Source: a virus. Taken from it: a stretch of 54,155 nucleotides of DNA. Position 1 is the stretch's first letter. Each line of letters opens with the position of its first letter. The position numbers and the translations under genes were made by a program. Location: the IMG/VR virus record IMGVR_UViG_3300009502_001060, positions 1 to 54,155 of that record; one strand, written 5' to 3'. The notes below the pieces were generated by a model. That model made no database searches. It was not told the DNA's origin and saw only the letters and a program-made list of their open reading frames with translations. This document shows positions 1-54,155 of the stretch, one piece after another.

Positions 1-297
1 AAAGAAATGGATTACTTCTATCTTGATGACGTGTTCACTGTAATGGATTACATCATCCGAGAACATCCTGTGCCTCGGGACATCAATTTAGTGTATGATA
101 TAAAAACAACTCTTATGGATATTGTGAGTTTAATACACCATTGCGTTGGAAAATTTGGTCCCCCAGTTAATCTGGCTCATTTAGGTATGAGTGAACCTTA
201 TACTGGTTCACATGAACTTCTATATCAATTGCCCATCGCTAAAAGTTTCATTGGATTAGAAGAAGGTATTCGTCGCACTGTCCAAAAATTGACATGA
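1..297 (+). CDS. NAD-dependent sugar epimerase/reductase, C-terminal fragment (cut by window edge)
   Basis: The frame is open to the first base of the window, so the gene begins upstream and only about the last 98 residues are seen. The visible part starts with DYFYLDDVFTVMDYII, matching the 'D-[FY]-[IV]-[YH]-V-D-D' strand-helix of extended short-chain dehydrogenases that act on nucleotide sugars, and ends with LEEGIRRTVQKL, the usual terminal helix of that family. GDP-fucose synthase-like enzymes are one possibility, but the NAD-binding Gly motif and the Tyr-Lys catalytic pair lie outside the window. Its stop overlaps the start of the next gene as ATGA, so the two are likely translationally coupled. 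Sugar-nucleotide synthesis for surface or DNA modification is inferred from the cluster. Confidence 0.6.
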   Translation, partial: KEMDYFYLDDVFTVMDYIIREHPVPRDINLVYDIKTTLMDIVSLIHHCVGKFGPPVNLAHLGMSEPYTGSHELLYQLPIAKSFIGLEEGIRRTVQKLT

Positions 298-1193
298 AAC
301 GAATATTCATAACTGGGATAAACGGGTTTTTAGGAAGAAACATTGCAACCCAAATACTCTCCGAAGGAAATATTATTTTCGGAACGTCTCAACATACTTC
401 TAATATAAAGGAATTGCTGCCTAAGATTGAATTCCACGAGTGCGGTATGGAGAATATTTCGGCCATCAAATCCAGTATCATAAGATTTGCTCCAGATATA
501 GTTATACATTGTGCGTGGTGGGGAGGAAATAACTACGTAGACACAAATAATTCTGATCAATTCCACAGGAATCTTCCAGGTATAGCATGTCTAATGGATA
601 TTATATCCGAAACTAAAAAGAATATTCATTTTATTGGATTTGGAACTGCTGCCGAATATGGATTACAAGAAAATCGTTCGTATGAAACTGACCCCGAATT
701 GCCTACCAGTTTATATGGTACATCCAAATTAATGGCAAAAATATATTCGGAAAAATTCTGTAAATTAAATAGTATATCGTGGACTTGGGTTCGACCATTT
801 TATATTTATGGCCCTGGCGATGTAGCTACACGCCTTATTCCACGAACCATTGTTGCATGTATTAACGGAGAAGAATTGCATCTAAACTCATGTGACTCAG
901 TAACAGATTACTTATACGTTAGTGATTTCGTTTCTGCTATATGTTTACTCGTTAATAAAAGAGCCGAAGGAATTTATAATCTTTGTTCAGGCAACAAATA
1001 TATTATCCGAAACATAATAGAAATTATCGGAAGTTTAACGGGAAATAAATCCAATATTCAATTTGACTCCACATTGGACCGTAAAGACTTTCCAAAAATA
1101 ATTTGCGGAAACAACTCCAAAATTAAGAAGCTAGGATGGGAACCAACAGTAACCCTACAAGAAGGAATTAAAAATCTTATATGGAAAAAATAA
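294..1193 (+). CDS. NAD-dependent epimerase/dehydratase (extended SDR family)
   Basis: The 299-residue protein has the length and motifs of an extended SDR nucleotide-sugar epimerase or dehydratase. A glycine-rich NAD-binding motif (TGINGFLG) lies near residue 7, and the catalytic YGTSK (Tyr-x-x-x-Lys) lies near residue 141. The substrate-side motif DYLYVSDF and a C-terminal GWEPTVTLQEGI helix are also present. It probably oxidises/reduces or epimerises a nucleoside-diphosphate sugar in the host cytoplasm, but the exact sugar cannot be read from sequence. It overlaps its neighbours on both sides (ATGA upstream, 13 bases downstream), as expected for one operon with the glycosyltransferase. The partial gene upstream is a second member of the same superfamily. 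Confidence 0.85.
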   Translation: MKRIFITGINGFLGRNIATQILSEGNIIFGTSQHTSNIKELLPKIEFHECGMENISAIKSSIIRFAPDIVIHCAWWGGNNYVDTNNSDQFHRNLPGIACLMDIISETKKNIHFIGFGTAAEYGLQENRSYETDPELPTSLYGTSKLMAKIYSEKFCKLNSISWTWVRPFYIYGPGDVATRLIPRTIVACINGEELHLNSCDSVTDYLYVSDFVSAICLLVNKRAEGIYNLCSGNKYIIRNIIEIIGSLTGNKSNIQFDSTLDRKDFPKIICGNNSKIKKLGWEPTVTLQEGIKNLIWKK

Positions 1194-2077
1194 CATTTTG
1201 TATAAACACTGCTTGTAATGAGAGACCATATCTTGAATTATTGTTGGCATCTTTATATAACGCCATTGACGTTAAGCTTCACGACATAATTATATTTGCC
1301 GATTCGGATAATCAAAACAGCGCCGAAATGGCATCTGACCAGAAAGAACTTTTTCCGAATCTAACGGTTATAAAAAATAACGGGTCTCCCATTTTTAATG
1401 GGCCTGGAATCAACTACATGTTTTCCAAAGCTAAAACCGCAATAGTCGCCTCTCTCCAAAGTGATATGGTAATGGGATTAAATTATGACAAGGCGATATT
1501 ATCCCATCTGACTGAAAACATGATTTTATCATCTACTCGTATAGAACCCCCGCTTCATGCTCTTTGTGATAATAATATAACCTATGTTAAAAACATGGGA
1601 CTTTTTCCCGAGGAATTTAATTATAATGATTTTATAAACTTTTCCGAATCTATAAAAAACCGAGACAAATTAACAAATCATTACTTTTCGCCATTCTGTT
1701 GTTATAAAAAGACATGGGATATCATTGGCGGACATGATATTCGATTTCAAAAGTCTCGGGAAGATAGTGATTTAGCCATGCGATGCTGTCTAAACAAGTA
1801 TCAATTAATCCAATGCTGGGATGCTATAGTTTATCATTTTACTTGTACCTCAAGTAGAGGACGCAATTGGTGGAAAGCGGAGAATAAAGAAAAAGATATT
1901 ATTCGACAACAAAATGATGCCATCGAAATGAATAAACTCATGGAAAAATGGCATACTTTTCTTCATCCTACTACATATGAAGATGTCGAATCACTCGCCC
2001 ATCAATACCCCGACATCCTCAAGAAAATTATAGTCACAAACCCGCCAATTGATGAGACAAAATTGACCATTATATGA
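1181..2077 (+). CDS. Family 2-like glycosyltransferase (GT-A fold)
   Basis: This 298-residue protein begins KITFCINTACNERPYLELLL, the first strand and helix of GT-A (family 2) glycosyltransferases. It continues with DIIIFADSDNQN and with a segment QSDMVMG around residue 95, at the place of the metal/nucleotide-binding DxD-type motif (here SDM). A later SREDSDLAMRC (near 190) resembles the family-2 'ED' acceptor/catalytic region. No membrane segment is visible, so it should be cytoplasmic. It overlaps the epimerase upstream and the membrane protein downstream, and the set probably makes and transfers an unusual sugar to phage DNA, a virion protein or host envelope. The acceptor is unknown. Confidence 0.75.
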   Translation: MEKITFCINTACNERPYLELLLASLYNAIDVKLHDIIIFADSDNQNSAEMASDQKELFPNLTVIKNNGSPIFNGPGINYMFSKAKTAIVASLQSDMVMGLNYDKAILSHLTENMILSSTRIEPPLHALCDNNITYVKNMGLFPEEFNYNDFINFSESIKNRDKLTNHYFSPFCCYKKTWDIIGGHDIRFQKSREDSDLAMRCCLNKYQLIQCWDAIVYHFTCTSSRGRNWWKAENKEKDIIRQQNDAIEMNKLMEKWHTFLHPTTYEDVESLAHQYPDILKKIIVTNPPIDETKLTII

Positions 2078-2415
2078 TACTTATGGGTATGGCAACAATA
2101 TGTTTAATATCATTGATTCTTCTATTTTTTTTTAGAACAGATGCCTACCTCGAATACTGCCGACTCTTTCATCTCGACTGTATATCATTCTACAAGGACT
2201 ACGATGAAAAAAAGTATGAGGATGCAACTATCACATATATACAATATCTTCGACGGGAGCACAACTGTTTCTTCGTGAGACTAATAACCTGCCCCATTTG
2301 TTTGGCCGTATGGTTGGCCATACCTGCTGCGGTCGTCACTTCCATATTGCTCTTCCCCATATTTGTTATGGGAGCACTCTTACTATTTACTGCGGTCGAC
2401 AGACTACTAGGATAA
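2074..2415 (+). CDS. Small membrane protein with CPxC motif
   Basis: I do not recognise a function. The 113-residue protein has an N-terminal hydrophobic segment (about residues 1-20) and one or two C-terminal ones (about 75-108) around the motif TCPICLAVWLAI. A Cys-Pro-x-Cys directly before a membrane helix is seen in small phage membrane proteins of the DUF1360 type, to which this could belong. The stop of the glycosyltransferase overlaps its ATG (ATGA). A second ATG at 2083 is an alternative start. An envelope location is inferred; a link to the sugar genes rests only on the operon. Confidence 0.6.
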   Translation: MILMGMATICLISLILLFFFRTDAYLEYCRLFHLDCISFYKDYDEKKYEDATITYIQYLRREHNCFFVRLITCPICLAVWLAIPAAVVTSILLFPIFVMGALLLFTAVDRLLG

Positions 2416-2418
2416 TAT

Positions 2419-2712
2419 ATGGACATTCGCAATGCTACTCAATTTGCCAACTTTGTGAGTAACAAAGGGTTACAGAATTTGGACATGAGTTTCCAGCAAA
2501 TTGTATTTTGTATTAACAATTACAATGCAATGTGCAATTGTCACAAAGCAGAAGAAAAAAAGAAACTATACGATAATTGCACCGTAGTTTATATGAACGC
2601 AGTCCACAATATAATTCCCAAATTCAAAAACGAATTTCTATCCAAAACTGACGACCGTCAAATTCAATTCTACACTGATAATGGCACCCTCATAGGGTTA
2701 GTATGCCGTTAG
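2419..2712 (+). CDS. Hypothetical protein, last gene of the + strand cluster
   Basis: The 97-residue product is not recognised. It contains five cysteines in its middle third (C31, C39, C41, C53 and a terminal CR) with no clear zinc-finger spacing, and it is predicted soluble. It follows the membrane protein by three bases, and its 3' end overlaps the 3' end of the convergent dNMP kinase gene by 23 bases, so no room remains for a terminator between the converging units. Confidence 0.55.
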   Translation: MDIRNATQFANFVSNKGLQNLDMSFQQIVFCINNYNAMCNCHKAEEKKKLYDNCTVVYMNAVHNIIPKFKNEFLSKTDDRQIQFYTDNGTLIGLVCR

Positions 2713-3403
2713 ACTTATGCCTAAAGAACTTGGTAGAATTGAGGGTTTCCAAGACAACCTCCTGAAGGTCCGTTTCTATAGAAGCATCCAATATGCTTAA
2801 CTTTCCCTTTCCTTCCCATTCAATTTTGAAATCGGCCATAGCTTCGATGATTGGATCTTGTTTTGCTTCTTCTTCATTAGGAGCAGAATCATATACCTTC
2901 ATCATTGACAAATCGCTTCCATCTTGTCCACTCTTACGCCATTCACTTCTCCATTTTTTCAAATGAATAACTTGACCACTCCATTTCTTCTGAACCCATT
3001 CAATTTCGTTGGGAAATCTGCAATCACTTATGAGAACAACCATTCGATCAGTTGACACACCACCTCTCTGAGCATCGATAATAATGTTTCGAAGCTGGTT
3101 ATCTACTTCATTGACCCAATACATACCACCTTCGCTTTCATATCGGCGTTGACATCCCCAAAAGACAAAAAGAGGTCGAACGTGTTCTTTTTGTTCTGGC
3201 GTCATGCCGAATATATCCAACTTGAACCCGTTTCTTCGAAGCATTTCCTGAACTTCAGTTTTCAGTTTATTGGCAAATGCCAATTCTATAACAGAATAAT
3301 TGTTTTTGGTCAAAATATTCTTTGCTATTTCCACAAAGGTATTTTTTCCGCAGCGGGCGTACCCCGAAACCCCCAAAACCGTAATGTTATTTGATTTTTG
3401 CAT
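2690..3403 (-). CDS. Deoxynucleoside monophosphate kinase (T4 gp1-like)
   Basis: The product phosphorylates dNMPs to dNDPs, supplying precursors for phage DNA synthesis. Near the N-terminus, VSGYARCGKNTF is a P-loop of the dNMP kinase type (G-x-x-x-x-G-K-[ST/N]T). The segments LAFANKLKTEV, WGCQRRYE and VLISDCRFPNEIEWV (Walker-B-like strand followed by RFPNE) match this family, in which RFPNE is highly characteristic. I place the start at the ATG at 3403, where AGAGAGG lies about ten bases upstream. The longer frame to 3412 would use TTG. The start overlaps the end of the upstream homing endonuclease by 17 bases, so that endonuclease sits directly in front of this gene. Confidence 0.8.
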   Translation of the reverse strand: MQKSNNITVLGVSGYARCGKNTFVEIAKNILTKNNYSVIELAFANKLKTEVQEMLRRNGFKLDIFGMTPEQKEHVRPLFVFWGCQRRYESEGGMYWVNEVDNQLRNIIIDAQRGGVSTDRMVVLISDCRFPNEIEWVQKKWSGQVIHLKKWRSEWRKSGQDGSDLSMMKVYDSAPNEEEAKQDPIIEAMADFKIEWEGKGKLSILDASIETDLQEVVLETLNSTKFFRHKSNGILTL

Positions 3404-4292
3404 GTTTCTCAAACCTCTCTTTATACTTTTCTACAAACCTTATTTCGCCATTGAGATATTTTTCTTTGAGTAATGATGAGTTTAGTCCTACATCAACAAG
3501 TTTATATTCATAACCCATTCGCCTACAAAACTCTTCCGCCGCAAGTTTTTTGGATACTACCACCTTCGTATTCCACAACTTTTGTGGTTTGACTTCCACT
3601 AACCAATGATTATCCACGAAAAAGTCGGGCTTATATGTTCTATCTACTCCTGCCCAATCTTTGTATGGTATTCTAAACTTTTTCCCCTGAGCACTCTCAC
3701 ATACAACATTATGACCTTCTATCTCATTTATGTAATATTGGAGTTCCCTTAAACTTCTAAAATGAAATCCCTTGTACCAATTCGCCCATCCATTGCCTGC
3801 ACCATTGGGAGTCGGTTTCCCATACATCGGATTATTCTTACCACTCGAAGACAAAGACCACTTCTTTTTGGCGTCTTCCATTCTCCGGTCGGCTATTTCT
3901 TTTCCGTATTTATCTACCCACATTTGATAAAGACTTTTACCCTGTTGAGATGCCTTCGCAATTTTTATAGTTCGGCGAGATTCCGCCAGCGTGTGTCCCG
4001 TCTGTTTTATGCCTTTATGAACAACAGAAATTTTCGACTTGGCTTCCTCGGAATGTTTCTTCCCATAAAAAGGATTTCCACTTCCTCGGAAAAGTTCCTT
4101 ACACTTTTCAGAATTCGATATAGCAATACACCGTTTACAATTTCCACCATTGCGACTTCCATACACCCAATCCCAATATCTCTTGTATGAGATTGGGGCA
4201 TTACACTTCGGACATACCCGTTCCCACTTTTTCGTGGTATCGCTCTTTTGCTCGTTGGTCAATTCGCTCTTTGTTTCTGATATAATACTCAT
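3387..4292 (-). CDS. Homing endonuclease: zinc finger, NUMOD3 and PD-(D/E)XK nuclease
   Basis: The 301-residue protein carries, in order, a zinc ribbon (CPKC...CKRC, residues 27-56), two NUMOD3-type DNA-binding motifs (NPFYGKKHSEEAKSKI near 73 and NPMYGKP near 153), and a C-terminal nuclease core. The core reads FRSLRELQYY (Glu), then YKPDFFVDN, then WLVEVKPQK, i.e. the E...PD...ExK pattern of PD-(D/E)XK enzymes such as TnsA-type nucleases. It has the same nuclease core as the endonucleases in the split nrdJ and uvsX genes here, but the domain order differs. It lies between dNMP kinase and the small genes of the clamp-loader cluster. A second frame overlapping its 5' end (4201-4356) suggests an old frameshift. 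Confidence 0.8.
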   Translation of the reverse strand: MSIISETKSELTNEQKSDTTKKWERVCPKCNAPISYKRYWDWVYGSRNGGNCKRCIAISNSEKCKELFRGSGNPFYGKKHSEEAKSKISVVHKGIKQTGHTLAESRRTIKIAKASQQGKSLYQMWVDKYGKEIADRRMEDAKKKWSLSSSGKNNPMYGKPTPNGAGNGWANWYKGFHFRSLRELQYYINEIEGHNVVCESAQGKKFRIPYKDWAGVDRTYKPDFFVDNHWLVEVKPQKLWNTKVVVSKKLAAEEFCRRMGYEYKLVDVGLNSSLLKEKYLNGEIRFVEKYKERFEKHAKIK

Positions 4293-4356
4293 GGTTCCAC
4301 CTTTGTTTTGCTTGTTGGCGGTCTTTCTTGGTCTTATACATCCTGTATCTTCCCAT
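4201..4356 (-). other. Overlapping 51-codon frame, possible frameshifted 5' end of the endonuclease
   Basis: A short frame starting at ATG 4356 encodes MGRYRMYKTKKDRQQAKQRW and continues with KERIDQRAKERYHEK, the Lys/Arg-rich helix common at the N-terminus of phage HNH and homing endonucleases. It ends inside the zinc-ribbon coding region of the endonuclease, which is read in another frame. A one-base change in the A-run near 4222 would join RYHEK to KWERVCPKC. It may be the ancestral start of the endonuclease or chance; there is no good ribosome site. Confidence 0.3.
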
Positions 4357-4405
4357 ACCTATAAGTATTATTCAATACTGAAAAAACTACTGAAAAATAT
4401 TTATT

Positions 4406-4567
4406 TCAACTCCAGTCGGCAGCACATGCTTTATGTTTCGTTCTCCACTTACAAATTGTGAATCCGAATAACCTTGCTCTATACGTTGTTATGGTTATGC
4501 CATCCAAATTAGAACAAGACGCTCGATATACTTTCCATATTTTATTTTTCATATTATTGTCGTTCAT
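4406..4567 (-). CDS. Small basic hypothetical protein
   Basis: A 53-residue frame starts at ATG 4567 (MNDNNMKNKIWKVYRASCSN) and overlaps the previous gene's stop by 14 bases, with GGTGA about ten bases upstream. The product is basic and has three cysteines and three tryptophans (for example FTICKWRTKHKAC). No family is recognised. It is kept because of the tight coupling typical of this cluster. The longer frame reading back to 4687 has no support upstream of this start. Confidence 0.45.
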   Translation of the reverse strand: MNDNNMKNKIWKVYRASCSNLDGITITTYRARLFGFTICKWRTKHKACAADWS

Positions 4568-4817
4568 AAACGTTTTCACCGTCTCGGTATAACCTGTCTG
4601 CAAACATATCTTCAAACCGCTTGCCGAACGCTTCTTCCAGTGCAATCTTAGCATTGAGAAGGGCCGTCTGCCTAACCGCCTTGGCATCCGCTATTGCTTC
4701 CTTCAACGTCTCAGACGTGAACCCAGAACTAACGGGCGGTATATTCTGTCGCTCTCGTAAAATGCGTTCATCTCGTGCCCGCATCGCATCCAACATGTTC
4801 TGGTCATACGTCTTCAT
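4554..4817 (-). CDS. Hypothetical helical protein downstream of clamp-loader subunit
   Basis: I start this gene at ATG 4817 (MKTYDQNMLDAMRARDERIL), which has AAGG seven bases upstream and overlaps the stop of the clamp-loader gene by 14 bases. An in-frame ATG at 4832 is possible. The 87-residue product is charged and mostly helical (ETLKEAIADAKAVRQTALL) with no known motif. In T4 the gene after gp62 is the translational repressor regA, but this protein does not resemble RegA. Function unknown. Confidence 0.55.
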   Translation of the reverse strand: MKTYDQNMLDAMRARDERILRERQNIPPVSSGFTSETLKEAIADAKAVRQTALLNAKIALEEAFGKRFEDMFADRLYRDGENVYERQ

Positions 4818-5328
4818 CTTTGCCCTTATCATCGAAGACTTCTTCCATCTCCTTGTCATCCATACCAGTTGCACGGCAAATGGATACAAGTTCGCCTTGA
4901 CCTTCCTCAGTCTTCAAAAGGATGTTGATATAGTCATTGGCTTCAAATTGTGATACTCCGAACCGATTGGCTACAATTTTGAGCAGTTCCTTCTTATGAT
5001 TCATCTTACGGGACTTAATCCACTTGTAGAAGCGAAAGTCTTGTGGAACCAGAGCAATAAGCAATTGGTAAAATTGTGGAGAGGGAATTTTATCAAACAA
5101 TTGATAAAGTTGCGCCATTTCTTCGACAATGGAGGCATCCATCGAGAGCGCACGAACAATCATGTAGTGATTGAATGTTTTGCGATCATCTTCCGATAGA
5201 TTATTATAATAATTCGGATCTTTTACTTGCCGAATTGCTTTAACGTGGTCAAACAGACTTTTTCTCTTCGGCAGCAGCGACTCGCTCTTGCTGCTTTTCA
5301 ACTTTTCGGATTTCTTTTTTGGTGCCAT
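4804..5328 (-). CDS. Probable sliding-clamp loader small subunit (T4 gp62-like)
   Basis: The 174-residue protein is close to T4 gp62 in length (187) and pattern. After a basic N-terminal tail come NHYMIVRALSM, then YQLLIALVPQDFRFYKWIK, then LLKIVANRFGVSQFEAND. T4 gp62 has the same order of a 'FMV..ALS' helix, 'YL.AAVP+.KRYGKW.K', and 'II.LLA+RYQVN..DA..Y'. gp62 joins gp44 to load the DNA polymerase clamp; gp44 and the clamp gp45 are not in this window. The N-terminus overlaps the upstream membrane coiled-coil gene by 80 bases, which is long for this genome. No better start is visible, and the lysine-rich first 20 residues may not be part of the family core. Confidence 0.65.
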   Translation of the reverse strand: MAPKKKSEKLKSSKSESLLPKRKSLFDHVKAIRQVKDPNYYNNLSEDDRKTFNHYMIVRALSMDASIVEEMAQLYQLFDKIPSPQFYQLLIALVPQDFRFYKWIKSRKMNHKKELLKIVANRFGVSQFEANDYINILLKTEEGQGELVSICRATGMDDKEMEEVFDDKGKDEDV

Positions 5329-5602
5329 AAAATGCCTTTTCCAAATCTCCCTGTAAGGTATCTTGATTCTCTCTCAGAGTCTCACACCACCCGACGATGA
5401 CTGGGATTCTGTCATCCATCTTGTCCACTCGTTCATATAAGACCTTAAGTTGATCATCAAGAGTTTTAAGAGGTTCGTTAAACGCGGTTTGTAAAATATC
5501 AAGTTTCTTATTAAGGGCAACTATCACCTTATACAATGCAAAAAGTGCAGCAGTAACCACAATAATGTAAAGAACCGTTAGTATTGATAGGAATATCGTC
5601 AT
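5249..5602 (-). CDS. Membrane-anchored coiled-coil protein
   Basis: The 117-residue protein has one N-terminal membrane helix (about residues 3-28, FLSILTVLYIIVVTAALFAL) followed by a long heptad-patterned coiled coil (KKLDILQTAF ... LEKAFYGTKKEIRKVEKQQE). Its ATG overlaps the stop of the upstream 61-residue gene (ATGA), and its end overlaps the clamp-loader start by 80 bases. A spanin- or holin-accessory-like role is possible but unsupported. No enzyme motif is present. Confidence 0.6.
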   Translation of the reverse strand: MTIFLSILTVLYIIVVTAALFALYKVIVALNKKLDILQTAFNEPLKTLDDQLKVLYERVDKMDDRIPVIVGWCETLRENQDTLQGDLEKAFYGTKKEIRKVEKQQERVAAAEEKKSV

Positions 5603-5784
5603 ATGTCTGTCTGTATTATATCTGTCTGTATTATATCTGTCTGTATTATGTCTTCCGAAACAGGTAGTTCGTCATTCTCTTTGGATTGCTTCTTAGGTTT
5701 CTTCCACGGCTGATAATCTTTATTAAACACCCGTCCATGCACCTTTGGACGGAACGGTTTATCTCTTCTGAAAGTTCGTCCCAT
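5599..5784 (-). CDS. Small basic protein with C-terminal IIQTD repeats
   Basis: The first 40 residues of this 61-residue protein are strongly basic and rich in Arg/Lys/Pro (MGRTFRRDKPFRPKVHGRVF). The last 17 are three copies of the pentapeptide I-I-Q-T-D, encoded by three 15-base DNA repeats. The repeats run up to the stop codon and the start of the next gene. It may bind nucleic acid, judging only by charge. The length of the tail is likely to vary between relatives. Confidence 0.5.
   Translation of the reverse strand: MGRTFRRDKPFRPKVHGRVFNKDYQPWKKPKKQSKENDELPVSEDIIQTDIIQTDIIQTDI
5606..5650. repeat. Three tandem 15-bp repeats
   Basis: The unit tctgtctgtattata occurs three times in succession (5606-5620, 5621-5635, 5636-5650), with one mismatch in the last base. 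Because the unit is a multiple of three it adds five residues per copy to the small basic protein without breaking the frame. Confidence 0.9.
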
Positions 5785-5900
5785 TGTTATTATCCTTTAT
5801 ACAAAAATATTGTCTCTCATTGTAAATATCATATCACATACAAAAACATCAAGCAACTTTTTTTAATAGAAAAGATTTTCCATAATAATTTGTTTCACTC

Positions 5901-5908
5901 TATTTATA
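5901..5908 (+). promoter_or_regulatory. TATTTATA motif, 5 bases before a start codon
   Basis: The octamer TATTTATA stands five bases upstream of ATG 5914. It is the only + strand copy of a motif found in the same orientation relative to the gene before at least eight - strand genes in this window. See the finding on this motif. Confidence 0.4.
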
Positions 5909-5913
5909 GGCAT

Positions 5914-6225
5914 ATGACATTATCTCTAAATGTAATCAATTCAAACAAAAAAGGAAAAGTTAAAAACCACACGTTTAATATTTTCTGTATTGACGATAGA
6001 ACTTCTATGCTTTATGATGCTAACGATTTGAAAGAACCTATAATATGGGCAACAAAATTAGAAATGAGTAGACAACTAAAACATCTCGATAAAATCATAA
6101 AAAATGGAAAAGAGTCTATGGAAGTGACCGTTTATACTTACAAATGGGGAAACAATGGATGGACATTATTTACAGGAATGCCGTGGATAGGTAAAATATC
6201 AGATATTAATAAAAAACCCATATGA
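5914..6225 (+). CDS. Hypothetical protein (103 residues)
   Basis: A longer frame exists, but only the part from ATG 5914 (MTLSLNVINSNKKGKVKNHT) looks like a protein: it follows a TATTTATA motif and a short AGG, and upstream codons are random. The product has a beta-rich pattern with FNIFCIDDRTSMLYD and VYTYKWGNNGWTLFTG. No family is recognised. It is an isolated + strand gene in a - strand region and converges on a small gene three bases away. Confidence 0.5.
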   Translation: MTLSLNVINSNKKGKVKNHTFNIFCIDDRTSMLYDANDLKEPIIWATKLEMSRQLKHLDKIIKNGKESMEVTVYTYKWGNNGWTLFTGMPWIGKISDINKKPI

Positions 6226-6228
6226 ATA

Positions 6229-6414
6229 CTAATGTACCATCACGGTGAAAGAGATAATGTCAAAATTGTCACCATAATCCCCCAACTCAAATTGCAACTC
6301 TATTTCGTCATAATCAAGGCTAACATATATTAATTTCTTCTTAGAAAAATCGAAGATGCCATATATCTGGTATGTTTTAGGATGTAACTTTTTGAGAACT
6401 CGGGGTTTATTCAT
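6229..6414 (-). CDS. Small hypothetical phage protein (61 residues)
   Basis: The protein contains YQIYGIFDFSKKKLIYVSLD followed by YDEIELQFEL. This beta-hairpin/acidic-helix pattern superficially recalls the first part of a GIY-YIG fold, but no catalytic Arg or Glu is present and the protein is far too short. It probably forms a compact alpha/beta domain of unknown function. Confidence 0.5.
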   Translation of the reverse strand: MNKPRVLKKLHPKTYQIYGIFDFSKKKLIYVSLDYDEIELQFELGDYGDNFDIISFTVMVH

Positions 6415-6438
6415 ACGAAATACACGGCATCAAATTAA

Positions 6439-6801
6439 TTAGTTTGCTCCCACGACAACTGGCATATTAACATCCACTGATGTCAGAGAAGAAGGAGTAG
6501 GAGTATTTATGGTCATTACTTGAATTAGTCTATCTGCATTATCCACAAGATTGATGCGTTTAGCTCTTGCCCGTTCCAATGTCAGCTTGGATACAGGAGT
6601 CAACGAAAACACTTTCTGCGGACGACCCGTTTTGCATGGGATAGAGCCAATTTCAACAACTTTTCTTGCCTCTTGCGCCTTACTCAGTCTTACTCGAAGA
6701 GTAATCTCAACGAAATTTGGATTGTGCTCATAGAGTTCTTTGATTGTGAATAACGTGGCCGTTGGCCAAGTCACAACTTGGTTTGTTTTATTTTTCGTCA
6801 T
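6439..6801 (-). CDS. Putative winged-helix DNA-binding protein
   Basis: The 120-residue protein reads LFTIKELYEHNPNFVEITLR, then VRLSKAQEARKVVEIG, then GRPQKVFSLTPVSKLTLERA. This is the layout of a winged helix-turn-helix: helix 2, a recognition helix with 'TLRVRLSKA', and a beta-hairpin wing ending in G-R-P-x-K-V-[FY]. It may regulate transcription of the gene cluster downstream. It has its own sigma70-like promoter 36 bases upstream, whose core is a good match, so it is probably expressed early. DNA targets are unknown. Confidence 0.6.
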   Translation of the reverse strand: MTKNKTNQVVTWPTATLFTIKELYEHNPNFVEITLRVRLSKAQEARKVVEIGSIPCKTGRPQKVFSLTPVSKLTLERARAKRINLVDNADRLIQVMTINTPTPSSLTSVDVNMPVVVGAN

Positions 6802-6836
6802 ATGATTTTTAACTAGATGTTCTCGGAATTGTAAAC

Positions 6837-6865
6837 ATCATATCATGCCACATATAATATGTCAA
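6837..6865 (-). promoter_or_regulatory. sigma70-like promoter of the winged-helix gene
   Basis: On the - strand TTGACA (complement of 6860-6865) is followed after 17 bases by TATGAT (complement of 6837-6842). The spacing is ideal and the leader to ATG 6801 is about 28 bases. A closely related block, GATATGAT then TTTACAAT, also precedes the gene starting at 5784, which suggests a shared early promoter type read by the host polymerase. Confidence 0.6.
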
Positions 6866-6868
6866 GAA

Positions 6869-9088
6869 CTATTTATCACTCTTCGTCAAAAAGAGTTCGT
6901 TGAGAGTTTTTGCTAAATCCATTATCTCATCAACTCGAATAAATTTCGCATTTTTACCATACATCTTGCGGAACCACACCATAGTCTGGTCATCCTTCGA
7001 TTTTTTTGTAACATTCACTTTCCCCCGTTCATCTTCGATATAATAACTCAAAATCTCTACCCCAAGGCGACGAATCTTGTCCACCTGGGCTTTGGTGTGC
7101 TCGGCCCCAGTCTCACCACTATAAGACAACCCCACCTTCGTATCAGGGGCAACCATATGGAAACAAGGTTCTCCATCAGACAGGTTAAGAAAGTATCGGT
7201 CCTCTTCGTCGGGGGTAATACCCTCGAATAAACTCATAGTAGCCCCGAAGGCCAATCCTTCGGGAGTGCAACCATTTGGAACGAGATATGGGAAAAGTGA
7301 CCTTATTTTGCTAAACTTATCCAACTTGGAATCATATGCTAATACAATATATGGAAGCGTTGCTCCACTCGTAGATTGTGTTGTTCGAAAAGAGACTGTG
7401 ACATGAATATTGCTAATCATGCTTGCCGCTTTGCAGATAGCTACAACGGCGGTCATAGTCTTATACCATTTTAATCCACTCATTGAGCTACTTGCATCCA
7501 CCGTAATGTGTAAATTAGCACCTGCATGTTCTTCAATGAGGATTTTTTGAAAAATGTCTTCGGCATCGAATGCGGCTTCATGAAGCTGACGCTTATTGAT
7601 TTTCCCCCATTTTTTCCGAAGTTCCTTGAATGGGTTGACTTCCATACGTATTTGAAGTTTCCTACCGAGTTTAGTGCCCAACAGGATACCCTTTTTAACT
7701 GCCTCAGCAACATCTTTAGGGGGTTCTGGGGTGTCTTTACCAATCTGCATAGCCCCTGACATCGGAAACATGTCATTGCCCGACAGGACAAGTTCTTTAC
7801 TCATTTTATGTACCACAACGCAATCTACCTTAAAACATGCATTACTCCCCGCCACTACCATAGGCACATCCACTTGAACTATAATAATACCATGCTTCTC
7901 AATCAGGTCCAGGAGTGCCTTTTGATAATCTGTCACCGCTTCCTTAATAATGTCACCTTGCATAAACCTGCGCTGCTTATCCATGAGAGCATCAATCTCT
8001 CGGGCGTTTTTCTTGTCCGCAGGAACGTCGGAAGTTTGATTGACTGCTTTCTCGTTGTCTTTAAGATTTTCGGGGTGAGGGTCTTTACCAGTGATAATAT
8101 TCGAGATTTCCGTTATCATCTCTGTTCCAACATCCTTGAGTTCTTCGTTGTCTCCATCGCTATCTTTTCCGCCCTTGTTATCGGGCATCTTTTCATCCCC
8201 ATTACTAGCTTTGGAGTCCCCATCCCCGAAATCAAAATAGTCACGTGGGTCGGCTAGTCTTTGCTGCGTTTTATATGACTTAGCACCACCGCCACTAGAT
8301 TCAAGCTTCTCTTGCTTATCTATACAATCCAACACAATTTCCGTTGCCTTGAACGCTGTTTCTATACGATCTCTCGTCGTAGTGAGTCGATCTATATGAC
8401 TTATATCAATGAGTTGAGCTATATCTTCAAGCCGAGGCAAGGCAAGAAGATCAGTATTCTCATTCGTGAAATTCGTAATGCGAAAGTCATAGGACTTAAG
8501 ACTAGGATATCGGCAATCATCGCTTAACAATTTTATATCTATCTCTGGCGAATTCCACATTTCTTCGTACATAGCAACGTAGTAGCCGCGATACCCGGGA
8601 GCTTCATTGAAGACATAGGTATCAATATAACGATCTTCAATTACATTCCACATACCATGCATAAATTTTTCCATTGATGAACGCCGTATGTTTTTAGAAT
8701 CGGACAATTTGTATATCTCCCTTGGCACATTTTGATATGCATGTCTAACTACATCAAAATCTGTCAGAAGAGTATGACCCGCCTCATGGAGAGCAAGCCC
8801 AACAATAACGTCGAAATCCCGCTTGGTGTTTATCTTTGCCGAGATGTAAATTTGCTTTCCCGCATAATTAAAACTGTCAGGCACATTACAGAAATAGACA
8901 GGAATAACACGACGAGTAAGAATACGAACAAAATTAGATACCGCAGAACGAATTGATGCCAGCCTTACCATATCAATGCTAAAAACAAGAGATTTGTTCT
9001 TAGGCCCGTCTTCAATAAAGTTAGAATACCTATCGGTATCTAACCAAAAGTCAATCTCAGCAGGAGATATTTTTTTACCCAAATGCAT
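6869..9088 (-). CDS. Metallopeptidase-VWA protein (CobT-like)
   Basis: The 739-residue product has an N-terminal zinc-peptidase signature ALHEAGHTLL (HExxH near residue 101). A central acidic, low-complexity segment follows (GDGDSKASNGDEKMPDNKGG and onward). The C-terminal von Willebrand A domain starts with the MIDAS motif HITVDASSSMSG (DxSxS near 540) and includes NLSDGEP. VWA proteins of this type work with MoxR/CobS-type AAA+ ATPases, one of which lies just upstream. Phage versions are often annotated CobT, although a role in cobalamin synthesis is not shown. I use ATG 9088, which overlaps the stop of the preceding gene as TAATG; the frame extends to 9145 without a better start. Confidence 0.75.
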   Translation of the reverse strand: MHLGKKISPAEIDFWLDTDRYSNFIEDGPKNKSLVFSIDMVRLASIRSAVSNFVRILTRRVIPVYFCNVPDSFNYAGKQIYISAKINTKRDFDVIVGLALHEAGHTLLTDFDVVRHAYQNVPREIYKLSDSKNIRRSSMEKFMHGMWNVIEDRYIDTYVFNEAPGYRGYYVAMYEEMWNSPEIDIKLLSDDCRYPSLKSYDFRITNFTNENTDLLALPRLEDIAQLIDISHIDRLTTTRDRIETAFKATEIVLDCIDKQEKLESSGGGAKSYKTQQRLADPRDYFDFGDGDSKASNGDEKMPDNKGGKDSDGDNEELKDVGTEMITEISNIITGKDPHPENLKDNEKAVNQTSDVPADKKNAREIDALMDKQRRFMQGDIIKEAVTDYQKALLDLIEKHGIIIVQVDVPMVVAGSNACFKVDCVVVHKMSKELVLSGNDMFPMSGAMQIGKDTPEPPKDVAEAVKKGILLGTKLGRKLQIRMEVNPFKELRKKWGKINKRQLHEAAFDAEDIFQKILIEEHAGANLHITVDASSSMSGLKWYKTMTAVVAICKAASMISNIHVTVSFRTTQSTSGATLPYIVLAYDSKLDKFSKIRSLFPYLVPNGCTPEGLAFGATMSLFEGITPDEEDRYFLNLSDGEPCFHMVAPDTKVGLSYSGETGAEHTKAQVDKIRRLGVEILSYYIEDERGKVNVTKKSKDDQTMVWFRKMYGKNAKFIRVDEIMDLAKTLNELFLTKSDK

Positions 9089-9384
9089 TATGCCATCACA
9101 GGTTCTTTGGCGAGGTCGATTCCAAATTCTTGTTGGAAACGACAACGAAGGGCATCTGCTTCCGCAGACATGCCCGCCGACAACAATACAAAATAAGTAT
9201 TATAGAAGTGTGACTTCCGCCTACCTTTTTGATGACATTCTAATATAACAGAAACATTCCTTGGCTGTGTGGAATCAAGTTTCTGCATTGCTTGCTTGGC
9301 AGCGTCAAAAAAAGTATCGTGTCCCTTGGAAACCTTAATTATATACTCTTCAGTCTTACCTAAATATCTGACAATAACCTTCAT
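9088..9384 (-). CDS. Hypothetical protein between AAA+ ATPase and VWA genes
   Basis: The 98-residue protein begins MKVIVRYLGKTEEYIIKVSK, a beta-hairpin pattern, then has a helix (AAKQAMQKLD) and GRRKSHFYNTYFVLL. I do not recognise it. Its ATG overlaps the stop of the GIY-YIG endonuclease (4 bases) and its stop overlaps the VWA start. If the endonuclease is removed it would directly follow the AAA+ ATPase gene, so it may be a third component of the ATPase/VWA system. Confidence 0.6.
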   Translation of the reverse strand: MKVIVRYLGKTEEYIIKVSKGHDTFFDAAKQAMQKLDSTQPRNVSVILECHQKGRRKSHFYNTYFVLLSAGMSAEADALRCRFQQEFGIDLAKEPVMA

Positions 9385-10295
9385 ATTTGTCTTCTGTTCT
9401 GATAATACAATTTCATCCGCTCACTCTGCAATTTCCTATTCTCCGAATTTTGAAAATATGACTTTGTTTTTTCACTTGCAGCATTTCTATTGTCGGGGTT
9501 TTCAAAAAAAGATTTGACTCGCTCGCTATTTTTTTTTCTTGCCTCGGGATCATTCTTATAATATGCCAATAATGAACGTCGCAATCGTTCGCAGGTCTCT
9601 TTACTTCTCTTTTTCCCACGTTGACTAGCAGCTAATTTTTCTTGATGCTCTTTTGTCCTTGGTTTTTTAGGAATCCCGCGCTGGGCCATACTTATTTTTA
9701 GCCTCGTTTCTTCCGGAATTATTCTTCCTCGCATTTTCTCAGACATTACTCTCTTGAAATTTTCTGACTGCTTACATCCAACTCGTTTTATTGCGTTTTC
9801 CAATGTTATTTTTCTCACTTCATCGGGATGTTCTTTCCGCCATTTTATCAATGCTTCCGCCGATTTCTGTCGCCCATCAATTATCTTCTGAGTAATTTTT
9901 TTATTTTTTTGCGATAAAGATGCATTTTTTCGCTGTTCATCTGTCCATTTTCTTCCTCTTAACGAATCACTTCGTTTCCTATTAACGTCGTCACTCGTCA
10001 TCTTCGCACATTTGTCTAAATTATAAAAATAATCCTTTCCATGATGCTCGTCTATCAGTTTTTGTTCTTCCGATAAGCATTCAGATTTTTTCATTTCCTG
10101 ATAAATGGAAAAATCAAAATTATTTTCGCCATACTTATTCCACGCCCTCTGCAAATGAATATTGAAATGCTCATTTCGTGAAAGAAGCCGCTTATGAGTA
10201 TAAAACCTCCAATTTATATCTGTCGAACTTCCAATGTAAAAATGACCATTAACTTTATTGATTATTTTATAAATACCACATACTTTCTGTTTCAT
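9381..10295 (-). CDS. GIY-YIG homing endonuclease with NUMOD3-type repeats
   Basis: The N-terminal 90 residues form a GIY-YIG nuclease: GIYKIINKVNGHFYIGSSTD contains both hallmark tripeptides, with a following Arg (NWRFYTHKR) and a Glu in SEEQKLIDEH. The rest is a chain of Lys/Arg-rich NUMOD3-like DNA-binding segments (RKRSDSLRGRKWTDEQRKNA; MRGRIIPEETRLKISMAQRG; SQRGKKRSKETCERLRRS) and a terminal repeat of about 14 residues (FFENPDNRNAASEKTKSYFQ). It sits between an AAA+ ATPase gene and its putative partners, breaking a conserved cassette, which is typical of free-standing homing genes. It has its own TATTTATA motif and AAGG-type ribosome sites upstream. Confidence 0.85.
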   Translation of the reverse strand: MKQKVCGIYKIINKVNGHFYIGSSTDINWRFYTHKRLLSRNEHFNIHLQRAWNKYGENNFDFSIYQEMKKSECLSEEQKLIDEHHGKDYFYNLDKCAKMTSDDVNRKRSDSLRGRKWTDEQRKNASLSQKNKKITQKIIDGRQKSAEALIKWRKEHPDEVRKITLENAIKRVGCKQSENFKRVMSEKMRGRIIPEETRLKISMAQRGIPKKPRTKEHQEKLAASQRGKKRSKETCERLRRSLLAYYKNDPEARKKNSERVKSFFENPDNRNAASEKTKSYFQNSENRKLQSERMKLYYQNRRQI

Positions 10296-10316
10296 ATACT
10301 ATATGTCCTTTCACCT

Positions 10317-10324
10317 TATAAATA
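10317..10324 (-). promoter_or_regulatory. TATTTATA motif upstream of the GIY-YIG gene
   Basis: In the sense strand of the downstream gene the octamer reads TATTTATA, 21 bases before ATG 10295, and is followed by an AAGG/AAAGGA ribosome-binding stretch. This is one of nine such sites. Confidence 0.4.
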
Positions 10325-10344
10325 TAGGATAGAAACCTCAACCA

Positions 10345-11271
10345 CTAAAACGAAGCCTTCTTTTTATTTTTCAGTGGATCATTTATTGGAGACTTTGCAT
10401 CTGAGGGAATATATCGCTGAATTGATGCTTTTACGAAATTTCTCTCACTGTCAGCCCCACCCTCCTCTGGATATTCGGAATAAATCGCAGCTTCGGCAAT
10501 TTCTTCGAGGTTAAATCCATCCATTACAAGTTCGGCCATTTCTACGAGTGAAGCCGCCGAGATAAATGTAGATATTTTAGCATCTTCCATATTACATTGA
10601 GCAATCAAGTCATCAGAAATAGCAGTCAAAGTTTTCATCAGTTTGATTTCTTCATCAGTCCTTGAAGAGAATAGGATACCGAAAAGATGCTTCAACTCGT
10701 CACCAGACAATGGCGGCATTTCCAATTTAATCGGAAATCTTCTGATTATTGCTTTATCTATGATTTTTGTAGCTGTATAGGCATTTCCTACGTTTGACGT
10801 AGCTATAAAACACACGCCATCTGCCACTTTTATCAATGTACTAACCGAGTCCTCGTCTAGTCTAAGTGTTCGTTGCGTGGGGTCTATCGTGGGCAAAATA
10901 ATGTTTAAATAATCATGTGTTGAACGAGAGAGTTCATCCAGCAATATTATAGTATTCGGCGTTGTAATAGCTTTAACAAACGCAGAAGGATGGAAGACGG
11001 TTCCAATTTCTTTTTTATAGACGGTATTTCCGATTAAAACTGCTCGCGCATCTTGGGAAGACCCACAATTCGTGATAAACAAGTCTCTCTTTAATGCACT
11101 TGCCACACACCTTGCCGCTAAAGTTTTAGCCGTTCCCGATTCTCCTATAAGAAGAATGTTTTTCTGACGCAACACCGCACGCACTAAATATCTCCACTTA
11201 AGGTCTGAGATAATTAATCTTTCGGGTTTCAGAGAAACACAATTTATTAAATTAATTTCTGAATTCCGCAT
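10345..11271 (-). CDS. MoxR/CobS-type AAA+ ATPase
   Basis: From ATG 11271 the protein has 308 residues. It contains Walker A (LLIGESGTAKT), Walker B (TIILLDELSR), sensor 1 (FIATSNVGN) and a sensor-2/arginine-finger region (IDKAIIRRFPIKLEM), in the order of MoxR/CbbQ/CobS ATPases. These remodel or insert metals into partner proteins together with VWA-domain proteins such as the one encoded downstream. The open frame runs 40 codons further upstream, but that extension is translated from the end of the neighbouring TnpB element and has the same sequence as the end of the second copy at 50.2 kb, so it is not native coding sequence. Confidence 0.75.
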   Translation of the reverse strand: MRNSEINLINCVSLKPERLIISDLKWRYLVRAVLRQKNILLIGESGTAKTLAARCVASALKRDLFITNCGSSQDARAVLIGNTVYKKEIGTVFHPSAFVKAITTPNTIILLDELSRSTHDYLNIILPTIDPTQRTLRLDEDSVSTLIKVADGVCFIATSNVGNAYTATKIIDKAIIRRFPIKLEMPPLSGDELKHLFGILFSSRTDEEIKLMKTLTAISDDLIAQCNMEDAKISTFISAASLVEMAELVMDGFNLEEIAEAAIYSEYPEEGGADSERNFVKASIQRYIPSDAKSPINDPLKNKKKASF

Positions 11272-11278
11272 TAATACT

Positions 11279-11307
11279 ATACTATCATACTCCAACTCAC
11301 ATGTCAA
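11279..11307 (-). promoter_or_regulatory. sigma70-like promoter at the border of the TnpB element
   Basis: On the - strand TTGACA (complement of 11302-11307) and TAGTAT (complement of 11279-11284) are 17 bases apart, and ATG 11271 follows directly. Five of six bases of the -35 box lie inside the 89-bp sequence shared with the second TnpB element, so the element end seems to supply the -35 box. The mRNA would be nearly leaderless. Confidence 0.4.
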
Positions 11308-11391
11308 CCTTCTTGTGGCAAGGAATCCCTTTCCTTTAGGTAAGGGAGGAATTGACACCATAAAATAAATAAAAATAATTGACGTTTTCAT
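11303..11391 (+). repeat. 89-bp left-end repeat, copy A
   Basis: Identical to 50211-50299 at 86 of 89 positions; mismatches are at 11355, 11358 and 11384. It includes the hairpin CCCTTTCC-TTTA-GGTAAGGG and the tail GGAGGAATTGAC. Confidence 0.95.
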
Positions 11392-11407
11392 ATTCCTACA
11401 TTATAGT
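11379..11407 (+). promoter_or_regulatory. tnpB promoter
   Basis: TTGACG (11379-11384) and TATAGT (11402-11407) are separated by 17 bases, 22 bases before the GTG start of tnpB. The second element has the equivalent TTGACT-16-CATAGT. The promoter therefore belongs to the element end and not to the phage. Confidence 0.6.
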
Positions 11408-11429
11408 TATATGGTGAAAGATTGAATAA

Positions 11430-12566
11430 GTGAAAATAACAATTAAATGTAAATTATTAGAAACTACTTCACAACATCAACAATTACTTGATGTTATGGA
11501 GAATTTTAATAATGCTTGTAACTGGGTTGCCGAAAAAGCATTCCATTCCAAACTATTTAATAAAATGTTATTGCAGAAATCAGTGTATTACGAATTGAAA
11601 CAGAAATACAATCTCTCATCCCAAATGGCAATCCTCGTAGTAAGAAAAGTTTCTTCATCCTATGCCAATAAAGACCAACGAAATACATTGATAAATTATT
11701 ACAAGTATGGTTCCATAGACTATGACACCAGAAATTTTACCATTAAAAAAGACAACATTGTCTCATTAATGGTTCTGAGTGGTAGAATTAAAATTCCATA
11801 TCAATCTCATAAAAAACTTAGTGATTTGAATTTATGTGGCCAGTGTGAATTAATGTATGATAAAGTAAAAAAACAATTTTATGTTAATTTTGTTTATGAT
11901 GAAATTGAGAATAAACCGATAGAAACTGATAAATTCTTGGGGGTTGATATGGGAATCGTCAATATTGCAGTAACATCGGACGGAGAGATTTATTCAGGAG
12001 ATAAAATTGGAACTTATAGAAAAAAGATTACTTTATTAAAATCAAATTTACAGTCAACAGGAACAAAATCAGCAAGAAAACATTTAGTTAAAATCGGTAA
12101 AAAAGAAAATAGATATAAGAAAGATACAAATCATTGTATAAGTAAGAAGATTGTTGTGAAAGCAAAGGCACTTGAAATGGGAATTAAGTTAGAAGATTTA
12201 CATTTTTATTCCAAGAAAACGGTTAAAAAATTTAACAAGAAATTGCGGGATAATAACGCAAGACTCGGTAAATGGTCTTTCGGACAATTGCGGGAATTTA
12301 TTACTTACAAATCAAAAATAGCAGGAATACCAGTATTATTTGTTAATCCATCATATACTTCTCAAATTTGCAGTAAATGCAATCATTGTGAAGAAGATAA
12401 TAGATTAACACAAGAATTATTTACTTGTAAGAAATGTGGGTATTCTACTAATGCAGATTACAATGCCAGTATAAATATTTCTCGGGCTGCAATCAATCAG
12501 CCTATTGTATGTAAATCTTCTGCTAATAGGGAAGTATTACAAACTCCTGCCTTTAGGCAGGGGTAG
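11430..12566 (+). CDS. tnpB: TnpB, RNA-guided RuvC-type nuclease
   Basis: The 378-residue protein starts at GTG 11430. Its RuvC domain is apparently intact: FLGVDMGIVNIAVTSDG (first Asp, near 170), GIKLEDL (Glu), and NADYNASINI (last Asp). A complete zinc finger (CSKCNHC ... CKKCG) precedes the last motif. TnpB proteins cut DNA guided by an RNA from the element's right end and help maintain the element at its donor site. The stop codon lies next to the right-end hairpin, so the guide-RNA scaffold would overlap the 3' end of the gene, as known for this family. Confidence 0.85.
   Translation: MKITIKCKLLETTSQHQQLLDVMENFNNACNWVAEKAFHSKLFNKMLLQKSVYYELKQKYNLSSQMAILVVRKVSSSYANKDQRNTLINYYKYGSIDYDTRNFTIKKDNIVSLMVLSGRIKIPYQSHKKLSDLNLCGQCELMYDKVKKQFYVNFVYDEIENKPIETDKFLGVDMGIVNIAVTSDGEIYSGDKIGTYRKKITLLKSNLQSTGTKSARKHLVKIGKKENRYKKDTNHCISKKIVVKAKALEMGIKLEDLHFYSKKTVKKFNKKLRDNNARLGKWSFGQLREFITYKSKIAGIPVLFVNPSYTSQICSKCNHCEEDNRLTQELFTCKKCGYSTNADYNASINISRAAINQPIVCKSSANREVLQTPAFRQG
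12544..12563 (+). ncRNA. Right-end hairpin of element A, candidate 3' part of the TnpB guide RNA
   Basis: CTCCTGCC-TTTA-GGCAGGGG forms an 8-bp stem with a four-base loop, followed by TAGTTGAT and then phage sequence. Element B ends with an equivalent hairpin and the same TAGTTGAT. In TnpB systems the guide begins just past the right end, which here would be the bases after 12571. Confidence 0.45.
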
Positions 12567-12572
12567 TTGATC

Positions 12573-12597
12573 AAAAAAGGAGCCAAACGGCTCCTTT
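12573..12597 (-). terminator. Intrinsic terminator for leftward transcription
   Basis: On the - strand AAAGGAGCC and GGCTCCTTT form a 9-bp stem around a 4-base loop, followed by a run of six T. It should stop transcripts of the 12.6-15.4 kb operon before they run antisense through tnpB. Confidence 0.75.
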
Positions 12598-12614
12598 AGG
12601 GGATGGAAACAAAC

Positions 12615-13391
12615 TTATAGCTTGCTAGTGTCTTGTTTTGAAATTGGAATTGACAGCTTAGTGTCGGGCTTACGTTTTCGGAGTTTAACTGGGTCTTTAA
12701 CCTTATGGGAAAGTTGAGACTTAAATTCAGTCGCATCTCTCATTGACCTATTAGGAAGGTCGTCTTCGTCCTTAACTTGTTTTTCAGTATAATTCTTCTG
12801 TTTATTCTTAGTCTCGGAAGGCTTTTCAGTAGTAAGTGGTAATGTCTTAGGCTTATCTTTTTGTGAAAGCCCCTTGTCTACGGATGGAGTTTGGTCTTTT
12901 CGGTTACGATAGGATTTATCGAATGCCTTTTCTACCGCAGTCGGATACTTGTCATCGTTTTTTAAATTAAGTTTGACAAAATCCTTAACCTGCTCCCATG
13001 ATTGACCCGTAATCCAAATGCGATCCTCATTACGTGTCATCATCTCAATAACATAACAATCTTCCCATCGGGGCGAAATACGAATAAACTTTAAATCTCT
13101 CGAATTAACCATCAAATCGTCATGGTCATCCCACATAACTGTAATTTCCTTGTCAATATCCACAGTCACCCGTTTCAAATCGGTCACTAAGGATTCTTTA
13201 CTCATTACATCCCGAGAATTTGGGTCCGACCCAAATGTCTTGGGCTTCTTGATAGAATCAATGCCATTTGCATTCATTTCAGGAACTCTGGCGCAATTAC
13301 CCTCCTTTTTTCTATCTTCTTCTTTCTTTCTGTCTTCTACCTCTTCAAGCAGAACACGGCGAATTATATTTTGAAATTTGATGGCATTCAT
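12615..13391 (-). CDS. Hypothetical charged protein, possible virion-associated protein
   Basis: I use ATG 13391 (MNAIKFQNIIRRVLLEEVED); the longer frame would start at TTG. The 258-residue product has a short amphipathic N-terminal helix, a folded-looking centre (EITVMWDDHDDLMVNSRDLK, WEDCYVIEMMTR, WITGQSWEQVKDFVKLNL) and a long Lys/Asp/Thr-rich disordered tail. The N-terminal helix resembles those of other proteins encoded in the structural part of the window. A TATTTATA motif lies five bases before the ATG, and the gene is followed by a terminator. Function unknown. Confidence 0.55.
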   Translation of the reverse strand: MNAIKFQNIIRRVLLEEVEDRKKEEDRKKEGNCARVPEMNANGIDSIKKPKTFGSDPNSRDVMSKESLVTDLKRVTVDIDKEITVMWDDHDDLMVNSRDLKFIRISPRWEDCYVIEMMTRNEDRIWITGQSWEQVKDFVKLNLKNDDKYPTAVEKAFDKSYRNRKDQTPSVDKGLSQKDKPKTLPLTTEKPSETKNKQKNYTEKQVKDEDDLPNRSMRDATEFKSQLSHKVKDPVKLRKRKPDTKLSIPISKQDTSKL

Positions 13392-13396
13392 TACTC

Positions 13397-13404
13397 TATA
13401 AATA
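13397..13404 (-). promoter_or_regulatory. TATTTATA motif
   Basis: Sense-strand octamer TATTTATA (preceded by CA) five bases before ATG 13391; no clear Shine-Dalgarno sequence is present between them. Confidence 0.4.
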
Positions 13405-13429
13405 TGAAAAATAAGGTAAAAAAGCAATA

Positions 13430-13912
13430 TTACTTCACTGGCTGACTTATTGTTGCTGAAGATTGCTTTCTATCGGCAGCGTCCACGAAACTATGCATCA
13501 ATGCAGCAAATGACAGGATAATACCTATCATGGCCACAATCATAGTAAATGCTACAGATTTCTCACTGGCCTTGCCTGCCAGTTCAGCTTTACTTTCTCT
13601 CAACTCACGAATGTCCTTGTCAACGGCCCTGGTATAGATTTCGTGCTCTGAACGTGGAAAGAAAGTGCTAGCTTGATCCCTAAGTTGCATTCTAAACTCG
13701 TTCATAAGGTCAAGTCGGGCAGATAATGTTCTGGAAGCAAGCTCAACTGCCTTTTCATTGGCCATTATTTTTGTTTCAAATAGGCCTGTTAAGCCAGTGA
13801 ATTTGGTATCCACATAATCTCGCATAGAAATATCTGGAATTAGCATAGCATATTCCTTCCGATTAATTTCATTTCCATCAGAATTAATGTATTTGCCGTT
13901 ACAGTTATTCAT
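13430..13912 (-). CDS. Coiled-coil protein with C-terminal membrane helix (paralog 1)
   Basis: The 160-residue protein shares its whole C-terminal half with the gene upstream: MNEFRMQLRDQ, then EHEIYTRAVDKDIRELRESK, then a membrane helix (FTMIVAMIGIILSFAALM), then SFVDAADRKQSSATISQPVK. The coiled coil would lie on one side of the membrane and a short charged tail on the other. GAGG lies upstream of the ATG. Such proteins occur in phages without known function. A role in lysis control or membrane signalling is speculation from its position beside a PAS-domain gene. Confidence 0.65.
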   Translation of the reverse strand: MNNCNGKYINSDGNEINRKEYAMLIPDISMRDYVDTKFTGLTGLFETKIMANEKAVELASRTLSARLDLMNEFRMQLRDQASTFFPRSEHEIYTRAVDKDIRELRESKAELAGKASEKSVAFTMIVAMIGIILSFAALMHSFVDAADRKQSSATISQPVK

Positions 13913-13927
13913 ATTTATTTTCCTCGT

Positions 13928-14548
13928 TTATTTTATTGGTTGAACTATTGATGCTGAAGATTGCTTTCTATCCGCAGCATCCACGAAAGTGTGTAGTAAA
14001 GAAGCAAATGATAAAACTATACCTATTATAGCCACAACCATCGTAAACACTACCGACCTCTCACTAGCTTTTCCTTCGAGAGTCGCTTTACTTTCTCGTA
14101 ACATCCTTAAATCTTTTTCGACCGACTGCACATAAAGTTCATGTTCTGGTTTGGTAAAATAATTCTTGGTCTGGTCTTTTAATGATTCTCGAAATTCGTT
14201 CATTGTTTCCAATCGTTTATCCAACGAATGATTGCTGGACACGAAAGATTTTTCTAATGATTCAATTTTTTCTTTTAATAATACCAACAGACCAGCATCA
14301 ACATTTAATCGGTCAATAATATTCTGATTATCAATATTAGATTTTATTACAGTAGAATAATTTCCCTGTTCCTTGTCAATTCTAGACAATATTTTTGCAA
14401 TATCTGCTATTTGACTAGATAAAAACTCAAGTTGTTTTAACACTAGCATTTTATATTCTCCCCATCCATTATTAGAATTCGTTACCTTTTCAGGTAATGA
14501 CAAAAATGAAGGTGGTTGATCAACCTTAATATCTATTTTATTTTCCAC
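13928..14548 (-). CDS. Coiled-coil protein with C-terminal membrane helix (paralog 2)
   Basis: The 206-residue paralog of the previous gene starts at GTG 14548, with GAGGAT five bases upstream, and overlaps the PAS-protein stop by 11 bases. Its N-terminal half is different and longer: a Pro-rich start, then heptads such as LEFLSSQIADIAKILSRIDK. The C-terminal half has MNEFRESLKDQ, EHELYVQSVEKDLRMLRESK, a membrane helix (VFTMVVAIIGIVLSFASLLH) and FVDAADRKQSSASIVQPIK. Tandem duplication followed by divergence of the N-terminus is evident. Confidence 0.65.
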   Translation of the reverse strand: MENKIDIKVDQPPSFLSLPEKVTNSNNGWGEYKMLVLKQLEFLSSQIADIAKILSRIDKEQGNYSTVIKSNIDNQNIIDRLNVDAGLLVLLKEKIESLEKSFVSSNHSLDKRLETMNEFRESLKDQTKNYFTKPEHELYVQSVEKDLRMLRESKATLEGKASERSVVFTMVVAIIGIVLSFASLLHTFVDAADRKQSSASIVQPIK

Positions 14549-15395
14549 GATTATCCTCAGTTTGTTCCGAAATAATATTTTCCACCATACAAAAATGTTG
14601 TGGAGACTGTCCGTTTTTTACTGGCATTTTTGCTATTGTCATATGGATCCGCGCAACGCTTCCATTACTATGAATATATCGTTTATCCATCACAAATCCG
14701 TCAACTTTTCCCGAATTCATTTTTGCCATATTATCAAGGTCTTCTTGAATATCATCTGGATGCGTAAAACTCATCCAATTAGTACATGACAATTCTTCTA
14801 ATGTTTTGCCTGTAATTTTACAAAATAATGGATTGGCTTCGCAGATTTGTCCTGTCAATGAATCTATCAATGCAATTCCAATAGGAGCCGACACAAATAA
14901 CCGTTTAAAAACTATTTGTTGACGTTCTATCTCTTTATCTCTAAAATCCAATTCCTCCACTAAACTTTCCATTTCGGGATAATCTTTTGAGGGGGGGATT
15001 GTTACAAAAATGGCAGAGGATGATTCTACAGTATATAAAATATGTGAGACATTTGCCTGTATAAAAAGACTTTGACCTGCAACAGCACTGGTAATAATAC
15101 CATTAGTTTCCTGAAATATTTTTCCGCTAACTACCATAACCCATTCTGGTTCATAGAGAAAATGTCTTTTTATGACTGTAACTGGGTCAAATTCAAGATA
15201 TTGAACTGCTACCTTGTCATTTTTCATTAATCCTCGACCTGTAGATGCTCCAGAGTTACACTGTAATTTAACTTTAGATCCCTTTACAATTAATATTTCG
15301 TGCATTGGACGAACATCTTGCTCAATAGTTAATTCGCGAATACGTTGGAGATTGTCGTTTGAATTGAAATTTATAAATTGTTTACCCATATTCAT
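14538..15395 (-). CDS. Cupin-PAS sensory protein
   Basis: From ATG 15395 the protein has 285 residues. The N-terminal half is cupin-like (KLQCNSGASTGRGLMKNDKV, FLYEPEWVMVVSGKIFQ, FIQANVSHILYTV). A short coiled coil (LVEELDFRDKEIERQQ) links it to a C-terminal PAS domain: LFVSAPIGIALIDSLTGQI, NPLFCKITGKTLEEL, SFTHPDDIQEDLDNM, and a PAC-like end. There is no kinase, cyclase or DNA-binding output domain, so any signal must pass through partner proteins, possibly the two membrane proteins encoded downstream in overlap. PAS domains are rare in phages. Three overlapping TATTTATA motifs lie just before the start. Confidence 0.7.
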   Translation of the reverse strand: MNMGKQFINFNSNDNLQRIRELTIEQDVRPMHEILIVKGSKVKLQCNSGASTGRGLMKNDKVAVQYLEFDPVTVIKRHFLYEPEWVMVVSGKIFQETNGIITSAVAGQSLFIQANVSHILYTVESSSAIFVTIPPSKDYPEMESLVEELDFRDKEIERQQIVFKRLFVSAPIGIALIDSLTGQICEANPLFCKITGKTLEELSCTNWMSFTHPDDIQEDLDNMAKMNSGKVDGFVMDKRYIHSNGSVARIHMTIAKMPVKNGQSPQHFCMVENIISEQTEDNRGK

Positions 15396-15396
15396 A

Positions 15397-15416
15397 TATA
15401 AATATAAATATAAATA
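15397..15416 (-). promoter_or_regulatory. Triple overlapping TATTTATA motif
   Basis: Three overlapping sense-strand copies of TATTTATA (complements of 15397-15404, 15403-15410, 15409-15416) end one base before ATG 15395. Confidence 0.4.
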
Positions 15417-15468
15417 GCAATAAGTATGAAAATACTTAACGGCATCTATTGCAAATAGTATTATTATA

Positions 15469-18400
15469 TCAACTGCATTTACTCCACGAACAAGATACAC
15501 AAGTACAACATCCGTCGGAATAAATTAATTGTCCATTACAAGACGGGCATTTCTGACCATTAACGATAGTGCCATCTTTAATATATTTTTTCAGAACTCG
15601 GGCAGCAGCGGATGCCATACTGGTAATATCATCGGTTGCTTTTTGAAGTTGTTGTACTAAAAATTCTATTGGAACTCCATGTCTCATACTCATGGATGCC
15701 ATACGAAATAGAATTTGTTCGGTAGGAGTAAATTGTTTAGAAAAGTCCTCAATACAGATGTCATCAATTTCAAGAGCATACTGTCCCCTCTTAACTTTAG
15801 TAATCTTACCATTCTTCTGAGTAAACTTGAAGCTAAACCCATTGATATGTCCTCCAAAGATTTCATATGGTTGATTATTTTGGATACCGACCACGATAAC
15901 GAATTTCTCGCCTTTAACTGAAACAACATGAATGTCAGCATCAATGGATGGAAGACGTTTGGGATATTCCGTAGTCTTAGTTTGAATATTTTCACGAGAC
16001 AAGTTCAATTCTTTAAGTTCATCGTCAGAAAAGTTCTGATGCCCAATGACTACATTCTCATCCTTAAGTTTAAATGCCAGGGTCTTAAACGGCATATTAG
16101 AAACAATGCCGTACATCTTCTTATCAGGGAAAGCGGCAATACTCTTAACTTCTCGCTTATGAGCCTCTATGATGAAGTTATAAACTTCCTTCCATGTTGA
16201 GCCAATCGGAAGCATATAAGTCACTGAGATTGAGCTATCAATCCATTTCATTGTCTTGGACATCAACTCAAGCTTATCCATAGGAGACACATCAATAGAC
16301 TCCTTGAACTTGAACTTATGCCTATGTTCTTCTATGAATTTAGCAATTGGAACGCCAAGCTTGCCATCCCACGTATCCTTGATGGTATCTGAATTCATTG
16401 GAATAGAAACCCCCGCCTCCGTAAATGCGTCGCGAATGACACGAGGGACACAGAAATAATACTCATATTTACCAGACATACGAGTACGCTTCCAGAAGTA
16501 CATGAAAAAGGCAGGCTCGATTCCATATGACAATACAAAGTCACGAAACATCAAGGACAAAGTATTATGATTTATAACTCCATTTGCAGTAATATAAGTA
16601 TGATTTGGATTTGAGACTTCTATATCATACGTTTGGAAATTTTCCCGGGTTATAGATTTTACTTTAGACGTGACATAATTTTTTAAAGCAAATGGAAAAT
16701 ATAAATCCAATTCAACGTACGTAGATATATCATTCAAGGTATCTCTATTTAAAAAGATAACATTATCAAATTTGTTATTACATATTGCAGTAGTTAATCG
16801 ACAATACAATTTGGATTTAGACGACAATAATCGCGACAAAGTTTTTTGTATTGTTTGTATTAAACTAAACTCGACATAAATTTTTTCACAATCTATTGCA
16901 TAATCGAAATCCAACAACGATTGGGATTTTCTATGACTAATAAATCCAATCAACTCTCTATATTTTAAATTACTGTGCTTAAATCTTATTGTGGTTCTAA
17001 ACATTTCTTCATTCCACCCATCCTCGCCCTTGGTCATTTTGCTAAGATATGATTGTATTCCCAGATACATAAGGAGTTCTTGTACTTGACGAGTAATATG
17101 TTCATATTTAGAATAAAATGTTATATGCCCATTCGATACAGACCCATCCGCTTCAAATAAACCTCTCAAATAAGATGCAATTACGGATTTCGGGGAATGG
17201 AATATGTATTCGGGAATATTATAGGTATGTTCTTTACAAGAAGAAATATCCGAAATGTTTGATTTTTTCTCAAATCCATTATTTATCAAATATGTACCGA
17301 GATTTATAGAATGAGTCGAAATCTCATACATATTTTTATCGGAGGATTTCGTCACTGTACACTTCAACCCGAACAAGTCGTTAGTTAATTTAACAATATG
17401 ATCCACCAAATCAGTATCTTCGCCAAATACGGGAAATCTTATGCCATCAAGTTTTCCATTTTCACTTCTAAATTTTATACTACCGTCACCAGTAAATAAT
17501 CCAATATATTCCGCCAATTGTTCGGTTAATTTTTCGGGAAACTTGCATATAGATGAATTATGATGGCTGCTAGTTGCACAGCAATTCAGTGTAACATAAT
17601 TCGAACAAATTTCACTTACACCCATATAAGATACTATTATATCATCCACCGTAATATCAGGAGCATACTTCCAATCATATTTTCCACCATTTAAAATCCG
17701 AATTCTATGAGTCTCGGACATTTTAATTTGCCGTCCGTCATCTAAAGTTAAGACATATCCGTTTATCACCCCATTATTATAATAAGATACTATATCCGAC
17801 GTTCCATGCTCATGACAAATACTCACATCATCATTATAATCTATAAACTCTTTTTCTTTTGGCTTAATACCAATCAAATCCTTTATTTTTAATAATCCAT
17901 TGCTAGTAACGATTCGTGTATTTTCTTCAACACAACCCGTAGGAGCAATAGAACTGACAGTAACATTGCGAGCATGAGTACCTTTGAGGATAGGAACCTT
18001 GAACTCTTCATGCATCTTTTCCGACTCCTTGATGATACGAGCTACGAATGGAGCTTCACGCCACTTCTCTTTATTGAACAGCCCAAAGTCCCCCTTCTCA
18101 AGTCCCAATTCCTCGGTGCTGATATAGAGCCAATAGTTGTACCACTTGATAAACTCTTCGATAGCTTCATTACCTTCTTTAGAACCATAAGAAAGGCCCT
18201 TCTTGAAAAGCCATGCCGCAATGTTCGTTACACCCGCACCGGTCCGACGCAATTTACGAATAGCCAACTCTTGATGCGGAGTTGCAAATGTATGACTTAC
18301 CAACTCGCATTCATTGACGTTATCGAGGAAACGATTGACGGAATGACCAATCTTCTCTAATTGGCCCATGAAGATTTCCCGCTTGGCCGAGAACTTGCCA

Positions 18401-18564
18401 CAATTGATTGACGCTAAGACACATAGCGACTCTCGGGAGAGGTATTGCTCCGAGTTTTTTACCACAACCCCACCGTTCACCACAAAGTTGTGGTTATCTT
18501 TCACTTCTATATCGTATAGAGGTTTTACTTCATGATTTATTCTAACATTTATAAGTTTTCCCAT
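15469..18564 (-). CDS. nrdJ: Class II ribonucleotide reductase, C-terminal part, with IntC and a LAGLIDADG intein
   Basis: The 1031-residue product contains three parts. First comes the C-fragment of a split intein (residues 1-37), then reductase sequence from SEQYLSRESLCVLASINC. A complete intein (211-667) interrupts the conserved IAPTG/TLSLM motif, and the rest of the reductase follows. The end is typical of adenosylcobalamin-dependent NrdJ: MASMSMRHGVPIEFLVQQL followed by a terminal zinc/redox region CPSCNGQLIYSDGCCTCVSC. The enzyme makes deoxynucleotides and needs vitamin B12. It becomes functional only after trans-splicing with the product of 19614-22649 and removal of the internal inteins. 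Extein pieces sum to about 873 residues, in the range of NrdJ enzymes. Confidence 0.85.
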   Translation of the reverse strand: MGKLINVRINHEVKPLYDIEVKDNHNFVVNGGVVVKNSEQYLSRESLCVLASINCGKFSAKREIFMGQLEKIGHSVNRFLDNVNECELVSHTFATPHQELAIRKLRRTGAGVTNIAAWLFKKGLSYGSKEGNEAIEEFIKWYNYWLYISTEELGLEKGDFGLFNKEKWREAPFVARIIKESEKMHEEFKVPILKGTHARNVTVSSIAPTGCVEENTRIVTSNGLLKIKDLIGIKPKEKEFIDYNDDVSICHEHGTSDIVSYYNNGVINGYVLTLDDGRQIKMSETHRIRILNGGKYDWKYAPDITVDDIIVSYMGVSEICSNYVTLNCCATSSHHNSSICKFPEKLTEQLAEYIGLFTGDGSIKFRSENGKLDGIRFPVFGEDTDLVDHIVKLTNDLFGLKCTVTKSSDKNMYEISTHSINLGTYLINNGFEKKSNISDISSCKEHTYNIPEYIFHSPKSVIASYLRGLFEADGSVSNGHITFYSKYEHITRQVQELLMYLGIQSYLSKMTKGEDGWNEEMFRTTIRFKHSNLKYRELIGFISHRKSQSLLDFDYAIDCEKIYVEFSLIQTIQKTLSRLLSSKSKLYCRLTTAICNNKFDNVIFLNRDTLNDISTYVELDLYFPFALKNYVTSKVKSITRENFQTYDIEVSNPNHTYITANGVINHNTLSLMFRDFVLSYGIEPAFFMYFWKRTRMSGKYEYYFCVPRVIRDAFTEAGVSIPMNSDTIKDTWDGKLGVPIAKFIEEHRHKFKFKESIDVSPMDKLELMSKTMKWIDSSISVTYMLPIGSTWKEVYNFIIEAHKREVKSIAAFPDKKMYGIVSNMPFKTLAFKLKDENVVIGHQNFSDDELKELNLSRENIQTKTTEYPKRLPSIDADIHVVSVKGEKFVIVVGIQNNQPYEIFGGHINGFSFKFTQKNGKITKVKRGQYALEIDDICIEDFSKQFTPTEQILFRMASMSMRHGVPIEFLVQQLQKATDDITSMASAAARVLKKYIKDGTIVNGQKCPSCNGQLIYSDGCCTCVSCSWSKCS
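16564..17934 (-). other. Intein with two LAGLIDADG motifs, in nrdJ at IAPTG|T
   Basis: 457 residues from Cys211 (CVEENTRIVTSNGLLKIKDL) to Asn667. The end, TYITANGVINHN followed by Thr, has the standard His-Asn and a +1 Thr. The block-B region is MSETHRIRI. Two endonuclease motifs are visible: LAEYIGLFTGDGSI and YLRGLFEADGSV. Both splicing and homing functions look intact. Confidence 0.88.
18454..18564 (-). other. Split intein C-fragment (IntC) of NrdJ
   Basis: Residues 1-37 read MGKLINVRINHEVKPLYDIE and then VKDNHNFVVNGGVVVKN, followed by extein Ser38. This is intein blocks F and G. The penultimate residue is Lys instead of the usual His, which some active split inteins tolerate. It pairs with IntN at 19617-19925; together they make a 140-residue intein without an endonuclease domain. 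Confidence 0.85.
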
Positions 18565-18565
18565 G

Positions 18566-19573
18566 TTACTTCATTTCCTTCCTGAGATTAGTGAGTGATC
18601 CAAAGTACTTCTTTACAACACAAAGATTCATCCCAAAATGTTTTGGGATTTTCCCGTACGATTTCTGATATTGGACTACATTGTCATAGTTTCCAACAGT
18701 TATACAATGTCCCATATCCAAGATTGTTTTAAAGTACTTTTTGATTTTGCTTTGATACGTCTTGAAAGCATTCCCACGATACACATTTTTTCCAGTTTTC
18801 CAGTTGTATTTTTGTTGGCAGGAGTTGGAACACGTTTCTTCGTGGTAGTGGTCTTTTAGTCTTCGTCCATACTCTTTTCCACACTCCTTACAAACCCGTG
18901 TTATCGTCGGATTTTTAATCGTCGATTCTTCCGTTCTTAGTTTGGCGTATTTTTTCTTCGTTCTACCACCCGCCTCAGACTTCCAATATGAAATTCTCGC
19001 ATCTCGGTGCCGTTTTCTAACCTCGGGGTCTCGAAAATATTTGCGGGTCTGCTCGCCAATCTTGCTTTTAGTTTCATCGGAGTGCTTAATCCCATACATT
19101 GGGTTTTTTTCTCCTGAATAGTCAAACTTTTCATATTGACGTACAAATTCATTTTTCCATTTTTCAAGATCGAATTTGGTGACTGCCCCTAAACGGATCA
19201 ACCTTTTGATGTCGCCCTTTGACATTACGTCATAACGTATTCCCAGTTGTCGAAAGAAGTCGGAGTAGATTCTTTGATAGTCCGATTTCTCTTTGTTAGT
19301 GTACTTTATTTCCACAATCTCTCTGAGCTTATCGAACGTCCCATCATAAACGAAGAAATCGGGTTTGTAAGATTTCCCGTCTATTTCATAGGTTATATTT
19401 TCTGTTAGATAATAGACCCCGATGCTGTCCAGATATTTAGCATATACAAACTCCTGTGTAGATCGCAGATATACCTTCTTTCCAAAGTGTGTAGTATGAT
19501 ACCCACTATATCCTCGCCCTCCCTTGTATCCTCCAAGTTTTATTTTCCCGTTATGTAGTTCGCAGTTTGTCAT
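18566..19573 (-). CDS. Homing endonuclease inside the split nrdJ intein locus (PD-(D/E)XK, NUMOD3, zinc finger)
   Basis: From ATG 19573 the protein has 335 residues. The nuclease comes first: YLRSTQEFVYAKYL (Glu), SYKPDFFVYDG and REIVEIKYTNK give E...PD...ExK. It is followed by a NUMOD3 motif (GEKNPMYGIKHSDETKSKIG), a zinc finger (CKECGKEYG ... CSNSC) and a C-terminal helix-turn-helix (HFGMNLCVVKKYFGSLTNL). It lies 1 base before the IntC gene and 40 bases after the IntN gene. This is the 'fractured gene' arrangement, in which a free-standing endonuclease replaces the intein's internal one. Upstream is ATATTTATTGGT-ATG. The frame extends to 19609, but no better start is seen. Confidence 0.85.
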   Translation of the reverse strand: MTNCELHNGKIKLGGYKGGRGYSGYHTTHFGKKVYLRSTQEFVYAKYLDSIGVYYLTENITYEIDGKSYKPDFFVYDGTFDKLREIVEIKYTNKEKSDYQRIYSDFFRQLGIRYDVMSKGDIKRLIRLGAVTKFDLEKWKNEFVRQYEKFDYSGEKNPMYGIKHSDETKSKIGEQTRKYFRDPEVRKRHRDARISYWKSEAGGRTKKKYAKLRTEESTIKNPTITRVCKECGKEYGRRLKDHYHEETCSNSCQQKYNWKTGKNVYRGNAFKTYQSKIKKYFKTILDMGHCITVGNYDNVVQYQKSYGKIPKHFGMNLCVVKKYFGSLTNLRKEMK

Positions 19574-19613
19574 ACCAATAAATATCATCTCACAAACGAA
19601 AAAGAACAATATT

Positions 19614-22600
19614 TTACTTGTGAATCACTATGTCATCATCAGACGTAAGAGAATCTGCCCTAACATATCCTCGATTTTTAGTCAAGATTGGATGATCGGA
19701 AGAACACTCTATCTCGTATTTTTTATTCCCGTCTTCAATGGTAAGTGTTATCGTAACGTCATTCCTTTGTTGCCACGAATGAAGAAGTTCCTTTAATTCG
19801 TACTTGTTCTCGGCAATGTTATAGGACATTACCAAAAACTTTTTACCGGCTTTTACCAACTCATAAATTTCTCCCATATTCTTCCATCCATCATCTGTAA
19901 GTATATGGGCATCAATAGATAAGCAGCACGCATTAGTGGACAGAATACAAGAGTCATACTCGTCCTTCTCGTCGTACAAAGCGTCTGAATTACTATACTT
20001 ACGAGCAATATCAATATTCTGAATACCAGGTTCTGCATTTTGATGCATATTCTTGGCAATCAGTTCCATTAGCTTGCGAGCTTTAGTTAACTTGGTGAAT
20101 ACTTCCTTCTTACGGTCATGTGTGGCGAGGCGGTAATAACGTCCAGTATCCTTTTCCTTCGTAGTATGCATATCAATGCTATGCACATCCACATAAATTT
20201 TGTCGCCCTTCTTGATAGCAGGCACAGTGAATGACATTTCCCAATCTTCATCATTTTCCACGGCTTTGTAAAACTTTTCCGTGCATTGGACACTGATGTT
20301 GGCGTTCTGAATCTTGGTGTAATCAGACTTGACTCGGATGAACTCTTCTACGTCAGGATGGTCACAGGAAATACTGAATAACATGGCAGGAATCCGGCCG
20401 TTTTGACCAACAAAATATCCGATTTTGTCCTCAAACTCCATCCAATGGACTGCGCCAGTGCTTTGATTGGCCGAATTCAATACTTTACAGCCATTCGGAC
20501 GAAGACGTGAATTGTGAGTTAAAAACCCATTAGCTATTAAAGTTTTTGTGCTAGTCGCAGTAGCTATTACTTCTATTTCTCCTATAAACTCAATAGACAA
20601 AATCTTAGCTGGTGGATTTGACCTTCCTCCCATCTTTCTTCCTTTCCACAAAGAATCGGATTTTTTAAATAATCTCGGAGAACAAAACATTCCAACTAAT
20701 TTAACATTTTCCCATTTTCCCTTGGGACGAATACATTGACACCCGGAATTATTAGGAGATACATAATAGTCGATTTTATATTTATCTAATATAGATACTA
20801 TTTTATCAAAAACCAATCCTTTATTTTGACTAATACCTATTTGATGGTCACTTAACCAACCTTCTCCATCTAAAATTCCTGATAAATATCCACCTTCCCA
20901 CGAATCAATTTCTTTCCAAGGAGTTGTTGTAAAAGCTAATTCATCGCCGATTTTTAGTTTGTCCGTAGTTCTCCACTCATAATTACACATTGTTCTACCA
21001 TCGGGCTTTTTCTTATTGTCTCTTGCCACCCAAAGATGTTCCGAACTTGCCGTCATTTCTCCTTTATCTGTGATTACTCTATATGATGGGCGTCGGATTG
21101 TTTTTACACTTTCTACAACACATTCTTTAAATGTAGATTTTATAAAATTAAGTTCTTCGCCAAAACCTATCAATTTATCTCCAACATTTAATTTTTCAAC
21201 CGGTACGTGTTTCAAATCAGCAGTGAGAATTAATGTTCCTGGAGCTAGACAAAAGTCCACACCTAATCCCTGACGATAAGCAGCACACTTGGCGATAGTA
21301 TAGGCAGCATTCTTAATGATTGCCTCAAGACTATCCCACTCTTCATCTTCCCGTTTAGCACCGAGGGATACAGTAGTACAATTCCCAGTATTTAATCCGC
21401 CACTCAATGTAAAATTATGAAATTCTGGTACTTGGACGCACCATACATCCTCAATTCGGTCGGTTTCTTCCAACGATACAACTTTCCAGTTGACTTTTGA
21501 TTTGTCTTTTTCCAATGAATTTTTGTGAGTCTCCCAGTTTTGTTTATGGTTTGTCTTGGTAAAAAACGAATCGAACAAGCAGTCTTTCCATATGTGCATA
21601 CCATAAAGTTTATGATTTGGGTTTCCGTCAAACGGAGATTTATCCCGCATTAACCGAATGTCCGAACAATAAATGCCGACGCTTTCTATGATTTTCTTAA
21701 TGCGAAGTAAAACGTCATCGTGGGCACACGCCAAGTATGCTCTTCCTTCGTCGTCCACAGAACCATCAGCAGCAAAATAACCAATTAAGAACCCAAGAAC
21801 ATACTCTTCATTGTATTTGTCCAACTCTGGGATTTCACTTTTGAAATGTGAGGGTAGATATTGAACTGTAATTGCTTCCTCTCGTTCTATAATAGACCAA
21901 TTGAAACCATTAAACAACTTCACCAATTCTTTTGAATCGCCACAAAGATGAAGGCGACAAGTATTAGTTGCCTTGTCATAATCGCCATCTCCAAACACAT
22001 ATCCATGAATAAATCCAATTGGGCAATAATAACGAGAACCTCCGGTTGAAGGCATCCATTTACGCTTCACATATGGAAGCTGGTCGAACTGAGACAAAGC
22101 CATCGTTGTTTTCTCAATTATGGTTCCTCCTCTCTCCACAGTTCTCCAAATGTGATTAGCAGTACAAAACACTTCTTTCTTGAGTGTATATCTTCCAAGA
22201 GTAAGTTTATAGAGTCGTTGAGGGCCAAAGTTTTTTACTGTTGCGGGGACAAATGCCCCATAGTTATTCATAACGCTGATAGTTTGCCCATCATTAAACC
22301 ATTCAAATGTTCTAAGTCCTTGGTCGGTAATGAATTCTGTATCTTTGCTAAAACAATTGGCAAGGCTTATTTTACGTCCACTACCTGCCCCTTGCATGAT
22401 TCCACCCGAGGGGTGCCACCAATCGTTATAAATTTCATCAAACCACTGAGCACTCCAATATTCTCGGAGTTCTTGGGTAGGTTCGACGGAAGCTACAAAA
22501 TCACATACTCTTTTGACAGCCTGTGAATAGGATTCGTCGGATGTTAAAGCATATTTCTTTTTGAAAGCATCTATCGAGAATTGGTTGTTTTGAAAGTATT

Positions 22601-22649
22601 CTTCAGTGGTGACTTTTTTTACGTCATCGAATTTTGTTACGATTTCCAT
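19614..22649 (-). CDS. nrdJ: Class II ribonucleotide reductase, N-terminal part, with two inteins and IntN
   Basis: The 1011-residue product holds the N-terminal reductase domains. These include DWWHPSGGIMQGAGSGRKIS, CTTVSLGAKREDEEWDSLEA, GLGVDF/SRLRPNG, HPDVEEFIRVKSDYTKIQNA and ILSTNAC. Intein 1 (residues 99-423) precedes the conserved Cys of SLAN|C. Intein 2 (467-713) splits VDF|SRLRP. IntN (909-1011) follows the catalytic STNAC. The N-x-C-x-E active-site motif of class II enzymes is formed only after splicing: N-A-C is here and S-E is in the next gene. The start ATG has an AAGAAGAG ribosome site. No substrate-specificity call between di- and triphosphate was made. Confidence 0.85.
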   Translation of the reverse strand: MEIVTKFDDVKKVTTEEYFQNNQFSIDAFKKKYALTSDESYSQAVKRVCDFVASVEPTQELREYWSAQWFDEIYNDWWHPSGGIMQGAGSGRKISLANCFSKDTEFITDQGLRTFEWFNDGQTISVMNNYGAFVPATVKNFGPQRLYKLTLGRYTLKKEVFCTANHIWRTVERGGTIIEKTTMALSQFDQLPYVKRKWMPSTGGSRYYCPIGFIHGYVFGDGDYDKATNTCRLHLCGDSKELVKLFNGFNWSIIEREEAITVQYLPSHFKSEIPELDKYNEEYVLGFLIGYFAADGSVDDEGRAYLACAHDDVLLRIKKIIESVGIYCSDIRLMRDKSPFDGNPNHKLYGMHIWKDCLFDSFFTKTNHKQNWETHKNSLEKDKSKVNWKVVSLEETDRIEDVWCVQVPEFHNFTLSGGLNTGNCTTVSLGAKREDEEWDSLEAIIKNAAYTIAKCAAYRQGLGVDFCLAPGTLILTADLKHVPVEKLNVGDKLIGFGEELNFIKSTFKECVVESVKTIRRPSYRVITDKGEMTASSEHLWVARDNKKKPDGRTMCNYEWRTTDKLKIGDELAFTTTPWKEIDSWEGGYLSGILDGEGWLSDHQIGISQNKGLVFDKIVSILDKYKIDYYVSPNNSGCQCIRPKGKWENVKLVGMFCSPRLFKKSDSLWKGRKMGGRSNPPAKILSIEFIGEIEVIATATSTKTLIANGFLTHNSRLRPNGCKVLNSANQSTGAVHWMEFEDKIGYFVGQNGRIPAMLFSISCDHPDVEEFIRVKSDYTKIQNANISVQCTEKFYKAVENDEDWEMSFTVPAIKKGDKIYVDVHSIDMHTTKEKDTGRYYRLATHDRKKEVFTKLTKARKLMELIAKNMHQNAEPGIQNIDIARKYSNSDALYDEKDEYDSCILSTNACCLSIDAHILTDDGWKNMGEIYELVKAGKKFLVMSYNIAENKYELKELLHSWQQRNDVTITLTIEDGNKKYEIECSSDHPILTKNRGYVRADSLTSDDDIVIHK
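19617..19925 (-). other. Split intein N-fragment (IntN) of NrdJ
   Basis: 103 residues starting CLSIDAHILTDDGWKNMGEI directly after the extein Cys of STNAC. Block B is ECSSDHPILTKNRGYVRADS. The stop codon follows IVIHK. The segment DHPxxTKNRGYVRAD is very close to the published NrdJ-1 split intein as I remember it. The partner is at 18454-18564, about 1 kb downstream beyond an endonuclease gene. Confidence 0.88.
20511..21251 (-). other. Intein in nrdJ at VDF|SRLRP
   Basis: 247 residues from Cys467 (CLAPGTLILTADLKHVPVEK) to THN, followed by Ser714. Block B is TASSEHLWV. One clear LAGLIDADG-type motif (YLSGILDGEGWL) is visible; a second is not evident, so the endonuclease may be reduced or inactive, while the splicing blocks look complete. 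Confidence 0.85.
21381..22355 (-). other. Intein in nrdJ at SLAN|CTTVS
   Basis: 325 residues from Cys99 (CFSKDTEFITDQGLRTFEWF) to Asn423 (NFTLSGGLNTGN), then Cys424. Block B is FCTANHIWR. Two endonuclease motifs are present: FIHGYVFGDGDY and LGFLIGYFAADGSV. The penultimate residue is Gly instead of His, as in some reductase inteins. Confidence 0.87.
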
Positions 22650-22757
22650 ATCATCTCTTCTTTAACTTTTGTGAATGGATATAAGTAGATAATCCCAACA
22701 CGTAAGCTTACAAGAAAATTTTCTGTAATACACGCATTCCAACTTATATCATGATAT

Positions 22758-24161
22758 TTACACGGAAGGATCATCGTTATCACTATGTGTCTTATCCCAC
22801 GTCTTCCTGAAGATTTCCTTAAGTTGCTCCTCGGCACCTTTCACTTTAGTAAGGATTTCCATTCCTTCGACAGAGTTCTGCTCGAAAATTTCAATTTTGC
22901 CCATTGATGTATCAAAAGAACACGGATACCACTTCCCATCAGGCCCGAATCGATTCTTCATTACATAAACACGTCCAGTGCCCGCCATCTTATCTTCTTT
23001 CTTGCGGGACAATGACAAAATAAAATCCCCAATCATAATTTTACGATAACTATCGGCTACGCCCATTGCCTCGATAATGTTTTCTTCGTGAACACCACGA
23101 TTAGACTGAGAAGCGGTCCATCCCGGCACTTGAAGTTCTCCGAGCATACCGCGAAGCTCCTCATATACGTTACCAGCTTCGCTATAAGAATTAGAATTTT
23201 TCTCTTGCATGAACGGACGAAGAAGGTCCGCATAATCAACAATTACAAAGTCAATCTTAATCCCCGAAATTAACTGCAATCGGTCAATATGCATTTTCAA
23301 TGTTGCGGCGGAAGCAACCTTAGTTGGGAAATACTTGATAAAAAGTTTACCGCAACCATTGGACTTAATTTCGTCTAGTTTCTTCTGAACTATAGACTGA
23401 TTCTTCCGAACCTCTTGAAATGCTAATCCAGAAAAAATGGAGTCATATCGAAGTCCTACATACTTATCATTTAACTCCATCGTGAAATGCATAACATTCT
23501 TACCCTGAAGCATTGCTTCTGCACCGAGCCGAGCCAAAAACCACGATTTTCCGCTTCCTGCAGGAGCAACGACAAATCCAAGTTCGCCCTTCCCTAATCC
23601 ACCATCAAGATGAGTATCAATAATGGCCCAATTGGTTTTGACGACTTCACGGGCCATTGCAGACATACGCTGGTCAATCTCAGTAAGATACTCATGCCCA
23701 AGGTCACGTTCCATACCCGCTTTGGATGCTTCACTAATAGTACTCCAAATTCCATCGTAATTACCTTCCTTCAATAAGATTTGGGATGTCCATATGGCAT
23801 TCTTCAATTTTTGATTACGACAAAATATTAAGAACTGTTCCTTAACGTACTTTAAGTCCTTTGCGCTTGAAACTTCACCATAAGCCATCTTTACTTGTTC
23901 TCTTACTGAAACTTGCATCAACGGATCTTGTATCCGCATAATTTCACATGCAAACACCGACATAGTTGGAATGTCCCGATAAGCAGGGAAGTAAGTAGAA
24001 ATAAACTTTACAATCCATTTGTGAGCATTCGTCTCGAAGTAGTCGGGTGACACGATATCGATAATTCGTTCCAAAAATGCACGGTCTGAAAGCATTGCGG
24101 CCATGCATTTAGATTGGAATGCTATACCAAACTGTTTCAATGTAGATTCATTATTTTCCAT
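22758..24161 (-). CDS. Replicative DnaB-like helicase (T4 gp41-like)
   Basis: The 467-residue protein has the length and layout of phage replicative helicases. A helical N-terminal domain is followed by a RecA-like motor with Walker A APAGSGKS (about 199-206), MHFTMELNDKYVGLR, Walker B KIDFVIVDYADLL, and WTASQSNRGV (the 'SQ.NR' motif of DnaB helicases). It should unwind DNA at the replication fork with primase. It lies next to nrdJ, exonuclease, UvsX and SSB genes, all transcribed leftward. No intein is present, although gp41 genes of related phages are known intein sites. Confidence 0.88.
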   Translation of the reverse strand: MENNESTLKQFGIAFQSKCMAAMLSDRAFLERIIDIVSPDYFETNAHKWIVKFISTYFPAYRDIPTMSVFACEIMRIQDPLMQVSVREQVKMAYGEVSSAKDLKYVKEQFLIFCRNQKLKNAIWTSQILLKEGNYDGIWSTISEASKAGMERDLGHEYLTEIDQRMSAMAREVVKTNWAIIDTHLDGGLGKGELGFVVAPAGSGKSWFLARLGAEAMLQGKNVMHFTMELNDKYVGLRYDSIFSGLAFQEVRKNQSIVQKKLDEIKSNGCGKLFIKYFPTKVASAATLKMHIDRLQLISGIKIDFVIVDYADLLRPFMQEKNSNSYSEAGNVYEELRGMLGELQVPGWTASQSNRGVHEENIIEAMGVADSYRKIMIGDFILSLSRKKEDKMAGTGRVYVMKNRFGPDGKWYPCSFDTSMGKIEIFEQNSVEGMEILTKVKGAEEQLKEIFRKTWDKTHSDNDDPSV

Positions 24162-24198
24162 ATTAGTATTATCATCTAACCATAAATGTTTAATAAAA

Positions 24199-24495
24199 TC
24201 AATATTTCAAAATCACAGGAAGAGTTCCTTTAACAGAAGGAAATTTTACTTTATGCCCAGATATATGGACTGCGGATACCACATTAAACATCTGAGGATG
24301 AATCTCAATCCAATGTCCATCATTTGGAACTATTCGAGATTGAATGTGGATTTTTCCTAACATCACATTCGGATTGGCATAACTCGCAATGAATGTATAG
24401 CCGAGTCTTTTATTCCCACTCATCAACCCAATTACAAAATCACCTTGCTCGTTAATATAACAATGTCCATGTCTAAGTAATTTGTATTTTTTCAT
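24199..24495 (-). CDS. Hypothetical protein between exonuclease and helicase genes
   Basis: The 98-residue protein is beta-rich (YKLLRHGHCYINEQGDFVIG; GYTFIASYANPNVMLGKIHI; HWIEIHPQMFNVVSAVHISG) and without known motif. GAAAG lies upstream of its ATG. Its place in the replication cluster suggests a DNA-metabolism accessory role, but nothing in the sequence shows it. Confidence 0.5.
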   Translation of the reverse strand: MKKYKLLRHGHCYINEQGDFVIGLMSGNKRLGYTFIASYANPNVMLGKIHIQSRIVPNDGHWIEIHPQMFNVVSAVHISGHKVKFPSVKGTLPVILKY

Positions 24496-24530
24496 TATAA
24501 ATTCTTTCTGATTACAACTCGGACAAGTGT

Positions 24531-25604
24531 TTATTCCTTACGAACAGCAGCATCCAAAGTAGCAAACGTTTCCTCAATCCATCGGGTATGATTAGGTAAA
24601 TTACTATCAATTCCATCTTCCCGAACCATCTTGAAAAAAGCATTGCGGTCAAGCATTGGAATCTTCTCTGTCGCAAGACATTCATTACAATGCAATTGAC
24701 CTATCGTAGTCAACATCGTTTCTTTCAACTGCATAAGCGCAACATTCCTATCCAGAACACTTTTTCCATTGGCAATATTGTCACAAACTTTATACTTATT
24801 TTTAAGGTCATCGGCATGTTTAATGATTTCATCCACAGTATGCAATTTGTCCTCATTAAGCCACGGAAAATGCTTCACAATGGTTTTGGGACCAGCAAGT
24901 TCAATGCCGGGGACATTATCAGAATCATCCCCATCAAGTGCCCGATACAGGACAAAATTATTAGGATGAATGCTATAGTCAGCCAGAACCTCGGCGGGGC
25001 CATAAATACGTTTCTTAGTCGGAGAATAAACACTGACACGACCATCACAGAGTTGAAGGAAATCACGATCTGCCGACATTACATAGATTTTATTCGAACT
25101 CTTAAAATAATCTAGTGCCAAATAAGCAATAACATCATCCGATTCCTGATGGTCGAGAGAGAGAATATTGACGGGGAGAACTTGTAAATACTGAGTGAAT
25201 CGAATATATTGCCGCTTACAACTTTCCTCTTCAATAGGAGCACTTGACATTTCTTCATATGCTCGGTTAAGACGAATTTTATTCTTTCTGTGTAATTTAT
25301 ATTCGGGAAATATTTGATGCCGCTTGAAAGAACCCCCAACCCCATCAAAAATCACAACGCAACGAGTCGGAGCAAGTAACTTAATAGCATAACCGAGTGA
25401 TTTTAAGGAACCCGTTACCCCCCCAGTATGATTTCCATTTTCATCCATAGCAGGATTTGCATTCCACGCCCTTAGAAATAGATTATTTCCATCTACCAAA
25501 AGAATACTAGAGTTAGTATCTCGCTTCCAGTCCTTCTTCGGACCAGCCTTCATATTTTGAAGAATACCGTAGAGTCTGGACTTTTCTGTTTGGCTAAGTT
25601 CCAT
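24531..25604 (-). CDS. 5'-3' exonuclease/flap nuclease (T4 RNase H-like)
   Basis: This 357-residue PIN/FEN-type nuclease has the expected acidic clusters in order: ILLVDGNNLFLRAW (about 34), FDGVGGSFKRHQIFPEYKLH, DHQESDDVIAYLALD (about 150), VMSADRDFLQL (about 175), and ALDGDDSDNVPGIELAGPKT, which opens the helix-three-turn-helix domain. It removes RNA primers and flaps from lagging-strand fragments. A strong AAGGAAGA ribosome site lies before ATG 25604, which overlaps the stop of the UvsX C-terminal gene by one base. Confidence 0.87.
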   Translation of the reverse strand: MELSQTEKSRLYGILQNMKAGPKKDWKRDTNSSILLVDGNNLFLRAWNANPAMDENGNHTGGVTGSLKSLGYAIKLLAPTRCVVIFDGVGGSFKRHQIFPEYKLHRKNKIRLNRAYEEMSSAPIEEESCKRQYIRFTQYLQVLPVNILSLDHQESDDVIAYLALDYFKSSNKIYVMSADRDFLQLCDGRVSVYSPTKKRIYGPAEVLADYSIHPNNFVLYRALDGDDSDNVPGIELAGPKTIVKHFPWLNEDKLHTVDEIIKHADDLKNKYKVCDNIANGKSVLDRNVALMQLKETMLTTIGQLHCNECLATEKIPMLDRNAFFKMVREDGIDSNLPNHTRWIEETFATLDAAVRKE

Positions 25605-26887
25605 TATTCTTCCTTAACGGCATTTTTAGTTATGTCATCATTTTCGTTTCCTGTTTCCTCAACATCCTCAACAATGGGATTTGCGGAAGGGTCACGATAC
25701 TGCATGATATAAGTATCGGAGATAGAATTATAAATTTCCTCCTTGAGTGCCTCATCCGAATTCAATTTATCCACAAATTCAGCAGTGCTGAATTCAATCT
25801 TTTCGCCTGTGCTCGGGCGAGTGTATTTCCAATTACGCCAGTCACCAGTAATAATACCATAAAGCTTCATAAAATCAATCCAACTTTTGTAGTTTTGAAT
25901 TCCCGAGTCATAATGAATTTCAAATGCAGCCGTGCGCCAGTTGGGTCCGAGCCGATTCTTAATAACTTGGGCCTGGCATTTCATACCAATAATTTCATCG
26001 CCCTTCTTGAGTTTCCCGAGACTAACGAAACGAACACGAATCGAACAAGAATACGAAAATGCTTTTCCTCCAGGAGTAATCCACTTCTCACTATGTAATC
26101 CACCATTCATGTTATAACGTAATTGATTGGTAAACACAGTAAGAATACGTTGACGAGCAACTAGGCCCGTAATCTTTCGCATTGCTTTGGCAATGACCTT
26201 GGCCTTCCCCGTACTGAATCCATCCACTCCATGCTCAGATTCCATTTCACTTTCGACAGATGCTTGGGTTAAGGAGTCGACGAAAATAGTTAGAAGACGA
26301 TCCTTATTGACTTTTCGAAAGGCACCAATGCATAGTTCCATTTTAGTAAAAAGTTCTTCGAGTGTAGTGAAGGGAACATAATTGACGTTTCGTACATCAA
26401 TCCCAAGGGCAGTCCAGAATGTCTTGTCCACCGCAAATTCGGAATCAAAAAATACAGCTAGACCGCCTCGCCGCTGAGTCTCGGCAATCATTTGAGCACA
26501 TATTAAACTTTTTCCAGTATTATGATTCAATATACCATTTCCAAAATAACAATGTTCTGGATGTTCTACAGTCACATCAACAATTCTATATTTTCCAATA
26601 TAATTCACTGATTTTATCACATGATACTTGTTATCTTCACAGAGAATAGTCGTTTTGTCGGGAATAATGTCTTTGGCTTCTAACCATCCAACATTAGTAA
26701 AAAATCTATGTTCTTTACTAACTTTAATTTCCATTCCATTATCGAGAAATACTTTATATGTATCCAATATTCCTTTTTCAATGAATCCAATTATAGGAGC
26801 ATAAACATCCCCAATGGTCTTAACCTTTACTGTTTTACCACGGCTAAGCAAATCTTTTACTTCTCCAACCGCTATTGTTTTTTTCAT
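25604..26887 (-). CDS. uvsX: UvsX/RecA recombinase, C-terminal part, preceded by IntC
   Basis: The first 123 residues of this 427-residue product are the large C-fragment of a split intein. The rest begins TGKSLICAQMIAETQRRGGL, the second half of the Walker A loop. It continues with VFFDSEFAVDKTFW, Walker B LLTIFVDSLTQA, and TVFTNQLRYNMNGG...WITPGGKAFSYSCSIRVRF, i.e. the RecA core. An acidic C-terminal tail follows (VEDVEETGNENDD). After trans-splicing with 28025-28339 the loop becomes GLES-TGKS and the protein about 394 residues. UvsX drives strand exchange in phage recombination-dependent replication. Its start overlaps the endonuclease stop as ATGA. Confidence 0.87.
   Translation of the reverse strand: MKKTIAVGEVKDLLSRGKTVKVKTIGDVYAPIIGFIEKGILDTYKVFLDNGMEIKVSKEHRFFTNVGWLEAKDIIPDKTTILCEDNKYHVIKSVNYIGKYRIVDVTVEHPEHCYFGNGILNHNTGKSLICAQMIAETQRRGGLAVFFDSEFAVDKTFWTALGIDVRNVNYVPFTTLEELFTKMELCIGAFRKVNKDRLLTIFVDSLTQASVESEMESEHGVDGFSTGKAKVIAKAMRKITGLVARQRILTVFTNQLRYNMNGGLHSEKWITPGGKAFSYSCSIRVRFVSLGKLKKGDEIIGMKCQAQVIKNRLGPNWRTAAFEIHYDSGIQNYKSWIDFMKLYGIITGDWRNWKYTRPSTGEKIEFSTAEFVDKLNSDEALKEEIYNSISDTYIMQYRDPSANPIVEDVEETGNENDDITKNAVKEE
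26519..26887 (-). other. Split intein C-fragment (IntC, 123 residues) of UvsX
   Basis: The fragment starts MKKTIAVGEVKDLLSRGKTV and contains block B (VSKEHRFFTNVGWLEAKDII) and blocks F/G (RIVDVTVEHPEHCYFGNGIL then NHN), followed by +1 Thr. Almost the whole splicing domain is in this piece, unlike canonical split inteins, where IntC is 35-40 residues. Confidence 0.87.
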
Positions 26888-27990
26888 ACGATATTTCGTT
26901 TTAATTTTTCGATATTTTTATTATCCATAATAATTAATTGTGCCTGTATTCGTTCCATAATATATGTCAAATCATATCGGGTTAGGTCTAGAGTTCTTTC
27001 GGTCAGAAAACCGCCCCATAACAATCCAAATTTATGACAATATTGTTCCGCCGCCTTCGCTTTGATTTGATTAATTCGCATATCTATCATATCATACGGT
27101 TTGATCTCATAAATAATTGGATTGTTGAATTCATCGGCCAATACAATATCCGGACAATATGTTCTCGCAACTCCATCCGAATTGATATATGGAATTCTAT
27201 GTTTTGATATTTGAAATAATCGGTTTGTATCAATGAAATGACAAACAACCTTTAATTCTAACGAAGAACGGCAGAAATATTTCACACCTCCATGTAAAAC
27301 CCAGCACTTAACACCTACTCCTGCCTGATTTCCAGGAGATTTGCCATACATTGGATTAAGGTTTCCTGTTTGAGGATTATCTTGCGGAAATCCATATTTT
27401 CTACATATTTTATATATTTTTCTGGCACCAAGATTAAATTCGACCTTCATCGAATCATATACTTTCTGCTTATATTTGAGCTTTTTCTTTAACACCCGAA
27501 ACCTACTTACCATTTCATTTGTTATTGGTCTAGATTCTTTCCCTGTTAATGTCAGTGCCGATTTTCTTCCATTTATAACGGAGATCGACCGTATGTATCG
27601 TTTAGAATTTTCCCTGCGAACCGCTTCTAAATTTTTATATTTCAAAAATCGAAGCACCTGTTTCTGTGAAATTCCCTTCATAATGATAAAAACATCATTT
27701 AGAATTGCTCCGTTAATAATGGCATCCGAAATAATATTGCCGTATTTATCATCCAATGCTTGACATTCCATCACGTGTCGTTTTTCCGATTTTTCTTTTG
27801 CCCGAATTGTTCTATGAGTTCGATTATTGTGGCGAAGTTTATCATCTAACAAATATTCTTTAGCTATTCTCCAAATAGGTTTTTTCCCCAATCCACAATA
27901 AGATTGGCGGATTTCGAATTCATTCATCCCATTCGTGATTGAGTCAACGATATGACGGACAATCGGTGGATCTGATATTTTATTTGCCAT
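26884..27990 (-). CDS. Homing endonuclease inside the split uvsX intein locus (NUMOD3, PD-(D/E)XK)
   Basis: The 368-residue protein starts with helix-turn-helix-like segments (RHIVDSITNGMNEFEIRQSY; KKPIWRIAKEYLLDDK). It continues with repeated helical DNA-binding segments and a NUMOD3-like NLNPMYGKSPGNQAG near 220. It ends with the nuclease core YFCRSSLELKVVCHFI (Glu), ARTYCPDIVLAD and IIYEIKPYDM, again E...PD...ExK. It occupies the gap between the two halves of the uvsX intein, 34 bases after the first and overlapping the second by four. It is the counterpart of the endonuclease in nrdJ, but with the domain order reversed. Confidence 0.83.
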   Translation of the reverse strand: MANKISDPPIVRHIVDSITNGMNEFEIRQSYCGLGKKPIWRIAKEYLLDDKLRHNNRTHRTIRAKEKSEKRHVMECQALDDKYGNIISDAIINGAILNDVFIIMKGISQKQVLRFLKYKNLEAVRRENSKRYIRSISVINGRKSALTLTGKESRPITNEMVSRFRVLKKKLKYKQKVYDSMKVEFNLGARKIYKICRKYGFPQDNPQTGNLNPMYGKSPGNQAGVGVKCWVLHGGVKYFCRSSLELKVVCHFIDTNRLFQISKHRIPYINSDGVARTYCPDIVLADEFNNPIIYEIKPYDMIDMRINQIKAKAAEQYCHKFGLLWGGFLTERTLDLTRYDLTYIMERIQAQLIIMDNKNIEKLKRNIV

Positions 27991-28024
27991 ATGGATAATA
28001 TAACATAAATATCAGGTCGTGGCG

Positions 28025-28339
28025 TCAATCTTCAATAATTACTTCTATTTTTGTATCTTCTGTGACACACGATTCCAATCCCGACAATTCAATAAACTTA
28101 CCCGCTGGCATTCCACCTTTTTTGCGATTGGAAATTGCCAAATCAAGAATGCTTGACCCCGTGGATAGCCAGTCGGTCACATTCGAGGGATCATCCTCTT
28201 CATCCAAAAAGAAAGAAACTTTTGTTCCGTCTTTCTGTGATTTATTGAGTTCTTTTTGAAGTAAAACTGCCAATTCATCGCGGTCAATATTGGCGTCGGA
28301 TTCAATATGCTTACTGGAGGTCTTCTTTTTGTCGGTCAT
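28025..28339 (-). CDS. uvsX: UvsX/RecA recombinase, N-terminal part, ending in a 14-residue IntN
   Basis: Residues 1-90 are the N-terminus of a phage RecA/UvsX: VTDWLSTGSSILDLAISNRK, then GGMPAGKFIELSGLES, which is the strand and first half of the Walker A loop. Directly after GLES come CVTEDTKIEVIIED and a stop. This tail matches the start of an intein (Cys1, then a beta strand), and the matching C-fragment begins the second uvsX gene. The product alone cannot bind ATP. Confidence 0.85.
   Translation of the reverse strand: MTDKKKTSSKHIESDANIDRDELAVLLQKELNKSQKDGTKVSFFLDEEDDPSNVTDWLSTGSSILDLAISNRKKGGMPAGKFIELSGLESCVTEDTKIEVIIED
28028..28069 (-). other. Ultra-short split intein N-fragment (IntN, 14 residues) of UvsX
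   Basis: CVTEDTKIEVIIED is the entire N-fragment. Canonical IntN pieces are near 100 residues; atypical split inteins with N-fragments of about 16-25 residues have been described from phage metagenomes (AceL-TerL and VidaL types). This is at the short end of that range. Confidence 0.82.
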
Positions 28340-28356
28340 AAAATTTTTAAAGAATC

Positions 28357-28396
28357 AACTTGGGAATAATAACATAACAGTCATCATTCCCAAGTT
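28357..28396 (-). promoter_or_regulatory. 11-bp perfect inverted repeat between SSB and uvsX
   Basis: AACTTGGGAAT and ATTCCCAAGTT pair perfectly around an 18-base loop, in the 79 bases between the end of the SSB gene and the uvsX start. No strong T-run follows on the coding strand, so it may be an attenuator, mRNA-processing or 3'-protection hairpin more than a full terminator. Confidence 0.5.
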
Positions 28397-28418
28397 ATTT
28401 TAATTCATTTTCCAAGAA

Positions 28419-29297
28419 TTAGGTCTTCTCGAAAAACTTCTCAAACTCATTGGCGAGGTCGGTGTTTGATGGAATCACCGTTGCCGATGTGGCTTGAGTT
28501 ACAGGAGCCACAGAAGGCTGTGCCGACAGCGTGGCAGAGGTAGCAGGAACTGCTTCGTGAGTCGTAACAGCAGTGGAAGCGACACGAGTTTCGGCAACAA
28601 TTTCAGCAGCCTCGGCATCGTCGGGGTTCAACCACTTTTCAACAGCGGTCTTAAGTTCGTCGTAGGACTTCAATGGGAAGATTGTAAGGATGTCTGTCTG
28701 TTCCTTCAACTTCTCCATGAGATCACGACGTTTGGGGTCAACGACTGGAGTAACATTTGGGTCGGCTAGAATAGTCGTCTCGGGGAAGGACTTACCATCC
28801 CTACCTTTCTTATTGCTTTCCTTGTGGAATTCGACTTCGATATCTCGACCTTCAGTCCACGAGGTAATATCACCATATTTGGTATTGGTCATCAACTTCA
28901 GAAGTTGTTTATAGACCTGTACTCCGAAACCCCAGAAACGGACGCCTTGGTCTTCTTCCCCACGAACAATGATTGGTGCGTAGGTACGAGTGACTGGTGC
29001 GAGTTTTGCGGCAATTTCCTTCTCTTCGTTGCTTCCGCTTGCACGGAGAGCATCAATGGTTTCCAGAATAGGATCTGGCTTTCCGAAGGTGCATGGGGCG
29101 AGATAATTGTTCCCGGCAAGCTTATAATAAAACTTCAACTCGATGAATGGATTCTCGGGGTTGAACTTATATGGAACAATACGGACGATTTGAGTTCCTT
29201 CTTTGGGTTTCCAAAGGAGTTTTGCGAATTCTGAGGCTTTTGCGCCATCTTCAAATTGCTTGAGGCGCTCTGCAAGCTTTTGGATGTTAACTGGCAT
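28419..29297 (-). CDS. Single-stranded DNA-binding protein (T4 gp32-like)
   Basis: The 292-residue protein has the gp32 plan. A basic N-terminal segment is followed by an OB-fold core (WKPKEGTQIVRIVPYKFNPE; PFIELKFYYKLAGNNYLAPC; ITSWTEGRDIEVEFHKE). A long Ala/Thr/Val/Pro-rich linker ends in an acidic-aromatic tip (DLANEFEKFFEKT), the part that recruits replication proteins. The Cys/His zinc site of T4 gp32 is absent: only one Cys is seen in that region. AAGGAAAA precedes the ATG. The A/T-rich leader upstream could allow gp32-type autoregulation, but this is not demonstrated. Confidence 0.78.
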   Translation of the reverse strand: MPVNIQKLAERLKQFEDGAKASEFAKLLWKPKEGTQIVRIVPYKFNPENPFIELKFYYKLAGNNYLAPCTFGKPDPILETIDALRASGSNEEKEIAAKLAPVTRTYAPIIVRGEEDQGVRFWGFGVQVYKQLLKLMTNTKYGDITSWTEGRDIEVEFHKESNKKGRDGKSFPETTILADPNVTPVVDPKRRDLMEKLKEQTDILTIFPLKSYDELKTAVEKWLNPDDAEAAEIVAETRVASTAVTTHEAVPATSATLSAQPSVAPVTQATSATVIPSNTDLANEFEKFFEKT

Positions 29298-29413
29298 AGT
29301 AATTTTCCTTTTTTTAATGATTTAATCAGTTAATCGTTAATCATCAATCAACATTGAGTTAACGTTTATAACTATCACAGTTTCGCATAAATCACCGATC
29401 TCAGCAACTTATT

Positions 29414-29926
29414 TTAACAAAAATCTTTGACTTTTTCTAAACCCGCATATTTTGTCAGGTAAGATTTTGCATTCTCAAGTAGAGTCGTATTATCACCGAA
29501 GTACCCTATTCCAAGGTTGCATTTAACACAAAGAAGCCCACGAAGATTACCCGTCAAATGGTCATGGTCAATACAGAGATTTCTTTTACAATCAGCACCC
29601 GACCTACCACAAATCTCACAACATCCGCCTCGCTCTTCCAACATTCGGGCATAGTCTTCTGGCGTCACGCCATAACGTTTTTTGAGAGTAGCCTTCTCAT
29701 CTATCTCACGAGTCCGTTCAGGATTATCAACCCTCCACTTCTGAATCCACTCTCGGTACTTGTCTTTGTGAGATTCTCTCCATTTCCCACTCCACACCCG
29801 TCGCTTCTCCTTGGTATTCTTCCTGTACCGCTGAATATTTTCTTGGTGGGAAAATCTCCACTTACGATGGTATTCTAGTTTTTCAGGAGTAGTCATATTT
29901 TGATCTGTGTCAAAGCATTCACACAT
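29414..29926 (-). CDS. Endonuclease VII-like HNH nuclease
   Basis: The C-terminal 90 residues match recombination endonuclease VII: RYGVTPEDYARMLEERGGCC, a zinc pair CEICG ... CVKCN, and the catalytic DHDHLTGNLRGLLC. The N-terminal 75 residues consist of repeated basic segments (EYHRKWRFSHQENIQRYRK; WSGKWRESHKDKYREWIQKW) like the DNA-binding arms of HNH homing endonucleases. It could therefore be a Holliday-junction resolvase (T4 gp49 role) or a homing endonuclease; the position after SSB is compatible with both. ATG 29896 (MTTPEKLEYHRKWRF) is an alternative start. Confidence 0.75.
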   Translation of the reverse strand: MCECFDTDQNMTTPEKLEYHRKWRFSHQENIQRYRKNTKEKRRVWSGKWRESHKDKYREWIQKWRVDNPERTREIDEKATLKKRYGVTPEDYARMLEERGGCCEICGRSGADCKRNLCIDHDHLTGNLRGLLCVKCNLGIGYFGDNTTLLENAKSYLTKYAGLEKVKDFC

Positions 29927-30092
29927 CGAACGATCTTATTGTTTTTTCCACATTTTTATCTATATGCTTCCTCACTATTTTAACTATCCATTTAGGTAGA
30001 TTAAATGCGTTGGCGTCACAGTATTCCTTGATGGCATCAAAGTCCTCTTTGGGGAGATTGACTACTCGTTTTTCATTTCGTGGTTTCTTCAT
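29919..30092 (-). CDS. Small ribbon-helix-helix-like protein
   Basis: From ATG 30092 (MKKPRNEKRVVNLPKEDFDA) the 57-residue protein shows a short basic strand RVVNLP followed by two helices (EDFDAIKEYCDANA and LPKWIVKIVRKHI). This is the pattern of Arc/CopG-type DNA-binding repressors. It may bind DNA as a dimer. It overlaps the nuclease downstream by eight bases. Confidence 0.55.
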   Translation of the reverse strand: MKKPRNEKRVVNLPKEDFDAIKEYCDANAFNLPKWIVKIVRKHIDKNVEKTIRSFDV

Positions 30093-30149
30093 ATGCCATA
30101 TACATAGCATAGAAAGGAAATGAAAACGATTTATTCTAATAACTTTTAT

Positions 30150-30548
30150 TCAGTCCAAAATTGCAGAGATTTTTAAGGGGATTATTCGGACAGAAACATC
30201 TCCCGAAATTACGAGAGAATCCGAGTATAACTTCCAGTTCAATATAAACGATTTATCCAAACATCCATGTTCTTCTTTAATGAGAGTGTTAAGAGCGTTT
30301 AAACTATATAAACAATTAAACTCTTTTTTCCGGTGTATTAAAATTGTATTGCTAAACTTCGGAGCATCCTTTCGCATATTCAGAACATTATACGTCAAAT
30401 ACATTTCCTTGGGGTTTTTGGAATTTACGAATGCAAAAATGCGATTGCTATAAACCTCATAAAATTTACGTATCTCTTCGGCAATAACTCGGAAATCATT
30501 GGCGTTGGAAAAGGTACACAATAACTGTCTAGTATCTTGGTCTATCAT
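30150..30548 (-). CDS. Conserved-looking hypothetical protein
   Basis: This 132-residue protein has the segments EEIRKFYEVYSNRIFAFVN, FNCLYSLNALNTLIKEEHGC and FILNWKLYSDSLVIS, a mixed alpha/beta pattern that I have seen in T4-type phage proteins of unknown function. No catalytic motif is evident. Confidence 0.5.
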   Translation of the reverse strand: MIDQDTRQLLCTFSNANDFRVIAEEIRKFYEVYSNRIFAFVNSKNPKEMYLTYNVLNMRKDAPKFSNTILIHRKKEFNCLYSLNALNTLIKEEHGCLDKSFILNWKLYSDSLVISGDVSVRIIPLKISAILD

Positions 30549-30569
30549 AAGTTTAAAACAAGTGACTGG

Positions 30570-31319
30570 TTAGGGCTTTACATAATGGGACAAAAAGTTG
30601 ACAGCCTCTCGATATCCTAACTCGTCAGCTTTCTTAAACAATTCTTGTAGCTGACGACGAGTCTCTTCGTTCACTTTTCCCAATGGATTGGAAACATTCG
30701 AAAGAGTCATTCCATCAGTTGTAAAAATCTGTCTAGCAACTTCCTTTTCTGCCGCAACTCGCTGAGGAGTTCTTGGAGCAGACGGAACTGTTGGTGATGG
30801 TGGCATCGGCGGAGGTTCTGGTTGCTCTTCCCCACGGAGCGGTTCAACATCTAATTGCTTGTCACCTTGAAAAATCGTAGGCTCTTTCTCTCTGTCACCA
30901 TCGTCATCATCCTTCTTATGGTCATTATCATCTTTATTATCATCATCAGGAGGAAGTTCTCCAGGCTCTGGCTTAGACCCAGGTGGAGCGTGCTTGGGTT
31001 CTTTTTTATCGGGACGATTAGCCTGTGGAACAGGATTCTGTTCAAAATGAGTGCCACGAGCAATTGCACGGGCTTTGTGTTGTGGAGTAGGAAAAGTACA
31101 TAATATTCCATCTTTATTATATGCTTGCCGTTCAGGAAAACGACCTTCGACCATGCGATTGGTAACATTGACGGCTGCTTCCCGAACAATGCCTTTTTGC
31201 ATGAAATACTCTCGAAGAGCATCCATATGGCCCTGATTATCAAGACGAAAGATGCCATCCGAAATACGATTGTCTAAACAAACTTCATTAAATACTCGGT
31301 CTAATATACGTGATGTCAT
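30570..31319 (-). CDS. Protein with conserved N-terminal domain and disordered acidic middle
   Basis: The 249-residue protein has an N-terminal globular region (DRVFNEVCLDNRISDGIFRL, HMDALREYFMQKGI, GRFPERQAYNKDGILCTFPT). A long Pro/Asp/Lys-rich low-complexity stretch follows (GELPPDDDNKDDNDHKKDDD and onward), then a short helical C-terminus (ETRRQLQELFKKADELG). The design suggests a flexible linker or scaffold protein, perhaps virion-associated, but no family is recognised. A TATTTATA motif lies eight bases before the ATG, as for several structural genes here. Confidence 0.55.
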   Translation of the reverse strand: MTSRILDRVFNEVCLDNRISDGIFRLDNQGHMDALREYFMQKGIVREAAVNVTNRMVEGRFPERQAYNKDGILCTFPTPQHKARAIARGTHFEQNPVPQANRPDKKEPKHAPPGSKPEPGELPPDDDNKDDNDHKKDDDDGDREKEPTIFQGDKQLDVEPLRGEEQPEPPPMPPSPTVPSAPRTPQRVAAEKEVARQIFTTDGMTLSNVSNPLGKVNEETRRQLQELFKKADELGYREAVNFLSHYVKP

Positions 31320-31327
31320 AACTCACG

Positions 31328-31335
31328 TATAAATA
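31328..31335 (-). promoter_or_regulatory. TATTTATA motif
   Basis: Sense-strand octamer TATTTATA eight bases before ATG 31319. Confidence 0.4.
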
Positions 31336-31380
31336 TACATATAAAAGATCAAGCAACCAATATATTTTGGAACATCATAC

Positions 31381-32748
31381 TTAATGCTGCATTGGCATTT
31401 CCATCATATTATTAAATTCATTTCCGACGGAAATACTTATTGGATAATTTTTATAATCCATGATATTTTTTATATCGTCCATAATACAGACATCATCTTT
31501 ATGAAAATCCAATAATACTGAATCATATTGATACAATATGATTTTTGTTTTTCTATCTCTTATCCTATCCATCATCAGTTTTATTATCCCCATATTCCGT
31601 TCAGTTTCATAAGATTGCAATATATAATTCATCAATTTGTTTGGGGTCATATCTTTTACCCACGACTTATATATTTTCCGTTTGAAAACGGGAGTTTCTA
31701 CGAATCCACAAGCGTTAAACTTTCTCCACAATTCCTCTATTAAGTCTTGAACTTGTCCGAGAAACTTTATATGTAAATACTGCGGCTTAATCTTCCCATA
31801 CAACATTTCAAAGGTTATTTTTTTCGATTGGTTTATATCATATTCATCTATCTGAACCAATGATTTATTGAAATATTGGGAAGCAAGAAAAGAATATGCA
31901 TCATCAATTTGAAATTTATAATCTATAAGACTAGACAACAAGTGAGGATGATACGATTTATAATCAATCAATACCAATTTTCCATCTTTATATCTACTCT
32001 TAATAAATGATCGAGTCCCATCCTTCTTTTTTAATGCCGAATAATTTATCCCGCCGAAAGTATTGGATGGTCTTCCCGACAAATGATACGGATGATATTG
32101 TGTATATATCAGATTATTTTTATCTATATCTTCTTCGTGATGTTTACCAAAATTGCGTAAGAATAAATCTCGATCAACAAAAATCCCATGTTTCTCCAAC
32201 TTCCCAAGAGTTCCTATAATAAGATCATTAAAACGAACGAATGCCAAATCGGGTTCGTATCCTTCGATAAGGTTGGTCAAGTCATCTGCAAGGTCTTCGA
32301 ATGCTTCTTTATGCTTAAGTAAAGGAATGACCAAATTCAATCTGGCATTTCCATTTGCATTTTTACGAATAAGGTAATGAGCAGTGGTCTCGTATTCTGA
32401 AACTTCAAAAATTTCATTCTTTTGCATCCACGACAACAAATTGGCATCACAAACATTTGATGTGCTTATTAATTGATCAAACATCTTTTTATCCAGTGCC
32501 CACTTGCGATTAGGCATAGAACGTAGAATCTCACAAAATACGAGATCGTCAATCTTGGGACCAGAGTCGGGATGACTAAACGAATAATAATAAGTCTTTC
32601 CCGTCAAAGTATTGCGAATAAAAAGAATACATGGCCACGGATAAGCTGCGGGGTGACGGTCGGAAAACTCGGGGATTGCATGTACAATCCAATCGCCTTG
32701 ATGGTTTTCCAGTTGAAACCGTGTAAGGTCTGCGGTAGTCTCTATCAT
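31381..32748 (-). CDS. Family A DNA polymerase-like protein
   Basis: The 455-residue protein shows the family A motifs in order. LEKHGIFVDRDLF and LSGRPSNTFGGINYSAL correspond to the 'TGRLSS...NLQNIP' region; LVLIDYKSYHPHLL is motif A, Asp262; SKKITFEMLYGKI is motif B, the O-helix with Lys and Tyr; and LYQYDSVLLDF is motif C, Asp409, where Pol I has HDE. The N-terminal 180 residues contain no clear 3'-5' exonuclease or 5' nuclease motifs. Full family A replicases are longer, so this may be a trimmed replicase or a repair/translesion enzyme. It has its own sigma70-like promoter. Confidence 0.68.
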   Translation of the reverse strand: MIETTADLTRFQLENHQGDWIVHAIPEFSDRHPAAYPWPCILFIRNTLTGKTYYYSFSHPDSGPKIDDLVFCEILRSMPNRKWALDKKMFDQLISTSNVCDANLLSWMQKNEIFEVSEYETTAHYLIRKNANGNARLNLVIPLLKHKEAFEDLADDLTNLIEGYEPDLAFVRFNDLIIGTLGKLEKHGIFVDRDLFLRNFGKHHEEDIDKNNLIYTQYHPYHLSGRPSNTFGGINYSALKKKDGTRSFIKSRYKDGKLVLIDYKSYHPHLLSSLIDYKFQIDDAYSFLASQYFNKSLVQIDEYDINQSKKITFEMLYGKIKPQYLHIKFLGQVQDLIEELWRKFNACGFVETPVFKRKIYKSWVKDMTPNKLMNYILQSYETERNMGIIKLMMDRIRDRKTKIILYQYDSVLLDFHKDDVCIMDDIKNIMDYKNYPISISVGNEFNNMMEMPMQH

Positions 32749-32757
32749 CGACTAAGC

Positions 32758-32786
32758 ATAATAACAGATACCCAGTTATAAGTCAA
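32758..32786 (-). promoter_or_regulatory. sigma70-like promoter of the polymerase gene
   Basis: TTGACT (complement of 32781-32786), 17 bases, then TATTAT (complement of 32758-32763), nine bases before ATG 32748. It lies in the short gap after the large structural gene and separates the polymerase from tail-gene transcription. Confidence 0.6.
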
Positions 32787-32790
32787 GGAG

Positions 32791-35271
32791 TTAGGTTTTA
32801 ATTCCAAGACGAGCCTTAATGTTTTTTCGGAGAGGAATTATACCTGCCGTGATTTGAGTAATCCATTTACCCGATTCTATGGTTTCCTGAACATCTATAA
32901 TACGAAAAACTATATTCCTTTCGGAATATGGCTCTGGAAGATTACGACACAAAAACATCATAAAGGTACGCAATCCGCCAATCCCTTGAATAGTGAATGT
33001 TGCCTGAATACCAGGCATAATACCCGTATATTTAGGATTATTCTCTTCGTCACTATCATCAAGTAAAAGTTGTTGAATATCTGTCGCTGGTATTGCAAGA
33101 CGGCGAACATTCTTGTCCGTAGTTATCTGATATGAACCGTCACACGGGGCAATTTGCTGCAATTCACGCATCGTGTCTTCAAACCCACTTGTATCTGCTT
33201 TTGGCGTCGGGGCATTCCCAACATTCTCTCCCAAATGTAATCTATCTCGGAACTGGTAGTCAAGCAATTCGTTATTACCATTCGTAATGACCGTCTTATT
33301 ATCGGGATTGTTCATGGGAGCATAAATCGTCCGAATAGCCTGTGCATTACTCAACGTAGGTTTAAATCCAATTCCGAGAAGCAAACTATCCGCATCAAAA
33401 TAGTCAAATGACCATACTGTTCCACGGTTTGAAAACGACATAAACTTATAATCCACAATTTTCATTGGAGCTGGCTCATCTGGCGGCACCGTCACATCCC
33501 CGAGGCCACTGATAAGTCGTAAATCCCAGAATCCACCACATGCTCCATTTACTCCGTCAAGAACTTTCTCAACAAGTTTATAATAGGTGGTAATATCCGA
33601 ACTATTATCAAGCAATCCTTTCAGAAATGACAAGCTAACATAAATATGACGAAGATACCCCGAATAATCAGCAGGATAATCATTGTTTCGAAGTGTCGGG
33701 TGAGGAACTTTGAATGGAAAAGCACAAGTTCCCGATGCAATCCCCTTTTCATATCGTATTGCGTTGATAATCTGGTCAATATCATCCCGATATGCTACTT
33801 TGAGTTGACCGCAAACATCCTGAAGTCGAAAATCCGGAAGTTTATTAGCATCCCGCGCCTCACCTACTGTAGCTGGAACACCAACTTGAGAATCCGCAGG
33901 TTGCAACTTTGCGAAAAAGTCTCCTGCGGTATAATTGTTAGCCTTGGTCTTACCCGGACCGTATATTCCAAAGTGATAATGCGGCGATTTACTGTTCGGA
34001 ATAAAACAAATGGAACCATCACTTGAAATCATATTGGGATGTGCCCCAACAACAACATCATCAATATCCACCCGAAGCATTTCTTTGCCCTTAGTTCCCT
34101 TAAGCGGACACGCATGAAAATTAATGGCATCAATAACAAGTCCCAAGTTTAACCATAACTCTGCATTCTTAGTTTTGTAATCAAAATCTTCCGAAGTATT
34201 TGGCTTATTCTGGAATTTGTTCTGATTATCTTTTGGATCACGTCCATAAAATACACCGTAAAGATATTCATTATCATTACCCTTTGGCTTGTGCGTAGCA
34301 CGAACATATTTGACGAAATCTTTTAACTGCGGTATGTCATCGGGAGGTGTCGTTATTACATTTCTAAATTGGTCAAGAGATTTATCAACAAATTGAATGA
34401 GACTATTGAATTGCTTATTGGTAGTGTCAGAGTCTTCATCTGTAGAAGACTTATCTGATGCAGCAGAATCTACAATTAATCCAGCATAAATACGGTCCTT
34501 CGATGTTATTTCTGTCTTACATCGAAATTTATTTCCATCTACCGTCCATTCGAAATTTGTAACAATACCAAAAATGACATCGTAATTCCCTTTTGATCTG
34601 AGAATGTGGTTTGTATAAAGAGGATATGGATTATTAAAATAACTTTCAAGTTGACCTACATTGGTCAAATCAACTAGCGATACAGGATTATAAAGATTCC
34701 ATCCCCACTCCATAATACATGTAATTCCAGGAATAAGGAAATAAGGAGTCATATATTCGAGTTGTTTCCTGGAGAAACAAACCCATTCGACCGATGCGCG
34801 GCGATAGTGTTCCTTCTGGATTGTAACCTGAATACGTTCAATTTCGGGGGCGGGAACATGAATGGGATAATCTGCGTTCAAATCATTATCAATAGTATGC
34901 GGATCATGCCCCGCACTCGGAACATACCCAATAATAGAAGGGTTTCCAGATGCTTTATTAAATCCATAATCAGAATAAAACCCCTTACCACCATAAAATA
35001 CAAACCCAGGCTTAACCCTATCAACTTTTGAACCATCTGCCTTAAACTGACGACCCATGCTATTAGAACAAAGGCGTACCCACGGAGACATCGGTCCCCT
35101 ATATTTGTCCCAATTCGCAAGATCAGTATTTTCAACATACCGAAAACTGCGATTCTTCTTGCGACGAGATAATTCGGAAATTAAAGCGGCGGGGATAAGA
35201 CAAGATTCCCAGGGGACCACGACCGCTGGGTCTCCGCCACTAGGATTTGCCTCGCTCATTGCGTTTGCCAT
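32791..35271 (-). CDS. Large virion structural protein, probable baseplate component
   Basis: The 826-residue protein has no enzyme motifs. It contains ERIQVTIQKEHYRRASVEWV, RKQLEYMTPYFLIPGITCIM and EWGWNLYNPVSLVDL, a beta-rich region that recalls structural proteins of T4-like environmental phages. A long C-terminal part with many Tyr/Asn/Gly residues follows. It begins with a strong GGAGGT ribosome site, as expected for an abundant late protein, and follows the gp53-like and tape-measure genes on the same strand. A gp27-like hub role is one option that I cannot confirm. Confidence 0.6.
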   Translation of the reverse strand: MANAMSEANPSGGDPAVVVPWESCLIPAALISELSRRKKNRSFRYVENTDLANWDKYRGPMSPWVRLCSNSMGRQFKADGSKVDRVKPGFVFYGGKGFYSDYGFNKASGNPSIIGYVPSAGHDPHTIDNDLNADYPIHVPAPEIERIQVTIQKEHYRRASVEWVCFSRKQLEYMTPYFLIPGITCIMEWGWNLYNPVSLVDLTNVGQLESYFNNPYPLYTNHILRSKGNYDVIFGIVTNFEWTVDGNKFRCKTEITSKDRIYAGLIVDSAASDKSSTDEDSDTTNKQFNSLIQFVDKSLDQFRNVITTPPDDIPQLKDFVKYVRATHKPKGNDNEYLYGVFYGRDPKDNQNKFQNKPNTSEDFDYKTKNAELWLNLGLVIDAINFHACPLKGTKGKEMLRVDIDDVVVGAHPNMISSDGSICFIPNSKSPHYHFGIYGPGKTKANNYTAGDFFAKLQPADSQVGVPATVGEARDANKLPDFRLQDVCGQLKVAYRDDIDQIINAIRYEKGIASGTCAFPFKVPHPTLRNNDYPADYSGYLRHIYVSLSFLKGLLDNSSDITTYYKLVEKVLDGVNGACGGFWDLRLISGLGDVTVPPDEPAPMKIVDYKFMSFSNRGTVWSFDYFDADSLLLGIGFKPTLSNAQAIRTIYAPMNNPDNKTVITNGNNELLDYQFRDRLHLGENVGNAPTPKADTSGFEDTMRELQQIAPCDGSYQITTDKNVRRLAIPATDIQQLLLDDSDEENNPKYTGIMPGIQATFTIQGIGGLRTFMMFLCRNLPEPYSERNIVFRIIDVQETIESGKWITQITAGIIPLRKNIKARLGIKT

Positions 35272-35870
35272 ATGACCTCCGTATTAGTAATTACATCGAT
35301 GAGTTTATTATACTTTTCGTCATATCTCCAAAACGCCCGAGGATTAAGAAATTCTATCAAACGTTTTTCTCTCTTCTTATCTGTTTGAACCATAGACAAG
35401 GAATGATGTTTCGGTTCATCATACTCAAATATTATATTTTTTTCTTTATCATATCCATCAAGCGAATATCCAATAAATTGAACCTCGCCACCATTCATTC
35501 CGTGTTGTAACTTTGTTCCGAATCTTAAATTAAATTGATCTATGAAATTGCAAGCGATAGGACTGAATGTTCGTTGAGTACTTTGAAAATATATCTGTTT
35601 CAGCTTATTTTCCCGACATTTTTGTTTGAAAGATTCACCATAACTTTCGGTTGTTCGTTTTTCTTTTAAAACACAACTCATTCTATCTTTATATTCTGGC
35701 AATTGAAAAAAGGATTTATCAGCATATTTAGCGCCTTCTATTCCTCCACACTTTCGGCATCTTGTATTTTTTCTGATACAATATAAATAACTTTTTACTG
35801 ATTTATAAACCTGTTCTCCGCCACATTTGGGGCAATTCTTTTTCCACAATTTTTCTTTATCGGGGTTCAT
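35256..35870 (-). CDS. Vsr-like homing endonuclease with zinc ribbon
   Basis: The 204-residue protein has an N-terminal zinc ribbon (CPKCGGE ... CRKCGG, residues 14-43) and a C-terminal nuclease resembling very-short-patch repair enzymes: GYSLDGYDKEKNIIFEYDEP followed by KHHSLSMVQTDKKREKRLIE. The E-Y-D-E-P-K-H-H segment matches the EDxHD-type active site of phage homing enzymes such as I-Bth0305I. It is inserted between the 826-residue structural gene, whose start it overlaps by 16 bases, and the gp53-like gene, so it interrupts the baseplate operon. Confidence 0.75.
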   Translation of the reverse strand: MNPDKEKLWKKNCPKCGGEQVYKSVKSYLYCIRKNTRCRKCGGIEGAKYADKSFFQLPEYKDRMSCVLKEKRTTESYGESFKQKCRENKLKQIYFQSTQRTFSPIACNFIDQFNLRFGTKLQHGMNGGEVQFIGYSLDGYDKEKNIIFEYDEPKHHSLSMVQTDKKREKRLIEFLNPRAFWRYDEKYNKLIDVITNTEVIWQTQ

Positions 35871-35909
35871 TATAATTATATTTTATCATTCAACAACAAA
35901 AAAGTCAAG

Positions 35910-36209
35910 TTATTGTGAATTCAGTTGATTATAATTAATAAGAATACTACCCACATCAATAGGAATACGTAGTGTTAGCCCAGGTGGAATGCTCAGACGA
36001 CCTTTTCCCAAATTATTGGCCAAAGCAATAATCCAGAAAAGAGATGGGTCTTGGTAGTATTTGAGGGCTAAGGAATCAAGATAATCTTCGGAGTTTGATA
36101 CTACTTGAATATCACTATCCTGTGGAACAATAAGAGGATAAGTAACCGTCTTATAGACTCGTTTTCCGTCCCATCGGGTTTTCACTGGTATGTCTTCGTA
36201 TCGAATCAT
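35910..36209 (-). CDS. Baseplate wedge protein gp53-like (LysM fold)
   Basis: The 99-residue protein contains VSNSEDYLDSLALKYYQDPS, then LFWIIALANNLGKGRLSIPP and GLTLRIP. This is the LysM-like pattern used by phage baseplate proteins of the gp53 type: a strand, two helices with 'Y.dp.lFWiIA.aN', and a final 'pG..lrIP'. The N-terminal Y-E-D-I-P-V and K-R-V-Y-K-T-V-T-Y-P-L-I also fit. It ends one base from the next gene upstream in the same operon. Confidence 0.72.
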   Translation of the reverse strand: MIRYEDIPVKTRWDGKRVYKTVTYPLIVPQDSDIQVVSNSEDYLDSLALKYYQDPSLFWIIALANNLGKGRLSIPPGLTLRIPIDVGSILINYNQLNSQ

Positions 36210-36210
36210 A

Positions 36211-38472
36211 TTATGATATTACATTTACCACATAATTCTTATGCCAATCATTCGGATCTTTTCCATTAGGAACAGTATCAGTATTCCACTCCATAAATTC
36301 TTCGGTCCTTGGAGCATGACCAAAGTTTGCACCGCCAACAACAGCACGTTCTTTCTCAAGAAGTATCGTCGTGAACCCGAGTTCAATCTCTCGGGGAACT
36401 TGACCAAACTTGGCCTTCGGGGCTGAAATTAGATTTGCCATATATCCCCAATTTCCCGCACCAACATTCTCTTCGTTGTAGGTTTCCCACGCTGCATCAT
36501 CAGGCACAGTCAACGTAACGGATTGAATAAGTATCGGTTGATCTTTATAAAGATCGCCTAATGTAAGCATAAACATTGGAGGCACCATGAATCTATCATA
36601 TGCATTATTGCCACTTGCTACATAACCCGCTGCCTTTGTATAATTAGATGGCTTATAGGAGGTCATGATATAATTAATACGTTGCCATGTTGGTGCAAGT
36701 TCGGCAATGCTGCTAATGACAATTTTCAAATTAAAACTAAGATTTCTAGTAAATCCGCCGTATGAATATACTTTATCTGCACGGCCAATAAATGGCATTT
36801 CTTCCCATGAAGCATTTCCTGCCTCCGAGATTCCTGTGACGGCTGCTCGGAATGGTATATATTTCGTATTAACTACATCATAGAAATACAATGCGATCAA
36901 ATCATCTTGGTATGGTTCCCACACTGGCCATCGTCCCGCCAATGGCGAATTCATCGTACTTCTCGGTTCTGGTAAAACATCCAAAGTATTAATGGCGTCA
37001 AATTGCCCCGCCGTTGGAAATTTGTGAGAACGCTGAACATTATTGACGAGTTCGTTGCTTACCATCATAATACCCTTATAACGATATGCAGCCAATGACC
37101 CAAGGGCAATATTATTTGGACCTTGACCTTTGTTTTTCGTCTTAAACAATCGGTCATAGTTATATTGAACCGAGTCTTGTTGTAATAGAACCGAACCTTG
37201 ATCGGGGTCAATTAAATACGTCTTTTCGCTTGCCGCTTTGATTTTGTCTAGCACTGCGGTCAACTTAGTCTTAGTATCATCGGCTCTCTGTGCCTCGGGG
37301 TCTTTGGTAGGATAGTTATTCCCTTTTTGCACATACTGTCCATATTGAATCATCACATCAGATGCTCCAAAATCAGCATTCTTCTTTGCACCCATCGAAT
37401 CACCATACTTATATCCCGGCGAATTAGTATCTGTACTTTCGTCAACCGAATATCCTATATTACCTACTGTTGGAATTGATGGCTGAGACCCAAGTTGAGT
37501 TGCCTTAATTGGATTTGGCGTTCCGTCAAAATTTATAAAAATACGAGCCGCCTCGGGAGAATAATTACCATCTGGACGGATAATACTTCCACCTCCAATG
37601 AACAACTGATGAAACCCAAATACTCCACCACGACGATCATTATATTTAAAGTAGGCTGTCCCCGATCCAATCATCAATCCATATGCTGTCTCATCACTTC
37701 GATATTGAATTCCATCCTGCGTCTGTGGAATGAAGTTTTGGAATAAGCCAGTAAGAAGACCTTTAAGTGAGAATCCCTTTTTGGCTCCACCACCGCCATT
37801 CCATGCAATTTCCAAGTGACTCTTTGCTCTGAGAGCATCACCCGCACGAAGAAGTCCCTTAGTGCCAATAGTTGATGTTGCCGTTGGAAGAGCCTCGGTA
37901 TTGTTTACCAAAGTAGTGCCCGCCACGGGGTTTGTCTTCGGAGCACCAAAAATAGCACCGCCCAATCCACCAAGCAATGTAGAGGCAATACCTGCCAGAC
38001 CCGCCGACGTGTCGAATGCCCTATCTGGCCTTGCGGTTCCAAGTGTCAAAGTCAATCCAGCAGCAACAATCGGGGAGGTAGGATTATAGATGCGTCGTTC
38101 GTTGTATGGCGATGCCGTTTGAAGGCGGAACTGTGTAGCAAGGAAAGTAACTCCACGCCCAGAGACAAGGAACTTGGTAGTTCGTTGTACGTCAATAATA
38201 CCAGAGCCGGGAGCAAGTATGTGCGAGTCATACTTCTTCAACGAGTTTGGAAAATTCTTAGCTTGGTCGGGATAGATGTAGTAATACGGCTCGTCTCCCC
38301 AATCAATGAGACCCTGATGATAGTTGGAATATGGCGAGAAGCGATGGTACAGGGACTTGTCATTGCCCTTAGACTGCAAAATCAGGGCTAGCTTACCTAC
38401 GGCTGGTCCCGTGGGGTATCCCGCTGGACGTTTGATAAACGCCCACGTTGGTTCGAATTGCGCTTGTGCCAT
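36211..38472 (-). CDS. Large tail/baseplate structural protein downstream of the tape measure gene
   Basis: The 753-residue protein starts with a beta-rich, Tyr/Pro-rich region and has an Ala/Gly-rich stretch (TSAGLAGIASTLLGGLGGAI). The C-terminal third contains YSYGGFTRNLSFNLKIVISS, WQRINYIMTSYKPSNYTKAA, FMVPPMFMLTLGDLYKDQPI and LTVPDDAAWETYNEE. This resembles proteins at the tail tube-baseplate junction of myophages (gp48/gp54-type position after the tape measure gene). The exact role is inferred from order. TATTTATA lies four bases before the ATG, with no ribosome site between. Confidence 0.6.
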   Translation of the reverse strand: MAQAQFEPTWAFIKRPAGYPTGPAVGKLALILQSKGNDKSLYHRFSPYSNYHQGLIDWGDEPYYYIYPDQAKNFPNSLKKYDSHILAPGSGIIDVQRTTKFLVSGRGVTFLATQFRLQTASPYNERRIYNPTSPIVAAGLTLTLGTARPDRAFDTSAGLAGIASTLLGGLGGAIFGAPKTNPVAGTTLVNNTEALPTATSTIGTKGLLRAGDALRAKSHLEIAWNGGGGAKKGFSLKGLLTGLFQNFIPQTQDGIQYRSDETAYGLMIGSGTAYFKYNDRRGGVFGFHQLFIGGGSIIRPDGNYSPEAARIFINFDGTPNPIKATQLGSQPSIPTVGNIGYSVDESTDTNSPGYKYGDSMGAKKNADFGASDVMIQYGQYVQKGNNYPTKDPEAQRADDTKTKLTAVLDKIKAASEKTYLIDPDQGSVLLQQDSVQYNYDRLFKTKNKGQGPNNIALGSLAAYRYKGIMMVSNELVNNVQRSHKFPTAGQFDAINTLDVLPEPRSTMNSPLAGRWPVWEPYQDDLIALYFYDVVNTKYIPFRAAVTGISEAGNASWEEMPFIGRADKVYSYGGFTRNLSFNLKIVISSIAELAPTWQRINYIMTSYKPSNYTKAAGYVASGNNAYDRFMVPPMFMLTLGDLYKDQPILIQSVTLTVPDDAAWETYNEENVGAGNWGYMANLISAPKAKFGQVPREIELGFTTILLEKERAVVGGANFGHAPRTEEFMEWNTDTVPNGKDPNDWHKNYVVNVIS

Positions 38473-38476
38473 ACAC

Positions 38477-38484
38477 TATAAATA
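38477..38484 (-). promoter_or_regulatory. TATTTATA motif
   Basis: Sense-strand octamer TATTTATA four bases before ATG 38472; if it is a -10 element, transcription would start at or very near the ATG. Confidence 0.4.
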
Positions 38485-38501
38485 TTGAAATAAAATATTC
38501 T

Positions 38502-41500
38502 CTATACTTTATTACTTCCCCATCCACCATGAAACTCAATCCCCCGTGCCATATAGGTCGAAACTCTATTTCCATCCATATTAATGGTTGTATCCTTCCC
38601 AGCTATTTTTTCAAGTAAAGCAATAATTCTATTATTCGACTCAATCGTTGGGTCGGGGGATTCTTGAGTTTTTTGCAGAATTTTATTTTCTGGAAGCTGC
38701 TCCGATACAATAGGCTTAGTTTTTACCCCAGTGCTTTGTAGCCCACGTTCTTGGTAATCCTTCGCAAGTGCATTGTATCGAGCAGTGGAAGTTATATCTG
38801 CTTCTTTCTTCATCTTATCAAGAGCAGCTTTAACATCGGGTGTACTAGTATCCTGCTTCGTTTTTTCTGGTGTAAGAACTGGTACTTTTTCTACTTTAGG
38901 TGTTTTACTTCCGAACATTCTACCAATAAGTGGTATCTTTTCGAGTAATCCAAATGCTTTTTTAAATGGAGCAGTAATCCCATCAATAATTTTACTGCCA
39001 ATGTTTTTTATACCATTAACGATAGATGCAAGGAAATGATCAAAACCCTTTATCCATCCTTTGACCACCGACTTAAATCTATTCCCAATCCCTGTAAACC
39101 ATCCGCTTGCCCCCGAGAAAAATCCTCTTACTATATTCCCCGCGCTGGAAAATACCCCCCTAATAGTCGTCCCTATTAACTTGATGCCTCGAATTGCAAG
39201 CCCAATCGGAGTAAATTTGAATAAGAACTTGGCTCCTTCCCATATAGAAGAAATTGTCTTTTTCATAAGCCCATAAATCGTTTTAATGCCTTTAATTACA
39301 AGACCAATTGGAAACATCCATTTGAACCATGCCTTGACTCCTTCCCATACAAGAGAAATAATCTTTGTCCCAACCCACCAAATCAATTTGAATCCTTGAA
39401 TCGCAAGCCCAATCGGATTAAGCCATTTGAAATAGAATTTGAGGCATTCCAACGCAAAAGAAATAATCTTCTTCTGAACTCCCCAAATTTTTCCAAACAA
39501 GTTACCAATGGCTGCAAATGTCTCGGGGAATAATTTCTTTAAGAATTTGAATCCTTGAATTACAAGGCCAATTGGAAACATCCATTTGAACCATGCCTTG
39601 ACTCCTTCCCATAACACAGAAACAATTTTCTTCCCAACCCACCAAATCAATTTGAATCCTTGAATTGCAAGCCCAATCGGATTAAGCCATTTAAGCCAGA
39701 ACTTGGCTCCTTCCCATATAGAAGAAACTGTCTTTTCCATAAACCCCCAAATCATTTTAATGCCTTTAATTGCAAGACCAATTGGAAACATCCATTTGAA
39801 CCATGCCTTGACTCCTTCCCATACAAGAGAAATAATCTTTGTCCCAACCCACCAAATCAATTTAAGTACTTGAAATACAAGTCCAATCGGATTAAGCCAC
39901 TTGAAATAGAATTTGAGGCATTCCAACGCAAAAGAAATAATCTTCTTCTGAACTCCCCAAATTTTTCCAAACAAGTTACCAATGGCTGCAAATGTCTCGG
40001 GAAACAGTTTCTTTAAGAATTTGAATCCTAGAATTATAATATTGATAGGATTGGACCATTTAACTAGGAAATTAACTCCTTCCCGCAGGACAGAAACAAT
40101 TTTCTTACCAATCCCCCAAATCATTTTGAATCCTTGAATTACAAGGCCAATTGGAACAACAATTCCACGAATAATTGATGAGCCAATAGAGGTAATACCA
40201 TTGACAATAAACGAGAGGAAACGGTCAAAATTTCCTATCCATCCTTTAACTATTGACTTGAATTTATTCTTAAGACCCGAAAAGAATCCATCCACTATAT
40301 CCCGCGCCTTAGAAAATACTGCCCGAATAGTCGTCCAAATTAATTTGAATGCCTGAATTGCACGACTAATAGGATTAAACCATTTGAATAAGAATTTGTA
40401 TCCTTCCCATAACACAGAAACAATTTTCTTCCCAACACTCCACATCAGTTTGAATCCTTGAATTGCAAGTCCAATTGGATTAAACCATTTGAATAAAAAC
40501 TTATATCCTTCCCATATAGAAGAAACTGTCTTTTTCAAAACCCCCCATATTTTTCCAAACAAATTACTAAGCGCACCAAACGTCTCGGGGAATAGTTTCT
40601 TTAAGAATTTGAATCCCATAATTATAAGCCCAAATGGAATAAGCGATTTGAATAAGAATTTAATCACCGCGAATGCGTGCTTCCACGGCATAATAATAGC
40701 ATTAAAAAGCATTCCTCCAATGCTTTTAATACCATTCACAATACCCATACCCAAGTATGATGGTGACTTACCACCAAAGAAACTCCATATCCACTTGAAT
40801 GCATCGACAAATGGCCCAAGCAAAACATCATATAATGCTCCGACGATAGCTTTTAATCCAAACCATAATCCGTGGAAAAATCCTTTGTTAAATGCGTCTC
40901 CTATACCCTTCAAACGAACAATTAAATAGTAAACGAATTGGAATGCCATGATAACTTCACCGATACCATCTATAAGCCCAGCAAATTTACCTACATATAG
41001 GGCAATTTTACCTACAATTAGGCCAAATCTAGCAGCCCCCACAGCCAATTTTGCAAGTGAACCAATCCATTTTCCAATAGTTGTAAAAAATCTTCCGACT
41101 GGAGCTAGAAATCGTCCAATAGACGCAAACGCTTTACCAATCATACCTACCTCCGAAAATGCAAATCTGATTCTATCAGCCCATCCTGCAAGAAACCATG
41201 TGATTTTTCCAACATAGTACAATATTCGTTGGAATATACCCGTCATTTCCAGTCCAAGACTTCTCGCAATTAGAAAAGTACGAATTGCTCTGTGAAGAAA
41301 TGCAAATGGATTAAGTTTACTAATTGCAACCCATATTTGTGTTAGCCGTTCAGACAAACTTCTAAGCGCATTGAATATACGAGGAAACCGTGCAAATCTA
41401 TCGATGAAACTAGCGACATGCCTTGGAAATACAGCAAACCACGCAACTATACTAGCAACCTTTGCCGCCAACGCCCCCGCATATTTGGTCGCCAGTTTAA

Positions 41501-43109
41501 ATGCTACTACCCACCCAAATATACCACGAGCAATGTCCATAGCAGGAATAACCAGCGCAAGCATATTATCAATAATCGGAAGCAACCACGACTGTGCGCG
41601 TGCAAGAATTTGATTCCATTTAGCCGATATAGCTGCCAATCGAGTCTGGTTATTTAACGTGCGTAAAATGGCACTGCTATCCTTAGCTCTGGCCTTTGCC
41701 GCTGCCTCATTTTCCTTACGCATTTTCTCGTAAAGCTTAAGTTGTAATTTTTGCTCTGGTGTGCCAGAACGTCTGATTTTCTCCATCTGTGTGCTGGTCT
41801 GGACCATACTAAGTAACTGGTCCTCAGAAAATCCAGTCATTTGGGCAAATGCCTTCATCTGAAAGTAATCCATTTTTGTAGCAAACCCATGCTTCTGCGC
41901 TAATCTCACGGTTTCTTTTGCAACACCTTCCAAATCCCTGGCATATGTCAGTTCACGAATTCGTTGCATATTAATAGATGTGCCCAATAAAACCGACGCA
42001 TCCATTTCATCATTAACACTTTGATTAAAATCAAGAACATGAGAACCAGCCGATGCTACCGCCTCCATAGAAGTCCCCATGCGACGCAATTCAACCGCCG
42101 TGCGTATAGCGACACTAGGAAGACGAGACATCATCAATAGTGTCTTACTTGACCTAGAAGCCACATCTTTCATTACGTCGTCAAGCTGAACCCCAGCCGC
42201 ATTCGACATGTTTTTAGCAACATACATCGTTGATATCTGAGATTCCATAGAACTTTTAGAAACCGCAGCCATGTTGCGAAGAAACATCACGCTCGTGTCT
42301 TCAGAAATATTAAGTTGTGCTGACATGAGAGATATATCCTCGACCAATGCCTTTGTAACATTATGAATACCACCAACTATTTTTCCTATAGCTTGATAAG
42401 ATTTGTAAACACCATCTATACTTACACCCATATCCATATAATCAATGGCAATTTGCTGGGCATCCTTTCGAATAGTAGCCGACTCATTGCGAGTCATGCC
42501 CATTGCTTTACGTAAATTCCATGCCGCCGTATCCATTTTATTGAAAAGTTCGTAAGCTCCCTTAATCATCATTAAAGTAGCTGCAATTATTCCAGCGGCT
42601 GCTTTTCCCTTTCCCAAGCTCATGAGTGTCTTGGCAGTCTTACTCACGTATTCATATTCTTTGACTTGAATTCCAAACATCTCCTTTGCTTGCTCGGCAG
42701 CAAAATTGAAATACCTTCGACTATGATCAAATTGGCGTTTCGCCATGTCAATTTCAAGCGCATTCTCTTCACGAGACAGGCTCAGTGCCATTTTAAGACT
42801 ATCAATCTTCTGTTTAGCAGCATTAACCAGACCTTCTACATATTTTCTTTGTGCTTCGCTTGTGGCTTTGATACCTCTTATCGTCATTCGTTCATGTTGA
42901 GCCATCTTTTTCCGAATCGCGTCTATCATTATCTGCTCATTCCTATGATGTTTGGCGATTCTTTGCTGAACATCGAGAGTAAATTTCCAGCTTTCTTCCT
43001 TCAGTTTCCTTTCCTCTTGTAACATGTCGTTATGTATCTTCTGTATATTTACGAAGTCTCGATATGTCTCAACATTATCTTCGGTTGGAAATGGAAGTGT
43101 ATCAGCCAT
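38502..43109 (-). CDS. Tail tape measure protein with Trp-rich internal repeats
   Basis: At 1535 residues this is the longest gene of the window and follows the gp26/gp51-like pair, the usual tape-measure position. The N-terminal 500 residues are helical and coiled coil. Hydrophobic, membrane-like segments follow (about 500-800). Residues 800-1350 contain about a dozen units of the type NPIGLAIQGFKLIWWVGKKI followed by SVLWEGVKAWFKW, some of them identical over 30 residues. The C-terminus is a Pro/Lys-rich linker and a helix (IIALLEKIAGKDTTINMDGN). Tape measure proteins set tail length and may form a channel in the host membrane. Repeat number would directly change tail length. Confidence 0.82.
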   Translation of the reverse strand: MADTLPFPTEDNVETYRDFVNIQKIHNDMLQEERKLKEESWKFTLDVQQRIAKHHRNEQIMIDAIRKKMAQHERMTIRGIKATSEAQRKYVEGLVNAAKQKIDSLKMALSLSREENALEIDMAKRQFDHSRRYFNFAAEQAKEMFGIQVKEYEYVSKTAKTLMSLGKGKAAAGIIAATLMMIKGAYELFNKMDTAAWNLRKAMGMTRNESATIRKDAQQIAIDYMDMGVSIDGVYKSYQAIGKIVGGIHNVTKALVEDISLMSAQLNISEDTSVMFLRNMAAVSKSSMESQISTMYVAKNMSNAAGVQLDDVMKDVASRSSKTLLMMSRLPSVAIRTAVELRRMGTSMEAVASAGSHVLDFNQSVNDEMDASVLLGTSINMQRIRELTYARDLEGVAKETVRLAQKHGFATKMDYFQMKAFAQMTGFSEDQLLSMVQTSTQMEKIRRSGTPEQKLQLKLYEKMRKENEAAAKARAKDSSAILRTLNNQTRLAAISAKWNQILARAQSWLLPIIDNMLALVIPAMDIARGIFGWVVAFKLATKYAGALAAKVASIVAWFAVFPRHVASFIDRFARFPRIFNALRSLSERLTQIWVAISKLNPFAFLHRAIRTFLIARSLGLEMTGIFQRILYYVGKITWFLAGWADRIRFAFSEVGMIGKAFASIGRFLAPVGRFFTTIGKWIGSLAKLAVGAARFGLIVGKIALYVGKFAGLIDGIGEVIMAFQFVYYLIVRLKGIGDAFNKGFFHGLWFGLKAIVGALYDVLLGPFVDAFKWIWSFFGGKSPSYLGMGIVNGIKSIGGMLFNAIIMPWKHAFAVIKFLFKSLIPFGLIIMGFKFLKKLFPETFGALSNLFGKIWGVLKKTVSSIWEGYKFLFKWFNPIGLAIQGFKLMWSVGKKIVSVLWEGYKFLFKWFNPISRAIQAFKLIWTTIRAVFSKARDIVDGFFSGLKNKFKSIVKGWIGNFDRFLSFIVNGITSIGSSIIRGIVVPIGLVIQGFKMIWGIGKKIVSVLREGVNFLVKWSNPINIIILGFKFLKKLFPETFAAIGNLFGKIWGVQKKIISFALECLKFYFKWLNPIGLVFQVLKLIWWVGTKIISLVWEGVKAWFKWMFPIGLAIKGIKMIWGFMEKTVSSIWEGAKFWLKWLNPIGLAIQGFKLIWWVGKKIVSVLWEGVKAWFKWMFPIGLVIQGFKFLKKLFPETFAAIGNLFGKIWGVQKKIISFALECLKFYFKWLNPIGLAIQGFKLIWWVGTKIISLVWEGVKAWFKWMFPIGLVIKGIKTIYGLMKKTISSIWEGAKFLFKFTPIGLAIRGIKLIGTTIRGVFSSAGNIVRGFFSGASGWFTGIGNRFKSVVKGWIKGFDHFLASIVNGIKNIGSKIIDGITAPFKKAFGLLEKIPLIGRMFGSKTPKVEKVPVLTPEKTKQDTSTPDVKAALDKMKKEADITSTARYNALAKDYQERGLQSTGVKTKPIVSEQLPENKILQKTQESPDPTIESNNRIIALLEKIAGKDTTINMDGNRVSTYMARGIEFHGGWGSNKV
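39170..40640 (-). repeat. Internal direct repeats of the tape measure gene
   Basis: About a dozen imperfect units of roughly 100-120 bp. Positions 39427-39527 and 39901-40001 are identical over 101 bp (offset 474 bp). Other near-identical segments begin close to 39312, 39578 and 39787. Confidence 0.85.
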
Positions 43110-43128
43110 AAATTATGCGGTATTCATT

Positions 43129-43136
43129 TATAAATA
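43129..43136 (-). promoter_or_regulatory. TATTTATA motif of the tape measure gene
   Basis: Sense-strand octamer TATTTATA 19 bases before ATG 43109. Confidence 0.35.
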
Positions 43137-43160
43137 GGGAGGAGCATCTGTTTTATGCGG

Positions 43161-43188
43161 TTGACAACGCTATAAACCATGTTACAAT
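43161..43188 (+). promoter_or_regulatory. sigma70-like promoter with almost no leader
   Basis: TTGACA (43161-43166), 16 bases, TACAAT (43183-43188), then only six bases to ATG 43195. Transcription should begin at or next to the start codon. Confidence 0.65.
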
Positions 43189-43194
43189 ATTGGC

Positions 43195-43449
43195 ATGAAC
43201 GAAACAAATGAAGGTGGATGGCTTTTCCGATTGATTATAGGCATAGGAATAATAGGATTGCTCGCAATTTTCGTAGGATGTATGGTAGCTCCATGTTTAG
43301 GACCGTGGATCAAAAGACAACTGGCAATAGAATACGCTCTATATTCCGACTGGGAACGCCGTGTAGCGGCTGATATGCCACCAATTTATGCATTTCTATG
43401 GTTCGTCGCCATAGTAGCATGGACTATTGTTTTCTGGTGTAACCTCTAA
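43195..43449 (+). CDS. Small two-helix membrane protein on the opposite strand within the tail operon
   Basis: The 84-residue protein has two membrane helices (about residues 12-36, LIIGIGIIGLLAIFVGCMVA; and 63-82, YAFLWFVAIVAWTIVFWCNL) joined by a charged loop. It is read against the tail genes from its own strong sigma70-like promoter, so it is probably expressed early. A holin, superinfection-exclusion or host-membrane role is possible; no family is recognised. Its 3' end overlaps the end of the gp51-like gene by four bases. Confidence 0.6.
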   Translation: MNETNEGGWLFRLIIGIGIIGLLAIFVGCMVAPCLGPWIKRQLAIEYALYSDWERRVAADMPPIYAFLWFVAIVAWTIVFWCNL

Positions 43450-43766
43450 TGCCGATTAACTCCCGGTCCTTTAACCGTCTTGGACTGAGACGTTGCCTCT
43501 TTTGCATTTGAGGATGCTTTCTCCAATTCACGATTCTCTCTTTCCCTGGTGTTAACAAGCTTGCGAAGATAAAATGACCTGTATTGCACAGGCATTTCAT
43601 ACACCGCAAAATACTCGATTTTCCCAAAATGGGTCAAATCAAATATGATTTCATGGAGTTGAACCTTATACTCCTGAGTTAGGCCAAAAAAAGGATACTC
43701 CCATCGGAATCTCCTCCTTGCGCTCCAAATTACAATTATTACATTGGAAGGCAAAAGTAATATCAA
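43446..43766 (-). CDS. gp51-like baseplate hub assembly protein, probably reached by frameshift
   Basis: The recognisable part is YPFFGLTQEYKVQLHEIIFD followed by EYFAVYEMPVQYRSFYLRKL, a helical 'F..L..MP...R.FY..KL' pattern seen in T4-type gp51 proteins, which follow gp26 in T4 order. A charged tail follows. The frame opens at ATG 43766, 100 bases inside the gp26-like gene, but codons before WEYPFFG look non-coding and no good start exists near the family core. A run of seven T in the gp26 frame suggests that this part is made as a frameshifted extension. Confidence 0.55.
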   Translation of the reverse strand: MILLLPSNVIIVIWSARRRFRWEYPFFGLTQEYKVQLHEIIFDLTHFGKIEYFAVYEMPVQYRSFYLRKLVNTRERENRELEKASSNAKEATSQSKTVKGPGVNRH

Positions 43767-44487
43767 TATCAGGCATAGTCTCTCGTAAATGAGTTCGAAG
43801 AGCTAAACTATCCTTGGAGACAAGTTCTTCATTAACATACCGACGAATGACTGAACGCTCAGCATTACCATCCAGAGCCGTTATAATATGCCCCAAACGA
43901 GTTGTAACCTCACGCCGAAGCTCTTTGGATACCTTTTCCATACCCTTTAACTCTTGGTCAATTAAATTTTCATCTTTCTTGGTCAAAAGCTTGAATGTAA
44001 CAGTCTTTCCAGAATATGGAAGCTTGAAAGTGAAAACATTTTCTCCCCTCGGATATTTTTCAAAATCAAATGGACGATTATCCATCTTGCCAAGATCAAT
44101 TGTAATGGAGTTTTCCTTGCCACATCGCCCGCACGTCATCGTAGCCTCATACTGGTCACCATATGCCAAACGACGAATAGCAAAGAATGCAGCATTCCTA
44201 TCACAAACAAGCATATCATCAAGATTTATAGCTTTGTTAATCGTGACAGATTCAAGAAGCTTGTCCAAAACAATGTTCTTCTGAATAAGATTTGGCGAAG
44301 TAAGTATGTCTTCCTCTTTTGCCGTCATCATCTTGAGATCAAGTGTGCCAGTTGAAAGCGGATTGTCTACGGGATAAAACCAACCTTTTGAAGGAAGGTT
44401 TATCTGTTCGTGAGGAAATGTGCTTTCCATTTTTTGTGGAACAGGTTGAGAAATATTCGGGCGTGTAATCGGAATTATTTGGTCCAT
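43666..44487 (-). CDS. Baseplate hub protein (T4 gp26-like)
   Basis: The 273-residue protein has the gp26-family layout: FPHEQINLPSKGWFYPVDNP, LDLKMMTAKEEDILTSPNLI, VLDKLLESVTINKAINLDDM, LVCDRNAAFFAIRRLAYGDQ, then a zinc-type pair CGRCG near 120 and CNNCN near 250. This order is highly characteristic of the family in T4-like and larger myophages. The C-terminus PMGVSFFWPNSGV is encoded over a seven-T run at which ribosomes may shift into the gp51-like frame. It lies two genes upstream of the tape measure gene. Confidence 0.75.
   Translation of the reverse strand: MDQIIPITRPNISQPVPQKMESTFPHEQINLPSKGWFYPVDNPLSTGTLDLKMMTAKEEDILTSPNLIQKNIVLDKLLESVTINKAINLDDMLVCDRNAAFFAIRRLAYGDQYEATMTCGRCGKENSITIDLGKMDNRPFDFEKYPRGENVFTFKLPYSGKTVTFKLLTKKDENLIDQELKGMEKVSKELRREVTTRLGHIITALDGNAERSVIRRYVNEELVSKDSLALRTHLRETMPDIDITFAFQCNNCNLERKEEIPMGVSFFWPNSGV
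43686..43692 (-). other. Candidate programmed frameshift site (seven T in the mRNA strand)
   Basis: In the gp26 frame the codons read TCC TTT TTT TGG. A +1 or -2 shift on the T-run enters the gp51-like frame (GGC CTA ACT CAG), giving ...SFF-GLTQEYK. A -1 shift would meet a stop after two codons. The position, just upstream of the tape measure gene, is where tail-assembly-chaperone frameshifts are found in many phages. Confidence 0.45.
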
Positions 44488-44553
44488 ATTTGTAATCTAT
44501 TTGTTGGTTTATCTGATAATATATAGAGCCAACTTATAAAAATTCAAATTATT

Positions 44554-44937
44554 TTATGCTCGAAGTTTACGAATGTTTTCCGCCACGCTACCACGGGAAG
44601 CTACTTTCTGCTGTAACCCCTTGACATTTTGATCGTCATTGTTTCGCTCAAAACATTTCCATTGATCATACTGAGATTTAAATGAATCGGCCTTCTCTTT
44701 ATTGGTGATTTTCTGTTGCTTAGCCTTATCAAGATCCGATTTATTCTTGAGCATTTGATCATGCGCCTGCTTAGATTTCTCCGCAGGGGTCTGAGTATCG
44801 TCGGGATTAGCGCCATCGTCCGCATTCCCATCGTCGGCACTGTCTTCACTACTTGATGACATGGATGAATACTCCTTCAACACCGATTTAGTAATAAGTC
44901 GAAGAAGTTCATCAAGTTGTCGACGAGTGATTTTCAT
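44554..44937 (-). CDS. Small charged protein with amphipathic N-terminus
   Basis: The 127-residue protein starts MKITRRQLDELLRLITKSVL, followed by a Ser/Asp-rich segment (SSMSSSSEDSADDGNADDGA) and a Lys/Gln-rich helical end. The start overlaps the upstream stop as TAATG. The amphipathic start is shared in type with the neighbour and with proteins at 12.6 and 51.6 kb. Function unknown; probably virion-related from context. Confidence 0.5.
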   Translation of the reverse strand: MKITRRQLDELLRLITKSVLKEYSSMSSSSEDSADDGNADDGANPDDTQTPAEKSKQAHDQMLKNKSDLDKAKQQKITNKEKADSFKSQYDQWKCFERNNDDQNVKGLQQKVASRGSVAENIRKLRA

Positions 44938-45815
44938 TAGGAATTTAGAATCTGATTAACCATCTTTTTAATCAACTTTTTTGCACCTTCACCAATATTA
45001 ACAGGATTAGCAGGATCATCTATATCGGTGGGGTCATCAATACCATAACGAGGTGATGGAAGATTTCTACGCTTCATATGGGTTTCATAATCCTGATCAG
45101 TCATCGCAGTATAATTAAGATTTGGCGATGGAGTCGATACGGGTGTTCCCATAATATCTCCAGGTTGAACCGAATCATCCTTGGCAATTTGAAGACTTTT
45201 ATCTGCCATTAAGAAAATTTCTTCGGACTCTGGGTCCATTTTGCCGAAATAAAAATAAATTGGAAGTTTTGGATTGCGTGCGGCTTCTCTACCCATACGT
45301 TTTGCACCGAGAGAAACTTTCGCCCGAGAACCAGCCATTGAAACTGCAACTTGATGAAGAACTCTCTCAACGGAAGATTCATCGTGCCCAGTCCATTTGA
45401 CAGAAGTAAGTTTTGATTTATCTTTTGGATTAATAACCGATGCACCTTTAGGAATACGTGGTGGCGTATTTATAAGTGAAGGAGTAGCGGCTGCATCAGG
45501 CGTCGGCGGTGTCGGCGGTGTCGCTGCTGCCTCTGGACCCTTCTCAGGAGATGATGGGTCTTGTGATGGGTCTTTGGACTTATCATCGGGCTTATTCTCA
45601 GGCTTATCTTCCTCTTCGTTAATCTTCGTAACATTCTTTTTGCCTTTTTTGAATGGATTAACAGTAACCTTCTGCTTAACAGGCTCTTTATCATCGCCAT
45701 CACCAATACCAGATGACTTAAGCTTGCTTACATCAGCGTCTTCGTTAATCTGATCAAGAACTTCCCGCACACATCGCTGAACGAGACACTCCAAAAGTTC
45801 GGTTCGAATCTTCAT
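44937..45815 (-). CDS. Hypothetical structural-region protein with Pro-rich linker
   Basis: I start at ATG 45815 (MKIRTELLECLVQRCVREVL), which has TATTTATA five bases upstream; the frame extends to 45875 without support. The 292-residue protein has an amphipathic N-terminal helix and a long disordered Lys/Pro/Ala-rich region (EAAATPPTPPTPDAAATPSL). It also has a folded domain (SKLTSVKWTGHDESSVERVL; LPIYFYFGKMDPESEEIFLM) and a C-terminal helix (GAKKLIKKMVNQILNS). No family is recognised. It sits in the tail operon between the tail tube and gp26-like genes. Confidence 0.5.
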   Translation of the reverse strand: MKIRTELLECLVQRCVREVLDQINEDADVSKLKSSGIGDGDDKEPVKQKVTVNPFKKGKKNVTKINEEEDKPENKPDDKSKDPSQDPSSPEKGPEAAATPPTPPTPDAAATPSLINTPPRIPKGASVINPKDKSKLTSVKWTGHDESSVERVLHQVAVSMAGSRAKVSLGAKRMGREAARNPKLPIYFYFGKMDPESEEIFLMADKSLQIAKDDSVQPGDIMGTPVSTPSPNLNYTAMTDQDYETHMKRRNLPSPRYGIDDPTDIDDPANPVNIGEGAKKLIKKMVNQILNS

Positions 45816-45820
45816 ATAGT

Positions 45821-45828
45821 TATAAATA
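45821..45828 (-). promoter_or_regulatory. TATTTATA motif
   Basis: Sense-strand octamer TATTTATA five bases before ATG 45815, which helps decide that start. Confidence 0.4.
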
Positions 45829-45852
45829 TCGGTCAAAATTGAGAAATTGAGT

Positions 45853-47790
45853 CTATTTTGAAAATATCCATTCATATTTCAAATTTCCACAGTCCCATAT
45901 TCTATCCCATCCATTCAATTGCATATTTTCCCATTCTGTCAAGGCGGGGACAAATATAGGAACCTTTTTGGATAATATACTCTTCCGAAATCCAAACTTA
46001 TGATACCGAACAGCATATCCAGGCTTAAAATACCAGAATGAAGGAATAATGATTTGCTTATTTGTGAACCCCATTTTTTCATACAAACTGCCCATGCTCC
46101 ATCTGCGGTCGGCAAATGAAATTATTTTCTTCGGGTGGTAATTTCGTATAAAATATGATAACATTTTCGAAGCGCCACCAACGACTAACCCCGCCGAAGC
46201 ATATCTCAGTAACTCATATTCGTCGGTATCAATTGCTGAGTGACCCATAATAATTCTTGGACTTCCGAAGGTCATTACCGATATCAATTCGTTATTATAA
46301 AATAATCCGACATTTACTTTAGATGGGCATCTTCCTTGTATATGATATTTTTCCAAAAAAATTGTAGAATGCTTTCCTGTTATCTCTTCAATTTTACACT
46401 TCCTAGCATACAACTTATTAACTGACTTACAGAATAAATGATGTAGTTTATTTTTAACTATCTCTTTCTTATTGTTCCATTCATCTTCAAATATAGTAAT
46501 AAGTTGAATTCCGTTCATATGGCATCTTTCCATTTTGTTAAGATGATATAATTTATTCTTTCCTCCTCCCATCTCCGAATGCCAAAACAATCCATCATAT
46601 TCTATGGCAATTTTAAAGGATGGAACATATATGTCCAATTCCAAGTTTTTTAATAAACTTCGGTCGCGGGAAATAACATTTTCCATAGGAATTAAATGTT
46701 GTATGTAATCCAGAATTTCTTTCTCGGCATAGGAATATCCTGCTATATTTGGAAAACACACCAAACATCGGGGATGACCATTTCCGTCAAAATGGTCGTC
46801 AAATATATTCCCACATTTCTGACATCTAACCTTATATCGATGCTGATAAGATAAATCTATAAATTCATCCTCAGAAAACAATAAGTCTACCTTTGAAAGT
46901 CCACGCTGTAAATCGTATAAGAATTTATATCTTGTTTTTCGAACGGTCTCGCTTGCCTTTTTTCTTACATCCTCAATTTGAGAAGGATATTCAACCCCGA
47001 ATTTTTGTTTGTATTGTGCTCTGACTTTTTGCATTATTTCGTCAGACTGAAACGGATTATTCACACCATATTTTAGATAATATGCTTTTATTTTTCTGTC
47101 TTTAATTACAGAAGATTGCGATATATTATCAACCCCGTACTTCTTTTGGCATGTTTCTTTAATATGATTTTTAACTTCATTCGCTTGCCATGACCAATCA
47201 ACACCATAATGCTTTTGATTGGATTGTTTGATTCGATTTATGATTTCGGGAAATTTACTTGAATTGTCCACCCCATATTTAATCAAACATGTTTGCTTTG
47301 CTTTTTCGGAATTAACATAAGTTGCATCACCATATCGTTCCAATTTAGTTTTTCGTATTTTCTTAAGCCTTTCGGGTTCATTCGATGTAACCTTGCAACT
47401 ACATCTGTTCGAACAATATAATTGATCTCTTAATTTTAATGATTTGAAAACATTACCGCATTGTTTGCAAGACTTTTCTTCCCAAAAATCCCAATTTATA
47501 GGTTTTGTGACGGATCTCGACGGAGCACTGGAAACATTGGCACATTTTGCCGAACAAAATTTCGCAAACCCCACTACGAAAGAACGAAATCCAACAGTCT
47601 TGTTGCATAATTCACATTTTCCAATGGATAAATTGTCTTTATACAAAAACCGATAAAGTTTTTCGGAAAAAGATTTGCCCGTATATTCAACCTTTATCTG
47701 CTCATAGAAATCTTTGTATTTAGCCTTTATAATCTGAACAAACGAATCTTTGTTGCTCCCAATCAGTTTTAAAATTTCTTCGGTAATCAT
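45853..47790 (-). CDS. Large Vsr-like homing endonuclease with KYGV repeats (paralog 1)
   Basis: From ATG 47790 (TAGGGA six bases upstream) the protein has 645 residues. It contains several zinc fingers (CELCNK...CSAKC; CKQCGN...CSNRC; later CQKCGN...CLVC). Five or so repeats of about 32 residues are built on 'KYGVDN.....I' (LIKYGVDNSSKFPEIINRIK; CQKKYGVDNISQSSVIKDR). A nuclease core (IAIEYDGLFWHSEMGGGKN) of the EDxHD/Vsr type follows. The C-terminal domain (VGGASKMLSYFIRNY; ISFADRRWSMGSLYEKMGF) resembles a GNAT fold. Such proteins are annotated as homing endonucleases in large phages. It is inserted between the tail tube gene and the next tail gene. Confidence 0.75.
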   Translation of the reverse strand: MITEEILKLIGSNKDSFVQIIKAKYKDFYEQIKVEYTGKSFSEKLYRFLYKDNLSIGKCELCNKTVGFRSFVVGFAKFCSAKCANVSSAPSRSVTKPINWDFWEEKSCKQCGNVFKSLKLRDQLYCSNRCSCKVTSNEPERLKKIRKTKLERYGDATYVNSEKAKQTCLIKYGVDNSSKFPEIINRIKQSNQKHYGVDWSWQANEVKNHIKETCQKKYGVDNISQSSVIKDRKIKAYYLKYGVNNPFQSDEIMQKVRAQYKQKFGVEYPSQIEDVRKKASETVRKTRYKFLYDLQRGLSKVDLLFSEDEFIDLSYQHRYKVRCQKCGNIFDDHFDGNGHPRCLVCFPNIAGYSYAEKEILDYIQHLIPMENVISRDRSLLKNLELDIYVPSFKIAIEYDGLFWHSEMGGGKNKLYHLNKMERCHMNGIQLITIFEDEWNNKKEIVKNKLHHLFCKSVNKLYARKCKIEEITGKHSTIFLEKYHIQGRCPSKVNVGLFYNNELISVMTFGSPRIIMGHSAIDTDEYELLRYASAGLVVGGASKMLSYFIRNYHPKKIISFADRRWSMGSLYEKMGFTNKQIIIPSFWYFKPGYAVRYHKFGFRKSILSKKVPIFVPALTEWENMQLNGWDRIWDCGNLKYEWIFSK

Positions 47791-47885
47791 AGTATCCCTA
47801 CCAGTCACATCTTCACCCATAAGTATGAACCAATCCAAAGAAAATGTCAAATGATTTCTCCGAAGAAAAACGAAACCGATATAAT

Positions 47886-47916
47886 AAAAAATCTCCCCGT
47901 ATAGAGGAGATTTTTT
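47886..47916. terminator. Bidirectional intrinsic terminator
   Basis: AAAAAATCTCC and GGAGATTTTTT form an 11-bp stem around a nine-base loop, with six T on either strand. It lies downstream of the tail tube gene and should end its transcript before the endonuclease gene, which would favour high separate expression of the tube protein. Confidence 0.8.
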
Positions 47917-47985
47917 GAATCTTGTTTTTTGAATATATAATTACACAATCAAAATCAGTGTAAGTTCCTAATAATCAACAGCATA

Positions 47986-48477
47986 CTAAAATTGAAGTAT
48001 CGCATAATCAAAACTCAGACCGAGGGTTACTATTACGGGTTCGCCAGCATCAGTCCATGTCAAGCTACCACCGTCATAGGAAGTTGGAAAGGCACCTTTC
48101 AGTGTCCATTCTTCTACTTTATCGCCTACGGGTCCGAGAACATCGATGGTGCATTCTTTTTTATAAAAGTCTTGGTAGCCGTCTCGTCCAGTTACAGATT
48201 CGTGTGAGAGACGGAACCACTCAAATACGGTTTGTGTAGCTGAGGGTACAACTGGATCATAAAGTTCCAACGTCATTGCTTCCCACACTGATTTACCTTT
48301 GTAGAACCATTGGAGGTTGATATAATCAATTGTCTTGCGTTCTTGGGTCCATTTTGGTCTATCGGTTTTACGAATTAGGTAAGTTGGTACTCCATCTACA
48401 TAAAACAAGAACCGATTCATCGTTTTTGGTTCCCACATTACATAGAACATCTCGTTATTAGTTAATAGATCGGCCAT
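47986..48477 (-). CDS. Tail tube protein (T4 gp19-like)
   Basis: The 163-residue length equals that of T4 gp19. Typical segments are NRFLFYVDGVPTYLIRKTDR, ERKTIDYINLQWFYKGKSVW, EAMTLELYDPVVPSATQTVF, TIDVLGPVGDKVEEWTLKGA and a final VTLGLSFDYAILQF. All match the phage tail tube family, in which 'LyDp..PSatQ.v..W', 'LgPvGd.ve.W.l.Ga' and the terminal 'l.fdyAi' are conserved. Hexamer rings of it form the inner tail tube. It is followed by a strong terminator and flanked on both sides by related homing endonuclease genes. Confidence 0.8.
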   Translation of the reverse strand: MADLLTNNEMFYVMWEPKTMNRFLFYVDGVPTYLIRKTDRPKWTQERKTIDYINLQWFYKGKSVWEAMTLELYDPVVPSATQTVFEWFRLSHESVTGRDGYQDFYKKECTIDVLGPVGDKVEEWTLKGAFPTSYDGGSLTWTDAGEPVIVTLGLSFDYAILQF

Positions 48478-48549
48478 TTTTTACACTTTCTTTTTCAGCG
48501 ACTACTGCCACTGGTTCTTTGTTTTTGCTGTGGAATATATCCACATAAA

Positions 48550-48557
48550 TATAAATA
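48550..48557 (-). promoter_or_regulatory. TATTTATA motif upstream of the tail tube gene
   Basis: Sense-strand octamer TATTTATA, followed by a second half-copy, 72 bases before ATG 48477. It is farther from the gene than the other examples. Confidence 0.35.
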
Positions 48558-48577
48558 ACTCCCCGAGCAGTAATAAT

Positions 48578-48606
48578 TTGACATTCTTGAAATTATATGC
48601 TATATT
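48578..48606 (+). promoter_or_regulatory. sigma70-like promoter of the + strand endonuclease
   Basis: TTGACA (48578-48583), 17 bases, TATATT (48601-48606), 34 bases before ATG 48641. Confidence 0.6.
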
Positions 48607-48640
48607 TAATCTTGTTACAATATAAGAACCAAAAACATTC

Positions 48641-50200
48641 ATGAGCAGACCAAAATTAAATCCAAATACAGTAAAGAAGACATGTCCTGTATGCAAAAAG
48701 GAGTTTGAAATTCCATTTCATTTACGCAACAGAAGAACGTATTGTTCTAAAACGTGTTCCCACCATTCTCCCGAGGTCATAGCGAAGATGATTGCGTCTC
48801 AGACCGAGACATTTACGGAAAAATACGGAATGCATCCAATGAAGACGGAACAAACGAAAGAAAATCTTCGGAATTCGGTCATGGCAAAATATGGTGTGGA
48901 TTGGATATCAAAATCGGATGGATGGCGAGAGAAAGTAGAACAAACCAATGTAACGTTGCATGGAATTCCAAACTACAATAATATTGACCAAATAAAAAAG
49001 ACCTGTTTAGAGCGTTATGGGGTATCAAACTATAGGATGACAGATGAGTACAAAGAAAAATACAAAAACACTTGTTTGTCAAAATATGGGGTTCCTCATG
49101 CTTCAATGGGAAAGCAATTTAAGACGGAACATAATAAAAGCACATTTGAGAAATTCTTATCTCACCCTCAGTTTGTCAATTTCAATCCTGTTTTTACATT
49201 GGATGATTTTAAAGGAGTAGCCTTACAAAAATACGAATTTCAATGCAAACGGTGTGGAACAATAAAGTCATATTCCATAGACGATGGAAAATTTCCTATA
49301 TGTCCGTCATGTGATAATAATAACTGCTCTACTTTTCAGAATGAAATCTATGAATTCATAAAGTCAATAACAGGAAACACCATTGACATTCAGTTAAATG
49401 ACCGAACCATTGTAAAGCCAAAAGAACTAGACATAGTTATTCCTTCATTAAATCTAGCATTTGAATGTGACAGTATTCTGTGGCATAGCGAAATATTTGG
49501 TCGCAAAAATAAAGTATATCATCTACAAAAAACAACTACATGCACTGCAAATGGTTATCAACTATTACATATTTTCGATGACGAATGGAGAACTACACCA
49601 GAAATTGTCAAATCAATCATAACATCCACACTTCATAGTCCCGCCACTTCATTATACGGTAGAAAATGTGTGGTTCGAGAAATACCATCTCGGCAATGTG
49701 TTGATTTTCTAAATGAGAACCATTTACAAGGAACCGACCATTCCTCTATTAAACTGGGGTTATTTGACGACAAAAACGAGTTGGTGGCAGCAATGACATT
49801 TTTAAAATCAAGGTTTGATACCAAAATACAGTATGAAATGGGAAGATTTTGCAACAAAATAGGAATACACATTGCAGGGGGGGCATCGAAACTATTTTCA
49901 TACTTTCTGAAAAACTATCATCCAACCTCAATAGTATCTTACAGTGACCGAAGATATTTTGAGGGGCGAGTATATATCAATCTTGGGTTCAATTTTGTCG
50001 GGCACACTCCTCCAAACTATTTTTACATAATAGACAATTATCAAACTATTCAAAACCGACTGTCTTGGCAAAAGTATAAATTGAAAGATAAGCTCCAACT
50101 ATTCGACCCCGCCCTTTCCGAATGGGAAAATATGAAGCAAAATGGATATGATAGAATTTGGGATTGTGGATGTGGCAAATGGATATGGACAATTCATTGA
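48641..50200 (+). CDS. Large Vsr-like homing endonuclease with KYGV repeats (paralog 2)
   Basis: The 519-residue protein is a shorter relative of the 45.9-47.8 kb endonuclease. It has an N-terminal zinc finger (CPVCKKEF...CSKTC) and repeats (FTEKYGMHPMKTEQTKENLR; VMAKYGVDWISKSDGWREK; CLERYGVSNYRMTDEYKEK). A second zinc pair (CKRCG...CPSC) follows. The nuclease core LAFECDSILWHSEIFGRKNK has D-G replaced by D-S. The C-terminal GNAT-like part reads IAGGASKLFSYFLKNYHPTS and VSYSDRRYFEGRVYINLGF. Both proteins end in 'DRIWDCG...W'. It is read from its own promoter, opposite to the tail genes. Confidence 0.75.
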   Translation: MSRPKLNPNTVKKTCPVCKKEFEIPFHLRNRRTYCSKTCSHHSPEVIAKMIASQTETFTEKYGMHPMKTEQTKENLRNSVMAKYGVDWISKSDGWREKVEQTNVTLHGIPNYNNIDQIKKTCLERYGVSNYRMTDEYKEKYKNTCLSKYGVPHASMGKQFKTEHNKSTFEKFLSHPQFVNFNPVFTLDDFKGVALQKYEFQCKRCGTIKSYSIDDGKFPICPSCDNNNCSTFQNEIYEFIKSITGNTIDIQLNDRTIVKPKELDIVIPSLNLAFECDSILWHSEIFGRKNKVYHLQKTTTCTANGYQLLHIFDDEWRTTPEIVKSIITSTLHSPATSLYGRKCVVREIPSRQCVDFLNENHLQGTDHSSIKLGLFDDKNELVAAMTFLKSRFDTKIQYEMGRFCNKIGIHIAGGASKLFSYFLKNYHPTSIVSYSDRRYFEGRVYINLGFNFVGHTPPNYFYIIDNYQTIQNRLSWQKYKLKDKLQLFDPALSEWENMKQNGYDRIWDCGCGKWIWTIH

Positions 50201-50210
50201 CACTTATTAC

Positions 50211-50299
50211 GTCAACCTTCTTGTGGCAAGGAATCCCTTTCCTTTAGGTAAGGGAGGAATTGCCAGCATAAAATAAATAAAAATAATTGACATTTTCAT
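50211..50299 (+). repeat. 89-bp left-end repeat, copy B
   Basis: 86 of 89 positions are identical to 11303-11391. It includes the hairpin at 50235-50254. It contains the -35-like TTGACA, but the -10 found in copy A is displaced by the next unit. Confidence 0.95.
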
Positions 50300-50357
50300 C
50301 TTGGTGCGGCAAGGAAACCCACCTGCTTTAGCGGGTGGGAGGAATTGCTGCAATTCC
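50300..50357 (+). repeat. Second left-end-like unit of element B
   Basis: CTTGGTGCGGCAAGGAAACC parallels CTTGTGGCAAGGAATCCC of the 89-bp repeat. It is followed by a 9-bp hairpin CCCACCTGC-TTTA-GCGGGTGGG (50318-50339) and AGGAATTG. The latter also forms a second small palindrome (GGAATTG-CTG-CAATTCC, 50341-50357). Confidence 0.75.
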
Positions 50358-50375
50358 TTCGGTTGAAAAAATATA

Positions 50376-50403
50376 TTGACTTTTTGTGATTTCTCATCAT
50401 AGT
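50376..50403 (+). promoter_or_regulatory. tnpB promoter of element B
   Basis: TTGACT (50376-50381), 16 bases, CATAGT (50398-50403), 12 bases before the GTG start. It aligns with the tnpB promoter of element A. Confidence 0.5.
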
Positions 50404-50415
50404 TATACATAGATT

Positions 50416-51561
50416 GTGAAAACCTATAACGTCAAACTATTATTTGAGAATGAAGAAGATAAACAACTTCTTCTCAAATCTCTTGAATTGAAGAAAGACG
50501 CCTTCAATGCTATTTCCACAATCCGATTTAAGATGAGAAAGTGTGGAGGATTGAAACCACTTCACCAACGATGCTACAAGAAGATTAAGAAACTCCTTCC
50601 TACCATTCCTTCTCAATACATAATCAAAGCAGAGCAGGATGTTGTTGCGAAGTATGAAGCCATACGAAGAAATAGACACGACATTGAGGAAGCACCACAA
50701 ACTGATAGGTTGAATATTCAACTTGACAAACGAATTTACAAGTGGGCCGACCAAACCACAATCAAACTCACCACTTTTGATAAGAGGATTGTTTGTAAGT
50801 TTAACCTCTATCCTAAACTTGAAGAAATGTATGCTAAATACAAACTCCAAGCCCCATCGCTATTTGTAAATGAGAAACAAGATGTAATGCTTTCCATCGT
50901 CTTTAATGATGAAGTTAAATACGAAGACAACAAGAAGTGTCTTGGAGTGGATTTGGGTATAAATCGTTTGGCATCCACGAGTGATGGAAAGATATACAAA
51001 GGAAACGACTTCGTAACTTACAAAAGGAAAATCCGTTGGAATAAACGGAAACTCCAAGCCAAACAAAACCATTCTCACTCCGCAAGGAAGAAACTAAAAA
51101 TGATGAGAAGGAAGGAAACCAACTTCTCGAAAAACTATATCCATCATCTTGTGAATGAGATATTGGTGACTCCTGCCAATACGATTGTGATTGAAGATTT
51201 GAGTAAGATTAAGAGACAAAACAAAGGAAGAAGTTTTAATGATAGACAAGCACAAATACCTTATTATTTGTTGAAAACTATTCTAACCTACAAGGCGGCA
51301 TCACTTGGAAAAAAAGTGGTGTCAGTTAAACCATATAACACTTCCAAGGAAGACCATCGTGGTCTTGATAATGGGAAGCGTAAAGGTTGTAGGTATTACG
51401 GAGTAGATGGAGTTGTGTTAGATAGCGACCTGAATGCTGCTAATAATATAACCTTTAGACATAATAAGAAACACTCCATCTCGTGCTCCGCACTTGATGG
51501 ACAAGCCACCGTCAACAGGCTAAATGTCGGACTTAAACTCTGGCAAACCCATCTCCTTTAG
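50416..51561 (+). CDS. tnpB: TnpB-family protein with degenerate zinc finger
   Basis: The 381-residue protein starts at GTG 50416 and is only distantly related to the TnpB of element A. RuvC motifs are present: CLGVDLGINRLASTSDG (Asp), NTIVIEDLSKIKR (Glu) and VLDSDLNAANNI (Asp). The zinc finger normally found between the last two is missing its cysteine pairs; the segment reads TSKEDHRGLDNGKRKGCRYY. The nuclease could still be active, as some zinc-less relatives exist, or it could be decaying. The stop codon lies in the loop of the right-end hairpin. Confidence 0.78.
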   Translation: MKTYNVKLLFENEEDKQLLLKSLELKKDAFNAISTIRFKMRKCGGLKPLHQRCYKKIKKLLPTIPSQYIIKAEQDVVAKYEAIRRNRHDIEEAPQTDRLNIQLDKRIYKWADQTTIKLTTFDKRIVCKFNLYPKLEEMYAKYKLQAPSLFVNEKQDVMLSIVFNDEVKYEDNKKCLGVDLGINRLASTSDGKIYKGNDFVTYKRKIRWNKRKLQAKQNHSHSARKKLKMMRRKETNFSKNYIHHLVNEILVTPANTIVIEDLSKIKRQNKGRSFNDRQAQIPYYLLKTILTYKAASLGKKVVSVKPYNTSKEDHRGLDNGKRKGCRYYGVDGVVLDSDLNAANNITFRHNKKHSISCSALDGQATVNRLNVGLKLWQTHLL

Positions 51562-51569
51562 GGGATGGG
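51548..51569 (+). ncRNA. Right-end hairpin of element B, candidate 3' part of the TnpB guide RNA
   Basis: CCCATCTCC-TTTA-GGGGATGGG, a 9-bp stem with four-base loop, followed by TAGTTGAT exactly as in element A. Confidence 0.45.
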
Positions 51570-51577
51570 TAGTTGAT

Positions 51578-51829
51578 TTATAATATCAATTCATCGGTTA
51601 TTACAGTTGTTCGTTTTAATAATCTAATTGATATCTTATCTTTATTATAATAACTCAGTACATCCATCCATCCATTATATGCATTTTTAGCTTTTTCAAA
51701 ATCGACATTCCTAATCTTATCATTCCAACTATATCCTTCAAACTGCTGTTGAATTATATACTCCGCAGTTGTTGTACTGTCTAAAATATTGGATGTATCC
51801 TCATTTAACAATTCTTTTAATTTAATCAT
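51578..51829 (-). CDS. Small hypothetical protein with leader-like N-terminus
   Basis: The 83-residue protein starts MIKLKELLNEDTSNILDS, an 'M-x-L-K-E-L-L-x-E' opening like the capsid-targeting or leader sequences found on many virion proteins of large T4-type phages. The rest (EYIIQQQFEGYSWNDKIRNV; AKNAYNGWMDVLSYYNKDKI) is not recognised. It is bordered directly by the right end of element B, so the element inserted at or near its 3' end; the last residues may derive from the junction. Confidence 0.5.
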   Translation of the reverse strand: MIKLKELLNEDTSNILDSTTTAEYIIQQQFEGYSWNDKIRNVDFEKAKNAYNGWMDVLSYYNKDKISIRLLKRTTVITDELIL

Positions 51830-51856
51830 ACGATATACTTCTTTGCCGCATATACG

Positions 51857-54148
51857 TTATCCATCTAGATTTCCAGCCCCAAATCCTTCTGTCATTGGAA
51901 CCTGTGTAGGATATTTTCTATTATATTGTTCCATTCGTTCTGGTGGTATCGTATTGGTAACATTTGGTGAATATATTAATAAGTTATTAACAGTATTATC
52001 ACTAAGATTACTACCTTTAAGATTAATAATAGTTTTAGCCATCTCATCTTTATTTGATGAATAATATAATAAATTATGAACATTACTATCACTCAAATTA
52101 TTGCCCCTAAGACTAATAATAGTTTTAGCCATCTCATCCTTATTTAGTGAATATTCTAATAAGTTATTAATATTATAATCATTCAAATCATTGCCTTTAA
52201 GATTAATAATAGTTTTAGCCATCTCATCTTTATTTAATGAATAATATAATAAAGTATGAACGTTACTATCACTCAAATTATTGCCCCTAAGACTAATAAT
52301 AGTTTTAGCCATTTCAACTTTATTTGATGAGTATTTTAATAAGTTATTAACAGTATTATCACTAAGATTACTACCTTTAACATTAATAATAGTTTTTATT
52401 GTCTCATCCTTATTTGGTGAATATTCTAATAAGCTATTAACATTAATATCACTCAAATTATTGCCCCTAAGACTAATAATAGTTTTAGCCATTTCAACTT
52501 TATTTGATGAGTATTTTGATGAGTATTTTAATAAGTTATTAATATCTTCATCGCTGAGATTACTACCTTTAAGTCTAATAATAGTTTTAGCTATCTCATC
52601 GGTATCTGTTGAATACGATAATAAACAAAAAACATTATAATCGCTTAAATTATTTCCTTTAAAATTAAGAATAGTCTTGGCCATCTCAACTTTATTTAAT
52701 GAAAATTGTAATAAACTATAGATCATATCTCCACTTAAATTATTGCCTTTAACATTAATAATAGTTCTAGCCATCTCATCTCTATTTGATGAATAATATA
52801 ATAAATTATGAACATTACTATCACTCAAATTATTGCCCCTAAGACTAATAATAGTTTTAGACATTTCAACTCTATTTAATGAGTATTTTAATAAGTTATT
52901 AATATTATAATCATTTAAATCATTGCCTTTAATACTAATAATAGTTTTAGCCATCTCATCTTTATCTTTATCTGGTGAATGTTGCAACAAATCATATATC
53001 CCCAAATCTGTTAATTTTTTAAGTATTAATGGTTTATCCTTAATTGTACCAAGTTCATGTAAAGTACAAGTATTCAATTCCCCACCCGATTTGGTAAGTT
53101 TATCCTCAATCCTCTCTAATAATGCCGCGTGATATGATGTCTCGTATTTAGTTCCCCTTAAATTCTGATAAACATCCGAATCAATATCATCTTCTCTACC
53201 AGAGAAATCACGAACATACATGTTCCTGAAATTATCATCCATCAAATTCCAAATAGGCATGTCCACTTCTCTATCTTCTGCTAATTGCCACATTTCCTTT
53301 TCTTCATAATTCAATGCACCATACTGTTCTGGGGTAAGTCTATCGGGCAATTCTTTTATTCTTCGTTCAGTTGGTGTAAGAGGAATTACCGGAAATGCAT
53401 TTTTTGCTACGGCAGGAGCCAATTCTGGGAATTTATCAACCAGCCATGACAATGTTTGCGTGGATTCTACATTTGTTCTATCGGTATAAGATATCTCTCC
53501 ATCTTCATCTATACCAAAATGAAGAACCATTTCCATATCGTTCTTATCTTTCTTCAGGAAATAAACAAAATACATTGTTTCTTCGTAATCAAAGCGATAG
53601 GTATAGAACAAATTTCCAACTGGTCTTGTTGTACACCAATTCCCGAATTTTCCACCATATCGTTTGGATTTTGATGGATTATCTGCTCGTGTTACTACCA
53701 CATTGTCGTCAGCATATGTAATATCCTTTTTATTTATTTTCTTCCCAAATATTTCAACCTGATTATCATCGGGTTCTACTTTAGGTGGAATTATTGTTGC
53801 AGTATAATCTGGAGATTTAGTCCGCAGCAATTCGGCTTCGGCGCTATCAATTAAATTATGAAAATCCTTAAAAGTTCTTATGGAATTAAAATCGGCGTCT
53901 TTACCTTTCAATATTTCTCTATCTTTAAGTAACATGAATTTATCAAAATAATACTTAAGGATTTTTATAAATTCTTCATCATTATCTGACCTGGGTTCAA
54001 GGAAGAATTTGGTTAATTTGACTGAATAGACGGCATTTTTATCTTTAGTTGGGTCCAAGCTTAATATTTTATCATAATAATCGGATTTATTTGATCTATC
54101 AAGTGCTGCTTTGACGGCATCTTTATTGAGAATTTCCGTAATAAGCAT
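51857..54148 (-). CDS. Repeat protein with eleven 30-residue units
   Basis: The 763-residue protein opens with MLITEILNKDAVKAAL, a short leader-like helix. It then has a domain with KRYGGKFGNWCTTRPVGNLF, ETMYFVYFLKK and MEMVLHFGIDEDGEISYTDR (about residues 170-260). A helical middle and, from about 393 to 727, eleven tandem 30-residue repeats follow, of the form SNKDEMAKTIISLRGNNLSD then SNVHNLLYYS. Each repeat looks like two short helices and a turn, forming a solenoid. A 36-residue tail ends the protein. Similar WCT domains occur in large-phage proteins of unknown role. The ATG at 54148 has seven bases before the window edge, so a longer start cannot be excluded. Confidence 0.65.
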   Translation of the reverse strand: MLITEILNKDAVKAALDRSNKSDYYDKILSLDPTKDKNAVYSVKLTKFFLEPRSDNDEEFIKILKYYFDKFMLLKDREILKGKDADFNSIRTFKDFHNLIDSAEAELLRTKSPDYTATIIPPKVEPDDNQVEIFGKKINKKDITYADDNVVVTRADNPSKSKRYGGKFGNWCTTRPVGNLFYTYRFDYEETMYFVYFLKKDKNDMEMVLHFGIDEDGEISYTDRTNVESTQTLSWLVDKFPELAPAVAKNAFPVIPLTPTERRIKELPDRLTPEQYGALNYEEKEMWQLAEDREVDMPIWNLMDDNFRNMYVRDFSGREDDIDSDVYQNLRGTKYETSYHAALLERIEDKLTKSGGELNTCTLHELGTIKDKPLILKKLTDLGIYDLLQHSPDKDKDEMAKTIISIKGNDLNDYNINNLLKYSLNRVEMSKTIISLRGNNLSDSNVHNLLYYSSNRDEMARTIINVKGNNLSGDMIYSLLQFSLNKVEMAKTILNFKGNNLSDYNVFCLLSYSTDTDEIAKTIIRLKGSNLSDEDINNLLKYSSKYSSNKVEMAKTIISLRGNNLSDINVNSLLEYSPNKDETIKTIINVKGSNLSDNTVNNLLKYSSNKVEMAKTIISLRGNNLSDSNVHTLLYYSLNKDEMAKTIINLKGNDLNDYNINNLLEYSLNKDEMAKTIISLRGNNLSDSNVHNLLYYSSNKDEMAKTIINLKGSNLSDNTVNNLLIYSPNVTNTIPPERMEQYNRKYPTQVPMTEGFGAGNLDG
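51968..52972 (-). repeat. Eleven tandem 90-bp repeats in coding sequence
   Basis: Eleven 90-bp units encode 30 residues each. Units alternate between two sub-types (ISLRGNNLSDSNV and INLKGSNLSDNTV). One unit has an extra 12 bp (near 52505-52530) from a local duplication, adding four residues without breaking the frame. Confidence 0.9.
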
Positions 54149-54155
54149 AAAGCGT

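What the first reader, a model, noticed from the sequence alone, without database searches (positions are those of the whole stretch)
25604..28339. uvsX fractured by an extremely asymmetric split intein (14-residue IntN, 123-residue IntC)
The recombinase is cut inside its ATP-binding loop: GLES ends the first gene's extein and TGKS begins the second's. Only 14 intein residues (CVTEDTKIEVIIED) stay with the N-half; blocks B, F and G are all on the C-half. Canonical split inteins have about 100 residues in IntN. Known atypical ones (AceL-TerL, VidaL types) have about 16-25, so this may be among the shortest natural N-fragments. A 1.1-kb endonuclease gene separates the halves. UvsX activity would depend strictly on trans-splicing.
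Basis: partly seen in the sequence, partly recalled or inferred. Interest (0 to 1): 0.9.

Follow-up and report, generated by a model that had tools for sequence, protein, structure and literature searches.

The report
Phage recombinase split by mini intein
A phage's essential DNA-recombination gene is cut in two by a selfish DNA element, and the two protein halves almost certainly weld themselves together through a split intein whose front piece is only 14 residues long (13 in most relatives), slightly shorter than any natural one described in the literature I could search.

Summary
uvsX (minus strand) is broken inside its Walker A motif. The N-half ends GLES|CVTEDTKIEVIIED-stop (IntN 14 aa). 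After a 1,107-bp PD-(D/E)XK nuclease gene comes an ORF starting with a 123-aa IntC that ends HN|TGKS. All class-1 catalytic residues are present. Thirteen complete split pairs (the window plus 12 IMG/VR contigs) share this site: IntN is 13 aa in ten and 14 aa in three, so the window is not the extreme. Related phages carry the same intein contiguous (136-146 aa, against 14+123=137) or lack it. AlphaFold puts the split in the turn after beta2; the nearest solved fold is VidaL, a known split intein of this type. Five of six nuclease-less split alleles keep nuclease-gene scars. Window uvsX sits inside an intein-free clade, so the AT-rich insert arrived recently, probably by homing. The published natural minimum found was 15 aa (PolB16 OarG), so the record is beaten by only 1-2 residues. 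Splicing is inferred, not shown. Verdict: a new member of the atypically split inteins in a fractured-gene arrangement. Its main value is the natural series of intein-free, contiguous, split+nuclease and split+scar alleles, with three-piece UvsX in some relatives.

The parts
28070..28339 (-). uvsX N-extein (90 aa, ends KFIELSGLES: first half of Walker A)
   Evidence: ORF; PHROG 97 UvsX-like E 8e-10
28028..28069 (-). IntN, 14 aa: CVTEDTKIEVIIED (block A/N1, Cys1, beta1-beta2)
   Evidence: fits residues 1-14 of the contiguous homologue model; GC 0.26
28025..28027 (-). TGA stop of the N-half; homologues use TAA, TGA or TAG at this place
26884..27990 (-). intergenic homing-type endonuclease gene (368 aa), PD-(D/E)XK motif RSSLE...PDIV...EIK, 4-bp ATGA overlap with the IntC ORF
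   Evidence: Pfam TnsA-like N E 6e-6; PHROG endonuclease E 3e-13; invariant E245, D281, E295, K297 in 8 homologues
26519..26887 (-). IntC, 123 aa: block B (SKEH), F (IVDVTVEHPEHCYF) and G (NGILNHN), penultimate His, terminal Asn
   Evidence: AlphaFold pLDDT 93.9
25604..26518 (-). uvsX C-extein (TGKS..., Thr+1), rest of the recombinase
   Evidence: Pfam RecA E 1e-31; 92% identical to intein-free L002/L008

Best explanation
The locus is a fractured uvsX gene carrying a class-1, atypically split intein at the P-loop: Cys1, Thr+1, and a split in the turn between beta2 and beta3 (the 'S1' position). The N-half (UvsX 1-90 + IntN 14 aa) and the C-half (IntC 123 aa + rest of UvsX) are translated separately. 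The acidic IntN strand docks on IntC, completes the Hint fold, and the intein splices in trans to give UvsX with an intact GLESTGKS Walker A motif. The PD-(D/E)XK gene between the halves most likely cuts intein-less uvsX at or near the P-loop codons, so that the whole IntN-nuclease-IntC block is copied in (homing). Shown by sequence: the anatomy, catalytic residues, recurrence, fold fit, recent gain, and nuclease decay in sister alleles. Inferred: splicing, its necessity for UvsX, and cleavage by the nuclease.
For: Catalytic residues Cys1, block B S-x-x-H, block F Asp, His122, Asn123 and Thr+1 are all present; S57, H60, D104, H112, H122 and N123 are invariant over 17 homologues. Thirteen complete pairs with IntN of 13-14 aa. 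A contiguous homologue at the same site is 136 aa, against 14+123=137. AlphaFold pLDDT 95 with the split in the beta2-beta3 turn. Foldseek best hit is VidaL, TM 0.88. dN/dS of IntC 0.07-0.32. IntN carries net charge -1 to -6, against a positive first 45 residues of IntC in 12 of 13 pairs. Window uvsX groups inside intein-free alleles (95/87 and 100/99 support), while its IntC is 67-72% identical to inteins whose uvsX flanks are only 58-67% identical. The insert has GC 0.26-0.34 against 0.41-0.42 in uvsX. Nuclease scars in 5 of 6 nuclease-less split alleles. One uvsX only in a 353-kb relative.
Against: No direct evidence of splicing or nuclease cutting. The window is a fragment, so another uvsX elsewhere in that genome cannot be excluded. 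In L017 the charge complementarity is absent (-1 / -3).
Confidence: 0.92

Rival explanations
1. The split intein works, but the intergenic nuclease is a passenger or unrelated free-standing endonuclease that merely landed in the gap; the intein did not spread by its action.
For: Nuclease homologues also occur as free-standing genes elsewhere (L155-L163), and the window has another one at 3387-4292. Several split alleles live without it.
Against: The closest nuclease relatives in the scan (the first seven loci) all sit at this uvsX split. The nuclease end and the IntC start overlap by 4 bp in most nuclease-bearing loci (window, L005, L016, L017, L018, L019, L023, L065; L063 overlaps by more). 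Catalytic residues are invariant. Recent gain into an intein-free uvsX clade.
Confidence: 0.12
2. uvsX is dead here: the insertion broke the gene, the intein no longer splices, and recombination is supplied by another recombinase or the host.
For: The P-loop is interrupted, and the record is a fragment, so another recombinase could be elsewhere.
Against: Both exteins are intact, with dN/dS about 0.1 where it could be estimated for the window; the window C-extein is 92% identical to intact alleles. All intein catalytic residues are conserved. The pattern recurs in 13 phages with diverse stop codons.
Confidence: 0.03
3. The halves are joined at the RNA or translation level (ribosome bypass, stop read-through or an RNA intron) rather than by protein splicing.
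For: Phages do use translational bypassing (T4 gene 60, from memory). A group I intron does exist in uvsX of relative L064.
Against: TAA, TAG and TGA are all used at the IntN end. No Rfam intron in the window. Gap lengths vary from 77 to 1,341 bp. The intein catalytic residues, useless in this model, are conserved.
Confidence: 0.02

Closest known systems
VidaL atypically split intein (PDB 6vgv/6vgw)
   Same: Class-1 Hint fold, natural S1 split after beta2, cysteine-dependent, very short IntN (16 aa according to PMC13014065). Best structural match, TM 0.88, rmsd 1.8; sequence profile match E 1e-6.
   Different: Only 22% identity; IntN 16 aa against 13-14 aa here. Its host gene was not verified with these tools.
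PolB16 OarG split intein (PMC10189870)
   Same: Natural S1 split, record-short IntN of 15 aa, trans-splicing shown in vitro.
   Different: Ser1/Ser+1, cysteine-independent, IntC 168 aa, in a PolB gene. Here Cys1/Thr+1, IntC 123 aa, in uvsX, and IntN is 1-2 residues shorter.
Fractured genes with a nuclease gene between split-intein halves (Dassa et al. 2009, from memory; paper not held)
   Same: Same gene order: extein-IntN, free-standing nuclease, IntC-extein, in phage replication genes.
   Different: From memory those cases have canonical ~100-aa IntN. The second uvsX split in L017 has a DUF559-type nuclease, while the P-loop nuclease is TnsA/endonuclease-I-like.
Contiguous intein in Salicola phage SCTP-2 RecA-like gp204 (MF360958, L012)
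   Same: Inserted at the same Walker A position; 143 aa; related to the window IntC (tblastn E 5e-4, 26%).
   Different: Not split, very divergent; that gene carries a second contiguous intein.

Membership tests
Class-1 inteins (Hint) | Cys/Ser1, block B TxxH-like, block F Asp/His, His-Asn at the end, Cys/Ser/Thr+1 | tested here: met
   C1, S57-K-E-H60, D104, H112, H122, N123, T+1; invariant over homologues except that +1 is T or S
Class-1 inteins (Hint) | Horseshoe Hint fold | tested here: met
   AlphaFold of the contiguous homologue pLDDT 95.1; 62 PDB matches at E<=0.001, the leading ones inteins
Atypically (S1) split inteins | Natural split near the N terminus, after beta2 | tested here: met
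   Split falls in the turn between strands 7-11 and 15-19 of the contiguous homologue
Atypically (S1) split inteins | Trans-splicing activity | not testable with these tools
   needs expression or mass spectrometry
Fractured gene with homing nuclease | Nuclease ORF between the two half genes, not inside the intein | tested here: met
   27990-26884(-); homologues in L005, L016, L017, L018, L063, L065, L023
Fractured gene with homing nuclease | Empty-site alleles and recent gain | tested here: met
   77 of 79 uvsX relatives empty; window nested in an intein-free clade
Fractured gene with homing nuclease | Nuclease cuts the empty allele and drives homing | not testable with these tools
   needs a cleavage assay and a mixed infection
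PD-(D/E)XK endonucleases | E...D...ExK catalytic signature | tested here: met
   E245, D281, E295-I-K297 invariant in 8 sequences; Pfam TnsA-like N just above cut-off in the window
Canonical split inteins (DnaE, gp41-1 type) | IntN ~100 aa, IntC ~35 aa | tested here: not met
   14 / 123 aa

The most novel reading that the evidence does not exclude
Splitting of this intein is recurrent or reversible: one uvsX site cycles through empty, contiguous, split with nuclease, split with nuclease scar, and possibly re-fused. L066 is contiguous, yet it sits with split L064/L068 and keeps a Met exactly where IntC would start (...VIIE-MKKEK...). In L017/L020 UvsX is made from three polypeptides by two short-IntN split inteins.
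Probability: 0.4. Interest if true: 0.68.

Novelty: new member of a known kind. Interest (0 to 1): 0.55.

Why it matters
It gives a family of natural IntN peptides of 13-14 residues, below the published natural minimum I could find (15), short enough for cheap chemical synthesis and protein labelling. It also gives an unusually complete natural series for how split inteins arise and outlive their nuclease. Because the break is in the ATP-binding loop of the phage's own recombinase, the element interrupts the enzyme expected to carry out its own homing: T4-type homing uses UvsX or host RecA (PMC2988022).

Tried and rejected
A scan of 85,462 bacterial and archaeal genomes with the IntC profile found no relative. 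The INPHARED phage collection gave only distant inteins. The second-site IntC of L017 did not match VidaL in the PDB, so I dropped the idea that VidaL is that second uvsX intein. Recoding or read-through was rejected because all three stop codons are used. Co-conversion around the insertion is only suggestive: 0.73/0.77 identity to L008 in the first 30 bp on either side, against 0.83-0.90 in the next four bins except one at 0.83. A single clade of split forms is rejected (AU p 0.0004), but the direction (repeated splitting or re-fusion) is unresolved because deep nodes are weak. dS between uvsX exteins is often saturated, so dN/dS there is rough. Literature: Dassa 2009 is not held; no held paper joins 'split intein' with 'UvsX' and metagenomes, so an earlier description in a subscription journal cannot be excluded.

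Full report
Observation. On the minus strand of the window the UvsX recombinase is encoded in two ORFs. The first, 28339-28025, ends GLES + CVTEDTKIEVIIED + TGA. The second, 26887-25604, begins with 123 residues ending NGILNHN, followed by TGKSLICAQ. The intervening ORF 27990-26884 encodes a 368-residue nuclease and shares ATGA with the IntC start. Pfam finds RecA on both halves (weakly on the short one) and Intein_splicing, below its curated cut-off, on the second. PHROGs calls both halves UvsX-like. Joining the exteins gives GLESTGKS. Among 77 intein-free relatives the same stretch reads GLEGTGKS (34), GLEQSGKS (27), GLEASGKS (13), GLESTGKS (2) and GQESSGKS (1), matching the flanks of most intein-bearing alleles.

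Recurrence. Scans of IMG/VR with the IntC, then with its profile, found the same insertion in 18 further loci. Thirteen complete split pairs including the window have IntN of 13 aa (ten) or 14 aa (window, L015, L018) and IntC of 121-126 aa. Nuclease present: window, L005, L016, L017, L018, L063, L065 (and L019, L023 where the contig cuts the N-half). Nuclease absent: L015, L020, L022, L064, L067, L068. Five of these six keep recognisable C-terminal scars of the nuclease gene, and L022 is 99.06% identical over 5.5 kb to L023, which retains at least 248 residues of it. The same site carries contiguous inteins of 136, 146 and 137 aa in L021, L024/L025 and L066, and a divergent 143-aa one in Salicola phage SCTP-2. 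The window's 14+123=137 is the length of one whole mini-intein.

Fold. AlphaFold of contiguous L021 (alignment A3) gives pLDDT 95.1 with strands 7-11 and 15-19 separated by the turn 12-14, where the natural split lies. The window IntC alone folds confidently (93.9) with its first six residues unpaired. Foldseek ranks VidaL first (TM 0.88), itself an S1-split intein according to PMC13014065.

Selection and mobility. IntC has dN/dS 0.07-0.32 among window, L005, L015 and L016. The IntC of the window is 67-72% identical to those of L005, L015 and L016, while the uvsX exteins are 58-67%, with lower synonymous divergence in IntC. The nearest uvsX genes (94% in the tree columns) are intein-free, and window groups inside them with 95/87 and 100/99 support. 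The inserted segments have GC 0.26, 0.34 and 0.30 against 0.41-0.42 for the exteins. This is the picture of a recent arrival, most simply by homing. The nuclease keeps an intact E...D...ExK signature. That it cuts uvsX is inferred.

Is UvsX dependent on trans-splicing? There is no second uvsX in the 54-kb record, and a single fractured copy in a 353,772-bp relative. With the P-loop divided between two chains, and with split alleles kept after nuclease loss, dependence is the natural conclusion, but it is not shown.

Evolution. The tree places contiguous L066 with split L064 and L068 (100/99), and a tree with all split forms as one clade is rejected (AU p 0.0004). At least two changes between states therefore occurred. 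L066 reads ...VIIE-MKKEK..., with a Met exactly where IntC starts in split relatives, which suggests re-fusion. Repeated splitting is not excluded.

Comparison with the literature. PMC10189870 calls the 15-aa IntN of PolB16 OarG the shortest characterised, and PMC13014065 (2026) gives 15-37 aa for natural atypical inteins, with VidaL at 16 aa and the S1 position. The present family is 13-14 aa, so the length record is real on these sources but slight, and untested for activity. The gene-nuclease-gene order is the fractured-gene arrangement known from phage metagenomes (from memory; that paper is not held). Hence: a new member of a known kind, whose natural series and three-piece relatives (L017, L020: second short-IntN fracture ...GDKY|CVDPFTTKIKIRYKV in L017) are the more interesting part.

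Noticed in passing
L017:4989-7749; L020:4986-7769; L021:4689-7831: A second fracture in uvsX further downstream: a 15-aa IntN (CVDPFTTKIKIRYKV in L017), a DUF559-type nuclease (family checked in L017), then a C-half starting with an IntC of about 130 aa. In L017 and L020 UvsX is therefore encoded in three pieces needing two trans-splicing events.
   Followed up: partly
L064:4424-6581; L066:4734-7885: uvsX with the P-loop intein, a second-site split intein with a longer IntN (about 32-35 aa) whose IntC follows directly, and a further interruption after TTSGG: a group I intron in L064 (RF00028, 5684-6100, 54 bits), and in L066 a Vsr-like nuclease gene at the same place.
   Followed up: partly
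window 15469-22649 (-): The ribonucleotide reductase large subunit is also fractured: its N-gene ends in a canonical ~100-aa IntN right after TNAC (apparently the NxCxE active-site motif), a NUMOD3 nuclease ORF (18566-19609) follows, and the C-gene starts with a ~37-aa IntC ending KN|SEQYLS. Three further contiguous inteins seem to lie in the two genes.
   Followed up: partly
window 3387-4292 (-) and 29414-29926 (-): Further free-standing nucleases: a NUMOD3 + TnsA-like protein related to the uvsX nuclease family, and an endonuclease VII-like protein near ssb.
   Followed up: no
L020:8954-9772, L064:7653-8435, L068:7396-8178: The replicative helicase of relatives appears fractured at its own P-loop (APxGxGK|C...), ending in an IntN-like tail and, in L020 and L068, followed by a nuclease-like ORF; in the window this helicase (22758-24161) is intact.
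   Followed up: no
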